A stretch of DNA of 64,000 nt from Straminergon stramineum (lineage: Eukaryota > Streptophyta > Bryopsida > Hypnales > Calliergonaceae): contig OY987263.1 of the NCBI GenBank assembly GCA_963920665.1, positions 42,071,218 through 42,135,217 of the forward strand, in the 5' to 3' direction. The notes beneath the pieces were generated by a model. It made no database searches, was not told the DNA's origin, and was given only the letters and a program-made list of their open reading frames with translations. Position numbers and translations under genes: made by a program. Below, in pieces: positions 1 to 64,000 of this stretch. Position 1 is the first letter of the stretch. The number at the start of each line of letters is the position of its first letter.

Positions 1-666
1 GGGTATTGTTGGAAAGCCCTCAACAAAGAGGGGTGAACAAGCTTTGTTTTGTGAAGTTTGGCCCTATAGTGTAAAAGTTATTCAATTTCAAAGCTATTTT
101 AGAATGAAAAAATGAAAAAATGACTTCTACTTTGATTTTGATAGTGGAAATGGCATAGGGCACACTAGTTATAACTTCAACCACTATCATCTTCTAATAT
201 ATTTGTCTACATGTGGAAAAAAAATTGCAATTTTACTATGAGAGTGCATCAAATATTTTTCCAATGATCTCATTAGCCTTATAGTTTGAATTTCTATTAT
301 AAATCATATCACTTAACTTCTATATTTCATTAATTTGACAAGCCTACAAATTATAGAAGACAACCTTGTACCAATTTTCTACAAAGTAGGAGACTTTACA
401 ATGTAAAATACCTCAAGCAATAAGTTTTTGTCACACAAAGTGCCTCTCTTTGTGTGACTAAGAAATAAGGCATCTCATACCTTTGCTCATATTTGGTGAT
501 CCTTATTAAGTAAATGCCTTCAAAAAGATTTATTATCTTATACAAAATTGGGGATATTTTAATTATTTAAGGTTTTGAAATCCCATAGGGTTGAATGAAG
601 TCAATTTGGTACTTATTAATTAGAAATGCAGATTTTAAATACTTTAAAAGTTTCAACTTATTTGTT
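1..666. other. AT-rich intergenic DNA
   Basis: No convincing gene. The small open frames have AT-driven composition, no recognisable domain and no splice support. I see no repeat inside this stretch apart from the hairpin that begins at its right edge. Confidence 0.6.
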
Positions 667-852
667 ACACTAGAAGAAATTCTCATTCATCGACCTGATG
701 TGTTTTTTCTAGAAAACACAAAATTGCGTTGGAAAAAACGCAATTTTGTAGGTTTTCAGTCAAAAAATTGCAAAATTGCGTTTTTTCCAACGCAATTTTG
801 TGTTTTCTAGAAAAAACACATCAAGTTGATGCACGAGAATTTCTTCTAGTGT
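667..852. mobile_element. CACTA-like foldback MITE, 186 bp
   Basis: A miniature inverted-repeat element. The inner arms at 696-748 and 771-823 are perfect 53-bp reverse complements around a 22-base loop. The outer arms (667-695 and 824-852) are also complementary with a few mismatches. The ends read CACTAGAAGAAATTCTC and its complement, and each is flanked by TTA, so a 3-bp target duplication is likely. A CACTA start with a 3-bp duplication is the hallmark of CACTA elements; a TTA duplication would also fit PIF/Harbinger. It has no coding capacity. The open frames that cross it are artefacts of the hairpin. Confidence 0.85.
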
Positions 853-2653
853 TAAAGTCTAGTTTCTTTCAAAGAATTTTTTTACAAATAGATATAATAG
901 CAAAAATATATGTAACTTTTGGATTTATAACAATTGGATGTTTTATATTTTCTTAAGAACATTGGATAGATACTTAAGAAAATCCACTAAGCTACTCAAC
1001 ACATGTCATAAGAAATTACCCAAAGAGTCTACATACTATAATGACCAAAAGGACCTCAACAAATTATCAAACACGTGCATTAAGTCTTATTGTTTAGAAT
1101 AAAAGAGGTGAAAAAGAACTCCAATGCTATTTTGGATTGGCATAAATTAAAAGTCTATTCATTTTGTATCCCACGTAAAGCCCAATATGAACAACCATCA
1201 GTGAGCCAAAAACTACCTAGGCCTTTATTAGAAAGGAGACCCTATATAATTACCAAGAAATAGAACAAGAAATGTATTTCATGGAAATGAAGTTGTTGGC
1301 GGTAAATCAAGATAAACTATGGTTGTGATAGGCATATATGTTAGTATAATTGAAAATTTTTCTAGTGTTTAGTTTCTAAGTTAGGATACATAAATATTTC
1401 TATTTTCTGGTAGTTTCAATAAATGTGGCATTTAATTTTGTAGAATAGGTTGGTTATTTGCTAGTTTTCTTTATGCAATAAGATTAATTAGAGTATTGTT
1501 TGGCAATGTTATTGATATTATTTACTATTTGATTCATTGCAAATTTGGTTAATTTAGTGTGTCATGCAAATATTTGGAAGAATAAAATACTTGTCATGCC
1601 TCTAGCTCCTACAAAGTTATGTGTTACATCCCATATTTGTAGTATTTGGTACAAGTGTTTGGTATTTATTTATTTTGGTTTCTATTAATGATGGGGAGAA
1701 GCAATCATTGCAATATGAAAATTCTATAAATTGTAATGTGTAATGTGTTATTGGTTATTTGCAATTTGCCTTGTGCAAGATGGTTGAATTGTATTAGTGT
1801 AAGCACCTTGTGAATTTGTAGATTCCTATTGAATTTTAAATCGTCAATTAATTATTTCAGGCACTAGATTGAGCGAGGTCTAGGAGTGTGTTTTTTAAAT
1901 TTGTCCAATTGCAAAGTATTAGTGGCGAGTTGATCTGGCAAATCAATCCACCAAAATGCAAATAAGGATGTCTAAGAAAGATTGTGGAGTAGCCCCTTAG
2001 TTGACAAATGAGTCAAGTGGTGTAGAGTCAAATTGTGAGAAGCAAAGATGAGTTATTTAATTTAGGAAGGATTGAAGAAGTTAAAATTATAATTGATAAT
2101 GGCCATTTTACTTGATTGAAAATTGTTGGTGTATTGCGAGTTGACTAATGTGTTCAAGCTGTGTATTAGCAAATAGTCTTGTGGTCTGTCTGTGGTAAAT
2201 TGCAAGGTTTATTTGTTAATTCTCACTAACAAATTGTTGTGGATACTTGGAGTTTTATGTAGCAAATGTTTGGCTAGGACTAGGTTCACTGGATATACAT
2301 TTTGTCTTACTGAAAAAGGTATTTTGCCAAGTTGTAGCAAATTGACGATGTACAATTGGTTAGTGTGTCAAATTGACACTTAGCATTGTCTAATTAGTAG
2401 TAGGTCTAGATTTGGTAATGAGGTTTGAATCAAATTAGCTTAATCATATTTGTGTTAAAACTATTCAATTGGACAAATGTTGAGCTTTATGACAAATTGC
2501 CAAACAAATATAATGTCAATCCTATCCTACTTTACAAGTGACCCTAGACACCTAAATGATAGATGAGTTGAACTTTTTCCAAGAGAATCCCTATACTAGT
2601 GTCCTTGGGTTTTGTCCTAGGATAGGAAAAATCTAACTTATAAATGTATACAT
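853..2653. other. Gene-poor AT-rich DNA
   Basis: No gene is supported. The sequence around 1.1-2.5 kb is somewhat less AT-rich and may be old retrotransposon-derived DNA, but no protein remnant or terminal repeat was found. Confidence 0.5.
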
Positions 2654-2847
2654 AATATATAATAGATATTTCGTTAAAATAGTAGTATACATACACCATT
2701 TTTCCATTTATTTTCTAGGAATGGTATAGATTTCAAAACACATAGTCTGAAATCTACTAACATTATACATTTTAGACCACACGGTCTGAACCTCAAAGTG
2801 CTAAGTTTGTGAAATACTGCCATTTTAATGAAATATCCGTTATATCG
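2654..2847. mobile_element. MITE-like element with ~30-bp TIRs
   Basis: Imperfect terminal inverted repeats: the left end (ATAGATATTTCGTTAAAATA, about 2657-2686) is complementary to the right end (TTTTAATGAAATATCCGTTA, about 2823-2842) with a few mismatches. The roughly 190-bp interior holds a second short complementary pair around the words 'agtctgaa' and 'ggtctgaa'. It has no coding capacity. The family is not assigned. Confidence 0.6.
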
Positions 2848-4176
2848 AGTGCAAATGGTTTATTACATGTTTTCTCAAAGTAATCTGGTTTAGCTTGTGA
2901 TATGTTATAATATCTTCTTGGAAGCATGCTATTAATAAAATGTCAAGTATAAATGATGATGTTCATAATGCATTTTTGTTATGACTAAATATTTACATTG
3001 AAAAGATAAAATTACTATTGCTTTTCACTAAGAAAATGGTATTTACACTTGTTATTAACCCTCAAGCACCTATGTCCCATTGTTAAGTATTTTACAATTC
3101 AAGCAGGTTTCTTTAATCTCATTTTTTGATTTGAGTTTTTAATTTATCCTTGCATATAAAAACTAAGATACAAAATTCAAAACTATTTACTTAAGGAAGA
3201 GTATATTTTACATTGAGGTTGATTTTTTTCAGAAAATTTGATGGAAAACTCAAGTTGTTGCGATTATTTGAGATATAAAATCAAAATAAATTTAGATCAA
3301 TTGAAATTGTAATATATATTTGAATAATTTGAAATTTCTATAGTATATGAAGATCATAATGAGAAATATTACTTTGTAATTTAGATTTTAAAAACATTGA
3401 AAAGAGAGAAGTATGAATGAATTACACAATATTGTGTAATTTGGATTATAACATATATAGCTTGCAATTGCAATTGTACAAATTCTTTCAATTTTTCAAT
3501 TTTTTCAAAATTTTAAAATGAAATTGAAACAAAACTTCTAAAGCATCATTTTCTTTGTCTAAATCATTTCCCAGAAATGGTTATTTTAAAAGTGACAATC
3601 AAGGTTGACCAAAGCACATTTACTTTTGGGATGCATGGATCTTCAAGGGTTAATGCATATCAAATAAGCTTAGCTCCATATTTTCATTGCTTCATTTCAT
3701 TTGCATCAAAAAATGGACGAATCCTATTACCATACAATCAAATTTCAATATCTTTTACACTACATCCTCTATTTTGCCACTATCATATATCTAATGATTT
3801 TTATTTAATTTATTTGCAAAGATTAATCATACCTCATTTGTCTTCTATGTGTCCATAAATTTAAAATTTTTTTGTGGTTTCAAAATTACCATGATTTTCA
3901 AAGAAAAACTAAAGAAACTTTATACCAATTATTTACCATTTATATTCCAAAAATCTGAAAATTTCACTATAGTAGTATATAGTGAAATTGTAGTATACAA
4001 TCATACTTTGATTTGAAAACCAATAAATCAAACTTCTAGGATAAAAATTGAAAGTAAAATAGATGTTTTTTTTATTTATTTAATTTTTCAAGTTTGAGTA
4101 GAAGCTACAACGGTTCTCACAAATGTTTGTACACTTCCAAAACTTGCCTCAAAAAAGATTCTTTCAACAAATTTTG
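2848..4176. other. AT-rich intergenic DNA, no feature seen
   Basis: Only short low-complexity open frames. A 93-residue frame on the plus strand at 3577-3858 has no recognisable domain, and its composition follows the AT background. Confidence 0.5.
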
Positions 4177-4741
4177 GACACTTTGAAGTGCAAGTAATAC
4201 ACTTGTATAAAATGATTTAAAATTATTTTTTTCATTATTTTTTCTTTATTAAGAATTTAATAAAATCATTAGTAAATTTTTTTCTAATACACACAAATAA
4301 GAATTCTTATTCACTTTTGGTAAGAAGTTTACAAATTTTGAAATTTTATTAAATGAAATATAACTCCAAACAATTGATAGTTACATTTCTAATAATTCAC
4401 TCTAAAACCCTCCAAAAAAGCTCTTGCTCTCTATGCTAATATAATTTTCAAATTTATCACAATTTTTGGTGATTTTTGGAGTGAATAAAAGACTTGAAAA
4501 TGTGGAATAATACTTTAGACAATAATATTTCACTCAATAAAACTTTAAAACTCATGAAGTTCTTACTAAAAAATTTGAAAAGGAATTCTCATCCCACACA
4601 CTAAAAAATCTTGAAAAACATTCACTTTTATTACAATTTTTTTTTCATTAATGAATCTGATTAAATTCTTTAGAAATCAAAAATTGTTTAAAAAAATTCA
4701 AAAATTATCTTAAGCAAGTGTGTTACTTGTACTTCAACATT
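4177..4741. repeat. Foldback element, ~560 bp
   Basis: The left arm, about 4177-4335, starting near ACTTTGAAGTGCAAGTAATA, is the imperfect reverse complement of the right arm, about 4553-4741, ending near GTGTTACTTGTACTTCAAC. The arms match over most of 160-190 bp with scattered mismatches and small gaps. The interior is AT-rich and non-coding. It is probably a non-autonomous DNA transposon. Confidence 0.65.
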
Positions 4742-5202
4742 CTATTTAAAATCTCTAATTCCTCAATTAGTTGTGGCAATTTTTTGAGAGCCATTGTAGA
4801 CTTGATAAACCTCATTCAAAAAAATCATTTTAAGGCTGAAATTCAGATCAAGAGCAAACTTGAGGACTTTAAGTTCTCATGGACTATAATTGAAAAGGAC
4901 CTTTTCTGATCCATGAATTAAGCATTTTCTTCCATAAAAAATCCAGTGTCATCTCAATAAGGGAATTTCCACCACCACCTGCTGCACAGTAAGGGATTCA
5001 TTTACATAAGAAAACCTGCTACCAAGGCATTTGGAGGATCCCATCATGCATCTATCGAGAAGTTACAAAACACATTACTCCTGCTCACCGAGAAAAATAT
5101 TTACATGAGCAGGTTGAAACTGCTGAGATTCTGAACTTTCAGAAGCGCGTTGTGAAACGACTGTGAATGAAGTGCGCAGGTCTAAACATGCCACGGTGCA
5201 CA

Positions 5203-7869
5203 TCAGCGTGAGGATTGGGAAGAGGTAAAACTTTCAACTCGCTTCTGTAAGTTCAGAAACTCCCGCTTTAACTGCAATACTTCTGAAGAAACATCTACCG
5301 TTTTCTGATTTGCCCTCAGCTTCTTCACCTCCGCTTCCAATAAATTCACTTTGTTCTCTTGTTCCTTCACTGTGACATTCAAATTTCCCACATTAACGTC
5401 TGCCGATCTTTGGGCTAGTTGCACGGCCTGCATTATCAACATAGTACACTCAGAACAAACACCAACTAAAAAGATATACTATGCGCAAAGAAAACAGAGG
5501 TAATAAGCACACTAAAGGCCTAAAAGATATTATGGAAAGGGTGGCCAAGGTTTGGTACGAAGAATATCACATTCAATTGTGGCTTGCGAGGACTGCAATG
5601 TCAATTGCATGCCTCGCATAGCTTGAAAATTCACTATCCATTCCCAGTGACAAACTGAATTTAATGAAGGACAATTTACCTTTTCTACAAGGAGAATACG
5701 CTGTGCATGTTCTCCAAGTATAGCTTCATGATTCTGCACATGTTGCAAAGTCTCCAGCAAGTGCTCTCTCATGTACTCTGTACAGTGACTTTCCAATAAA
5801 CCCTGCCACCAGATATACGACTCGTGAATATGCCAAGTTGCGCTACAATACGATTTTCTAGTTCAATACTCTCAGACTAGGAATCGACATTTTAAGATCT
5901 ATAGCGACAACCACATGATTGGGCAAATTATGTAACCAGGTATAAGACTTCCTCATGATTTATTCTGGATAACGTTGGTGGAGAGTCTGAACCTGGGCCA
6001 TAACACGAAGGCACCCAACCGCATGATAAGGACATTTGATCTTCTTCATAGGACACACAGTTGCACAATGGTTCGCCATATCTTGACGCTGCACAGAAGA
6101 CTCGCATTCGAGGTAACATGGAAAGAGCTTGTAACCGCATGAGGCATCATGGTCTTCTGCATGTATTGCGGAGTAAACAGCATCACATCCTTCGTTGGAA
6201 CACGATACTGGCCTAAAAACACAGCTGTTTTGGTGCTTTGCAAGCTCTATCTCAGACTCAAATTCCATCTCACAATGGCATGTCTTCCTTTGATCTATCC
6301 TTTTGAACAACGCTTTGGCAAGCACCTGATTAACTCCAAAGATTAGGCAACATGAAAATGGTTTAGGAACACAAACTTGTCTGCTTTTAATTGTGTGCAG
6401 AATAAAGAAGACAACCGTCATTATCTACAGTCGCACGAGCTGAAGCAATTGTCACATAAAAACAACTGCCAAATACTGCAAGAAGTAGTGCGATGAACAT
6501 GGTGCACACCTCGCGACGCCCAGCCAGCCACAAGCCTGTTTGATCCAGCTCACGAACAAGATCATTGATTTTATCATCCTTGTGCGCATCTATGACAATA
6601 CCCGAAACACGAGAAAACATATTTCTCTTTGATTTGACGAAGTTGTCAAGCATATCCTTCACAATCTGTGTTGGATATGAAACCTGATCAAGAAATTGAT
6701 GCTCTCAGTATGGACAATGTCGAACTAATCAAGAAAATAATTACCACAAAGCTTGCATCTAGATGCACAAGACACCATGACACCGTTTGAGTCCGAACAA
6801 CAAGGATGGTACGCACGCATCCTAGCAAACGGTTATTCCAAAGTGCCCTTCTATTCAACAGAGAGCTAACGCACCCAGTCAGCTGTATATTTTACACGCA
6901 AACAATCCATTCTGTATCAAACAAAGACCATCATGCATAGGGTCAACATAGTCCATAACAGGATGGTCCTCGCAGTAATCGGTGAAAAGCACAGCACTGG
7001 CAGTGTAAAGACGTACCAGTTCGAGCTTGAATCCCTGCACGCTTGAACTACCATTGGCATAAGCCTCGCTTTGCAAGTTCAAGTAGTCGAGCATTTCTTT
7101 TTTAACATCTGGTGCTACAGCCGCTCGCTGGCTAAAGGTTCCTGATGTTTTCTCCACACAGGCGGCAGCTAGAGCGACCAGCAAAGACTGCGAGAGGCGA
7201 TTCACCTCCTCTACATCATAGAAGCTACACTCCAGCAGCTGTGGTGACGAAGGCCCTTGCTTTAGTTCATCTGTAAAAGCCCATCTCAGTTCAGGATACA
7301 ATTAAAACTAAATAACCAACTGGATACTACAGTGAGACCGCTAATTAAAGTGAACCTTGGGAACTCAGTAATTCAATGCCCTTCAGTCGGTGACCAGAAG
7401 CCATGTACTTTGAACACACACACTCTCTACCCACATATGTGACATTGGGGACTCTATTATTCCAAATGGATGTCTCTTCAGTATACTCCACATGAAACTT
7501 GTCAACCGCCTAGAATTACCCAATCTGTTTATCAAATAAGTTCAAAACGCACGAAATGATATTCTAAACAATATTTTACACAATTGCTATCCAATTGGGT
7601 GCACAAAAGACAGGTGACTTTATCTACTAAGGAGACAGGAGTCTAATAAACGACTTTCTTTACTTTCTGATGCTCACAGCGAACGCTCATAACAAACAGT
7701 CAGTTACTCCAAAAAAAGGACGATGAAGTAAGGAAAGAGATGGCGCATTACAAATTCGACAATGAATACGAATTTTTCAAAATCAACTCCTAACCCTGAA
7801 TTTTCACTCATCAATAACAAGACCAGTCGACTGAAAAAAAATACCTGAAACACTTGTATTGGTCGCCAT
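5203..7869 (-). CDS. TRAF-type zinc-finger, coiled-coil protein (multi-exon)
   Basis: Supported exons, 5' to 3': 7845-7869 (MATNTSVS), about 6896-7270, 6510-6683, 5993-6325, 5680-5802 and 5203-5427. Exon 1 joins exon 2 through a split Asp codon, and exons 3-6 join in phase 0 at GT/AG sites. The exon 2 to exon 3 join is unresolved: the obvious donors at 6895-6898 do not give the phase that exon 3 needs. The 5993-6325 exon has a TRAF-type zinc finger with paired Cys/His sites (CHCEMEF, HQNSC, VSCSNEGC, HDASCGYKLFPC, MANHCATVCPMKKIKCPYHAVGC). The 6510-6683 exon has NFVKSKRNMFSRVSG and WLAGRRE. The last two exons are heptad-rich (LQHVQNHEAILGEHAQRILL; ENKVNLLEAEVKKLRANQ), a likely C-terminal coiled coil. 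The same order occurs in the plant TRAF-type zinc-finger-related proteins (Arabidopsis At1g09920 type), whose function is poorly known. Family is sure; exact splicing is not. Confidence 0.82.
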
Positions 7870-8450
7870 GGCCTTCGGGATCGTCAGAATTTCACTCAGA
7901 TCAGCAAACGGTAACTTGAAATTCAAATACTCAATCCTTCGCAAAGCGCCATTACTGAGCCTTCGTTCACATATTCTCTATTTTCACCAAGAATCACCTC
8001 CTTAAAAGGCCGTTCCCTTCAAAGCCCTAAACTGACAAGAGAATTCGAAACATGAGTCTAAGAATCAAGAATTAACTGCATGAAAATCCTTTCAAGCCAA
8101 TTTCTGAGGTGCGATGCAACTAACAGCGGGCTCGCGATCGCCTTGTAAGTGAGGCGTCCTCTGCATCGTCTTGATGAACTAGGAATCTCGAGTCTCACAG
8201 TAAGTTAGTATGCATGACAATGGAATTGGCCGTATCGTCACATGAAATTGGTTTCAGAGGGACGAAGAAAGAGGGGCACCGTAAGCTCACTCCGATTCCA
8301 TAAAACACGAAAGACACGAAACGGCTGAAAACAAAGAGTTCGACACTTTGGTCATACGGTCTTACCCTATGATTGCCAAGTGTCGGACCCATACGGTCAT
8401 ACCGTAAGACCGTGTCGTTAAACCCTACAACCTCCTCGTGATGGTATGCC
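7870..8450. other. Upstream region of the TRAF-type gene
   Basis: Less AT-rich than the DNA further upstream, as expected for a plant promoter/5'UTR island. It contains clustered complementary words at about 8346-8420 (cggtcttac and gtaagaccg, and the near-palindrome tacggtcataccgta) that could form a small hairpin. No promoter element can be named with confidence. Confidence 0.4.
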
Positions 8451-8488
8451 AAACTGCCACATGTACAGTAGAAGAAACACCGACACGG

Positions 8489-9315
8489 AGGCCTCTAAAC
8501 GGAGGACGTTAAATCCTCCATTCGAACTGGGTCCTGCAGTGGCAGATTTACCTTGGGGAAAACGCACGAATTTTTTTTTGTTGCACATTATTTTTTTTGC
8601 AAATTCTGAATTCATATTTGCAATCAAAGACCCCAGACTAGATGGAAGAGGTCTAGAGCATACCCTAAATATGACTCAAATTAGGGGGCATTTTTTACTT
8701 TTATCCTAGTTAACCCACAAAATTATCTTATGGGGCCTAGTTCAAATGGAGGATATAACGTCCTGCCCACTAAGCCGATCGAGCTTATAGTTGTATGATG
8801 AGCCTCTTGCGGAGGTCCAACTAGGGTGAATGTGAAAAAAAAAGCCCTCCCTATTTTATGCTGCAATAATTTTATTGTTGGCACCTCCCCTAGCTAATTT
8901 GGGTCTTGTTAACTCAAAATTTTCAAAAAAAGATTTTGTGCAAAAATTATAAGGTTCATGTGTTTTTCCTAGGGGTAAAACTTGAGGGGCAAAACTGCCT
9001 CTGCGAAAGGCTCATCGTACAACTATAATCTTGAGCCACTAAACCCATCCCACAAAGTGAGACCAACATGGTGGATTTTCCCCCTAAGAAAATGTAAGAA
9101 TTTTTTATTTGCCATGCATAATAAAATTTGCAAATTTTGAATTCATATTTGCAATCAAAGACCTCAAAATTAAGCTAAGAGAGGTCAAATACATACCCTA
9201 AATGTGGAACAAAGTAGGGGATTTTTTTTACTTTTATCCTTGAAAAATACAAAATTTATCCTATTGGTTCCATGAAATGAGATTGAATTTAGCATCCTAC
9301 CACTAACATTGTCAT
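8489..9315. repeat. Nested inverted and direct repeats
   Basis: Three relations overlap. (a) 8500-8532 is the near reverse complement of 8734-8766 (core TGGAGGAT..AACGTCCT). (b) The segment at about 8580-8800 recurs as a diverged direct copy at about 9110-9315 (shared words TTTGCAA, TTCATATTTGCAATCAAAGA, CATACCCTAAAT, ACTTTTATCCT). (c) 8772-8820 is complementary to 8990-9032 (core TTATAGTTGTA.GATGAGCC). Together they suggest a rearranged cluster of TIR elements. No coding potential. Confidence 0.6.
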
Positions 9316-9626
9316 ACTAATATATATATATGTAGTGAATTTTTTTAATGATTTAGAGTAATATTACAAATTATGATGATACATAAAGAATATATAAGCA
9401 ATCAATTTAAAGCTAACAATTTTGAATCAAAATCTTACCTTGTTTTGGCATTAGCTATATAGTGTAAATAAAGATCATAATACATAGTCTAACTTATTCT
9501 AAATCACCTTTCAATGCAAGGTGGTTAGATAAATTGGCAATACACTAGTCATTATTTGATAGTTTTTTGTGCAATGAGAATTTTTCTTGTTTGAACCTAA
9601 ATGGCAAACATTTAGAGACAAACATC

Positions 9627-9832
9627 TATGCCACATTTAACTACTTCTCGACTATTCAATGAATTTTGGACTAAACATCTGGAGATCTCCAAATAATAAC
9701 ATTGGGAGATCTCCAGATGTTTGTATGGATCTCCCAATGTTTTGGATTATTCCTTGATGACCATTTTTTCCTCCCAATGACCATTATTAATTCTAGACTT
9801 TCAAAAGTCCAAAAGTAATTAAATGTGGCATA
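9627..9832. mobile_element. MITE carrying GGGAGATCTCC palindromes
   Basis: Terminal inverted repeats of 20 bp with one mismatch: TATGCCACATTTAACTACTT at 9627-9646 and its complement at 9813-9832. The interior has two BglII-centred palindromes (centres about 9685 and 9709) and a third half-copy at 9726-9740. These pair with each other, so AACATCTGGAGATCTCC at 9675 is complementary to GGAGATCTCCAGATGTT at 9705. The core is the same word amplified at 55-64 kb, and a related element lies at about 55.2-55.5 kb. No open reading frame. Confidence 0.75.
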
Positions 9833-11189
9833 CATGTATAAAACTTTGATTCTTTAATGATCGATTTGTTCATAAATCTTTGATTCATTTGAATGGAGGT
9901 CTATAATCATGGACTAAAGTCTCAAAATGTGCATATAATTCAATTTGAAGAATATGGTCATATTTATATACTTGAGCCTTTGGGAGTCATAGGGAGCCTC
10001 TAAGTTCTTAAACAACATATAAGGGAAGTAGTGAGGTACACCTAAAATCATCCAAACAAGCATCTATTCATGGTTTATTATATCAAATTCTTTAAGGTAG
10101 AAAAAGGGGTTCAACTTTTTTTTCAGCATCTGATTTCAATTTTGGGATATCCAAATGAATAAAGTACCAATTTTTTTAAGTGCTGAATAACTGTATATGC
10201 AAATCAACAATAGGCTTTCACAACATATGTTATACATTTTACGCAAAAATCTATAAAGGTCCGTTTTAGAAACTTGTTGGAATTAGGTGCAGTTCAGTCA
10301 CTCCCGCCAGCTCTTAGAAATTTCTATTAACGTATACACAGAGTTTGCTTTGTGCCTGTAATTAAATATGTTTAGATTAAACATGTTTAGAAAGTTCTAG
10401 ACTTCTAGCGCAGAGGGATGAATCCTTCGGCTGAGGGCAAAGCACAGAACGGCGCTAGCATTGATTGCACCGCAGCATGTAGCTCGCAATTTTTCTGGCA
10501 CAGTTTTGCTATTTGCATTGTCTTCTTCATCTGCACTAATTTCTGGAACGAGAGGGAACCAATCACTGTTGTAGTGCGGGCCTCCTTGCTGGATCTCACA
10601 GCAATGCTGAAGTCAATTACATGTTACGAGATGACTGAAACCTCGAATACTGGCGTCTCACAAATTTCGTGATTGATTAGAATTTCTCGGCGCAAGGTAG
10701 CCTCTCGCTTGTCCTAATTATCTTGTTTTGATGAGCCTCGCAATTCAATTACAGAGACTTAACGCATAGTTGTTGCTGCTTGAATAACATTAGTACCTGC
10801 GAGTTTGTTTTTCGCTTGCCTGCTGTGAGTTTGTTGTGCATGCGTTTGAAATCTTCAATTGGAGCGTTTCTAGTATCATTGAACTTCTTATTGATTACGA
10901 TTCAATCACAGCATTCTAAGGAAATCTGGAATTTAGAGAGGAGGATTAGTTGTAGAAGACGCTAATGTTTGTGTAGATGACGATGCCTGTCACTTCTCTT
11001 TAGTGTCCCTGTGTGTGAGTTCCCCGTATACGCCGTTGAAGTTTTGGAGCGTTGTGTTAGTATTGTTGAGTTTTTTAGGGACTGCTTACTCACAATTCGG
11101 CGAAATTTAGAAACGAGGACGACGTATTGAAGGCGCTGAATTATTTCGTGTAATTTCTTTCTTAATGAGAAGAATCAAGAAAGGTGGAG
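9833..11189. other. Intergenic DNA and presumed promoter of the CW/PIP gene
   Basis: 9.8-10.4 kb is AT-rich and featureless. From about 10.4 kb to the start codon at 11190 the sequence is GC-richer, consistent with a promoter and 5' leader for the downstream gene. The short open frames here have no recognisable domain. In the start-codon frame, a stop codon lies only a few codons upstream of 11190. Confidence 0.45.
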
Positions 11190-12366
11190 ATGATGTTGGA
11201 GTCGATAGTCGAAGAGAGCGAATGGATGCAGTGTACAACATGCAAACGATGGCGTCTTCTGCCTCCTGGAGTGAGCGCTGTCGGACTACCAGAAGAATGG
11301 TTCATAAACCTCTACTGTGCAACCATTCTTCGAGGGTCAACTATTCCCTAATTTATTGTTGTGTTGAAGGGTGGCGTGAGGATTAACTTAGATTGAGTTT
11401 TCTTTGCATGCTCTTCGCAAGGGCCTACATTTTCCTACTAGGATGAAGCCTTGCTTTAGGTTTTGTCACATGGAGCCTTTTAACAGAAACTGCGACGTCG
11501 CTGAAGTGGCTGAAACTCTTCCCGATTCTGTCATTGCCGTTCCTAATAAGTCTTCGGCAGCATACACAGGTAATTCAGCACAAATTTAATCTTCCTTGCC
11601 ACATTTGTTGAGTACTGTATCACCTTCGGTACGCCAACTTGAACTGCACTCTTTGCTTTTCGTATGGACTGCATTGTACGTAGGGTGAGAGACTTATCCC
11701 CTGTTCATGATCCCACTTCAAAGTCCGCTGGACAGTGAGTATGGACGGAATTCGAATCGGTATCCGTGCACCAATTATTGATACATGAACTGGTCGCCTT
11801 ACATTTGTGACTGATTTAGAAGTGATAACTTCATTTTCTCTCTGAGGTTGTCGATTTTTTTTTACAGATTATGAAATAGGAGGAGAATCAATTTTCACTT
11901 CAAAGTCGAGCTTCGAAATAATGGTTCCCTGAAGAAAAAGAAAGCGGTTATCAGTAACCGGCGTGAATTCAGAATCTGTTTCATGCAGATCGCACACCAA
12001 GGCCCACTGGACAATGGTAGGACATTTTCTTCAAAGAAAACTAAGTTCCTTCAAAGGAGCATTGAGAGTTTCTTCCCAAAGAAAACCGCGTTGATTCAAA
12101 AGAGCATCAAGGATTTATTTCTGAAGAAAAGAAAGCTCTTTCAAGTGAGTAGGAAGGATTACTTTCCGCAGAATACCAAGTTCGTTCAAAAGAGAATCAA
12201 GGATTTCTTCCCCAAAATTAAGTACTTCGAAGCCATGAAAAGTCTGAGACAAAGTATAGTGAACTGCGTCAACAGAGATGCCATGGAGGGAAATTCCAGG
12301 ACTGTAATCATGAATATCACAGCAGGATTTCGTAGACCTCGTGGAAGGCCAAGGAAGCTCAGATGA
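11190..12366 (+). CDS. CW zinc finger, 4x PIP-box repeat, AT-hook protein (4 exons)
   Basis: Proposed exons 11190-11299, 11460-11569, 11692-11734 and 11880-12366 give 750 nt (249 aa) with consistent phases (2, 1, 2) and GT/AG borders. Exons 1-2 rebuild a CW zinc finger: W12, C15, C18, W21, W37, C39 and C48, with WRLLPPG and LPEEW as in the family. CW domains read the histone H3 tail, often methylated K4. Exon 4 encodes four tandem 15-aa repeats at residues 140-199: KKTKFLQRSIESFFP, KKTALIQKSIKDLFL, KKRKLFQVSRKDYFP and QNTKFVQKRIKDFFP. Repeats 1 and 4 match the PIP box QxxhxxFF exactly; 2 and 3 are degenerate. The C-terminus RPRGRPRK (residues 240-247) is an AT-hook. Inference: a chromatin protein that could bind PCNA, A/T-rich DNA and histone tails. 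The short exon 3 and the exon 4 acceptor are the weakest parts of the model. Confidence 0.75.
12034..12213 (+). repeat. Tandem 45-bp coding repeat (4 copies)
   Basis: Four contiguous 45-bp units encode the PIP-box-like repeats. At the DNA level units share words such as 'ttcaaaagag.atcaaggatt'. Divergence between units suggests an old expansion kept in frame. Each unit ends in an aromatic pair or Leu-Phe preceded by Ile/Arg-x-x. Confidence 0.85.
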
Positions 12367-12947
12367 GTTTCAGAGCAGGGAGGAGATTCATGGGATTCAA
12401 GGTAATTTTGATTTGGAATATTGATATCTTTATGGAAATCATGTCATCGCTATGGCTGCGGATGTATTGAATATTAAAAGTTCTGAACTGTCTACCAATG
12501 TGAGCATTTCTCTTATTATTCTATTTGAGGATAGTGTAGGTAGTTGTGGGATTCTTCCAATTCAGGCCATAGCCTCGATGACAATAACAAGGAGCACTAA
12601 CATCGACCTTGGTACTGGGGACCTTGATGAGGGTATGACCTTTTATTCTGTACGGTTTGGGGCACGAGTCTAATACTATTTGGCATATGGACTGAGTCAA
12701 ACGATTCAATTGCATAAATGACAGCCTCAGAGGCGTTCTCCATCAGAGTTGAAGGAGGTACAGGCACAGGATGCAATGTTGTAAAGAGGACGACAACACT
12801 TTGGACCGGAGCAGCGCTTGATTGCACAATATTTATGGTCATAGGTGTACATTTTCATGTTGAGCCAAGGAAGCAGCTCCTCCTACATTTCAATATGGTT
12901 TAAGTAATTGCCCTCTAGTTGCTGAGCACATGACACAGTTGATGGAG
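12367..12947. other. Convergent intergenic spacer
   Basis: This lies between the stop codon of the CW/PIP gene (plus) and the stop codon of the DJ-1-like gene (minus), so it should hold both 3'UTRs. Open frames of 60-80 codons occur on both strands but have no recognisable domain and overlap each other. Confidence 0.5.
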
Positions 12948-13927
12948 CTAGAGTCGAACATCGGGTGATGGTGCGGCAGAGGCGGCGTCCAGCTGCTTCT
13001 TCACATCCGGCATCATCTTCTCTACCAACGAACGAGCGATGGCTACAACGTCGGGGCTGGCTTTGGCAACAGATCCGCAGTTGAAGGGAGGCTGGGGATC
13101 GTACTCCATCAGCAACTGCACCACCTTCGCAGTGGTTTCGTCGGAGAGTAGCGCAGCTAGTTTCAAACCCATGTCAATTCCTGCTGACACTCCTGCCGCC
13201 GTGATAATCTTACCCTGCAATCCATCAAGGTATTAGCCATTTTCATCGATCTATCACTGTACGATTATTTTCTCCAGTGCCAGCATAAGATTAACATGCT
13301 GTGCATTCTATTGTGGCATGGACAAAATTGTCAGCGTACCGATTGTACAACTCGAGAGCTGACGGGGATGGCACCGAAGTTGGACAGAAAGTTTAGGAAC
13401 ATCCAGTGCGTGGTTGCTTCCTTTCCTTGCAGAATGCCTGCGGCGCCCAAGAGCATAGATCCCGAGCACACCGAGGTTGTGTACAAGCTTGTCTCATACG
13501 CCTTCAAGCATCCAGACGAGGTAAACCGATCAGTCGCGGATTTTTTAGATAGTAGATTCAGGAAAATACGAAGCATATGTGGAATGGCGTCAAGGAACAG
13601 CATCAAGATGAAGCTTGTCGCATGAAAAGCTCGTACCTTGCGAATCCAATCGAGGATGGGCTTGTCAGCCATAAGAGCGTTGGTGCCTTCACCTCCGGGC
13701 ACGACAATGATGTCGGGGCTGGGCACTTCGTCGAAAGTGGCGGTGGCCTGGATAGAGAGCATGCCCCCGTCTGCGGTGAAAAGACCTTTTCTATGGCTTA
13801 CAAACACCACCTTCACATTGGGAAGGACGTGCAGTGGCTCGTATGGTCCTACGAAGTCTAGTGCTGTCACATTGTCGAAAATAGGGATGGCCACCTGCAA
13901 AACGCGTGGGGAGCCCACTGCTTCCAT
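12948..13927 (-). CDS. DJ-1/PfpI family protein, isonitrile hydratase-like (3 exons)
   Basis: Exons 13637-13927, 13340-13501 and 12948-13214 join in phase 0 at GT/AG sites and give 239 aa, a normal length for this family. Exon 1 has the N-terminal strand and loop (VAIPIFDNVTALDFVGPYE), with Asp24 where isonitrile hydratase InhA uses a catalytic Asp, then PDIIVVPGGEGT. Exon 2 has TTSVCSGSMLLGAAGIL with the nucleophile-elbow Cys109, then KEATTHW. Exon 3 has GKIITAAGVSAGIDMGL. These are class I glutamine-amidotransferase-like signatures of the InhA-type branch. The substrate is not known; 'isonitrile hydratase' is a family label. The frame stays open 30 codons upstream to an ATG at 14017, so a longer N-terminus (possible organelle presequence) cannot be excluded. 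I chose 13927 because homology-like sequence begins there. The branch is common in bacteria and fungi, so old transfer is possible. Confidence 0.9.
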
Positions 13928-14967
13928 TTTGTCGGTGAAGTAAGCACTTCTGTTTTGGGATCGAGTACCAGCTGAGAGCGAATGTACAAGATCAGAAAGA
14001 CAAGAACAAAAATCCATTGTGAAAGAAAATAAGAAATTCTAATGTCAGAAAAAACAGAATAGCAAGACATATTTACATTTACAGGCAATCGGACGCAGGA
14101 TTGCCTAGCAGAGGGTAAACGCTGCAATGGGATTGCCAAACAAGTGACCGTCTAATGCCAGGCAGGTATTGTATCATCTCGCAGCCATCAAACATTAACT
14201 AAAGGACACATGTAAGTAGAATGTAATAGATCACCAACACGGAGCAAGCAGTATAAATCTCTCCACAATCAGCTCGTGCGCAAACGTCACAGACTCAAAG
14301 ACAGGAGGGAGCCATGGCTGGCTCAGAATGTGCACCTTGTGCGCAGAGGAATGTGCAAGTGCAAATGAGAATTCCCCGACGCAAGAGCTGGATAAACTGA
14401 TCCGATGAAATCCTTGTCAGTGGGCCATCGTTAAATATTGGCAAGGTGGGAGGATAACTTGGGCAGTAAGCTCCCTCAGAAAACCAAGTTTTATTAGTTA
14501 GTACAACTCGACGTACAATGATCAAACTTGCGGCCCAAGGCAGAGCCTACTACTTATGGATACCGTGCTCCTGTTCAGATATACAGTGAAGCGGACTGGA
14601 CAAAATTGCAATGAAGAATTGAAGACTTGACGATCAGATTCTATGCGCAGGAGTGGAATCCATGAACTCATCCTGCCTTTGCAATCGTAAAGGAGGCTGT
14701 TCCGTCGATGAACAACAGGTACTCATCCTAATAAACAGGGGTGAGTGTAAAGGTCGTGACCCGGCAGTCTATCCGGCAAACCAGCCAAGCATAACTACTT
14801 CCCGGATGACTTCTATGCAGGACAGAAGTGAGCACGTGAAGGTGTTCACCCTTGGGAATTTTGTGTGAAAAGGGCAGGTCTTGCATGAGTGCTCTTGGGT
14901 TTCAAGCAAATGATTGATTCCGTATCATAAAGGCTCATTTCTATAATGACCAACTTATCCTTCCACG
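13928..14967. other. Upstream region of the DJ-1-like gene and spacer
   Basis: GC-richer up to about 14.9 kb, then AT-rich. It probably contains the promoter and any 5'UTR exon of the minus-strand gene. No other gene is supported; a 71-codon plus-strand frame at 14653 has no recognisable domain. Confidence 0.45.
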
Positions 14968-15119
14968 AAGTTAGTAAAAAACAATGTCATAGTCAATAAA
15001 AACCAATTGACATTTTTTGTATTTTTTGACAAAAAATAGAAAATTTGTGTTGAATGCAATACAATTTTCAAAAAATGTTAGTTGGTTTTTGTTGACTGTA
15101 ACATTGTTTTCTACTAGTG
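14968..15119. mobile_element. CACTA-like MITE remnant, ~150 bp
   Basis: The left arm from about 14968 (AGTAAAAAACAATGTCATAG) is complementary to the right arm ending at about 15118 (reverse complement CACTAGTAGAAAACAATGTT), with roughly 40 bp paired. The right end has the CACTAG terminus; the left terminus is eroded. It resembles the element at 667-852 in its end sequence but not in its interior. Confidence 0.6.
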
Positions 15120-17089
15120 TTGTAGGATTAATGTATTCAATGAACCCCGCCATATGACAAAATGGTTCATTCATTATTCTATAATTTGAAGAGATACTTT
15201 CGGATTGTCATGGGAACTATGTGGGGAATTAAGAGAGTCATGTTAGCATTCTAAAAGACAAGACTAGTTGACTTCCCCCTAGGGTTGACAAAGGGAAGCT
15301 ACATGATTTTACTTTGACAACCTATGATATATCATTTTTTTTCCAATAATGGGTAGACCAAAATACATGTTGAATATTTCTTGATTTGCCATTTTTTATT
15401 TCCTAAATACTAATTTTGTAGTCTATACTTTTTGTAGCCTATATGATTTTTACCTCTAAGCTAGCTTCTACCACAATCTATTTCAATTGTCCAGTTTTCC
15501 AATTTTCATTTACATGTGCCTATTTCATTAAATTTTTATATATTTTCAATGTTAGTATTCCCAAATTCTAATTCCACATCAATCAACATGTAGAATGATA
15601 CATGAATTAATGATATATTTGTCAAATTATTTTGGAGTATGGACAATGGATGCTCTGAAAGTCACCAAATAAACATTTGAGCATGATTAATATAAGGAAA
15701 ATTGCATCTAATTGTGGCATGTACCTCAATCCAATCCCTAAAAATTATTGCCTAAATATAACCTCTTTTCTTGAAAATTGAGGTGGATTTTAGATGAACC
15801 TATTTTTAGCAATTCAAAAATCAATTTCAATAATTTATTCATATGATGCCTAAGAAATGCATGAAGAGAATTTGGAATACTCTTTGATTTCAAATGAACT
15901 TCAATAATTTACTAATAGAAAGCACATTGAAATTCTTGTTTATATGATATAAGGTGAAGCTATTTTTTTATTGGATACTTTAAGAAAATGAAAAAGATTT
16001 TTTTGTGTTTTAATATGTATTTTTTATCTCCTATCAATACATTATTTCAAATGTTTGAGCCAATTTAAAATTGTTGAGATTTTTATTAATTCTTATAGTT
16101 TACGTTCAAAATTTTACATGATTTCAAATCTACACAAATATATCTTGAACTAATGATTTATAATAAAGTGATTTCATTTGTATGTAGTGACAAATATAAA
16201 AATAAAATTTTTATTCTTACAGTGTTGAAAAATGAAGCTTATTAAGTAGAGGATATTAAAGATTGATTACATGTTTATAAGTTTTGTGCTTTCAAATTAA
16301 CTAATTTATAGTAACTTAGTTTCAGATTGAAGTATAAAAATATGTTATCCCCTTAATGTGGTCATATAATGCTTATAGAGTTACCAATATGATCTCAAAA
16401 TTGTCTTTGGTGTAATGTCTTCAACTATATATACATATGACGCAACATGCAATTCATGTAATGCAATAGAGCCCTTAGTAAATGGTTTTGAATCTTTTTG
16501 AATTCTTGTTTTGATTAATACTAGCACAAACTTGTTGCAATATAGCATTGAATTGAGGAAAATATGGATTGGATAACGTGTTGAAGTCTTAGAAAATTAG
16601 ATGAAAAACATTCAAGAAGACATGATGAAGCATTTGAGATGAAAACGCGACCATATTTGTGACAATGGGTCATGACATGAATCATAACACTTTGTACTTA
16701 ATATAATAGATAACTTAAAAAGGATTATTCAATGGTACTCTCAATAATATAAAAGAATGTGGATATTTATCCAATAGTGATATATGGCTCAATATATGAC
16801 TCAAATATGAGTGACTATTTTTGAAAAAATTCAAAGATTTACCTACCTATCAATATAATTTGAAAGAGAGTAGATTTTCAATTACTAGATTATGAATGTT
16901 TTAAGAATTTCTTTGAGAGCTAAGTACATCCAAGTATATTGAAAAAACAAGTTCATCAATTCGTTAGAAATGTGAGTAGTCTAGTCATTTGGTGCTTTGT
17001 CATTTATAAGCAAGGTTTGGAACTAATTCATACTAAAATGAAATTAAATGAAAAACTTGAAAAAATGAAAATAAAATGATTAGATTCTT
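15120..17089. other. AT-rich gene-poor DNA
   Basis: No gene supported. It contains one member of a dispersed repeat pair at about 16588-16710 (see that entry). Confidence 0.5.
16588..16710 (+). repeat. Dispersed repeat, copy 1
   Basis: The core GATGAAAACGCGACCATATT plus GACAATGGGTCATGAC recurs in inverted orientation at about 34340-34475. Similarity also extends into the flanks (TTAATATAATAGAT; AGATGAAAAACATTCA). Family unknown; no coding capacity. Confidence 0.65.
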
Positions 17090-18500
17090 CTCTAACCTTA
17101 TTTATTTTGCTTGGAAAACTCTGGATCAAGTTTCCTTCTCTCTTAACAAGTATCACTCCCCTATCTCCTTGGGGTGCCCGAAGTGTCTTAGTGAGCAAGG
17201 GGGGACATTGGGGGTGACTTCCCAAGCCTTGCAATAGGCTAAGAAGGGAGAAATAAGAGACTTCTGAGCAAACAAGGCGCAATAGCACCTTGGTTAAGAA
17301 GGTCATTATAGCATGTTATACATGCTTAGAAAGCTCTAGAGAAGAAACTTCTAACTGTCTCAAGTAGATTCTAATCGTCCAAAGAACGTGTGATTTGGAC
17401 TAGTAAGCTAGAAGTTATGCCTATTCAAAGTTGAAGGTGTCTTGGTCGTGCCGTGACACTCAAAGGCTAGGTGTGAGGGGTTCTTAAAGAATCACTCAAC
17501 AAAGCATGACATGTAGCATATCATTGGAAAGCTACAAAGACAAGGAACCTAGAATGACAAGCATTACAAGGTTCTAAGATATGAGCCAAAAGTTATGGCC
17601 AAGAGAAGGGCCGTGGTGAAGGCGTGATGTCACTCCCAATGTACCCGGATCTTTAGAGGGTCATAACTTTGTGAGCACTTGTCTAAATGGGACAAGTGAG
17701 AGGTCCATCGGCATCTACTCGTCACGTAGATATCCAAAATGGGCTTGCATTTAGGATTTGGAGCCGTGACAATAAAGTTTCACCGTTTGAAAGTTCGGTA
17801 GTCCAAACAGAGTGGAAACTTAGGAAGTTCAGTTGGAAATGGGTGGTCTTTCAAAACCCAAGGGGGTTTAAGAAGTCCCTTTGACCCTCAAGGGGAGGGT
17901 CTACTGAGAACTACAAAGAGTACTATAGGAGGGGTTGGTCTCCCTCCTCTCTTCCTCTTAGAGCCTTGGTGAATCTCAGTGACTCATGGGTGGTAATGTA
18001 ACTTCACCACCAGCTTCAAGGTTCCTTGGGACACTTGTGTGTGTGTCCCAGGGCACTGGTTGGTTGGAGTCCCATTCCTTGCTAGGCCTTTGGTAATGTG
18101 TCCCGAGTGGGGAGTCTCGATTAGTGTTGGTGTAAGAGTAGCAAGTATACAACGGGCCTAGTATGAAGTGGGGTAACAACTAAGGGCAATTAGGATCGTG
18201 GTGAGTAGTATCACCATAAGTCTTAGCACAGTAAGATGGAAATTCCTCCCCATGTTACCAAGTGACATGCCAGGTGTCACGAGTGGAGTGCGTGCTAGAA
18301 GTCCTTAGCATTGGGACTTAGTAATGTGAGTTGAAAATGAGAACTAATGCTGTGAATTCGTGGCATGTATAGTGTTAGTTAGTTCAGGCCTAAGTGATAC
18401 CGATATTGGAGCGTGGTGAGTCTTGAAAGCTATGAAGGGCTCTTGAAGTCTGGTTGGAGGTGTAAGGTGTTACTAGGGCCGTGACAAGAAGCTCTCTTTT
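17090..18500. other. GC-richer non-coding block, possibly LTR-derived
   Basis: Base composition and word use differ sharply from the AT-rich flanks, yet no frame longer than 92 codons exists and none shows a domain. Such blocks are often retrotransposon LTR or untranslated internal sequence. I could not find a second copy in the window or clear ends, so this is a guess. Confidence 0.3.
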
Positions 18501-20699
18501 GGTTTCAACTTTCTTCAAGTCTTGACTCTTGACTTGAAAATTTCACAAAATTCTAAAAAATTTGCATAAAATAAATACATTTAATTTAATTTTATAGAAT
18601 CCAATTGTCTTCAAGTAAAAACTAATTTGTGATTGTGATTTTGACTCTGTTTATGTACATCAACATAACCCTATAATGACTTTGAAGATGCTTTGTATTT
18701 CATGGATGACTTTGGAGATGTTTATAGGTTGGATAATTTGTTTATTCATTTAATTTTTTAGAAGATCTTCAAACTTATTTGTAGTAGTTGTTGTTGAAAA
18801 TTCCTTCTTTGTGGTATTATTGATTATTTTATAGATTAAGATGCTTAATTCACTGATATCACCCTTTAGTAGGTTTTGGCTACTTTATGTTCTTTATGAT
18901 GTAAATTTAAATCATAAAAATGATCCTTTTTGAATTTGAACCAAGCCGAAGATAAAAACAATGTTTATTAAGATTAGTTTCTATTCAGATTGGAAAAATG
19001 AGAAAATCTTTTAAAGTCACTATTTTATTATTGCAATTTGAACTTGAAACCTATAATTATAGTCTAGTTGTTGATTATCAAATTTTTGAATGACATGATA
19101 TCTTTGGTCCAAACAATGTTTTGGTTTATGCTTTTGCATTTTTGTTTATGGAAGAAAACTTAGGACCTTACTATTTAGCACAAATGATTAGACTTGTTGG
19201 GTCTACGAGGTCTACAATTTGATTTTTAGTAGTATTTGCAATGCAAGCTCAATCATCTAATTTGATGAAAACAACAATTTGCCATTGGCAAGGGTGTTTC
19301 CCTTGAAATAAATGCCTAATTAGCCTGAGGTATGCGTACTTTCAATTGACACTACTTACAAATCATTATAGTTACAATTATGAATTTTCAATGAGCTTAA
19401 AGCAGGTGTATCTAATCATTCATCCAGTGTCCAATAAGTGTCTAAGAAAGGAATCCAAAATATTTTTTTTTGACTACCAACAAGATTCAAACCAAAACTA
19501 TGTAATTTAACAATATAAACAATGCACAATTATTTATTTGGATGCATTTAGGTGTAGTTCAAGGGGCAATTCATCACTCCTGAAAACCAATATCAACTAG
19601 TTTAAATCCATCCCTCTAAAATATGCCAAGGCAGTGAAGACACGCAAGCCTCTACTATTCTAATAAACCCTTGCTACAATTGGTTATATTACATATTTTG
19701 AGCTTATTAGTTACTTCGTGCTTGTGTTTGTTTAATACTAAGCACTTGGAATTTAATCTTGGGAAATTTTGCCCTAAGTGCTTGGAATTTAAAGACCGTT
19801 GTTGATTATGGAGACAAGCAAGATGTTTTCTGGTTCTAAGCTAAACATGATGGAAAATACCAAACCAAGATAAATTTAGAAGATCTAATTGTACCAATTG
19901 AAAGAGGTATGAATGATTAGAGCTTTGCAACACATTTTGTGATGAATGATGGTTCCCAATTCAGATTTGTGCATTGATTCATATATTTGCATCCCATATT
20001 TTATTTGTTTTTTCAACCCCTAAATCACACCCTAACACAAAATTTCCCAAATTTTGCACCAATACATTTGTTTCCAAATTTCCCACACCCATCCCCTTTC
20101 ATCAAACCTCAAATTTATTCTAAAACTCTAGCTAACAAGGATACAATGTCAATTTCAACTACAATGTAGTCAACTAGACCTTAATGGATTAAAGCACATT
20201 TCATGTCAAGGCTTGGTCAAACTTCATTAGATTTCAGCATTAAAATACACATTTCCAAAATTTGATATTTTTTCACATATAGTAATATATAGTTCAAATT
20301 TAATATCATTTTTTTCATAATTAATAATATCAAATTGAATTATATATGATTTAAAAATTTTATTTGTAAAAATCAGAATAATTACAAAAATGCTTAAAAT
20401 AGTATGATATTCACAAGAAAAATGGAGATAATAGTGGCAAACATCATGGAGTAATTGATGTCTTCTTTGAGTTCACATCAAGAAAAATTTCATAGAAAAA
20501 TTTCACAAAGTAGTGTGTTCTAACCTTTTAAGATGCTATCTTCAAGGTGTTAAAAAAATATCAATTTTAACAATTTTGAGAAAAATTAAAGAAGAATAAG
20601 AAGTAGATTATTGAAGATACATTTTCTTAGTTAAGTTTAAAAGCATTTTAAATCAAGAACTATGTGAAAATTCAAGATTGGACTTTCATTGGGGTTTGC
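18501..20699. other. AT-rich gene-poor DNA, nothing recognised
   Basis: Only low-complexity short frames; no repeat pair detected by eye. Confidence 0.5.
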
Positions 20700-20945
20700 A
20701 ATGTCCTTTAACCCTAAAAGGACGGATTGGTGACCATAGAAATCATCCTTTTTGGAACTGTGTGACATCATCTACTTAAAAAAAAACTAAAAGTATTCAT
20801 TGGAGGTCAAACTACAGAATGTGCTTGATCTCTTCTTTTTGCACAAAATTCTGAGGATGAACAATTGCATTTATGTCCAAGATAAGAAGATTCTTTGTCA
20901 TTCATTGGACAAAAAACGTCCACCGCGTCATTTACAGGTCAAAGG
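20700..20945 (+). pseudogene. Remnant of a dispersed coding repeat (possible LINE ORF1-like)
   Basis: This stretch is the diverged inverted counterpart of the better-preserved copy at 50980-51267. Shared landmarks in order: GGACGGATTGGTGACC, GTGTGACATCATCTACTT, CATTGGAGGTCAAACTA, GAGGATGAA and AAACGTCC. It is broken by several stops in the coding frame. See the 50980 entry for the reasons it may be a LINE ORF1 piece. Confidence 0.45.
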
Positions 20946-23900
20946 TTAAGTGGGGCAAAATACCCCAAACCCAACAACTTGGAACATTTGCACATGCACA
21001 ACAAGAGTAGAAGGTATATTCCCCTGGCCTTCGAATCTGGACCCCAAAGTCGGAAGCAGGAAACCCTTCCGACTACAGTACTTCGAGGTTCTGCTGCTTC
21101 TCTCCAGCGATGGCGGGTTCCGTGAGTCTTCAAACCCTCCATTTCCCTCGTCGCCTGCGCCTTACCATTCCAAACTGCAAAGGCGACCCCTCCTTCCCAA
21201 CTTGCACTCAATTCTCACAATAATTATGCTCGCGAGAGGAAACGGAACCGCACGTGGAGACTAACTTACTTCGGTATAGTCTCTGCAAGACTTTGAGATC
21301 CCCTTTTCGTCAACTGCTGTTTTGATTTGAGAGTACAGCACTGTGTTTGGCTTGCGCATGGAATTCGAAACAGTTCCGGTGATCGATCTTTAGTTTGTTT
21401 TCTCGTGGTGGTGTTCGACCGAAGGTCTTCGCAGTTTAGTTGGTGACCTAGTGGAGGTAAGGAATGTCAGAGATGGATGTTAGTGGTAGCTCAGATGGCT
21501 ATCTGAGCAGACGAAGCCTTGGCACACGGAGACCGCCATCCCCGAGGGCAGAGACTAGGGAACACTTCGTACTTCGTTGATAACGTTGGATAGAGTCGAT
21601 TTGAAGCTGCAATTGAGGATAATTAGAATGGCAGCGTACTACAGGTGTCGTCTGCTCTGCCTTGCGATTTGGCTGAAGTGAAAATTACATTGGAGCGATT
21701 GCTCCTTTGACAGATGTGATGGTGTCCATTCTAGCGAATTTCAGACTTGTTGTCGTGTGCCATTCTGTGTTAGGGTTTGAAGAGAAGTACTGGTAAGTAC
21801 TGGTTGTGACGAAGAGGGGTCTGGCAACTAAGTGGTGAAACCAATTCCTTTGCTAGAATGTTGGGCTGATGTTCTTTTGCTGATGATTCTTCTTGGCTGG
21901 GTGTCCAGTTCCGTTACACCTGAGTAGCAGCCATGAATGAAGTCAATAATGGCTGAGTTACCAACCCGTGTCTGAGAGCCTGTGGTTAAGTTCAGGGGTT
22001 GAATGGACCAGTCTCCTCAGTGGCTGTGTTGCCGATTCCAATATGGTCTCGAGTTCTCCAGCTGCATGTGTATTCGTCTGTTTTCGCAAACTCTGAGCAC
22101 AGTGATTAGTTGGCAAGGAATGCATCAGATACAAAGACCTGATGCATAAGATGAACCTAGCAGTTGTTTTGATGAGGTTACAGTTTGACGCCACTTGATT
22201 AACATCTCTGGAACGGTACTGTCTCGAAACAACTGGGACTTTTGCGGTGATTTTGGCCTGTGGGAAATGGGTGAAGTGAGAGAGAGCTGAATGTTTGTTT
22301 GCCCGTCTCTTTTTCAGACAAGCCACAATGGGAAACAAGCCACAAGGTCAGCCAAGGCACATAAGGGCAGTTTGCCGAGTGTTCTTTAGCTACAGTGTTG
22401 GATGCGTGGTTCGTTGACATGTATCAAGTTGGTCACACCAAAGCACCATTTTTTTAGGCTGAGTTTTGACAAGATACAGTTTTGGGCCATGATCCCGTGA
22501 CAGCACATCAAGTTTGTGCGTGATCTCTCCAGTTGTGAAAGCGCGAACTTAAGAAAGCTCTACCTTTGAAGTTGCTAGATTGAAGGAGTCGTAAATTAGT
22601 AGTCCATTGCAAGGTAGGCGGCCCTTTCTTATCTTTCTTATAGATGTATACCAAATATGCTGCATTCCTCGTAATCAAGCTATGACTGTCGGGCTGGCGC
22701 TTGGGTAGAGCTACTAATTTTCTCTGGTTAAGATCACCCTGCGACATGTGCATTTGTTGTTTCTGTCATGTCATCTCCTAGGGAGGGCACATATATTGTG
22801 GTGTGCTTTTATCTTCGTTGTGTTGTATTCTGATATAGCAGATGATTTGGTTTATAAACATGAAGGCTCTCTATTAAGAAAGTTCTTTGCTGTTGTGCTC
22901 ATACTGTATGTGTGTTCTCTCATTTTCATGCCAGGATCCATATTGCTACCCCTCACAATATGAACGTGTTGGGTGTGAACCCGATTGGATTGCTGATCTC
23001 CGTTTTTGAATGGTGAACTCCGTACTAAACTCACCCATGGGTATAGTTATTAATTTTCTCTCATTCCGGTGTATTTAGGATCTCACTCTTGTGGCAATTT
23101 AATATTTGTTGTGCTAGATTCTGTATTTTTGAAGCACTTCCAACAGTTTCAGTTGAACGGCGTTCACTGGTATTGTACTTACTGTCGTGTCTCTCTCTTC
23201 TATTGCAGGACCCACATTGCTATCCATGACAATGTCGCGTGGGTGTTATGCGTGAGTACGATCGGGATGGTCATCTCCGTTTTTGGCTGGTGCAGTTTTT
23301 TTCTAAACTCCCTTTGTAATGGAGATTGTTGCGTGTTTTTCGTTGATTTCATATTCTTGTTATGGATAGTATTGTTTTAGGATTGGGAAAAGTGTGCTTA
23401 ATTGGTATCTTGCTCTGACCAAGCAAGATGCTCTCACCGGAGTCTTCTACACGCCAGTGTCACGTTTTATCCATACAACCAGAAGACTGTATACTCTGAT
23501 GGATTTGGGGACAGATTACATCTCAGGTTGTGGAATTCAGAAGGAGCTTTGCATGATTTGATGAAATTGGCAAGTTGTAGAGTGACAGTGAAGACCGTGA
23601 TTCAATCAAGTTCTGCCTTCATTTTCATGTGGGTCTCGCAGGTTGTTTTATCGGAGTTTTTACCGAAGACAAGATCAGCTATCTCGAGTGGCCTATGCTG
23701 TAGGTGACTTGCCCTATGGTGGTTCAGATTGCTTTATTTTTGTTGATGACATCCTACATTTCACAGGCAATGGATGATGACGACTGGGAGTCACTGTTTG
23801 AGCAGTTTATGATGTTGAGAGTGATTTCCTGATGCCATGTGAGTATATGAAGGTTTTGAAGTCGGGCACAATAGTGGGAAGCGGAAGAATTTGAAGAATA

Positions 23901-24258
23901 TTATTTTTGTGTGTGTCGTTGAATATCTTGACAAGAATGTGGTGATGAGTGGGGTTGTAGGTCTGCCATGAAGAGAGGGATGATGAACCGAGAAGTTGTT
24001 TAGAAGGTGACACCTTGCATAGGTGATGTACTCCAACTCTTAAGATGGACGAGGGAATGGGATTTGCATGCACTAGCTGTTGTTAGTGCTTATGGCCTTT
24101 CTGTACCTTGTTGTTTGTCGGAAGTGGCAATTTTGGATATTCTTGTCATAGTGTCTCTCAACTTGCTTTTTGTTGGATAAGTCTTCATTTCACTATTGGA
24201 ATTAAGTGACTTGATCTGTTTTTGAAATATTTTATCTTGACACAGATCAAGAGAAGGC
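20946..24258. other. GC-richer leader/promoter region upstream of the TNL gene
   Basis: Composition is closer to genic islands than to the AT-rich background, and many short frames occur on both strands without a domain. Just before the TNL start is a good 3' splice site (polypyrimidine-poor but ending TTGACACAG at about 24236-24244), so a 5'UTR intron is likely. The region may be a long spliced leader or the remains of a neighbouring gene. Confidence 0.4.
22766..23320 (+). repeat. Tandem duplication, ~280-bp unit
   Basis: The segment at about 22766-23040 is repeated at about 23045-23320. The clearest match is 22905-23035 against 23188-23315: both run from a TGTGT(T/C)TCTC start through CAGGA(T/C)CC(A/C)(C/T)ATTGCTA to ATCTCCGTTTTTG and a run of C/T-rich DNA. 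The copies are diverged. No coding function is evident. Confidence 0.55.
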
Positions 24259-27200
24259 ATGAGGAATGATCCTATCTTGGAACCGAAGCACAAGATATTT
24301 TTGAGCCATAGTGGAGCTCAAAAGGAGTTTGTGGAACACTTGTGTCAAGCTTTGGAGAATCGTTTGCACTATCCTTTCTTTGATAGACGTCAGGAGAGTT
24401 TACCTAAGGGTGAACGATTTCCGGAGTTGATTGTTCAAGCTGCCGAACAATGTGAAATGTTGATTGTGGTTGTATCGGATGAGTATTTTATGTCCAAGTG
24501 GCCCATGATTGAATTGAATGCTTTTGTAAGAGCTCATAAGTTGCACCATGAGTCCAAGAGTTCCACTTGTGGGCCCAAGATATTACCTTTATTTTATGGA
24601 CTCTCCGTGCGTGATTTGGAGGATGCATCTAGGCGAAAGAAGTGGTTTCGTAAGTGGGAGACCTTGGCAAAGGATGATGCAAAGAAGCGAATTGTAGTGC
24701 ATGATTGGAAGTATGCATTGGATATTTTAGGGTCTTTCAATGGCATCCCATATGATAATGATTTGAAGGAGGTTGTTGCTTATGAAGAGAAGATTGTTTC
24801 CTATGTTTGCAAGTCCATTGCTCCAAATAGAAAGTGGGATGATTCCTATGTGCAAGGGAAATTGAGCATTCATAAGGTAATGTCTATGAACACCAAGAAT
24901 TACTTCTTACTTTCCATCTTACTTCACTCTAGGATATGAGACGGCCTTGATTTAGAATATTCAAATGAATTTACTACTATTATAGTTTTGTCTCATTAGA
25001 AAGAATCTATTTTTTTGATCTAGTGTGTTAGATGTTAAGGGTATCCAATTGATTGGCTTGTTGTTTGGAGTTGCTTACTAGGTCATTGATGAGAAGATTG
25101 AAGGGATTGGAGTTTCAAGAAAATACAAAGTAAAATTGGTTGGCATATTTGGAGTTGGTGGTGTTGGCAAGACGACAACTTGCAAGGTATTGTGCAATGA
25201 ATTGACTAGCAAGTATGAAGGGAGGGTTTGCCATATTGAATTTCCAAGTGTTCCTTCAAGTGATTCCAAAGAGTTGTTTCAACAAGTTTTGAGAGACTTG
25301 ACAAGGAAAAGCATGGAGGTCATTCAACAATTGAATGAAGGAGAGGTAAGATATTTGGTTTTGTGTTTAAGGTTTGTTTGTAAGTGATTAAAGTTAAAGA
25401 AGCCCAAAAATGGAAGAATAAATTTTGGAGACTTGATATAGTATTTCCTTGTCCACATTTGTAATCTTGTATTACTATTTGTAATGTCTATCATTACCTT
25501 ATGAGCTTCAAATTGTTCATTTTGCATTATGGATTTCGATGTATCTTGCACAATTGTATTAGACAATGTGAAGATGTATTTTTACTTCCCTTTAGAATTC
25601 ATGTGATTGAAACAATTGGATTTCAATTTTAGGGACTTATAGATTTTATGGTGAATGTGTTCACAGTGCAAGAATATTTTGCGGAACAGTCTTTTGCAGC
25701 ACAAAACCTTTTTGGCGATTGATAATATTTCTGACAACCACCGAGCAATCCAACTAGCCAAATTGTTTTTGGAAGCTCCGTATCACATGGATAGTTTGGT
25801 GGTTGTGACAGCTCGCTCTCAAAGTGTTCTTGAACTTTTGGGGATAGATGAGGGTGCATGTTTTGAAATGCCAGATCTTGGAGAGAGGGATGCAGTGAAT
25901 TTGTTTTTGCACCATGCTGCTGGTGGTAAACAATTTTTTGATGATGAAGAGAATCATAATATAATGACTTGCGTAAGAAGGTGTTATTTCTGCAAGGGTA
26001 ATAGAGAAGATCATCATTATCATCCATTGGCCTTGCAGGCTTTGGGATTGCAATTGGGTTGTCATGGAGAGAACCCTTGTGATTGGGTGAAGAATTTGCC
26101 ACGAGTGAGGACTTTCAATTATTTCTCAGGTGGAAATCCAGTTTTTGACATTTTAAGGAGTAGTTTTGACATGCTATCACCAAGGGACCAAACTTTGTTT
26201 ATGGACTTGGGATGTTTTTCTGTCTTGGATCTGTATCCTTCACATTTAGAAATTGAATGGTTGTGCGATGCATACCAAGAAGATGAAGAAGAGTTAACAT
26301 ATCAGGTACAAATATGACTTTCATTTTCTACCATTTTCACATGTGAAGTTTTTGTCTTTTTTCCTTGTTCCCACAAGGTTGTAGTAAAAGCAAGATTGTT
26401 GAGTGTTGTCTTTCTCATTTGATTATGTTGGTTTTTTTGGCAAGTTCCATTCCAAACAGTGGGCTTGATGGGTGTGTGAAGTGACTAAGAAGTGGTAATA
26501 TAGACCAAATACATATGTCTTACTTGGTTATTTTTTGTGATGTTGAAATGGTAGTTGGAGCATCTAAAGCGAAAAGGCTTATTGCAAGATGTGGATTTGA
26601 AATCTGGAAGAGTTAGCATGCATGATCTATATTTGGAGTTCGCCAAACTTGAAGCGAATGGATCTTTTAATGAGTCAATGAACCTGAGGAAGCGGATGTG
26701 GGCATATGTGGAAAATGGTGACCTCACAGAGCTTGAAAGTAATCCAAAGGGTGGATGTTGGCATAAGTTGATACGACTTGCTATTATACAAAGCTCTTTG
26801 GCCCTTAGGAAGCATGGTCGAATTGTTGGTGGGGGTGGAAGTATGGAGAGCATGAAATGGGATTATTTTTCAAATGTTGAGGTATTGCAACTTTCTAGGT
26901 TGCATTGGGGACATGGAGCTTTCAATTGTGAGGGCTTGATGCACCTAAGGATTTTGGAACTACATGATATAAGGGAGATTGCTAGAGTTGAGGGCTTGGA
27001 TAAACTTAATCACCTTACTTATTTTGAATGGATTTCTTATGAACCACATTCTAGTAATGGTATGGGTGCTCATATTGTGGGGCAACTTCCTTCATCTCTA
27101 AGAAGGTTTTATGTCTCAGGAGAAGATGTGGTATTGGGGTCGGACGTACTTGCACGATGCTACAATTTGTCTAAGCTACAACTCTATTTGGTGGAAGCTC

Positions 27201-27991
27201 ATACATTGGATTTGAGCAATTGTAGGTCCTTGGACAACGTGTCACTTGGCTATATTCGGAACTTGCAAACCTTGTTGGGATTTGATGTCAGTCGGCCATC
27301 CAACCTACAATCTCTCATCGTTATTGATTGTGAAGATGTGGTTGATATTCCGGGAATAGATCATCTCATGGGCTTGAAGAAATTACATATAGATGAGTTC
27401 CCGAAATGTGAGGTGCCTAATTTGCTTGCTCTCACTAAATTGCAAGATTTGAGTTTATCTAGCAAGCAAAATGGTCTCATTGTGTGTGCAAAGGATTATA
27501 TTCCTCACCAACTTCGAGAGCTTCGTTGGCACTTGAGTGAATCAAAAGAGGGACTAAATCTCAATGGATTCAACCATTTGGAAGTTCTTAACTTGAGTTG
27601 GAGCATTGAATTGACATCCTTGATAGAATTGGGAGATTTGCTTGCATTGCGATGCCTTGATCTTGGGTATTGCGAACATTTGTTGTGCTTGCCAAACTTG
27701 GGTATGTCAAGGAACCTCAAAGAACTCCAGCTCAACGGATGTTCTGCCTTGGAGCTTCATGAGAAAGATATTCAAATGCTTTCTGAGTTGCCTCTATTGC
27801 AGCCAGTGCCCTTTTCTGGAAAGGGTGAGGATGAGAAGTTCAGGCTGGACCTTGTTCGAGAGAAGGTGCTTGTACATTCTGGCAATGACTGCGCTCCAAG
27901 TTCTTGGGAGCTTTGGAAGGAGGATCAATGGGAGGAGCGAGATTTGGGCGCACCTCCAATTAAGATTGGAAAGCGAGGCACTTGGGAGTAA
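24259..27991 (+). CDS. TIR-NBS-LRR (TNL) immune receptor, 4 exons
   Basis: Exons 24259-24876, 25082-25345, 25667-26305 and 26555-27991, all phase 0 with GT/AG borders, encode about 985 aa. Exon 1 is the TIR domain (KIFLSHSGAQKEFVEHLC; ILPLFYGLS), with Glu85 in SKWPMIEL at the position of the catalytic Glu of TIR NADases. Exon 2 holds the P-loop GVGGVGKTT (Lys236). Exon 3 holds kinase-2-like FLAIDNI (one Asp instead of the usual two), RNBS-B-like VVVTARS and GLPL-like HPLALQALG. Exon 4 holds the MHD motif (SMHDL, 529-531) and about 15 irregular leucine-rich repeats. Plant TNLs sense pathogen effectors in the cytosol or nucleus and signal through TIR NAD-cleaving activity. A second acceptor at 25632-25633 would shift frame and stop early; I chose CACAG at 25662-25666 because it keeps the NB-ARC frame. 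The gene looks intact. Confidence 0.9.
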
Positions 27992-29395
27992 TACATGGCA
28001 ATCGACAGGGGATACAGATTGAAAGCATGTTGACACACTATGTTTTCAGCACCAATAAGCGAGAGATGTGAATTGGAAAGAGACAATAATATTTTTGGGT
28101 TCAACTTGGATCCAAAGTTGTGGTGCTGAAATTTCTCTGAAACAACAGTTGATTCAAGTGACAATTGAGATGTAGCTTGTTGGTTTAGCAGGTGGAATTC
28201 AACTCGGTGAATAGGCATGGGGTGTGCAAGGAGATACTGTGAAGTTGATGGAATCCTGTACCTCATTGGCCCCTTCTTGCAGCGTTTTGGTGGCATGAAC
28301 TTTGGTTGCGTAGTTAACGATGATGAAGGCGAAGGGGTTGTCGATTTCAAATAGGATTATGTTTGACCATTTCAAGTTTCTTGGGTTTCTTTGGGTTTGC
28401 GAGTGGTTCTGGTTGGCTAGAATCGAGGCTACCGCTTGGTTTGAACATCGTTGTCAAGGATGGGGCTTCGTGATCTCTGCTTGGAAGTCTCAAGTGTGAT
28501 CCTCCAGTTTCGTAATTTTTCTGGGTGAGATTCTTTTTCTGGTATAGTGAATGGGACTCTTCCATGGATTGTGAGTTGCCACATTTTTCTTGCGGACCTT
28601 AATTGTTGAGCCGGCTCTTGTTTGGTAGTCTTCCCATATGCTTATGGTTTTATCTGTAGGCGATCTTCTACAATTTCTCGGGCCATTTTATTTAGAACAG
28701 AGATTGCCAAATTGAGTTTGTCAGGGATCTGTTCGCAACAGAGTGTGTTCGCATTGTGGGACACTAGTATGGATCATTTGTGACGTAGAACAGTGGCGCA
28801 AGCAGCTCACTTCCGTTAAGTTTTACTGCGTCACCCACAGTAATGTGACTACGTTACCATAGATCTCTAGATTTGAATCACCGCGCGCTCTGTTTCGTGA
28901 GCACATCGCCTTTAGGTTCTTTTTTTGGACTTCAGGACTGAGATTGCTTTTTGTGGATGCGGAATTTGGGGCGGAGATATATCACGGGGCACACAACTTT
29001 CTCATCGGCTATGTCCGGATGATTTTTGAAGTTAATCGGAGGCTTGAGGCTGGTCACACTTAAGGTCAATTAGGATAAGTTGCATGTTAATGACCGCGTT
29101 GTTATCGTGTGGTTGCATTCTGTTGCTGTCATTGTTTAGAATTACCGACATATGTTCGAGTTGACGTCCACTGAGCTCGTTATCATAATTTTGGACAAGG
29201 CTGTGGGACTGTGCAGAGATTGCAAGACTTGCATGAGCTTAAAACTCACACCAAATTACAGAAGTGCACTTCTATGAAAACTTCTGGTTACAAATGGCAG
29301 TTTGACTACCTCTTTGAACTCTTAATTGACGCCTGTCCGTGTCGAAGTTTCCGTATGGATTTTCTGGCCTTGTTGACTTGTGTCATATAGTTTCA
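27992..29395. other. 3' flank of the TNL gene and GC-richer spacer
   Basis: Presumably starts with the 3'UTR. Open frames on the minus strand at 27.9-28.6 kb are antisense to the TNL end or lack domains. No second gene is supported. Confidence 0.45.
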
Positions 29396-29550
29396 TTGCA
29401 CTCAATTTTTGGTAGACTGGGGCGTCGTTTAGGTTTTGGTGTCACCATATCGCTTCATATCGCATGTTGGACTCTGATTGCAGTGTCTGTCCTTGCTAAG
29501 TATGATTTCTCACTCAGTCTATAATAGATGACTTCAGCTTTTTTCTTCCA
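29396..29550 (+). repeat. Dispersed repeat, copy 1 (partner at 33972-34130)
   Basis: Starts with TTGCACTCAATTTTTGG and ends near TATGATTTCTCACTCAGTCT; the same start and a matching end (AGTATGATTTCCTGCTCAGT) occur in direct orientation about 4.6 kb downstream. Identity is partial in the middle. Function unknown. Confidence 0.6.
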
Positions 29551-30064
29551 TGTACGGTATGGACACCTGTTATTGTCTCAAATTACAATGGAGCATAGTT
29601 ACAATTCAATTAAGTATTAAGTATACAATGTTTTAGAAAAAATATTATTGCAAAAATTTTGGATTGGTTACTAGAAATATTTTTAGCTGATTCCTATCAC
29701 CAAGCATTGTATTAGCAACACAATATACATATGGGGGTGGAAAAGTTTACCCTCAAGTATTATGTACCACATGAATGGGTTGCACACCCCAAGCTAGGGC
29801 TAGACCACATATAGCCTTGTGGACTCAACTTCCATTTTTTATAATAGGGGAAGTGCAAAACCTTGTGTTTAGCATGAAAAAAGAATTGACTATGTTAAAA
29901 TTTGTCCTTGGATTCACAAATCCAAACAAGCCACAGGAAGTCACAAAATATAAAATTTACCACTTTATAATAGGGGGAGAATTTTACATCTAGCTACCCC
30001 AATGAAAAATTTGGAGTTTTTGAATTGTAAATCTAACAAGTCAAGAGAAAATTTGAAAAGTGAC
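29551..30064. other. AT-rich spacer
   Basis: Nothing recognised between the dispersed repeat and the first copy of the GGGTNATTGC-ended element family. Confidence 0.5.
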
Positions 30065-30787
30065 CAGGTGATTGCAAGAAACACATGTCCTATTTTGTAT
30101 CACATAGTGTGTGCTGATTAGTTTTTTGCCCATAACTTTTGTGTTTTGGCTCCAAATGACTCAAGATTCATAGGGAAGGTACTCATGACTATCATACACC
30201 TTCCCTAATTTTTCCCTAATTTCCAAAAATAATTTACTATCCAAAAATAGACCCTGATTCAATGTCACAATTGCCAATTCGGAGGTTTTTAGTACTATTT
30301 CGAACCCCCCAAAACAGATTTTGAGCTGAAATTTGGATGAGATGGTCTTCTAGTAGACTTGTAGCTATTCAAGGAAGGAATTTTTAAAATAGTTAATTTT
30401 TTATGGTGTGGAAGTCTACAAAGTGAGCTTCTTTTTGCTTGCATTTTGTAACATATAAAATATTATTTTGGTGTTTTTTTTGGTGGATGACCATCTCCAT
30501 AGAGTTGTTGAAAATGGCCAGTTTTTATTTTTTTTATTTATTTATTTTTCCTATTTTTTCTTAATTAAAACATCAAGGTATGTATTTTCTTGAGACTTAG
30601 CACTTTTCTAGTTCTCCTACTTAGAGAATTTTTCTATGCAATTCCTTCCATGAGTACCTTCATCTTAAAGGTATATACATTAGTCATATTTTTTAATTTA
30701 AAAAAAATTAACTTTCTATTTTTAAAGTACTCCCCAAAAAATCAGCAAAACGCAACAAAATCAACAAGTGTTTCTTGCAATCACCTG
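30065..30787. mobile_element. TIR element of the ATTGCAAGAAA family, copy 1
   Basis: About 720 bp. The left terminus CAGGTGATTGCAAGAAACAC (30065-30084) is the reverse complement of the right end (GTGTTTCTTGCAATCACCTG, about 30768-30787). The interior shares order and words with copies at 35.3 and 53.2 kb (genomic element with cell-wall-like 'catagggaaggt..' and AT-rich segments) but is diverged. No transposase frame: a non-autonomous DNA element. Confidence 0.75.
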
Positions 30788-30837
30788 ACCCTTCATTGCT
30801 CCAAGAATGTAGGAGAAATATTAACATATGGCCCTAA

Positions 30838-32845
30838 GGCCCGGTTTATATTAGGCCTGGTGCCGAATGGAAGGCCAACCGGATTTGCCTTCAATCCAGC
30901 CCTCAATCCGGCCCCAGTTTCTCCATCCCGCCCTAGGTAATGAAAAGCCCTTCAGCTGGATTTTAGAGCCTAATTTTTGATTCATGTGTTCTTCAATTTT
31001 CTTAATGCTCAATTAAAAAAAATGTAAAAATACACATCTTTTCCTTTATCTTCCTTTCTTTCCTTTCAAATTTTTTTTTTTTCTTTTTTCTTTTAACTTT
31101 TTTCCCTTATTAATTCTATTCCAAAAATAGAGGAGAGAGTTTTTTTACTTTCTTTTAATATTTTCCTTTCTATTCCTATTTATCCTATTTCAAGATGAAA
31201 AAAATGGAAGAGTGAATTTTTTCCTTTTTTTGAAACTTTTCATTTCTCTTCCTATTTTTCTATTTGAAAAAAATATTTTTTTTACTTTAATTAAACCTTT
31301 TCCATTCTCTTTCTACTTTTGTATTTAAAAAAAAAAGTCTTTTATATTCTTTTTTGGAACTTTTCCCTTTTTCTTCCTATTTTTTTTTATTCTTTTTATT
31401 TTTCAAAATTATACTTAAATGAAAGCAAACTTCATTTTTATATACATTTTTGGATTATTTGTTTATTGAATATACATTGAGCCACATTCTCTATTCTCCT
31501 ATTTTTTCAACATGGTGACTACTCAAAGGCAAAATGTAAATCAATAAATGCATAAGGTAGTTTGCTCTAAAGTTGATAATGACACAAAGGTACATTTTTC
31601 TTTCTTCAATGTACTAGGAATGTTCATGGAACAAGGTGATTACTTTTAGTAACCGTTGCGTTTCAACTTCAAAATTTAGGAACTGCTTCTGCAAAGGTCC
31701 AAAAAATATGAAATGACTTGGATTAGATGCCAAATTCAATTTTATTCCTACTACAATCTGTTGAATTTTTTTGAAAGAGTCCAACTTCCTTGTAAAGGCA
31801 ATCAGATCTTAGATGGTTGCTTGAAGAGTTGACTACCTTATTTTGGAAAAACTATTTTGGAACATAGAAATATAATATGGTATCTAAATATCATATTCTT
31901 TGGTGTACATGAACTTTCTTTCAAAAGCCAACAATAAAATAGAAAATTATGAACAATCCATTAATGATAATTTCTTGCAAACAAGCAATTTAATTGATTT
32001 CAAATAGTTAAACAATATAAAATCCTTTTTTCATTTAGCTATTTGAAGTTAATTTAATTTTTTAAGAAATTATTAAGAAATTTAATTGGTAAGCCCACCA
32101 AGCCTTTCTTAATCATGACTTTCTCGAACTAATTAATTACTGTATCAAGAAAGATTAACAAATTACCAGAGCACCAAATTAAGAAATGCTTGGTAATTAA
32201 TTTAATTTTTTAAGAAATTACCAGCCTACACAAAAATTAAATTAATTATGAATCCTTATCGAGAAATCAAGAAACACTTGGTATTTAATTGAATTGAATT
32301 TGGCTGAATGAAACAACCTGAAGGCTTCTTTTTTACCAGCCTTTTGGCTTGGTTGCTCTACCAGTTCTTTTTATTGACAATGGGTCCTCCCATTTGTTTC
32401 AATGAAAACAAAAAAACAAAAAAACAAAACAAAAAAACAAACTGAAGGCCAGACAGGCAAGACTAAACAGGGAACCAAATAGGCAGACAGGGAAGTAAGA
32501 AGCACGATGGAAGTGTTTGTAAGAAAAATATAAAAGTAAAAATAAATTTCTCAAAATCAATGGTAGAGATTTGTATGATCTAGCGGAGGAGCCCATTTCT
32601 ACCCCAATCCGGCCCTAGATGGGAGTTCGGGTCACCCCAAACCTCGTCCAGATTGCTCCTTTGGGGCTGGAAGGTTTGGCGCCAAAACCATGCCATCTAA
32701 GGTGACACGTAGGATGAGTTGTAGTTTAATCCGGCCTCAAGTATAAGGGCCTTGGGCCGGATTTGGAGAAATTGAGTGATCCTATTGGTTCAAATTTGGA
32801 GAGTTCTGGCCAGCCTCCAATCCAGCTCCAAGTATAAACTAGCCC
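30838..32845. mobile_element. Probable non-autonomous PIF/Harbinger-type element, 2.0 kb
   Basis: The left end GGCCCGGTTTATATTAGG at 30838 matches the reverse complement of the right end (GGGCTAGTTTATACTTGG, ending at 32845). TAA flanks both ends (30835-30837 and 32846-32848), as a 3-bp target duplication. A GGCC/GGGC terminus with a TAA/TTA duplication is typical of PIF/Harbinger elements. The word AATCCGGCC and close variants (AATCCAGCC) recur near both ends as subterminal repeats. The interior is AT-rich with poly-T tracts and has no transposase frame, so it would depend on an enzyme encoded elsewhere. Inside it, 31640-31760 resembles the foldback segment at 44330-44440. Confidence 0.75.
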
Positions 32846-32848
32846 TAA

Positions 32849-33971
32849 TTTGTAGTGATTAAATTTTTCATTTCATTACATTTTCTCGCTAACTTGGAGG
32901 TCTTTGATTTCCAAGATGAATTCAAATTTGGAAAATTGGATAATTTGTGGTAAAACAAAGGATCTACTAATTTAACTACAATAAAATAATGGGGCAATGA
33001 CTCCAATAAGGGGGGAAATTTTCCTTGACTGTCCAACAAGACAAGATGCAATCTAAAGTATACAAACCCAAAAAATGCACCCAATCCAATTGTTTTCACT
33101 TCTACTTTGGGATCTTGTTGCCTCTTGTTGCATCCTAATGAAGCAAAAATTATAAATTTTTGGCTTTGTGACAACCTTAGTGTGGAATTGGAGTTTAAAG
33201 GATTGAAATTGGGTTGAAAAGTCATGATTTTAGTTACTTCAAGGAACACCACCATGCAATTTCTACACATGGCAAAAGGTTTATTCACTATTCTATAATC
33301 TTAACCCCTAAATGCCCAAGGCACCAAATTATGGTGTCAACATAACTTTGAAGTTAAAATTAAACCTTATCAAGTTATTGTTTCTAGTAGTTTATATTTT
33401 TTTTAATTCTTTTAATTTGAAGTCTACTTTTACCATCAAAAATCCCATTTTTTGTATAGGCTATTGGCATGTCTTCAACTTTGAAAATTTGTAAAATATT
33501 TCCACAGTGTTCAAAAATTTACGAGACCACCTGGGTTGCATTTGCACTTGGATTAGGACTGCAAAGAGTCTCTCTTTGACATGCTGCTACCTTAGTTCAA
33601 GTCTCTCTCCCAACCGCGCTTAGCAAGCTCATGAACGACATCGATTCTGAAGCTATAATCTGAAGTGCATTTGTCCCTGAAGAGGTGCTCGGAATGGCAA
33701 GACACATGATAGTGAACCCGACGTCCCATTGTCAGTTCCAATGTTCAGGAAGAACCGGCAGCTAGTTCAAAGTTAGCTGGTGGAATTGGTAAAAAAATCG
33801 GTTGTAATTTGAAAAAATCGGCTAAAATCGGTGGAAAAAAACAACCCAAAATCGATTTTGAATGGGAAATAGAGAAAATAACTGGACTCTGTACTTGAAA
33901 AACCGGTTCAATGTGGGAACTGTCGGAAAATAGCCGGTAAAACTCAAAAAAACTTCCCGAACGCTGGTCAG
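32849..33971. other. Gene-poor DNA
   Basis: No supported gene. A 147-codon minus-strand frame at 32845-33288 has AT-driven composition and no domain. From about 33.5 kb the composition rises toward that of the 33.97-34.3 kb repeat. Confidence 0.45.
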
Positions 33972-34130
33972 TTGCACTCAATTTTTGGGAGACGGGGGCG
34001 ACGTTCAGAGAATCAGAGTTCAGAGTCGGCATGTCACTTTATGTCGCGTGGTTGATCCTGATTGTTGTTTCTGTTCCTCCGAAGTATGATTTCCTGCTCA
34101 GTCTATGATGGATAATTTCTGCTTCTTCTA
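33972..34130 (+). repeat. Dispersed repeat, copy 2 (partner at 29396-29550)
   Basis: Direct-orientation partner of the 29.4-kb segment, sharing its first 17 bases exactly and its last ~45 bases closely. The following 200 bp (to about 34330) keep a GC-richer composition but no gene was recognised. Confidence 0.6.
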
Positions 34131-35276
34131 CCAATCATGTCTTCTCTTCTCACGGCAGATCTCTAGGAGCTCTCTACCTCAGTTGGCCGTTGTGTGCTGT
34201 CGTTGCATAAGTAACTACTTGCTGCACCCACTTTCGAAGTGACAGTTTCAGGGACTACCGTATTGGATCAATGGTGATGGCCGTGCATAATGCAAGCGAT
34301 GTCAGTATTTCTCGGCATTGGTGGTTGTTCGTAGTAGTTCATCTATTATATTAAATACATATTGTCACGCAATCTGTCACGACCCATTGTCATGAATATG
34401 GTCACGTTTTCATCCCGATTATTTCATCCTATCATCCTGAATGTTTTTTCATCCGGGTTGGTAAGATTTTGACCAACCATCAAGTCTATATTCTCCAAAG
34501 GTAAATGTTACACTGTAACAAGTTTGTTGCTAGTTCAGTCTATTTGCCATATCAGGGTTTTACCTTGCGGTTCAAAAAAATTTCATTTCTTTGATCTTGT
34601 ATGAAGTACAAGGTATATTCTTTTGGATTTTATAAGTAAATGAATTCTCTATGCTTGTATTGTTGAAAACAAGATATTAGAGTGCACAAAACCAAACACA
34701 CAATCAAGCCATTCCTATTTAAGGATTTGCATTGTGGTAAATAATGTAGATTATTGGCAACAAACAAATGTTTAAGTAACAACACTAGCATGCATCCAAA
34801 TAAGGGTTTGAGCATCGTTTCTATTATTAAATTCTTAAAACATTTGTTGGGTCTTGTTGGTAGTTGCAAGGGAATCTTAGAATGCATTTTTTGGACTCCG
34901 TATAAATTAACTATGAATGCTCAAAGTGATGAAAATAGGTGTCCCTAAAATTGACCCTAGTAGGTCCTCACTTATACATTTTAAGCATGAATCTAGATGG
35001 GACAATTTTACAACCAAGTTAGGATTAGGTGTTGTTACCTTACATTGAAAAATTCCTTGCTCCTCAATCTCAAGCTTATTAATCTAACATTCTCGCGAAT
35101 AGCAACATGTGCTTTGCACTTGTTGATCATTTGATAGTATAACTTTTACTTAGCTTGTTGTGTTGTGGTTGTGATGCTATTTTTTCAAATGTTTGTGGCT
35201 TGAAATGTATGCTTCAACAAATTTGTTTACTTGGTTATGGCCTTAGTGTTTTTGGATGTGACACTTCTTCTTAGGT
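34131..35276. other. Gene-poor DNA with an inverted dispersed-repeat copy
   Basis: Contains at about 34340-34475 the inverted partner of the 16588-16710 repeat. Otherwise nothing recognised. Confidence 0.5.
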
Positions 35277-35994
35277 GGGTGATTGCAAGAAAGACTAGTC
35301 CTATTTTGTGTCACATTCAGAGTGACGGAGTTGTTTTTAGCTAGAACTTTTGAAAATAGAATCCAATGAACTTGAAATTTATAGGAGATGGTTAATTTGA
35401 TTGTTATCATACCCCTTATTTTTTCAAAATTAAAAAAAAATTATATTTAAAAAATTCCATTCCACTAATTTGTCACACTTTGAGGTTTAGGGTTGTTCAG
35501 TTCTGGGGAGTATCCAAAATTAATGATCTAGAGCTGAAATTATTGTGGTCTATTCCCCTAGAAGGATATATGCCTACCAAAGGGAATCTAAAAATACATT
35601 ATTTTATGGCCTCTATATTCATATAAATAGGGCTCCCTTGCGAGCATTTTTTAACATTGAAGATGGTTTCAACTTCATTTTTTTGGTGAAATCTGATCAC
35701 TATCAAGTCCTCACAATTTGCCAATTTTTAGTTCTTTTTTGTTCATGATTTTCTATTTATCATTAATTTATACCTCAATGTATCTATTTTCTATGATAAG
35801 CTATCTTTTTATTCAAATAGTACTATTTTAATACTTACTAGTAGTCATAGTACTCAAAACAATACTTTTAGCTGTCAAATTTTCAGATCAATGGCTGAGA
35901 TTGTTCTATTTCATAGTATTCATAGTACTAAGTGTAGAAATTGTTGTTTTGGCAAAACACTACAAAATCTAAAGGGTCTTTCTTGCAACCACCC
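35277..35994. mobile_element. TIR element of the ATTGCAAGAAA family, copy 2
   Basis: About 720 bp. Left end GGGTGATTGCAAGAAAGACT pairs with the right end AAGGGTCTTTCTTGCAACCACCC (one mismatch in the terminal decamer). The interior closely parallels the left half of copy 3 (shared order: GGTTTAGGGTT, AATTAATGAT, GTGGT.TATTCC, CTACCAAAGGG, CATTATTT, GGCTCCCTTG-like, ACATT.GA.ATGGTTT). Non-coding. Confidence 0.75.
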
Positions 35995-37208
35995 AGGTGT
36001 CATAATCACAATTAAGCAATTGTGTGTCTTTTATTACTAAAAATGATTTAAGGTTTGAAAGACTTTGTAAATGATTATGTACTAATGTTTTTACTTGTCC
36101 TAGTATCCACTTTAGAAAAACTATTGTAAGAGTTTAATGTTGTGCAAATTGTCTAGATCAAACATTGGAAGCAAGGATGTGTGCCCCATGGCCTCATTGC
36201 CTTTAGCTCTCGAGGATGAAACATGCAAAGGTCACATGCTCAATGGAAACACTTGTCATATAATCATAGAAGGACACAGCCCCGTGACCAAGGTAGTCAT
36301 GAAAATACTCCAATTATTAGACTAGTAGGTTAATCTTGAAAATTTATACCTCTATCAAGATTATCACCCATTTCTGATTACTCAAGCATTTTAGCCTATC
36401 TTTGGCATGGGGTAGGTTGAGGAAAAAATTTCCCCCTATTGAAAGATTTTGTAATTTTTACATTTTTTTTCCTCAAAAACAAAATTACCATGAATTTTTT
36501 TCATGAAGATGCTATTTGTCCAATTCTTGATATATAGGCAAATGTATTTCCAACCATAAACTGGCTACAAAATCAATGAAAGTGATCATTGTGGCTTTCA
36601 ATGTACATATGATCATTGTATGCTTTCAACATACACCTCCTGGACATTTCTACTACTTCTACTGGTCCTGCTCTACATGAGCAGTTACCTACACCACAAC
36701 TCCAAATTACAGCAACCTAACCTGCGAGAAATGGGTGATCTCCTCTACATCCTTCCAACGTTGAATGAATAAGAGACAGTATCTTCAAGCAATCAGCGGC
36801 CCTGATTCACTGAGACTACGAAAGCTAATTTGACAGCAGAATCTCCATTTCAATCATACGAGGGGTCATTGCAGGACAATTAGAAAAGCAAGTAACATTT
36901 CATTTGCGGAGAAAAATTCTTTGCGACACAAATAGTGAAAAGTTAAGACTAATCATGTAATTTTAATTACAGATATTAAAAGTGGTATTAGCAAGGGTCT
37001 AATAAATGAATTTGATACACTTTTTCGAGACATGCTTCATTGCAACTATGATAGCAGCACATCCCATGCACACCTCTTTCCAAAGCTTTCCAAGCAATGA
37101 ATTTATGTAAACATAAGAGTGGTTTAAGTAGTTCTGACTAGTTTCGGAATCCAACATATTTAGAGAGCACATTGATCAGTCACTGCATAGTAAGCACATT
37201 GATCTTGT
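35995..37208. other. Intergenic DNA 3' of the F-box gene
   Basis: AT-rich to about 36.6 kb, then slightly GC-richer. No gene supported. The strand and position make it downstream of the F-box gene. Confidence 0.5.
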
Positions 37209-37945
37209 TTACAAGAAAACCTCAGGTATGCAACCTGAAGGCAAATTGAATACTATTCGTTTTCAGTACATCAGATACCTCATAACTAAGTTGCCATTAG
37301 GGGTAACGCTTGGTCACCCATTTTCACATCAATCCTGTACAAAATTGGCTGTCCTTGTCACAGCAAATAGGACATGATGGTTGGCATGAAGTAAAGTTCT
37401 CTCAATTTCACAAACGTACCAGTAGGTTATGATGGTGGCACGCTCAAACTAAGTGTCACGGAGTTCCCATGAAGTTCTCAGACATGTAACCTGAATGCAA
37501 ATTGCATTCTACTCTAACCACCGGTTTTCAGAGCCACGTACGAGCAGTACCTCACCATCAAGTTGCCAGCCAGGGTAATGCTTGATCACCCATTTTCACA
37601 TTAGTCCTATACAAAAACCTGGCTATCCTGGTCATAGCAAGCAGGACAAGGACTTGGCATGAAGAAGAGTTTTCTCAACTCAACAAATGCCAGTCAAGTA
37701 TCAGTAGGTTAAGAAGGTGGCATGCTCAAACTGAATGGCACAGATTTCCCATAGGCTAATGCTTGATCACCCATTTTCACATCAGTCCTCTACAAATGTG
37801 GCTGTCCTTGTCAAAAGAAAACACCAGCAAACAGGACATGATGTTAGCGTGATGAGGAGTTCTCTCAATTCAACAAATATCAGAAACGTACCAGTAGGGT
37901 TACGAAGGTGGCATGCTCAAACTAAGCGTCACAGAGTTTCCATAA
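37209..37945 (-). repeat. Tandem triplication of the F-box gene 3' end
   Basis: Three diverged direct units: about 37209-37474, 37475-37752 and 37753-37945. Each contains the ordered words TTGATCACCCATTTTCACAT (TTGGTCACCC in unit 1), GGCTGTCCTTG or GGCTATCCTGG, CAGGACA or TAGGACA, TCTCAA, CCAGTAGG or TCAGTAGG, and GGTGGCA.GCTCAAACT. The third unit overlaps the real coding end, where GCTCAAACTAAGCGTCACAG encodes the reverse strand of the SVTLSLS tail. The two outer units therefore carry decayed copies of the last codons. Confidence 0.85.
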
Positions 37946-39132
37946 AGCCCGATATCCTCATCCAGGAGATCAAAATTCTGCACCAGCTGCTTATTGACCC
38001 GCATATGCTCCCACGAATTGTCCATCAAATTATACGTCACGGATCTTCCCCTAAAAGACGACACCACAATGGAATCCCCACACCCGATCGACAAGAAGCT
38101 CGCATTGCGTCCAATCCGGTCATGATACGGACTCCACGTATCAATATACGGCGTCTGCACCACAAGCTCCTCGAAGTGCTTGCTGGGCATATGCGTCACC
38201 GTCACACACTTCTTCTCCTTGAGATCAATCTCCACAATACTGAAGCTCCCCGCCCACGCCCGAACAAAGAACAATCTCCCTAAACTCACCACGAGCTGCG
38301 GAATCCGAGAATTCAGCAGCTTCTCCACCACCAGGCTCCACGTGTTTCCCGAGAACGACCACAAACTATGCCGCAAATTCGACGAGTCCCAAAACAGAAT
38401 GTAAAGCGTCTCCTTTATGATCACCCCTGAGCTAGGGTTTAGGTTTTGCGGCGGATCGGGGAGGTGCAGCCACACCTTAACGGTGGAGTCATAGACGTGC
38501 ATTCGTTGCCTCGTGGGATGCACTTCTTCCAGGAAAAAGATGCGGTAACTCGCCATGTCGGCAGCGACCGACATAAGCACAACAGGGTTATGCGCACCAA
38601 CGTCCAAATCAAAGAATCCGTAAAAAGGTAACTCACAAGCTTGCTTCGTCACGGGGTTGCAAACAAAAAGCGCATGCTCTTCCAACCCCATGGTGCTCCA
38701 CAAAACACAAAACAAGCCTCGATCAGCGGCGATCGTACTGCGTTGGAATCCACTACGGAATCGGTCCATCGTCTCCACTTCCTTCAGAAGAAACCCATCG
38801 TTCAAGTAGAAGTATTTCTTGCTCACACTGTCGAAAAGCTCCCACCCCATCTCGGCGTCCGTAACAGTGTCCGGCATGACGAACGCATACAATCGCAGGG
38901 GACGCACTTGAGCGGCAAATACAGAAGTGGAGAATAACGCTTTCCATTTCTTGCACACCACACGAAACTGACACAGAGTCGGCACGGGGAGAAACGACAG
39001 GACGCGTTCGAGAATTTCAGAGGGGAGGGACTGCCATAAGTCCGCCAGCAATGGAGAGTGGCAAGGAGACTCCATGAGTCCTCGCCCAATTGCGGCAAAA
39101 AAAAAAACTGCACGGGAAAGGTCAAGGGACAA
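37900..39132 (-). CDS. F-box protein with kelch-like C-terminal region
   Basis: A single open frame of 410 codons with no intron. Residues 31-68 are an F-box (LWQSLPSEILERVLSFLPVP, then FRVVCKKW), the Skp1-binding motif of SCF ubiquitin ligases. The rest fits the plant F-box/kelch-type beta-propeller class that selects substrates (LFCVLW, VYDSTVKVWLHLPD, SIVEIDLKEKKC, VTYNLMDNSWEHM), although individual kelch blades are weak. Two in-frame starts are possible: 39132 or Met20 at 39075; the second lies 11 residues before the F-box and may be the real one. Target and partner are unknown. The 3' end is repeated downstream. Confidence 0.9.
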   Translation of the reverse strand: MSLDLSRAVFFFAAIGRGLMESPCHSPLLADLWQSLPSEILERVLSFLPVPTLCQFRVVCKKWKALFSTSVFAAQVRPLRLYAFVMPDTVTDAEMGWELFDSVSKKYFYLNDGFLLKEVETMDRFRSGFQRSTIAADRGLFCVLWSTMGLEEHALFVCNPVTKQACELPFYGFFDLDVGAHNPVVLMSVAADMASYRIFFLEEVHPTRQRMHVYDSTVKVWLHLPDPPQNLNPSSGVIIKETLYILFWDSSNLRHSLWSFSGNTWSLVVEKLLNSRIPQLVVSLGRLFFVRAWAGSFSIVEIDLKEKKCVTVTHMPSKHFEELVVQTPYIDTWSPYHDRIGRNASFLSIGCGDSIVVSSFRGRSVTYNLMDNSWEHMRVNKQLVQNFDLLDEDIGLYGNSVTLSLSMPPS

Positions 39133-39440
39133 GAAGAGAAGAGAAAAGAGTGAGAGTCAATGGATTTTTTCCATTCTTCGGGGACGACGTCGCCTTGCGT
39201 CTGCGCCGTCTTCTCAGAGGACGGGCAATGGCGAAGAGCACTGCGTGGGAATCATTTCTTAGACGACGGAGGGAAATCATGCGAAAGGGAGGGGAGGGGA
39301 AGCAAGAAGACAGGGCGAGCGAGTGGCAGCAGGCGAGAGAAAGAATGAGACGGCGCCAGATGGGCAGACGCAAACCCGTTCTGGAAAAGAATTCTGAAAA
39401 TAACAAGCAATACCTTAAACCCCTTTGAGGCTTAAGAATT
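39133..39440. promoter_or_regulatory. Presumed 5' flank of the F-box gene
   Basis: GC-richer, purine-rich on the plus strand (GAA/AGAGG-rich), which on the coding strand is a CT-rich leader of the kind common in plant 5'UTRs. No TATA box or named site can be assigned. Overlapping frames here on both strands lack domains. Confidence 0.4.
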
Positions 39441-41289
39441 AGTGTTAAAAGGGAAGAGCCCCTATTTGTATCATGTGACAATTTGTAGGCACTATGTATT
39501 GATATTGTACACATGAAAATTGGAAATGTAAAATATTTATACATAGAGGTATAAAAAGTTGGTAACTTTTTAATTGTGGCACAAATAGGATCTCTTATCT
39601 TTTTAGATAGAAGCACCCAAAAAAATGTCACTTTTTTTAGCTTGCTTGAGAGAAAATCAACCCACTCTGTTTCATAAATTTGTGACACTCACACATAAAT
39701 TGTTGGAATTCTCAAAGTTGAAAGCACAGGGTGCCTACTTATGTCTCTAGACCTCCTTTAACCCCTAAGGTCCAAAGGCCATTTGTTTGTCAAAAATCAC
39801 TCAAACTACCATTTTGATGCAAGCAACATTTACTTCAAACATTTGTTTCTTTTACATATCCAACTGTAGGAAATTGCTCTAGATTAGTATGAGAATATTT
39901 AGAATTTTTTTTAAAACTTTGACCAAATCTTGAAGATGTAAGTGTTCAAAGTGAAGATAACGAGTTTTTTTGCTCCTAGCTTAACAAGATTGTAAGGCTC
40001 TTAACTGAATTTTTTTGTACTATAGATTGTGAACTAAAAAAATTTGTACGTTCAAGAATTGAATTGAGAGTTCATTACTTTTTCTAAAAAAAAGAAACCC
40101 ATGATTTTCATTCTTACAAAAATTGTTAAGTCAAAGTAGCTATAAGATAGAAGGGAAAATTAAGTTGTTGATAGCTCTAAGATGGAATTGAAACACATTA
40201 ATTCCAATGGTGAAATGGTTCTAGAAAGCCAATCTAAACTATGAGCAAAATTTGTATTGAAAAATTGTTAAAATTGAATTCATAAACAAATCCAATACAT
40301 TATTTTTTTCAAAATTTTCTAAGATTGCCTACAAAACAATAAGCTTCATAACTTTCACATCACTCATCCAAATGGAATGAATCAAATTAATCCTTCTAAA
40401 TAGTCAAAACTATATAAGAAATAATTTTTTTTAATTATTTCAAATTTGTGTATATATTGTAGCATAACTTTTGCTCCTAGGTACCAATTGAAATAAAAAT
40501 TATATTCCCCACAAATTAATGAGTTTTTCTATCTTGAAAAAAAAATTCAAAAAAACTTGCCAAAAAATGAAATCATAGGTACCTACTCAAACCTTCTAGA
40601 TTCCTAAGATGGGACTTTGGGAACTTTAAGAGTTAAAGAACTAGTACCTTTGAAGTAATAAACGCTTCAACTCTCTTCAAAGAGTTATCTTCGCCTTCCA
40701 TGCATGGATTGCTCTTGAGAGCTTGTAGTGGTTGTAGGTGAACAAAGGGGCCACTGAAAGCCCAAAACTAATGAAACAACAAATATTGTATTTTGAAGTT
40801 TTTATCATCAACACAAATTAGGAAACTATTATGATCATGATATTGGGCCTATAAGTCAACAAGCTAGAGAATACATTGGCGATTGTGATATTGTGTGGAT
40901 TCTTTACTTTTATTGTTTAGAAGTTGTTTGGCAAACCATTTTTGTATAACAAATAAATTTTAAAAGAACAAGTATAGAATAAAAATTGATAGCACAAATG
41001 AGATTAAACTTCAGTACCGTAGGGATAGTTATTGGGGTATGAAATAAATGAGTAGATAGGGGAAATAAGATGGGATTGGCCATGACTTCTATGGCAATTA
41101 CAAATGACATTCTAATTGTTGTGCCATCATCATACGGCATACTAGTATTCTATTAAGTTATTAGAAAAGACATCAAAATATAATAAAAATAGGCCAAGAA
41201 TATGAAAAATAATCCAGACAACCTTCCACATCCATAGGGACATTTTTAGTATCATTTTATATGAAACTACATCATCCTAATGCTACAAA
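39441..41289. other. AT-rich gene-poor DNA
   Basis: Nothing recognised. Confidence 0.5.
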
Positions 41290-42110
41290 GCTATAATTTT
41301 TGCTACAACACAACAAATTAGAAATTTTTTCATATGTATTTAATTCAACTCAATTTTCATACAACAAGAAACATTATAGGTGGTCAAAGAAAAAACATAT
41401 AGCTTCCCACTAAAGTCCCTAGGGGAGGATATTCAGGTCCATTTGGATTCTAATATGGTTCTTATAGTTCCCTATACAATTGCAATGTTAATCTAAAGTA
41501 TCCCTTGGGAGTATGGAATACTTATTGAAACTTTGGCCATGTGGAGAATTTAACCCTCATGGTTGTATTCATTGAAGTTTCAATGTAATTCCAACCCTTT
41601 CCACTACATACTAAAGAAATCATAATGCCAACACTTCATTGTTTTTACTACATTAGAATACAAGAGGGCTCAAAAGCAATTAGGGGACAATGATTTTTGG
41701 TTTATATAAGGTAGGAAGCCCATTGTTGATACTTTGGTCATTGCGTATAGTTCTACTTGCAAACTTCACAATTTTTTTCCTACACAAAAACAATAAATTA
41801 TGAAATATTTTACAAGTATTTTGGTCAACTTGTTGTGGAAAAAGGAAACACATATTGTAGGTGGTTAAAGGAGAACTACATAGCTTCCCATTGTGGATCC
41901 TAAAAGGGACTATACTTGCCCTTTTGGATGCCAATATGGCTCTCTTAATTCCTTCAACAATTTCATTGACAATCTATTGTGTCCCTTGCATCAAGATTGT
42001 GGATTAATGAATGAAACTTTTTGTAAATGCCTTATGGTGATGTTCATTGAATGTTTGAAATGGTGACTATTCCAATCTATTCAAACCCTTCTAGCTCTAG
42101 TTCCAACCAA
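41290..42110 (+). repeat. Diverged tandem pair, ~475 bp apart; third copy at 54.6-55.0 kb
   Basis: 41380-41600 and 41860-42090 share ordered words: TAGGTGGT.AAAG, AGCTTCCCA, TTGGAT.C.AATATGG, AATTTC/AATTGCAATG, CCCTTG.., TGGT.GT.TTCATTGAA, CCAA.CC.TT. The segment from GGTAGGAAGCCCATTGT at about 41710 recurs at 54656, followed by similar sequence in the same order. Family unknown; non-coding. Confidence 0.55.
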
Positions 42111-42111
42111 C

Positions 42112-42365
42112 AGTGCTAGTATATGAGCCCAAAAATGCAAGTTTGTGAATTGAGCCTACATTATAGATACCTATAATATAGATACCACACACTATAGAAG
42201 GTGTATGTATCATAAACACCTATAATATGGGTATTTGTAACATATATACCCTATAATCATAGACGGTTTCTATAGTATATACACCTATTACATAGGTATG
42301 TAGTATTATAGATTCATGGGCTTACACTCCTATGCTCACATAATAGCAACCCTTAGTTGTAGTCC
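42112..42365 (+). repeat. Dispersed repeat with short internal repeats; partner at 49145-49325
   Basis: Starts near GAGCCCAAAAATGCAA and ends near AATAGCAACC. The 49.1-kb copy starts GAGCCCAAAAATACAA and ends GATAGCAACC. Inside are short reiterated words built on 'acctataat' and 'gtatc', so it may be a degenerate minisatellite. Confidence 0.6.
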
Positions 42366-42639
42366 ATAATGGGTTTGGTTACATTACTTTAGAGGACTTT
42401 AGTTACTCAAAAAATGCAAGCTACATTGCAAGCCATAGCTCAAATTTCTTTAAATAATATTGAATTTGCTAACATGTAACTTTAACCCCTTAGTTAGCAC
42501 TCTAACATCCCAATTTTGAATGATGAATAGAGAGGTTCTAGGGACATTTTTTTACCACAAAACTTCTCATTCATCCAAACGAAAGCTTGACTTTTTAGAA
42601 AACCACACTTTTGTACATAGAATTTGATGAAATTGAGGC

Positions 42640-42642
<3 letters not shown>

Positions 42643-42697
<55 letters not shown>

Positions 42698-42699
42698 AA
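42643..42699. repeat. (AT)n(AC)n microsatellite
   Basis: An uninterrupted AT dinucleotide run followed by an ACAC run. The frame on the minus strand that crosses it is an artefact. Confidence 0.95.
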
Positions 42700-43699
42700 C
42701 CAATAAAGGATTCATGCTGTAAGGGCTTAACCCTAAAGCACTCTAACATCCATTTTTTGGCCAATGAACAGATTGAAAGTGAAGTTTCATCCTCTTATTT
42801 AATCTCTAAATGAATTTGACTATGTTTTCACCAAAAACGCCCTCAAACTACCATTTCTAGTACAAGTACCAAATCTTAGAAAAAAAACATTTTTGGACAC
42901 ATGTAACCATAAGATCTTGTAATAAATTGGTTTGGGAAGATGTGGAAAAGAATTCAGAAATTTCCACCATGTAGATTGCAAAATATTAGTATTTGAATGG
43001 ACAAAAATCATTTTTTAGGCCTTGCAAAAAAATGTACAACTACCCTTCACAAGGTTATATTTCTATTAAAATATGTCCAAAATGGTGGTGCTTTTTTGGA
43101 TTCTTTTTTCAAGGCAAGTTATCTACATGCTTGAAATTCAAATCATTTGGAATTGTACAACATATGGGAAAAAAATAGTAAGTAGAAAGGAGTAGAGAAT
43201 GATTCAAATTAAGAAATTATTAAGAATTTAGTTATGGAATTGAAAAATGCCAATCCCAATGTTTGTAATGTTGTAATTAACAATCTGCATCCTCTGATTT
43301 TATATTTTTTCAAAAATATTGAAAATTGAGTTAAGTAAAGGACTTCAAAGTTTATTTTAGAGTAGAGAATCCATAACTGCCCGCAAACTAAAACTCCTTA
43401 TAACTTTCATCTCATGTATTAAAATGGAATGATTCAAAGCTTTCCACATATATATAAATCTAGAAAACCAATTTCAAATTTTTATTTTATAGAAAAGTGA
43501 TTTTTTAAGAATTTTTTTGGGTCTACTTGGGTTGCTTTCTGAGCAATGAAAATGACATATCATACAATAACTTTTGAACCATGTAATCAAAAGTCATGAA
43601 AATTGTTGGGCCTTGAAGATACTCCTCGGGCACATGTTATGTGAAAATTTCAAAGAAAAAGAATAAAAACTCTATTTGTAGTGAGTTGCCCCAAATCAC

Positions 43700-45025
43700 T
43701 ATGTTATAGAAAGTTATTCTACTTTATGGATATAGTTTATCAAGTTGTTGTTCTATCTAAAGGCTAGATTTGTTATTACTAGAGTTAGTAGAGTACATAT
43801 TTTTCTAAAATTACCAATGTTTAAGGATGTCAAGTAGTTGACCAAGCCAAAATTACATTGACTCTAAGTTCAAAATTGGATTTGCCAAAATGAGGTCTTA
43901 GATTTAAAGAACAAAAAAATTTCTAAAACTCACCATGTGAAGAGAACCTCATTTCAAATCCATTCCAACAAATTTTACTCCAAAATGATAATATTTTTCT
44001 TATAATCAAATTTCGAAGGAATTTGGAATTTCCCTTCCAAAATTTATAAAAAAAAGGTTGGTGATAGCATTGGTGAATCTAATTGAACGGATGGAATTGA
44101 CAACTCTCAGTCTACAACTTTTATATGTATGTGGCAATTCCAAAATATGCTTCCAAATAGCACTTTACAGTGATTTTTTTTAGATCCGCAATTTTGGAGA
44201 TGAATCTAGACGTTTGTTGAGGTAGGAGGCTCGAACTCCAATTGGGCATCAGAGGCAATCAAGACTCAAAGGTATATTTTGCTTTCAACAATGTTCCAAC
44301 TGTGCACATTTTAGAAGGTAGTTACTTTTGATGACCACAAAAGACCACTTTTTTTCAACTTCAGAAATTCATCACTAATTCCCCAAAGCTCCAAAAAATA
44401 TGGAATGATTTGGATTAGATGCCAATTTCACTTGCCTTTCAAGGAAAATTTACTGAAAAATATTTCAAGATGTTCCACCTCCCCAAAATTCAGTTCCAAC
44501 TTTTAACCCCCAAACTTCTAGATTCATCTCCAAAATTGACAATTTGAGAAAAATCATCATAAAGTGCTATTTGGAAGCATATTTTGGAATTGCCACATGT
44601 AAGTAAAAGTTATAGATTGAGAGTTGTCAATTCCATCTGTACAATTAGATTCACCAATGCTATCACCGACTTTTTCTTATAAATTTTGAAAGAGAAGTTC
44701 CAAAATTCCTTCAAAATTCGATTACAAGCAAAATATTATCATTTTTTGAGTAAAATTTGTTGGAATGGATTTGAAATGAGGTTCTCTTCACATGTTGGCT
44801 TTTTGAAATTTTTGAGTTCTTCAAATCTATGACCTCATTTTGACAAATCCTATTTTGAACCAAAGTCAATGCAACTTGACCACTTGACATACTTGCACAT
44901 TTGTAATTTTAGAACTATAATGTACTCTAATAACACCAAATCCAACCCTTAGATAGGACAACAACTTGATAACGTATCTCCACATATTAGAATATCTTTC
45001 ATCCAAGTAGTTAGGAGGATGAAAC
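43700..45025. repeat. Large foldback, ~1.3 kb, arms ~510 bp
   Basis: The left arm (about 43700-44235) is the diverged reverse complement of the right arm (about 44510-45025). Matched landmarks: TATCAAGTTGTTGT / ACAACAACTTGATA, AAATGAGGTC / GACCTCATTT, GTGAAGAGAACCTCATTTCA / TGAAATGAGGTTCTCTTCAC, and GCTTCCAAATAGCACTTTA / AAAGTGCTATTTGGAAGC. Outer similarity continues: 42724-42800 is complementary to 45015-45085. The inner segment 44380-44500 is complementary to 45150-45290, so the structure is nested. No transposase frame. Confidence 0.8.
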
Positions 45026-45312
45026 TCAAGTTTCAATCTGTTCATCATCTAGAAAATGGACTTCAAAGCGCTTAGGGGTTAAATGGTTGATTTATGGACC
45101 TCCCACCATATAAGGTAGGAGGTCCATAAACTGCCCATCTAAGAGCTGAAAGTGAATTTTGGGGAGGTGAAACTTATTGAGATATTTTTCAGTAAATTTT
45201 CCTTGAAAGACAAGTGGAATCAACATCTAATCCAAGTTGTTTCATAATTTTTGGAGCTTTGTGAAATTAGTTAAGAATTTTTGAAGTTGAAATGGCATAG
45301 GGCTCTAAAATC

Positions 45313-45406
45313 GCCCACCTCCTCAAATGTACACTGTTGGTACATTCCTGTAAAGATGAAAAGAACCCATGTAAAAACAATGTACATTTGAGGAGGTGGG
45401 CAATTT
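45313..45406. repeat. Perfect 21-bp hairpin stem
   Basis: GCCCACCTCCTCAAATGTAC(A) at 45313-45333 and its exact complement at 45386-45406 enclose a 52-base loop. It lies just beyond the nested foldback and may be one end of a related element. Confidence 0.8.
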
Positions 45407-47113
45407 TAGCGCCTGTGCAGATTTTGAGCCTCTTACCTTAAGGGGTTAACAATGTGTGGAGTAACTTAGCCGCAACAAAAAAGATTGGGCACAAGCTTTC
45501 CTCCATTTCGCCACATGTTGTAAACAGACTGCAAGTTAGGACAGTCCCCCAGCTGCTTGCTGCCAATCTTTTTAGCATTAAGCTTAGTCGGAGTCAATCT
45601 TTTGCAGTCACTGAATTCTTGCCTTGGAGTCACCGCTGTAGAATTGGAATTTTCCCATCTAACATATATATTATTATTTATGTAACTCCCATGATGGTGA
45701 TCACTTACGTAATTTAGAAGTATTTGAAAATTCATGGTGTATTTTGATTTGTATAATATCTCCTCTTCGAAATTCCTTTTCGACCAACATTTGAATTCTT
45801 GTTTGACTTTGACATTTTAGGAAATGGTAAAAATTCATGCTTGAATGTATTCAAGTGATCTAGTTGATTCCTTCCCCAAATTGTGATATTGGTCTCTACT
45901 CTTGCAACTCTAGGTCTAAACAATAGACCAAAGTGCTTTGTACCTCAATTATTGCAAAAATGTGGTTGGTGTTTAGTTGTTTGCCATTCATTTCATCTAA
46001 GGTAAAGCATCCCATTGCGGTTAGAATTAGGACTTTGTACTCATGCCATTGCTGAAATTTTTAAATTTTTTCCCACATAAAGACAAGGTTGAGAAACAAC
46101 AAGAGTATATGAAATTATATTTTTTTTTGACAAAGTATGAATTTCTTATGAATTTTTGAAGTGTTCAGCCCATCATGGCCCAAAAGAGTCTCTACACTAC
46201 CCCAGAACCAAACAAAATATGTATTCATAATGCTCATCTTACACACCTAAAGCAGTTACAATAATTTCTAACATAGAAGGCCTAAAAAAGTCACTTCCTA
46301 CAATGAAATTACATTGAAAAGTTAGAAGTTCCTAATGAAGTCACTAATCACTCCATTGCTGTCAAATAAGACATTGATTGTGGCCCAAATTTCATTTACT
46401 AATAAAATCCATTATGGGGCCATTCCCTAGATGTCCACTATGGGGTCTTCTACCTTATCCAAAGTAAACTCTTAAGATAACAATTTCAATCAGTCTCATT
46501 AGGTATATATATACGTCCAAAATTTGATTCTAGAAAACAACCACAAACACACCTTTACTCTAAAATACCTTTCCATGGATATTGTTTATCGTACAATAAG
46601 AACTCATCCTACAAACACATTTAGCCTTCTCATGCATTGTACAATGCCCTCCAATAAGTCTTGCAAACCCATGTCTAATTCTCTACCAAGCAGGTTGATT
46701 ACAAAACATACTCTTGGTAGGTAAATTTAGGTATTTGATTGAGATTTTTTGCCTTGTACAAGGTGAGTTATGTACCTTGTTGTAACTCATTTCACTTTTT
46801 AAAAATATCTCTTTTTGTGAGAGGTGGCTGATTTTGAAAACACTATGTTGAATTCAAAGGTACAATGCTACACTTAAAAATTTCATTGTAGGAGATCACA
46901 CATAGTAGATGTCAACCGACTTTGGAGTTGAGAGGATCATCATTACTGCATGCATGCTTCTAGTGATTGTTGCTTGTAGACATTGCTTAGAAGTTTTGTG
47001 AAAAAAGATCAATGTTTGTCTAGAATATTGTGTATGTGGTATTGCTAGGAGTTCTATAAGCAAACTTTGTGAAGTTCTAAGTAGTGTTAGTTAACTTTGC
47101 ACCTTGACATAAT
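45407..47113. other. Gene-poor DNA
   Basis: No supported gene. Any N-terminal part of the transposase encoded at 47.1 kb is not recognisable upstream. Confidence 0.5.
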
Positions 47114-47341
47114 ATGAAAGTCATTGATTGCCAACCAAATTCTTTTGACCTCAATCCTATAGAAAACTTATGGAAGAAAGTCAAAGATCGAGTGCAAAGA
47201 AGGTGTAGACCCCATAACAAAGACAAAGACCAAATGTGGAATTTGACTTGGGAGGATATACCTCAAGAAAGTATCAAAAAGTTAATTTCTACAATGCCAA
47301 ACCGAATGGAAGTTGTGATGATAGTGTATGTACCACTTTGA
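47114..47341 (+). pseudogene. Tc1/mariner-type transposase, C-terminal fragment
   Basis: 75 codons reading PNSFDLNPIENLWKKVKDRV and then WEDIPQESIKKLISTMPNRME. Tc1/mariner DDE transposases end in the same order: a (S)PDLNPIENLW block that holds the third catalytic acidic residue, then W-x-x-I(P) and an LI-SMPRR-like helix. The catalytic Glu of NPIEN is retained. The upstream two catalytic Asp residues are absent, so this is a relic. No flanking TIRs were identified. Confidence 0.8.
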
Positions 47342-49144
47342 TGCAAAGTAGTTGCTAATGAACAAGACATAATGTAAAATTCATATTATAATAGGCTTCT
47401 ATAGTACTAGAGCTTTCTAATGATACCCTATTTGACAGCATTTGTTAAATTTTTTTTTCTATAAATGGGCTTGTTTCTCTTTGCCTTAAATGTTTATGAA
47501 AGAAAATTGCAAAGTCACATAGAGGAAAATTTTACCTACATAATGTGAGTCTTTGTAACATGAAAGATTTGAACAATGATATTTCCTAAATACTTGTGCA
47601 ATCAAATCTTAAAAAATCATCACATATATTTTTCAATTAATTATTATGTAAGGCCATGAAAAACTAATAAAATAATTCACCAAAAATGGAGTTCCTATTT
47701 TCTGACATTGAAATTTCATATGTTGATTAAGGTTCCATAAAGCAATAGATTTAATAGGATAGTTTTGATAGAGTATTTTTTAAATGGAATCAAAAAGAAA
47801 AAATTTGAAGGGCTTCATAGTGAGGTTGCAAGACTTATTGGAGGGTAGTGTACAACGAGGACTAGATAATGGTGGAAAGAAGCAACTTCAATTAGGACAT
47901 GCGTTCTTTTGCTGGAGATCAGTGCTCTTGCCATTGTGACTTTTTCATGACCATGAATGAACTCCTTCCATCATCAGGAAATCGGTGGTGAACTTCTTGT
48001 GAACAATGATTCTGTCACAGCTCTGGCATCCCTAGTGTCAGATATTCTAATATCCGTGACTGCCAACAAAAGAGCCAGGGCTCATGAATGGAGTCCAAAG
48101 TCATGCAATGCAACGATTGTAAACTGTTCACTCTGGGAGCCTATACTACTCAACAGAGTGAGGTAGATGCTTGCGTCCCTAGCTTACTGTACCACCAGTG
48201 ATCCGTACTTTCGTTTCTCAATGCTCCAGGCACGCTTACTCAGTTTGGCTAGAACACCGAACAATTTCTTGACACTCTCGCTCGAAATTCGACACTGTGA
48301 ATGAGGAGGTAAAAAAAAGACTCAAGAATGAGGGTGACAGAACACTCCGAGACGGGAGAAACTGAAAAAAACATGAGGCTAAACAATTGAGGTTGAGCAG
48401 AAATTTTTTCAAAGAGAATTGCAAATGTTACCAACACTAGGCACATGCAAGTTGTGCACAGAGCAATCCAGCAGGGGGGCTATTTCTTTGGTTATCCCAT
48501 GCGCTAGAAGCAGACGTTATGACGCTCATCCTTAACCAAGATGTCTCAAATCAATTGGCAGCCTTGATTCCTGACACACTTATAAGAAAATGAAACTCGA
48601 AATGGAAGAAGAGACTCCTTCATCTCCACCAGAGAAGAAGCTTAGCAAAAGTTTCCCCTTCTAATTGCTTGAGAATAGGATGCCTACTTTAATATTAACA
48701 GCTTGCCAAGAAAAATTGATCAATGACAATTCGAAGTATCAAATTAGGAAATCTTACATATAAGGCTTCATCCAGCTTGAGAGTTAATTAGCTGTGGTAG
48801 ATCTATAATTTCTGCAAGTGTGCACTCGAAGGTGTGTTCCCCAAAAGGAGGGCGCTGTCGTTTAAATCTAGAGATGGTAATCACATCCCTGTGGGTGCCA
48901 GAACTCAACATAGTACATTGCTTGGGCCTTTATCCTACTACAAGTGATCCATACTTGTGTCCATAATGCTCTGGGAATAAGTATTTTGAAGCAATTTTAG
49001 ACCTCAAAACATCAAATAAGGTTGAGCCTTAAGGGATTAATATTGTTATGGCCTTTGAGGTTCAAAATAACCTATTATATCTCTTCACACAACTCAAGTA
49101 CTCAACCTCAACCACTATTGTCTCTTTGTCTTTAGGTAGCCATC
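47342..49144. other. Intergenic DNA with a GC-richer patch at 47.9-48.9 kb
   Basis: The patch has genic composition, but frames on both strands are short and lack domains. It could be a decayed gene or a promoter island. Confidence 0.4.
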
Positions 49145-49325
49145 AATGATACTAGCTTGTGAGCCCAAAAATACAAAGCTACAAGCATTGAGCCTAAGTG
49201 TAAGTAGGTACCCTACAACCATTGAAGGTGTGTGCCTATAACATATGTATTCTATAACCATGAAAGGTGCCTAGGCTCATAGGCTCAAGATCCTAGGTTC
49301 ATGTGATAGCAACCATGACCATAGT
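49145..49325 (+). repeat. Dispersed repeat, partner of 42112-42365
   Basis: Same start (GAGCCCAAAAATACAA), internal 'gaaggtgt' and 'cctataa' words, and the same end (ATAGCAACC). About 180 bp, shorter than its partner. Confidence 0.6.
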
Positions 49326-50979
49326 ACTAAGACCAAGTTCAAATTGCAATAGAATATTTAATTTTACAAAATTTTGAAATTTTGAAATTGGAGTAGAAAA
49401 AATTGGACAAAAAATTGGACTTCAAGTTATTTGTTGGGATCAAATTTAAAAAAAATTCAATTTAATGGTAAAAATCAGATTTAGAGTAAGGAGCTAAAAT
49501 TTGCCAAATACACCAGAAGATGATTTGTGCCTAAAACATTTAAAATTCATACAAAAATATGCAAGCCCCCAATGATGATCCACTTTAGTGCGTGACAACA
49601 ATAAAGAACAAGTTGACCATCATGAAAAGAAAATTGGAGGAAAGCTTGTTGTTCATATCTTCTATTAGACTTTGAATGTCATCTAGAAATCAAGTTTTGG
49701 CTCCTCATGTGCTGTAGGGTTAATCTTGAAAAGACAATCCTACTAGTATGGATTGAATTGAACAACAAAGTCCTTCAACTTTGTAAGAACCTATCTTATG
49801 TCTATTTAAGTTCAAAATTTCAAATTCATTTTTCATTGATAAAAATACATGTTTTCTTGAAGTCATAAATTTCCAAATGTCTTGTAATAAGTTAAAGTGG
49901 ATGTAAACTTTTGAGATGAAAGTCGAAGACAGTTCATTTCAAACAAAAAATATGCTAAAATGTTATGGTACACATTTCTCTATGATTAACCTTATTTCAT
50001 TAATTCAACCTAAACTCAAAAATGATCATTTAAGTGGTTCAAATTCACATCAAGAGCAATAAGCTTGAAGTTGCCAAAATACATTGCAATCATGGTGATC
50101 CATGGATTTAACATCTCTTTATGTAGAAAAGTCAAAATATACCATAATGAGGAAATTTCCAATTCCATTCACTTAAAATGGTTTCAAGCAACTCCCCCCC
50201 CCCCCAAGTGAACAAAAAAATTATTTTTTCCCTCCAATAGGCCTCCCTAAAATCATGGAAAGGAACAAAAAAGGTATTCTAAGACATTTCAAGGTTAACC
50301 TAGGAACTCAACCTAGGAAGGACAAAGGCACAGACTCCATGATTGTCTAGTTAAACTTCAAAAACTCAAGCAAAACCTTCACATTAGAGGGGATTTGAGG
50401 CCTTTGGAGGTCCATGAGTTCCTAGACACTGGAGTACAATGGCCTTTGTATCTTCCATTTTTGTTCTTTTGAAATTATGTATTTATGAGTGAAATGTTTT
50501 AGTTTATCTTTCAAAGATGAAATCCCATTTCTAGCATATATCATAAAATTTTCCATTTTTTGTTAAAAATTGAAATTACCTTAAATTCAATGAAAATTCA
50601 TTTCAACTACAAAACATAATTCATAAATCTGAAAATTTCAAAATGAAAGTATAATATTGTATGGAACATTATGGTCAACTTTTGTATCATACTATATTTA
50701 ATAACATGGTTATAGATCCTCAACTTCAAACTTCAATAAAATGCTCTTTTAAAGAATTTTTCAAAATTTTCAAGCAAAATAGAAACCACACTTTCGAAAC
50801 TATAATTTGTAGTCTTGCTCAAAAGCAAAAGAAATTGATTTTCACTATCAAAATCAAGGTTCACTTGAAGGAGAAAAAAACTCAAAATACGAAGACTCAC
50901 CACATAGATATACCATCTTTTTTATAATTGACCCAATGATCCCTACAAAACCAAAAAAACACACTAAGAGGACTTGAAC
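49326..50979. other. AT-rich gene-poor DNA
   Basis: Nothing recognised except a homopolymer C run near 50190. Confidence 0.5.
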
Positions 50980-51267
50980 TTAACTTGATGATTGGAAATT
51001 TATTACATAATTGATTTTGCTCTTAACCCTTAAACATCGGTGACACGGACGTTTTGTATCTGATGGATGACAAGGAATTCTCCTGTGTAGGACAAAAATG
51101 CAACTATTCATCCTCGGAATTAGGGGTGGAAAGGGAAGATCTTCTACAATAGTTTGACCTCCAATGGATATTTTTGTTTTTTCTAAAGTAGATGATGTCA
51201 CACGGTTCCAAAAGCCATGATTTCCACGGTCACCAATCCGTCCATTAAGGGTTGACAAGGTGTTCAA
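50980..51267 (-). pseudogene. Dispersed coding repeat, possible LINE ORF1-like fragment
   Basis: 95 codons, open throughout: NGRIGDRGNHGFWNRVTSST, then MNSCIFVLHRRIPCHPSD and TKRPCHRCLR. A diverged, stop-riddled copy is at 20700-20945 in the other orientation, so it belongs to a repeat family. The C-terminal KRPCHRC could be the start of a CCHC zinc knuckle as in ORF1 proteins of some LINEs; this is a weak inference. AACCCTTAA words sit at both edges (about 51025 and 51246 in complement), which could instead mean a TIR element. Confidence 0.4.
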
Positions 51268-53166
51268 CTACCTATTGTCCCGGTGATAGGGTTTTCGATG
51301 TAAGTTAGAGCACATGTTAGAATTAGAATCTTCATTTTGAGTGTTGCATTGGAAGTTTGGATTGCAACTACAATTTGAAGTTGCAAGTGGAATGACATTG
51401 TGCGGTGTTTTGTTTGGTGAGCTCTTGTCTCTTTTTTCTGTTTTTTTCCTCTTCTCTTTGTGGTGTTGCAATATTATTGTTTTGGGTTTGCAGTATTACA
51501 AAGTTGGTTCGTGGTGTTCAAGTTTGAGCATGATTAAGGTTGAGGGGAATATTTTGTTATGATTGTCTTGTCCTTATATATACAAGGGCGATGTTATAGT
51601 CGAGGTCAATTTGTCGTGGCAATACCATCTGCACTAGTGCCAACAACAATATTGATCAATATTTGGATTTGGTCCAACTTGGAGTTTGATTTTGAATAAA
51701 AAAATATTTTGATTCCACCAACTATAGTCACTTAAGCTTTACAATGGACTAGATTTGCAATGCACCAAAAGGTTGCCTCGCTATAAAGTAAAAATGCTAT
51801 ATTAAAGGAACAATTATCACAAGCCTTGCATCACGAACAAGTTCAAGCACCTTGGTTGTCTACTTTGCAGAAACATGCAACTTGTGATTGAATTGAATTA
51901 GATTTGAAATGAGAAATTGGAGCAACAATAGAAATTTTAAATTGGCAAAATCTGCCCTAAAATATAGAATTGGCCCTCCTTGCAAATTTTGCATTCTAGG
52001 GCCTATTTTACCAATATGCCTGAAGTGCTTTTAATGCTAGGGAATGGGTTGCATAGGCCCGTGTGTGGTCATAGGGCTCATCCCATGATTGCTTATAAGG
52101 CAAAATCTGCAATATGCAACTTGTTCCATAGTACAAATTTGTTTTCTAGTCTTAGGGATTCGGAACTTTGCATGCTTCAATGGCTGATCATGTTGTAGCT
52201 TGCCTTGGGATTAGGCACATGGACACTTGTTGGACAAATATTTATGGTCAACCTTCGTTTTTGGAGAATAAAAGGTTGTATTGCAAGTGCCAAACTTTGA
52301 ATTGAAAAGCACATAATCTTTTCTAGGCTCTGTACCCCTAAAAGTATACCATATGTTTAGGTCTGATTCGGCACATTGGTGCGAAATAATTTAATTTTGG
52401 AATTTCGACAATTCAGTAGGTAGATAGGGATTTTTTGCTTTTCAGTACTTTCACCTAATTTTGGATTGATTCCTTCTATTCATGCGTAAGTGTGTTCTTT
52501 TTTCTAATTTTTCTCAGGAATATTTTTTTCAGATTTTTAGAAACAGTTGTAAATTATTTATTTATTTTTGACATTTTCCAAATTTTCCTGAGTTATTTAC
52601 GAAACTAACCTGCATGTACGGTATGACTATATTTCATCAAAAAACACTTCAAAAATGTCATTTCTAATGCAAAGAGCTATAATGGAAAAATAATTGTTTT
52701 GTATATTCAACCAAAAGATCTTGCACAAGACATGTATGAGAAGGTGTGAAGAAAATTTCATACACTTTGACGATATAGATTGTATGATAATAGTATTCAA
52801 AGTGAAAAGAAAAGATTTTTTTTCCACCTCACATACCTAGTCTTTTAAACTTTGAATCCCCTAAACTTAATTTCTTTTCCATTGTAAAGTTTTGAGGTTC
52901 AAAAGTTTAAGGTGAGGAATTGAGTTGAAAATCTAGGAAAAAAATTCAAAAATTCAAAAAAACATTCTTCCTTCAAAAAATTGCCAAATACAAGTAGGTA
53001 TAAGATGAAGGTTAAGAAGTTCTAGTCTCGATTGCGCTTTGTTGCTCCCTAACATAGAAAAATGGGTCAAGCTTTTATTTTTGACAATAGACTTTGGTAT
53101 GGGGTCTAAAAGGTTTGGAATTCGATTGACAATTCTGCATTTGATAAACACTAATATACAATTTTT
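51268..53166. other. Gene-poor DNA
   Basis: Short frames only; no domain or repeat partner recognised. Confidence 0.5.
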
Positions 53167-54243
53167 GGGTCATTGCAAGAAACACCTGCTTGTTTTCTCG
53201 TCACAATTAAAGTGACTCTCTTGTCATCTACTATAACTTATGAATTAAAAACCCAATGCCAAAAATGAAAAATCTATTTCTAGTTAACTTGATTTTCATC
53301 ATATTTCTTATTTTTAAAGAAATTTTAAGAAATTATTTAATATTTAAATGTCAATTTCATTAATATGTCACACTTTAGGTTTAGGGTTTTTTTATACTAA
53401 ATACCGGTTCAAATTAATGATTTTGGGTTGAAATTTCTGTGGTATATTCCTATAGTAGGTAGACATGTTGCTACCAAAGGGCATCTAAAACAACATTATT
53501 TCATGTCCTCCACATTTGTGCAAAGAGGCCTCCCTTGTGTGTGCATTTGTAAACATTAGAAATGGTTTTGACCTCAGTTTTAAAATCAAACCTTATCACT
53601 ATGAAGTCTTTTCTAATGGACAATTTTTCGTTTTTTTGAAATTTTTTTTTCCTATTTTCTACAAATTAAAATGTCCCAATTGTATTTACTAGGACAACTT
53701 TTTGGACATAGAATTTTGGTGAAGAAAATTCAATTGGGACATTTTAATTTGTAAAAAATAGGAAAAGAAATTTTGAAAAAAACTAAAAGTTTGACATTAG
53801 AAAAGACTTCATGGTAATGAGATTTGGTTAAAAAACTGAGGTCAAAAGGATTTCTAATGTTTATAACTACACTCATAAGGGAGGCCTCTTTGCACAAACG
53901 TGGAGGACATAAAATAATGTTTTCTTTATGCCCTTTAGTAGGGACAAGTCTACCTACTATTGGAATACACCACAGATATTTCAACAAAAAATCATTAATT
54001 TGAACCGATATTTAGTATAAACCCCCTAAACTTGAAAGTGTGACATATTAATGAAATTGATTTTTAAATATAAAATATTTTTCAATATTTTTTGAAAAAT
54101 AAGGGGTACAATTGAAATCAAGAATTCTATGACTCCATTTTTTGGTTTGGGCATTGGGCTTATAAATCAAAAGTTATACTGTTCAATACAAATTGGTTTT
54201 TCAAAATGCTACGGAAAACGACAGGTGTTTCTTGCAATGACCC
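53167..54243. mobile_element. TIR/foldback element of the ATTGCAAGAAA family, copy 3 (1077 bp)
   Basis: Perfect 22-bp terminal inverted repeats (GGGTCATTGCAAGAAACACC plus TG at 53167-53188; complement at 54222-54243). Beyond the ends, the whole left half (to about 53690) is the diverged reverse complement of the right half (from about 53715), so the element can fold into one long hairpin with a loop of about 30-50 bases. Copies 1 and 2 have similar ends and the left-half interior but lack this fold. No transposase frame. Confidence 0.85.
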
Positions 54244-55196
54244 TTCTTTAAATGGCAAAAATTTCATTCATCATTCCATAGGATTAAAGGAGGCTTTTGG
54301 ATTACCATTGCAAGCATGTAGGGAATTAAAAGAACTAGTATAGAATGGACCTCCCCAATGGACAACAATAGGAAGCTATACATTTTTGCTTTCACCACCT
54401 CCAAGGTATCTTTCTTATAAATGAGTTCACCAACAACACATGTAAAAAAATTCTCTAATTTTTCATTAGAGCTAATACCAAACAAAATTGTGAATCAATG
54501 AGAGTAAATATGTGCAATGACTAAACAAACAACAATGGTTCATCCTACCTTATTATATAAACAATCTTTAATGTAAAAATTCATAAAAAATTCAAGAAAC
54601 CATATTTGGTTTATGAATGCATATTTACTGTTGAAGCATTTGTTGCAATTTAAGGTAGGAAGCCCATTGTAGATTCCTTGGTCACTACACACAATGACAC
54701 TTATTGGATTCCAAAAAAAAGGAGAAGATAATGCTAATTTGGGAGTATTTTACATGTATTTGGTCAACTAATTTTTGTTAAAAAATGAGACATCATACTC
54801 CATCAAAGAAAATTTAGATATCTCTCCATTCTTGATGTTCATTGATATTATTGGCCTTTGAAATGTTATGTGGCTCTCTTAATTTCCTACATGGTCTAAT
54901 GGCAATCCAAAAGTGTCCCTTCACATTGTAGAATAATTTAATGAACCTTTTGCTAAATGTTGAATGAACATGGTGGTTTTCAATGGTATTATGAAGTGGT
55001 AAATTTTCAGCCCAATTCCAACCCTTTGAGCTCCAATTCCACACGAAGTGCAATTTTTAGTAAATTAGGATGCAAAAGAATGTTGGATTTGGGTTGTGGA
55101 CTAGGAATATGAATTGGCTGGGATACAGTAGGTCCATACGGTTTGGCTTACTTTAGTGGAGATTGTTATTACACTACAAATATCATGGCACCCGAT
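54244..55196. other. Gene-poor DNA with a dispersed-repeat copy
   Basis: 54640-55030 resembles the 41.3-42.1 kb repeats (shared GGTAGGAAGCCCATTGT, ATGTGGCTCTCTTAATT, GTGTCCCTT). No gene. Confidence 0.5.
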
Positions 55197-55502
55197 GGAT
55201 GCCATATTTAACTACTTTTGGACTTTAGGAGTTTAGGAGGACTTTTGGACTTTGTGATGGGAGAAGCCATCAGGAGATCTCCCGTTGTTATGGATTAGGA
55301 GACCCCAATGCCTATGAAAGGGGGAAAAAAAGAGTGAAGTTGACCATGTTCACACACAAGAAGGGGACAAAAAACACTATAACTAAGACAATTCAATTAT
55401 TCAACCGTAGAACATTGAATTGTACATAGTAATTAAGACGAATCATTGGGAGATTTCTCGATGTAGTGCAAATCCAAGATACAAGGACTGTAAGTGTGGC
55501 AT
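55197..55502. mobile_element. Element related to the 9.6-kb palindrome-bearing MITE
   Basis: Starts ATGCCATATTTAACTACTTTTGG, as the 9.6-kb element starts ATGCCACATTTAACTACTT, and ends near AAGTGTGGCAT. The inside has a GGAGATCTCCC palindrome (centre 55277) followed by TTGTTATGGATTAGGA, resembling ATGTTTTGGATTATTCC in the 9.6-kb element, and a degenerate palindrome at about 55452. It lies at the left edge of the palindrome-rich region. Confidence 0.55.
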
Positions 55503-55937
55503 GAAACCAATAAAAATGGTTATTATTCAACTGGAACTATTAGGTCTCATTTCCCTTGTTAGTATTTCCACGCATAATTAGGAACCAGAAATCTCCCGAT
55601 ATGATCCCTACACTAAACCTCTTACAGTAAAAGAGAACATAGAAAATGACAAGGCAAATGCAAATACAAACTTCTAGTGCGGATGAATGAAACTAGAAAG
55701 TAACTGAAAGGTAAGGTGGATTCACCACAATTTATTCATATTGATATAGAAAATAACAGAAGTTGCCTTTAAAAAGAACTGAAGGCCTGGCCTATAGAAT
55801 CCATGATTCAAGATGAAAAGACAGTGGGTGCATGATTGAAAATGAAATGACAAGTGGCCCTATTTCTTCTCTGAATGCATAAACTACACTCATTGCATAA
55901 TCACCATGACTGAAGGACTTTCTACCTGTACTCTGTA

Positions 55938-56380
55938 TTAAGTCCCAGCAATTAGCTCCTTTACACCATAGCACGGACGTTCCCATCTTGAAGGAAGAAG
56001 ATCATCCCTCGCAAGTATGGAGGGTCCTACCACACGAGCATGTGGCCACTTAAGAGGATCTAGCTCAAGTAGAACTATAGTTTGATTCCAGAGAATGCTA
56101 CGCTCTCTAGGGCTACCTAAGATAAGCTTCAGTAATTCAGCACGGTTTGGATAGGGGTCATTCTTCTTAGGGTTGTCCGCACCAGCAATATAGAGGAAAC
56201 TCTTCAAAGTACTCCATGGCAGAAGACGCTGCAAAAGCGCTCCCACGACAAGAACATTCATGGAGGAATACAACCCACAGTGAGTATCTTCAACCAATTG
56301 TTTAAGAAAGCCACGAAAACCAGCAGGTATGATAATTCTCTGAGGAAGATCCGTAATGCCGCCTTCCACGCATAAAGCAC
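55938..56380 (-). CDS. Possible terminal exon, family not recognised
   Basis: A 147-codon open stretch begins after a 3' splice site (TTCTTACAG at about 56381-56389) and ends in a stop. It reads LPQRIIIPAGFRGFLKQLVE, NVLVVGALLQRLLPWSTLKS and YPNRAELLKLILG. GC content is genic. The strand and spacing fit the last exon of the decayed gene upstream, with the phase-1 acceptor compatible with a phase-1 donor in the FCP1-like exon (at CAG-G|GTGTTG), but this join is not proved. I do not recognise the domain. Confidence 0.55.
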
Positions 56381-57139
56381 CTGTAAGAACAACGAGAACC
56401 GCCTTCTGTGTTGACCAAACTCATCAGATAAGGAAAACCTCCAAACAACGGGAGATCTCCCGATGAAGCTCATGAGGAATACTCAATTCACGAAGAACCT
56501 ATCAGCACCGGGAGATCTCCCGATGAAATGAAAGTGGACAATCGCGTTGGTTAGTACCATCTAACAACGGGAGATCTCCGGGTGAAGTAAGAACTGTCAA
56601 TAACATTTTCCAGCAACTGTAAGAAACGGGAGATCTCCCATTGAAGTAAGAATAGACAACTCCGGAGAACCATTTCCAGTACTGGCTGAAAATTGAGAAA
56701 ACTCACTATTTTCTAGTTGGAATGTGGTAAAGGTAGACTACGAATTACAAGTACATTCTGGAAAGTAACTGTCATTCAAGTATCTTTGAACAAGAAATGC
56801 AAAGAACAGCTAAGGAGTGATGTGCACAGAAAAAAATCTCTGGATGGAATACAAATAAAACATAAAACTGAGTAGGAAAAAAAGAAAGCAATTCACAATG
56901 AGCATAAAAGTGCAATCACTTTACATTTCAATACAAGTAATATACAATTCACAGTGGACGGAAAATGCAATTTTTTACAATGTCATTAACACTCATCTCT
57001 TTGTTATAGTGGCAATAAAAGTGCAATTTTTTACAATCTGATTATCAATATGTACTGAGGCCTATGTATAGTGTCAATGTTTTACATCCGAATTTACAGT
57101 AACGGGAGATCTCCCGATGAAGCCTGAGAAAAACGGGGA
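56381..57139 (-). other. Presumed intron with palindrome array A
   Basis: Lies between the putative terminal exon and the FCP1-like exon. It carries four tandem palindrome units (centres 56455, 56515, 56574, 56633) and a single unit at 57109, only about 20 bp beyond the stop codon of the FCP1-like frame. Confidence 0.55.
56441..56650. repeat. Palindrome array A, 59-60 bp period, 4 units
   Basis: Units share AACGGGAGATCTCCCGATGA followed by AG, with centres at 56455, 56515, 56574 and 56633 (spacing 60, 59, 59). The spacers are diverged but keep a common length. The third and fourth units have single changes in the right half of the palindrome. Confidence 0.9.
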
Positions 57140-57792
57140 TCAACGCACTATCCCGGTCATGATTGCGAAGCCCTCATTGGATAACGGGTCAACACCCTGT
57201 TGTCCGCCAAAAAGCGGGTTATTCTTCACATACACTGGCACCTTCTCATTTGACTTAAAAAGTCCATCAAGCCAAGGGATCAACTGCATCCTAAGGTACT
57301 TGTCATTGGAATCACCGCAGAAGGACTCAGGAAAAACAACATTGTGTGGATCATTCATGACGTTCTTTATTGGACTGTTGTCAATTAGCAGAATGTTCTC
57401 TAGTGTCGATAAACCAACAGCCCACGCAAAAATCGTAAGATCCTTTAGAAAGATTGGCTTATGTGGTGCAGTTGGGGCCCTGTACTTGGTCTTTGTGCAC
57501 GCCTCTTGATTTAGACAAATTACATCTCCATGACTGAAGGAAGCATCTGCAAGGACAATGTCTAACAAGTCGTTCATGTTTCGCGGAGTTACACTGCTCC
57601 AGAATGCAACTTGCGCTTTTCCACGCAACCAATTAAGGAAGGTCGTGACCCCTGGCCGACGTTCAACATGAAGTTTATTACGGAAATACGACCTATGCAA
57701 GATAAATCCATTCAAGTCCAGAATCACTGTATAGTTTCGGCGAGGTACCTTTTTGGGTGTCCCCGAAACCGCCGTCGAAGGACTAGGACAAT
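57140..57792 (-). CDS. FCP1/SCP-like (NIF) phosphatase-domain exon, catalytic Asp to Asn
   Basis: 216 codons from a clean acceptor (TTCTGTTTTGCAG, phase 1) to a stop. In order: VILDLNGFILH, RPGVTTFLNWL, VAFWSSVTPRNM, PIFLKDL, ILLIDNSPIKNV, LIPWLDGL. These are the motifs of the FCP1/SCP/NIF branch of HAD phosphatases, which dephosphorylate Ser residues, notably in the RNA polymerase II tail. The nucleophile Asp of the DxDG motif is kept, but the second Asp (general acid/base) is Asn here (DLNG), so the phosphatase may be weak or dead, or the domain may only bind phosphopeptides. This exon is free of stops, unlike those upstream. Whether it is transcribed alone or as part of the decayed gene is unknown; the donor of the preceding exon was not found. 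Confidence 0.72.
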
Positions 57793-57911
57793 CTGCAAAA
57801 CAGAATACCAGAGAGAAGTTAGACATAAGTCCAGCGACCTCGGCATTCAATTGAAATCCAATCCGTGAAGATACATAGGATGTCACCTCAAGCACCTTTG
57901 GTGTCGTCCTC

Positions 57912-59335
57912 TCAAGTCCGATTAACTTCTGCTTCATAAACCTTGGAAGGCGAAGTAGCCCCAGATTCAAAGACCTCCTCCTCTGCTGCCTGCGGTATAC
58001 GGTCAGAGGCGATATCAACAATGCTTTGATAAATGAAACTGGTGGCCTTCCACGCAGCCTGAATATCACGAGAAGATTTACTCGTGGGATCGCGGGTAAC
58101 ACTTGCATGGTGACTTGGCAAATCAACAAGATCCTTAAAAGTATTCCTTATAGAGAGTCTCTCTGCATAAGTCAGTCCAGCCTGCAGAACTGCTATGAAT
58201 GGATTCACCTTCACTGTGCCAGCCTCCGGACTCATTTGCCTCAAGTCTACTAGAGTATCCTCTAGAATGTTGGCAGCGACATTGGCATCAGAAGTTCCAC
58301 CTTCGACCTAAGACAACGGGAGATTTCCCGATGCACCACCCTCCAACTGAATTGTCAACTTCAGCGAGGGACGAAGACTCAAATCTTGAAGTGCACGCAT
58401 CGAGAGATCTCCCGCTGCAATCCCCCCCCCTGCGCCTTCTCTGTCTCCTCCAGATCGTGAATGTCGTATGGGTCCTCACGCATCGGGAGATCTCCCGCTG
58501 CAACTCCCCCCGCTTGCGCCTTCTTTGTCCCCTCCATATCACGAATGTCGTCTGGTTCATTACCCATCCGGAGATCTCCCGATGCAGTGACTCGCACCTG
58601 CGCCTCCACCCTTTCCTCCCAATCGCCAGTAACCTCTTGGAAATCTGGAGCTCCAACCCCCATCGCGTGCGCCTTCTCTATCATCTGAAGACCGCCAATG
58701 TCTTCTGGATCACAAGTAACCTCTCGATGAGGGTCCATTGGGAGATCTCCCGATGCATCCCCCTACATCAGACTTTTCTCTCCCTCTTCACAACCGGAAT
58801 TACCGGCTCGGTCAGTATCCATCGGGAGATCTCTTGTTGCATCGTCGCGCGTCTCCTCTTGCGAGAGTTCATCACGTCCACAGTGCGAGTCGGTGCCTGC
58901 CGGTGCGTTACGCACCTGCACCACTTGTTCACTCGTAGGCTCTTGAATTGCAACAACAACACGTTCCCCCAAATAGGTAAGAAGAATAGCCACCGCTTTT
59001 CTGGATTCGGGAGTCAGTACAACGGCATCCTTTGCCCCAGTCGTTGGAGGGGACGATACGTCCGAGCTGGGCTTCTTTCAACGCGGCACTGGAGAAGAGG
59101 GTACACGGTCATCACTGTCGGAGTCACTTAGCTGGATATCTAGCCGTCGCTTCGTCCTGAACTCCACCTGGTCACTTGACTTCCTCTCACGCGGATTCGT
59201 GTTCGACATCTTTCTCGCCTTTAGCGTACCCGACTTCTCCTCAGCAGCCCGCTTTCCAGGCCTCTTTTGTGAGGCACTTGGCGTAGACGATGGTTGCAAG
59301 TCTCGGCTCGGTCGCGATGGTTCTATAGACTTCTC
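57912..59335 (-). pseudogene. Basic/disordered exon with palindrome-derived 28-aa repeats
   Basis: Starts EKSIEPSRPSRDLQPSSTPS; basic with nuclear-signal-like KRPGKRAAEEK and TKRRLDI, then a Ser/Asp run. After the stops at 59078 and 58763 it enters the 84-bp repeats, which encode about 28 residues each with GDLPM at the palindrome (GDLPM-REDPYDIHDLEETEKAQGGG; GDLRM-GNEPDDIRDMEGTKKAQAGG). A one-base loss shifts the last unit into REISR. The exon then resumes with DANVAANILEDTLVDLRQMS, SIRNTFKDLVDLPSHHASVT, which looks like an ordinary folded segment. Confidence 0.65.
58311..58840. repeat. Palindrome array B, ~84-bp period, coding
   Basis: Palindrome centres at 58323, 58407, 58490, 58574, a degenerate unit near 58647-58660, 58745 and 58829: spacing 84, 83, 84, 171 (two units), 84. 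The period is 28 codons, so the frame is kept; the 83 spacing is the one-base loss described for the exon. The unit outside the palindrome shares CCTGCGCC..TTCTCTG.C..CTCCA and GAATGTCGT.TGG.TC.T on the plus strand. Confidence 0.9.
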
Positions 59336-59441
59336 CTGGAAGGACGAAAATTCATTAGATCTTCATAAGTAAGGGCGCTAAAAAATGGAAAAGACGAACT
59401 AGCATCGGGAGATCTCCCGATGGTTCCCTCCGGCAACTGAC

Positions 59442-59756
59442 CTTTCGGACGACAGGTGTGGTTGAGGGTGAGCATTCAGACTCTGTGTCCTCTAAACTGT
59501 GAGAGCTGCTTTTGTCGTCTTCATCAGAAACATCCACGACCTCGTCGTCTTTCTGTGGTGGTGGAGGTTCTTGAGGACCTTCATCTGCTGCATCTCCATA
59601 ACCTGTTGACTGCTCCGCAACGGGATCCTCTTCAGCCTCTTCCATTTCCTCATCACCATCCATGTGCAGCTCGTCCCAAATTTGCCTTGCGACCAATTGT
59701 CCTTTGGACTGGGCCTCGGAGTCATCAACAACTTCGAGTACCTTATTCAAAGTAGC
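59442..59756 (-). pseudogene. Acidic low-complexity exon of the decayed gene
   Basis: 105 codons, no stop. Very acidic (DGDEEMEEAEEDPVAEQ; DDEVVDVSDEDDKSSSHS) with a PPPPQ patch. Borders GACAG|GCT and AAG|GTCAGT, phase 0 both sides. The next intron (59336-59441) holds one palindrome, centre 59412. Confidence 0.7.
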
Positions 59757-59850
59757 CTGTCAGATTTGAACAAGCACAAGTTAGTGTGCCACCAAGACTC
59801 ACGCAAGAAGAATATAGTCCCATACAAGAAGAATACGAATGGTGACTTAC

Positions 59851-61191
59851 CAGTCTAAGAAACGTGAACTCTGGACCACCATTCACATTCACGATAACCA
59901 TATTCTCAGAGATATGGCCAGAAAAAATTTCATGCGCCGCTGCGATAGAGAACCACGGCATAATAGGGCGCCTGTACAAGGTACTGACTTCCTCCATATC
60001 CCGAGACAAATACACGGTTGGAATTTCTTGTGTGCCCAAGAAGAAGCTGTTGAAGCTACTCGTTGAGCCTTGGATTTGGTCGTACACGAAGAGGAACACA
60101 AGGAACACATTGTAATTTGCACCTGCAATGGGACAAGGAAAGCCATCCCCCACATCCGGAATGTAATTTATTACATGCCAGTCCCAGATACGAGCTTTAC
60201 ACTCGTCCCGACGCTTCTTCAAATGTGTGAGGACGTCGTGAAATCCAGCGGCATTCGTAATAAGAACCGCAGGCGATCATGCTCTCACAATTTGTCGATT
60301 GGCGTCCCTGTACTCAAGAGCATCAAACAAGCGCTTCAACTTGTGGTGCTCGAGGTATTTTGCACGCGCTCCAGCAGATGTGACCTCAAAGAGAAACTAG
60401 AAATACATGAGGGTTTTCCCTTCACCACGCCATGCTTTCACGGAGGCGTCCGTCATAATCTTCGTAATGTCCCAACTCTTCTCGTCCATAACTTTGCAGC
60501 GGTACTGATCTACGAAATCTTGAGACACGGCAACCTCGTTTGTTTCTTCTGCATGGTCGTTCATGAAGGACTCCCACATCCTTTTCACTGAATCTGGGCA
60601 CTCGTCGGGGTCACATGTTTTGTTCAGTGCCCTCGTTCGCTCTTCCAACCATACCTTCCCAAGTTCCGTTGCCATGCTCTTATCCACCCACTACTCAACC
60701 TGCTCCCGGGTTATTTTCTTCTCCGCCGCAAATTGATCCCATTCTTTGGCACTGTATGGAATGTAGTCCGGCTTCTTGCTCGGAAGAGGATGCTGCCTAT
60801 AATGGCACATGAACTCGTTCTTCATAGCCCTGACCTTCTTCTCTCGATTTGCTGCAACAATGAGAGGCATCAATGGTTGCCCAAAATCGTCCACATTGAG
60901 CGCTGTCTTCTTCATACATACCACTGCATTCTCAACCTGCTCCGCCAAATAGTTTATGTCCTCGTTGTGGAGTCCATACAAGGGCTTGTAGTCGCTATAG
61001 CTTAGCGGTTTTCTTCTGCTTTTCGATTTTGGACCATTCCCATCAGGAAGCTTTCCCAGCAGGAAATCCCTATCAATTTGGATCCACCGTTGCACATCGT
61101 CGTCATTCTCCATGAAGAGAAGAGGAATTCTCAAGTCCGGGTTAGGATTCTTGAATCCCGTGAATATTGTAGACATCACTGGATAGAACTC
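59851..61191 (-). pseudogene. Central exon of the decayed gene
   Basis: 447 codons in one frame with stops at 60691, 60397 and 60277. Segments between them read as folded protein (EFYPVMSTIFTGFKNPNPDL, YGLHNEDINYLAEQVENAVV, AGFHDVLTHLKKRRDECKAR, WDWHVINYIPDVG). Donor CTG|GTAAGT at 59850. Domain not recognised. Confidence 0.75.
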
Positions 61192-61592
61192 CTGCACATG
61201 GAAAATGTAACTATTAAAAATTATCGTCTTTGGAAACCAACACAGTATGTAAATCTCAACAGCATCGGCCATCGGGAGATCTCCCGTTGGTTTCCTGCTT
61301 GGGTGCAGGAGGAACCAGCGCTCTATATCTTGATAGCGTCAGGTAAGGCGTGGTCCAATATCTATCGGGAGATCTCCCGTTGATCGTGCAATGCAAGCCT
61401 GCTGTGCGACGAAACTGAGGAATCCCAACTTCAACAAAGACGACTGGAAATCCGGAGGCATCCTAAGATCGTCAGCTGGAAAGACATCGGGAGATCTCCC
61501 GATGCCGAGATATCGGGAGATATCCCGATGGCTTTGCATAGGCAACAAAAAAAGAAGGGACAATGATTTGACATTTTGCTAGGGACGCTTAC
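61192..61592 (-). other. Intron holding four palindromes
   Basis: GTAAGC donor at 61592 and CATGTGCAG acceptor at 61192. Palindrome centres at 61279, 61372, 61494 and 61520; the last has a GATATC core in place of GATCTC. The intron is free of other features. Confidence 0.8.
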
Positions 61593-62902
61593 ATTGTACT
61601 CGGCGGAGTACGTTTGACCTCCATACGTTGGCATGGGGCTCCCCATATCCTTCCACTTGATTCGAGCATGCGCAAGTTGCTTAGAGAAACTCTGCTCCTT
61701 CTGTTCCCCGGCGATATTCTGGTTCAACGCCTTGGAGAGATGCATCATATCATTCTTCTTGGTGGAGTACGGTTCCTAGATCGGAATTATGTTGAACGTC
61801 GAGGCCAGCTGCTTATCAGCTTCCGGGATATGTCTTGACTCAACCAACTCCCGGTGCGCTTGGACTGTGTGTTGACCGCCAATAATGTAGTAATGGGATT
61901 TGGCGGTCAGGCTTTCCCTCTTCGGACATGAATCCCAGAATTCCACGACATTGTCAATCCCGTATGGTCCTCTCTTTAGAGGTAGGATAGTAATGTATCG
62001 GTTTTCAAAATGATAGTCGGCATCAACGAGAATTCGATTCTTGATTCCCTTGAGGCGTTGGGGCTCAATGCCTCTATACACCAGTACGCCAGGAGGAGCC
62101 TTGTGAAGGTTCTTGTAGTGCACTCACAGTAGTTCACCTTTTGCATTGGCGAGTGGCTTCTTCTCCCACTTGTACATTGGTCTGAATACCTGGTTGTACA
62201 GCTTGTTGATTTCTTTAATCTCATCGGGCTCAAGCTTCCTCACCTCAGCATCTGTCATGTTCACGGTGCGATGCAATGTGAGCTTGATAGCCTTCGGCTT
62301 CTTTTTCCCCTTGCCCTTGCCCACTGGCTCCTCTACCACTTCATCTCCTGGTCCTCCGGCAATGGCTTTCCGCTTCTTTCCCTTCTTGCTAGGAGACGGC
62401 TTTGGAGGTGTGGGTGCAGCAGACTTCGGTTGTTGTCTGGTCTCGTCCAGAATGTCCCACTCATTCTTCATCTCCTGAGGAGTCCAGAAGTGGGTTCCGT
62501 CTGGTTTCTCTAAAAACCCCTTCCATGTAATACTCTCACACATGTCAAGATCCATGGTGGCGTAGTCTAGGATCAAACCATATTTCCTTCGCTCCTCAGT
62601 CTTGGGAACCATTTCTTTGACAATGACGAGGACTGTGGCGTTATCTAGACCCTGTAGCTCTAAGACAACTAACCCCTTTGTCATGTGACCTTTGTCGCTG
62701 AAGGTGAGCTTCGGGCATATGATGACTGTTCCATCTTCCTCCTCAATCCACTCAAGGCCCCAAGCTGAGACTTTCCGGTCGCATCGGAACACTGCTCCTG
62801 GGAAGTTCTCGCCATGATACCGATACGAATGCACCCAGCTATCGCAAAACTTGAACAGTTTTATAGGTGAGGCTTGTAGGGAATTCCTTTTTCACATTCA
62901 AG
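61593..62902 (-). pseudogene. Exon 1 (of those visible) of the decayed gene; ParB/DGQHR-like stretch
   Basis: Entered from an upstream intron (acceptor CTTGCGCAG, ending at 62903). LNVKKEFPTSLTYKTVQVLR then slips frame into DSWVHSYRYHGENFPGAVF. A basic, Pro/Lys-rich linker (KPSPSKKGKKRK, GKGKGKKKPK) follows. After the TGA at 62124 comes VHYKNLHKAPPGVLVYRGIE and then YYIIGGQHTVQAHREL, which loosely resembles the (G)GQ/ERR core of ParB-type and DGQHR domains; this is a shape match only. The exon ends AEYN at GTAAGC. Confidence 0.65.
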
Positions 62903-62969
62903 CTGCGCAAGAAGATAAAAAATATATTAGATTGACTGGATCACGATGAATCGAGTGTAATCTGAACAC

Positions 62970-63000
62970 CTTCTCTATATCAGGAGATCTCCCGATGATC
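62970..63000. repeat. Single palindrome unit upstream of the decayed gene
   Basis: Palindrome AGGAGATCTCCCGATGA, centre 62987, in the presumed intron or leader before the acceptor at 62903. It has one mismatch to the consensus on the left. Confidence 0.75.
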
Positions 63001-63140
63001 CTTTATATTTTCGACGTACTCGACTAGTAGTAATTCTATCCAAGGATAAATTCTACAGAAAATCGCACCGACCTATTGAATTTAAAGAAGATACCGGAAG
63101 ATATGTCCTTGCATTCAAATCCAAGATAGGTCGAATTTGG

Positions 63141-63555
63141 CATTGGGAGATCTCCCGTTGCATTCTAAACCCTTCATAAATCAAACCTGCCGTCGGGAGA
63201 TCTCCCGTTGCAGTTATATCCTTCATAAATCAAAGCTCGCATCGGGAGATCTCCCGTTCCATTCTCATTCGTCAAAATTCGAAGCTGGCATCGGGAGATC
63301 TCCCGTTGCATTATCATCCGTCATAATTCAAAGCTGGCATTGGGAGATCTCCCGTCGCATTGACATCCCTCAACATTCAAAGCTAGCATCGGGAGATCTC
63401 CCGTTGCCCCCTAAATCCGCCATAATTCATAGCTTGGCATCGAGAGATCTCCCGTGGAACTCACATCCTTGATTAGTCAAACCTGGCATCGGGAGATCTC
63501 CTGATGAAGCGCGCTTCTAAATTTATCAGAGCTAGCATCCGGAGATCTCCCGATG
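63141..63555. repeat. Palindrome array C, 49-bp period, 9 units
   Basis: Centres at 63150, 63200, 63249, 63298, 63347, 63396, 63447, 63496 and 63545; spacing 50, 49, 49, 49, 49, 51, 49, 49. The consensus unit is GCATCGGGAGATCTCCCGTTGC followed by a spacer that usually reads about 'attCaTcC.TcAtaaTtCAaagCTgG'. The right half of most units is CCCGTTG rather than CCCGATG. The regular spacing resembles a CRISPR array on sight, but the spacers are similar to one another, so it is a minisatellite. Confidence 0.95.
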
Positions 63556-64000
63556 TTCGGGTCTTGACCAGATGAGTAATGATGACCCTAATTTCGTTTA
63601 GCAGTTTCAGGATGCCTATGTGTAGAGGAAGGAGTCACTCTACCTGGAGTGTAAAGCATCGGGAGATCTCCCGATGCTTTCTTTAGTTTCTGACTTAAAA
63701 AGTTTATTCACCTGATTCTCTGCAGATTTTTTATCGCGTATGGTAAATATGTCTACAATCTATCGGGAGATCTCCCGATAATATTCATCTTGACTGAGTT
63801 TCATCTCTTACTCTTGCTTTTGTTTTTATCGGGAGATCTCCCGATGGTCTACTTGCGAAATAATTGACGACAGCAGTTAGAATACCAGTGTCATAATGAC
63901 GGTTCAGGGTTATTTCTCCACGAAGTGAACTCGCAGTGACAATGTACTGCATTTTTCTTAGTCGACTTTCATCGGGAGTTCTCCCGATGAACGGTTATAG
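63556..64000. repeat. Dispersed perfect palindromes beyond array C
   Basis: Four copies, centres 63666, 63770, 63836 and 63979 (spacing 104, 66, 143). They are closer to the full palindrome (ATCGGGAGATCTCCCGAT or longer) than those in array C; the last has a GAGTTCTC core. No gene lies in 62.9-64.0 kb and the cluster probably continues past the window. Confidence 0.85.

Follow-up and report, generated by a model that had tools for sequence, protein, structure and literature searches.

The window, by which we mean the whole 64,000-nt stretch of DNA analysed here, ends inside a large DNA transposon bounded by terminal inverted repeats (TIRs), of which it holds the left 8,802 bp (55199..64000). 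A degenerate TIR pattern matched the window three times, once at 55199 and twice within a MITE, compared with no matches in 100 shuffles. Because this MITE-like 26-bp end lay at 55199, to the left of the first of the palindromes described below, we suspected an element running off the right edge. The fetched continuation revealed a matching right end at 76521, 26/26 identical to the left end and flanked by ATGG. The left TIR (ATGCCATATTTAACTACTTTTGGACT, 55199..55224, plus strand) shows no mismatch to the reverse complement of the right end, and the target-site duplication ATGG is found at 55195..55198 and again just past 76521. The transposon therefore measures 21,323 bp (55199 to 76521 in window numbering, the latter being C1:42147738), the window covering its left 41%.

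The transposon encodes a DUF7869 protein (PF25273, E 2.6e-36), a domain of unknown function, and this protein is probably the transposase. On the minus strand lies a ParB-like exon (61587..62864), 72-73% identical to its homologue P0001 and interrupted by two in-frame stops; it is part of a decayed gene whose product is predicted to adopt the ParB/sulfiredoxin fold. The fold expected of a ParB-CTPase is thus predicted, but in place of GERR and ENLQR, named as ParB motifs in the available part of PMC8494293, an alignment made by eye (A4) has IIGGQHTVEAHR and LNQNIAG. Two of nine ParB-like relatives also match DUF6551 weakly (best E 0.029). The next long exon of the decayed gene (59849..61188, minus strand, boundaries drawn by eye) contains three in-frame stops and gave nothing above the curated cut-off in the libraries searched; an N4/N6 methyltransferase domain, sought in this exon downstream of the ParB-like one, had no match in Pfam, PHROGs or NCBIfam. 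A by-eye methyltransferase resemblance near 59900 was given no evidential weight. Further left is a minus-strand reading frame with a NIF (FCP1-like) phosphatase domain (57140..58147; PF03031, E 5.8e-16). Helix-turn-helix and ParA domains had no match in the scans made, in an element much of whose right half is unannotated. The window also contains TIR-domain, F-box and DJ-1 reading frames, which, like the 326-Mb genome and the probable introns, would suit a plant-type eukaryote.

The CACTA/EnSpm superfamily was rejected for this element, whose ends are ATGCCATATTTAAC and not CACTA; the CACTA string that had suggested it, at 55172, falls short of the TIR, which starts at 55199. A 4-bp target-site duplication is a feature of the Sola superfamily and is common to other superfamilies too. 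The window element has the 4-bp duplication expected of Sola, and the duplication length together with the ParB-like gene (PMC12477816) makes this superfamily a candidate; the families matched in the element included no Sola transposase model.

One palindrome in three arrays

A 20-bp palindrome, CATCGGGAGATCTCCCGATG, is repeated throughout this part of the element. Allowing up to 4 mismatches, we found 34 near-copies in the window, as against a mean of 0.0 in Markov resamples (n=20), and at up to 3 mismatches there were 32 matches, as against none in 100 dinucleotide shuffles, so that the amplification claimed by the sequence-only reading is real. That reading had confined it to 55270..64000, which holds for the 32 copies that start between 55268 and 63970; the other two, at 9676 and 9700, fall outside, some 46 kb from the main cluster. 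No palindrome is present in the remaining 54,994 bp of the window, which belong to neither the transposon nor the MITE.

Three arrays of different period had been described, and this too was borne out. Array A (56446..56643) has 4 palindromes at a period of 59-60 bp (spacings 60/59/59). Array B (58314..58839) has 6 at 83-84 bp, or 28 codons (84/83/84 ... 84, with one double gap of 171), and sits within a minus-strand low-complexity reading frame (peptide SGDLPM). Array C (63141-63555), which together with a palindrome at 62978 spans 62978..63555, has 9 at 49-51 bp. The remaining copies are scattered: the first palindrome (55268..55287) lies 69 bp inside the left end of the transposon, one with 3 mismatches lies at 55444..55463, another directly beyond the NIF-domain reading frame (57100..57119), and an exact copy (59403..59422) in a probable intron, its splice signals being judged by eye. 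Four (61270, 61363, 61485 and 61511; 61270..61530) lie downstream of the ParB-like exon, and four more were found by sequence match at 63657, 63761, 63827 and 63970 (63657..63989), in a spacing that is repeated with little change in the remaining complete element copies, one of the four being absent in copy I4.

The spacers are array-specific, as had been proposed. Between arrays they are unrelated by alignment (mean forward z -0.09 to 0.28; top single pair 1.92 forward and 2.89 reversed), so the arrays do not align as copies of one another including their spacers. Within arrays, the C spacers are mutually related (mean z 4.37) and those of B partly so (mean z 2.74), while the three in-array A spacers gave z of about 0 by global alignment and residual flank similarity in another comparison (D9).

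The second site of the palindrome in the window is the MITE itself, a 204-bp element (9628..9831) with TIRs at 9628-9653 and 9806-9831 that enclose the palindromes at 9676 and 9700. Its inverted ends, ATGCCACATTTAAYTACTT, have 3 and 2 mismatches to the TIR of the transposon, and its duplication is imperfect (ATCT/ACAT). With the palindromes masked, its interior showed no significant similarity to the left end of the large element, 183 and 288 of 1000 shuffles reaching at least the observed score.

A family of 21-23 kb elements

Genome-wide (326,016,511 bp in 59 contigs), the palindrome occurs at at least 1,958 sites with up to 2 mismatches, the reversed control giving none, and the core is thus present elsewhere. 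Nine islands, including that of the window, were examined out of at least 11 clusters listed; this non-random sample comes from C1 and C2 only and leaves aside the clusters C1:694601 and C2:13477159-13481721. Six proved to be complete elements, 21,109 to 22,864 bp long, each of them flanked by the two identical copies of a perfect 4-bp duplication (ATGG, AACA, ACAT, AATG, TTAT and AGTT). The two TIRs match at 26/26 positions in the window element, and among the six copies one left end has 1 mismatch. Each carries 53 to 62 palindromes, 60 of them in the window element and 348 in all, and every one of the 348 lies between the TIRs; the 47,828 bp of flanking sequence contain not a single copy. 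The palindrome closest to the nearer end is 61-85 bp from it in all six, a range that widens to 61-431 bp when both ends are counted. The palindromes are therefore built-in internal and subterminal repeats of a family of 21-23 kb TIR DNA transposons that make 4-bp target-site duplications.

Of the other islands, I7 is a family member by sequence, but the stretch fetched for it lacks a right TIR, and it was excluded from the counts. Islands I1 and I6 contain palindrome arrays whose similarity to the transposon is limited to short segments. They look artefactual: both are inverted mirror duplications (100% along 4,561 bp and 99.97% along 3,678 bp), each with a 200-N gap, and for this reason they were set aside and their spacings left unused. 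I6 also contains two identical 247-bp MITEs with a similar TIR and an imperfect duplication (AAAG/AAAT). For the window element an assembly artefact is unlikely, since six loci keep the array layout together with intact duplications.

Beyond the window the transposon has further arrays of 48, 55 and 52 bp, and the order 59, 84, 49, then 48, 55, 52 bp is conserved across element copies. Unit numbers vary: counted from gaps, the 55-bp array has about 12, 18, 14, 7, 5 and 8 units in the window element, I2, I3, I4, I5 and I8, respectively. Each array thus expands with its own flank, as the sequence-only reading had supposed.

Several other origins for the palindrome were considered. Its core resembles the BglII region of common expression vectors, but vector contamination is ruled out by the genomic context. 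A prokaryotic or viral origin was likewise rejected, the 18-mer core being present at only 6 places in genome_contigs and 2 in viral_contigs, one per stretch, which is about the few expected by chance on our estimate from the sizes of the collections. The ParB-like family had no relative in viral_contigs (16 stretches matched a pattern, none of which was confirmed), P0001 none in phages, and P0010 and the element none in plasmids; a homologue search with the array-derived peptide found none, and the 20-mer was not found in the open-licence literature searched.

Divergence of palindrome and spacer

Within an array, palindrome and spacer were duplicated jointly, and the neutral expectation is therefore that they diverge equally. 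Deviations were rarer in the palindrome in all three arrays (C, 9/160 versus 51/232 in the spacer; A, 6/80 versus 53/156; B, 6/80 versus 71/255), with p from 6e-5 to 3e-6; in one closely related pair of B units the difference was not significant (p 0.19). The centre, GAGATCTC (positions 7-14), is the most conserved part, with 4/272 deviations in the window as against 55/408 outside it, and, when per-position counts are summed over the six elements, 74/2784 as against 527/4176. In the left part of the element, all 16 palindrome clusters (32 copies) miss the ParB-like exon, the NIF domain and the long exon chain (3,136 bp); the chance of this is 0.00035, or 0.023 when the chain is omitted. On the other side, alignment of element copies shows differences of 4-8% in the palindromes and 3-7% elsewhere, so that newly inserted elements decay with no constraint visible on the palindrome.

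Two subfamilies with matched palindrome versions

Matches to the ParB-like exon number 102 genome-wide. They comprise group 1, 63-75% identical to P0001 and including the window copy, group 2, 44-50% identical, and weaker or partial matches. Beside the group-2 members L042 and L043 (50% and 49%) the palindrome reads CATCTGGAGATCTCCAGATG, with T5/A16 in 33 of 35 copies, and beside two more in L044-L047 (46% each) T5/A16 is found in 9 of 10. Among the palindromes of the six group-1 elements, which number 350 rather than 348 here because copies were sought with either consensus, T5/A16 occurs in none and G5/C16 in 253. Each of the two subfamilies thus has its own version of the palindrome, and what distinguishes the two versions is a change in one half that is matched in the other. 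Within group 1 the pair 5/16 has many one-sided changes (AC 29, GT 27 and GA 13 of 350), and the matched T/A change is absent. Palindromes flank the ParB-like exon on both sides in both groups. Of two other upstream stretches, L048 (exon 38% identical) has no palindrome within 6 mismatches, and L049 (42% over the initial part of the exon) has 5 with up to 4 mismatches, 3 of them G5/C16 and none T5/A16. Database relatives gave 11 tails that continue beyond the exon, and in two of these palindrome peptides are encoded (shuffle p 1.7e-4, post hoc).

Candidate readers of the palindrome

The matched change in the two halves, the conserved centre and the presence of the motif within two sister families fit a site read by a homodimer. 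We consider it probable, though well short of certain, that the palindromes built into the transposon serve as paired half-sites for an element-encoded homodimer. This would most likely be the ParB-like protein, DUF7869 being the probable transposase. Both the role of the palindromes as binding sites and the identity of their reader are inferred, and of the options offered by the sequence-only reading the best supported is that of a dimeric protein's binding site. Three points favour the ParB-like product: the binding of palindromes in cis by its bacterial relatives, the palindromes on either side of its exon in both groups, and the description in PMC12477816 of a similar accessory gene, with the suggestion that its product binds its own transposon. 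Dense sites would let such a protein coat its own element, and the coat might assemble a transposition complex, or mark or protect the copy. Arrays would expand and shrink by tandem duplication, with selection at the level of the family retaining the palindrome while the spacers drift and hence become array-specific. More tentatively, the system may be one of self-recognition akin to ParB-parS, in which an element-encoded ParB-fold homodimer reads dozens of family-specific palindromes along its own 21 kb, loads or spreads on it, and tells its own copies from those of the sister family, so that protein and palindrome co-diverge symmetrically; we hold this as a possibility short of an expectation.

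The main rival reader is DUF7869 itself, because the piggyBac transposase binds 19-bp end palindromes as a dimer, according to the part of PMC11707139 available. If the palindromes were sites for this transposase and the ParB-like gene had another role, one could account for a palindrome 61-85 bp from the nearer end in six of six complete copies and for the palindromes in a MITE that has no genes. Most palindromes, however, are far from either end of the element, within probable introns and a single stretch of coding sequence, and we regard this reading as rather unlikely. The near-perfect symmetry, together with a between-family difference matched on both sides, could instead reflect a hairpin, either cruciform DNA or an RNA stem acting, for example, in small-RNA silencing or replication, and the window MITE does fold strongly (z -7.6), mostly through its TIRs and neighbouring palindromes. 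Yet the centre of a spacer-less hairpin forms the loop and should vary freely, whereas positions 7-14 are the most conserved, and the group-1 changes at the pair 5/16 are one-sided without the matched T/A; a hairpin is improbable on these grounds. We give little credence to functionless minisatellites evolving neutrally within a transposon: variable unit number and the lack of extra constraint on the palindrome between aligned copies would suit them, but spacers of the same array have diverged far beyond the palindromes, one palindrome recurs in six arrays of different period, and the families differ by a matched change. A short palindrome mobile by itself (introner- or REP-like) and seeding new sites, as the sequence-only reading had offered, would explain one palindrome in many contexts with unrelated spacers, but it is hardly credible given that all 34 window copies lie within elements (32 + 2), that the flanks and the rest of the window have none, and that palindrome positions are shared among element copies. 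The earlier interpretation of the arrays is in sum partly supported.

Relation to known systems

Parts of this arrangement are already known from the available portions of two reports: large TIR transposons with repeated binding motifs (PMC2613891) and ParB-like accessory genes (PMC12477816). The latter, in the text available, reports ParB-like accessory proteins of algal transposons by prediction, suggesting that they bind their own transposon. Among these, Sola1-1_Ec32 of Ectocarpus (21.5 kb) is comparable in length to the moss element and has an accessory gene with a ParB-like domain opposite in strand to the transposase. Its ParB-like domain is fused with an N4/N6 DNA methyltransferase, whereas none was detected in the moss element, and the accessible part of its description, unlike ours, mentions no palindrome (PMC12477816). 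The soybean CACTA element Tgmt* (20.5 kb), likewise a large TIR transposon, contains numerous subterminal repeats from which palindromes can form; in the part of the report available, an element protein is presumed to bind the repeats, and motifs and binding proteins are argued to diverge jointly (PMC2613891). That element has CACTA ends, a 3-bp duplication and repeats described in its borders (PMC2613891), in contrast to the ATGCC ends, the 4-bp duplication and the palindromes running through probable introns and coding sequence here. In piggyBac, two C-terminal domains of the transposase dimer bind the 19-bp end palindromes (PMC11707139), and in both piggyBac and Hermes (PMC10368747) the palindromic or quasi-palindromic sites bound by paired transposase domains are, in the text available, located near the ends, whereas the moss element has about 60 over 21 kb. 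The ParB fold and palindromic sites in cis recall bacterial ParB-parS as described in the accessible parts of PMC8494293 and PMC12704722; the CTP motifs differ, neither ParA nor helix-turn-helix was matched in the scans made, the host is a eukaryote and there are tens of sites per element. A palindrome throughout a whole element together with a ParB-fold gene was not found described in the open-licence literature searched.

Subterminal repeats of transposons and the proteins that bind them are known; what stands out here is the presence of 53 to 62 copies of one 20-bp palindrome over 21-23 kb with a ParB-fold gene adjacent. With a sister family carrying a matched variant, a single genome supplies a natural series of protein/site pairs, on which recognition of an element by its own ParB-like accessory protein could be put to a concrete test. 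Arrays, variable in unit number between copies, may in addition mark the history of those copies.

Additional features of the element and of the window

In the window's own genome, one complete copy of the transposon family (I3) has two right TIRs (G000:C1:28382821 and 28382995; L033), spaced 174 bp apart, with the outer of the two alone giving a perfect duplication (ACAT). Within the transposon, the minus strand at window positions 57140-58147 carries a NIF/FCP1-like phosphatase domain, which may be either a captured host gene or a gene of the element. On the same strand, the reading of array B at window positions 58379-58762 gives a repetitive protein with units of about 28 residues, in which the palindrome encodes SGDLPM or a variant.

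Elsewhere in the window, positions 24241-27991 hold a TIR-domain reading frame (PF13676, E 2e-15) and, after it, a leucine-rich stretch, which may make up a resistance-type gene, and three copies of an imperfect direct repeat (D10, D13 and D20; 37301-37947) adjoin an F-box gene.

Relationships across the genome

Two inverted duplications, G000:C1:6075000-6089500 (L015 and L016; 100% over 4,561 bp) and C2:13742000-13757500 (L025 and L026; 99.97% over 3,678 bp), each contain a 200-N gap, and both look like assembly artefacts. Finally, in the stretch (L049, G000:C1:44061382-44062381) that lies upstream of one of the more divergent ParB-like exons, we observed degenerate palindromes of the first type, three of five with G5/C16, the first-family version; this is possibly a third lineage.
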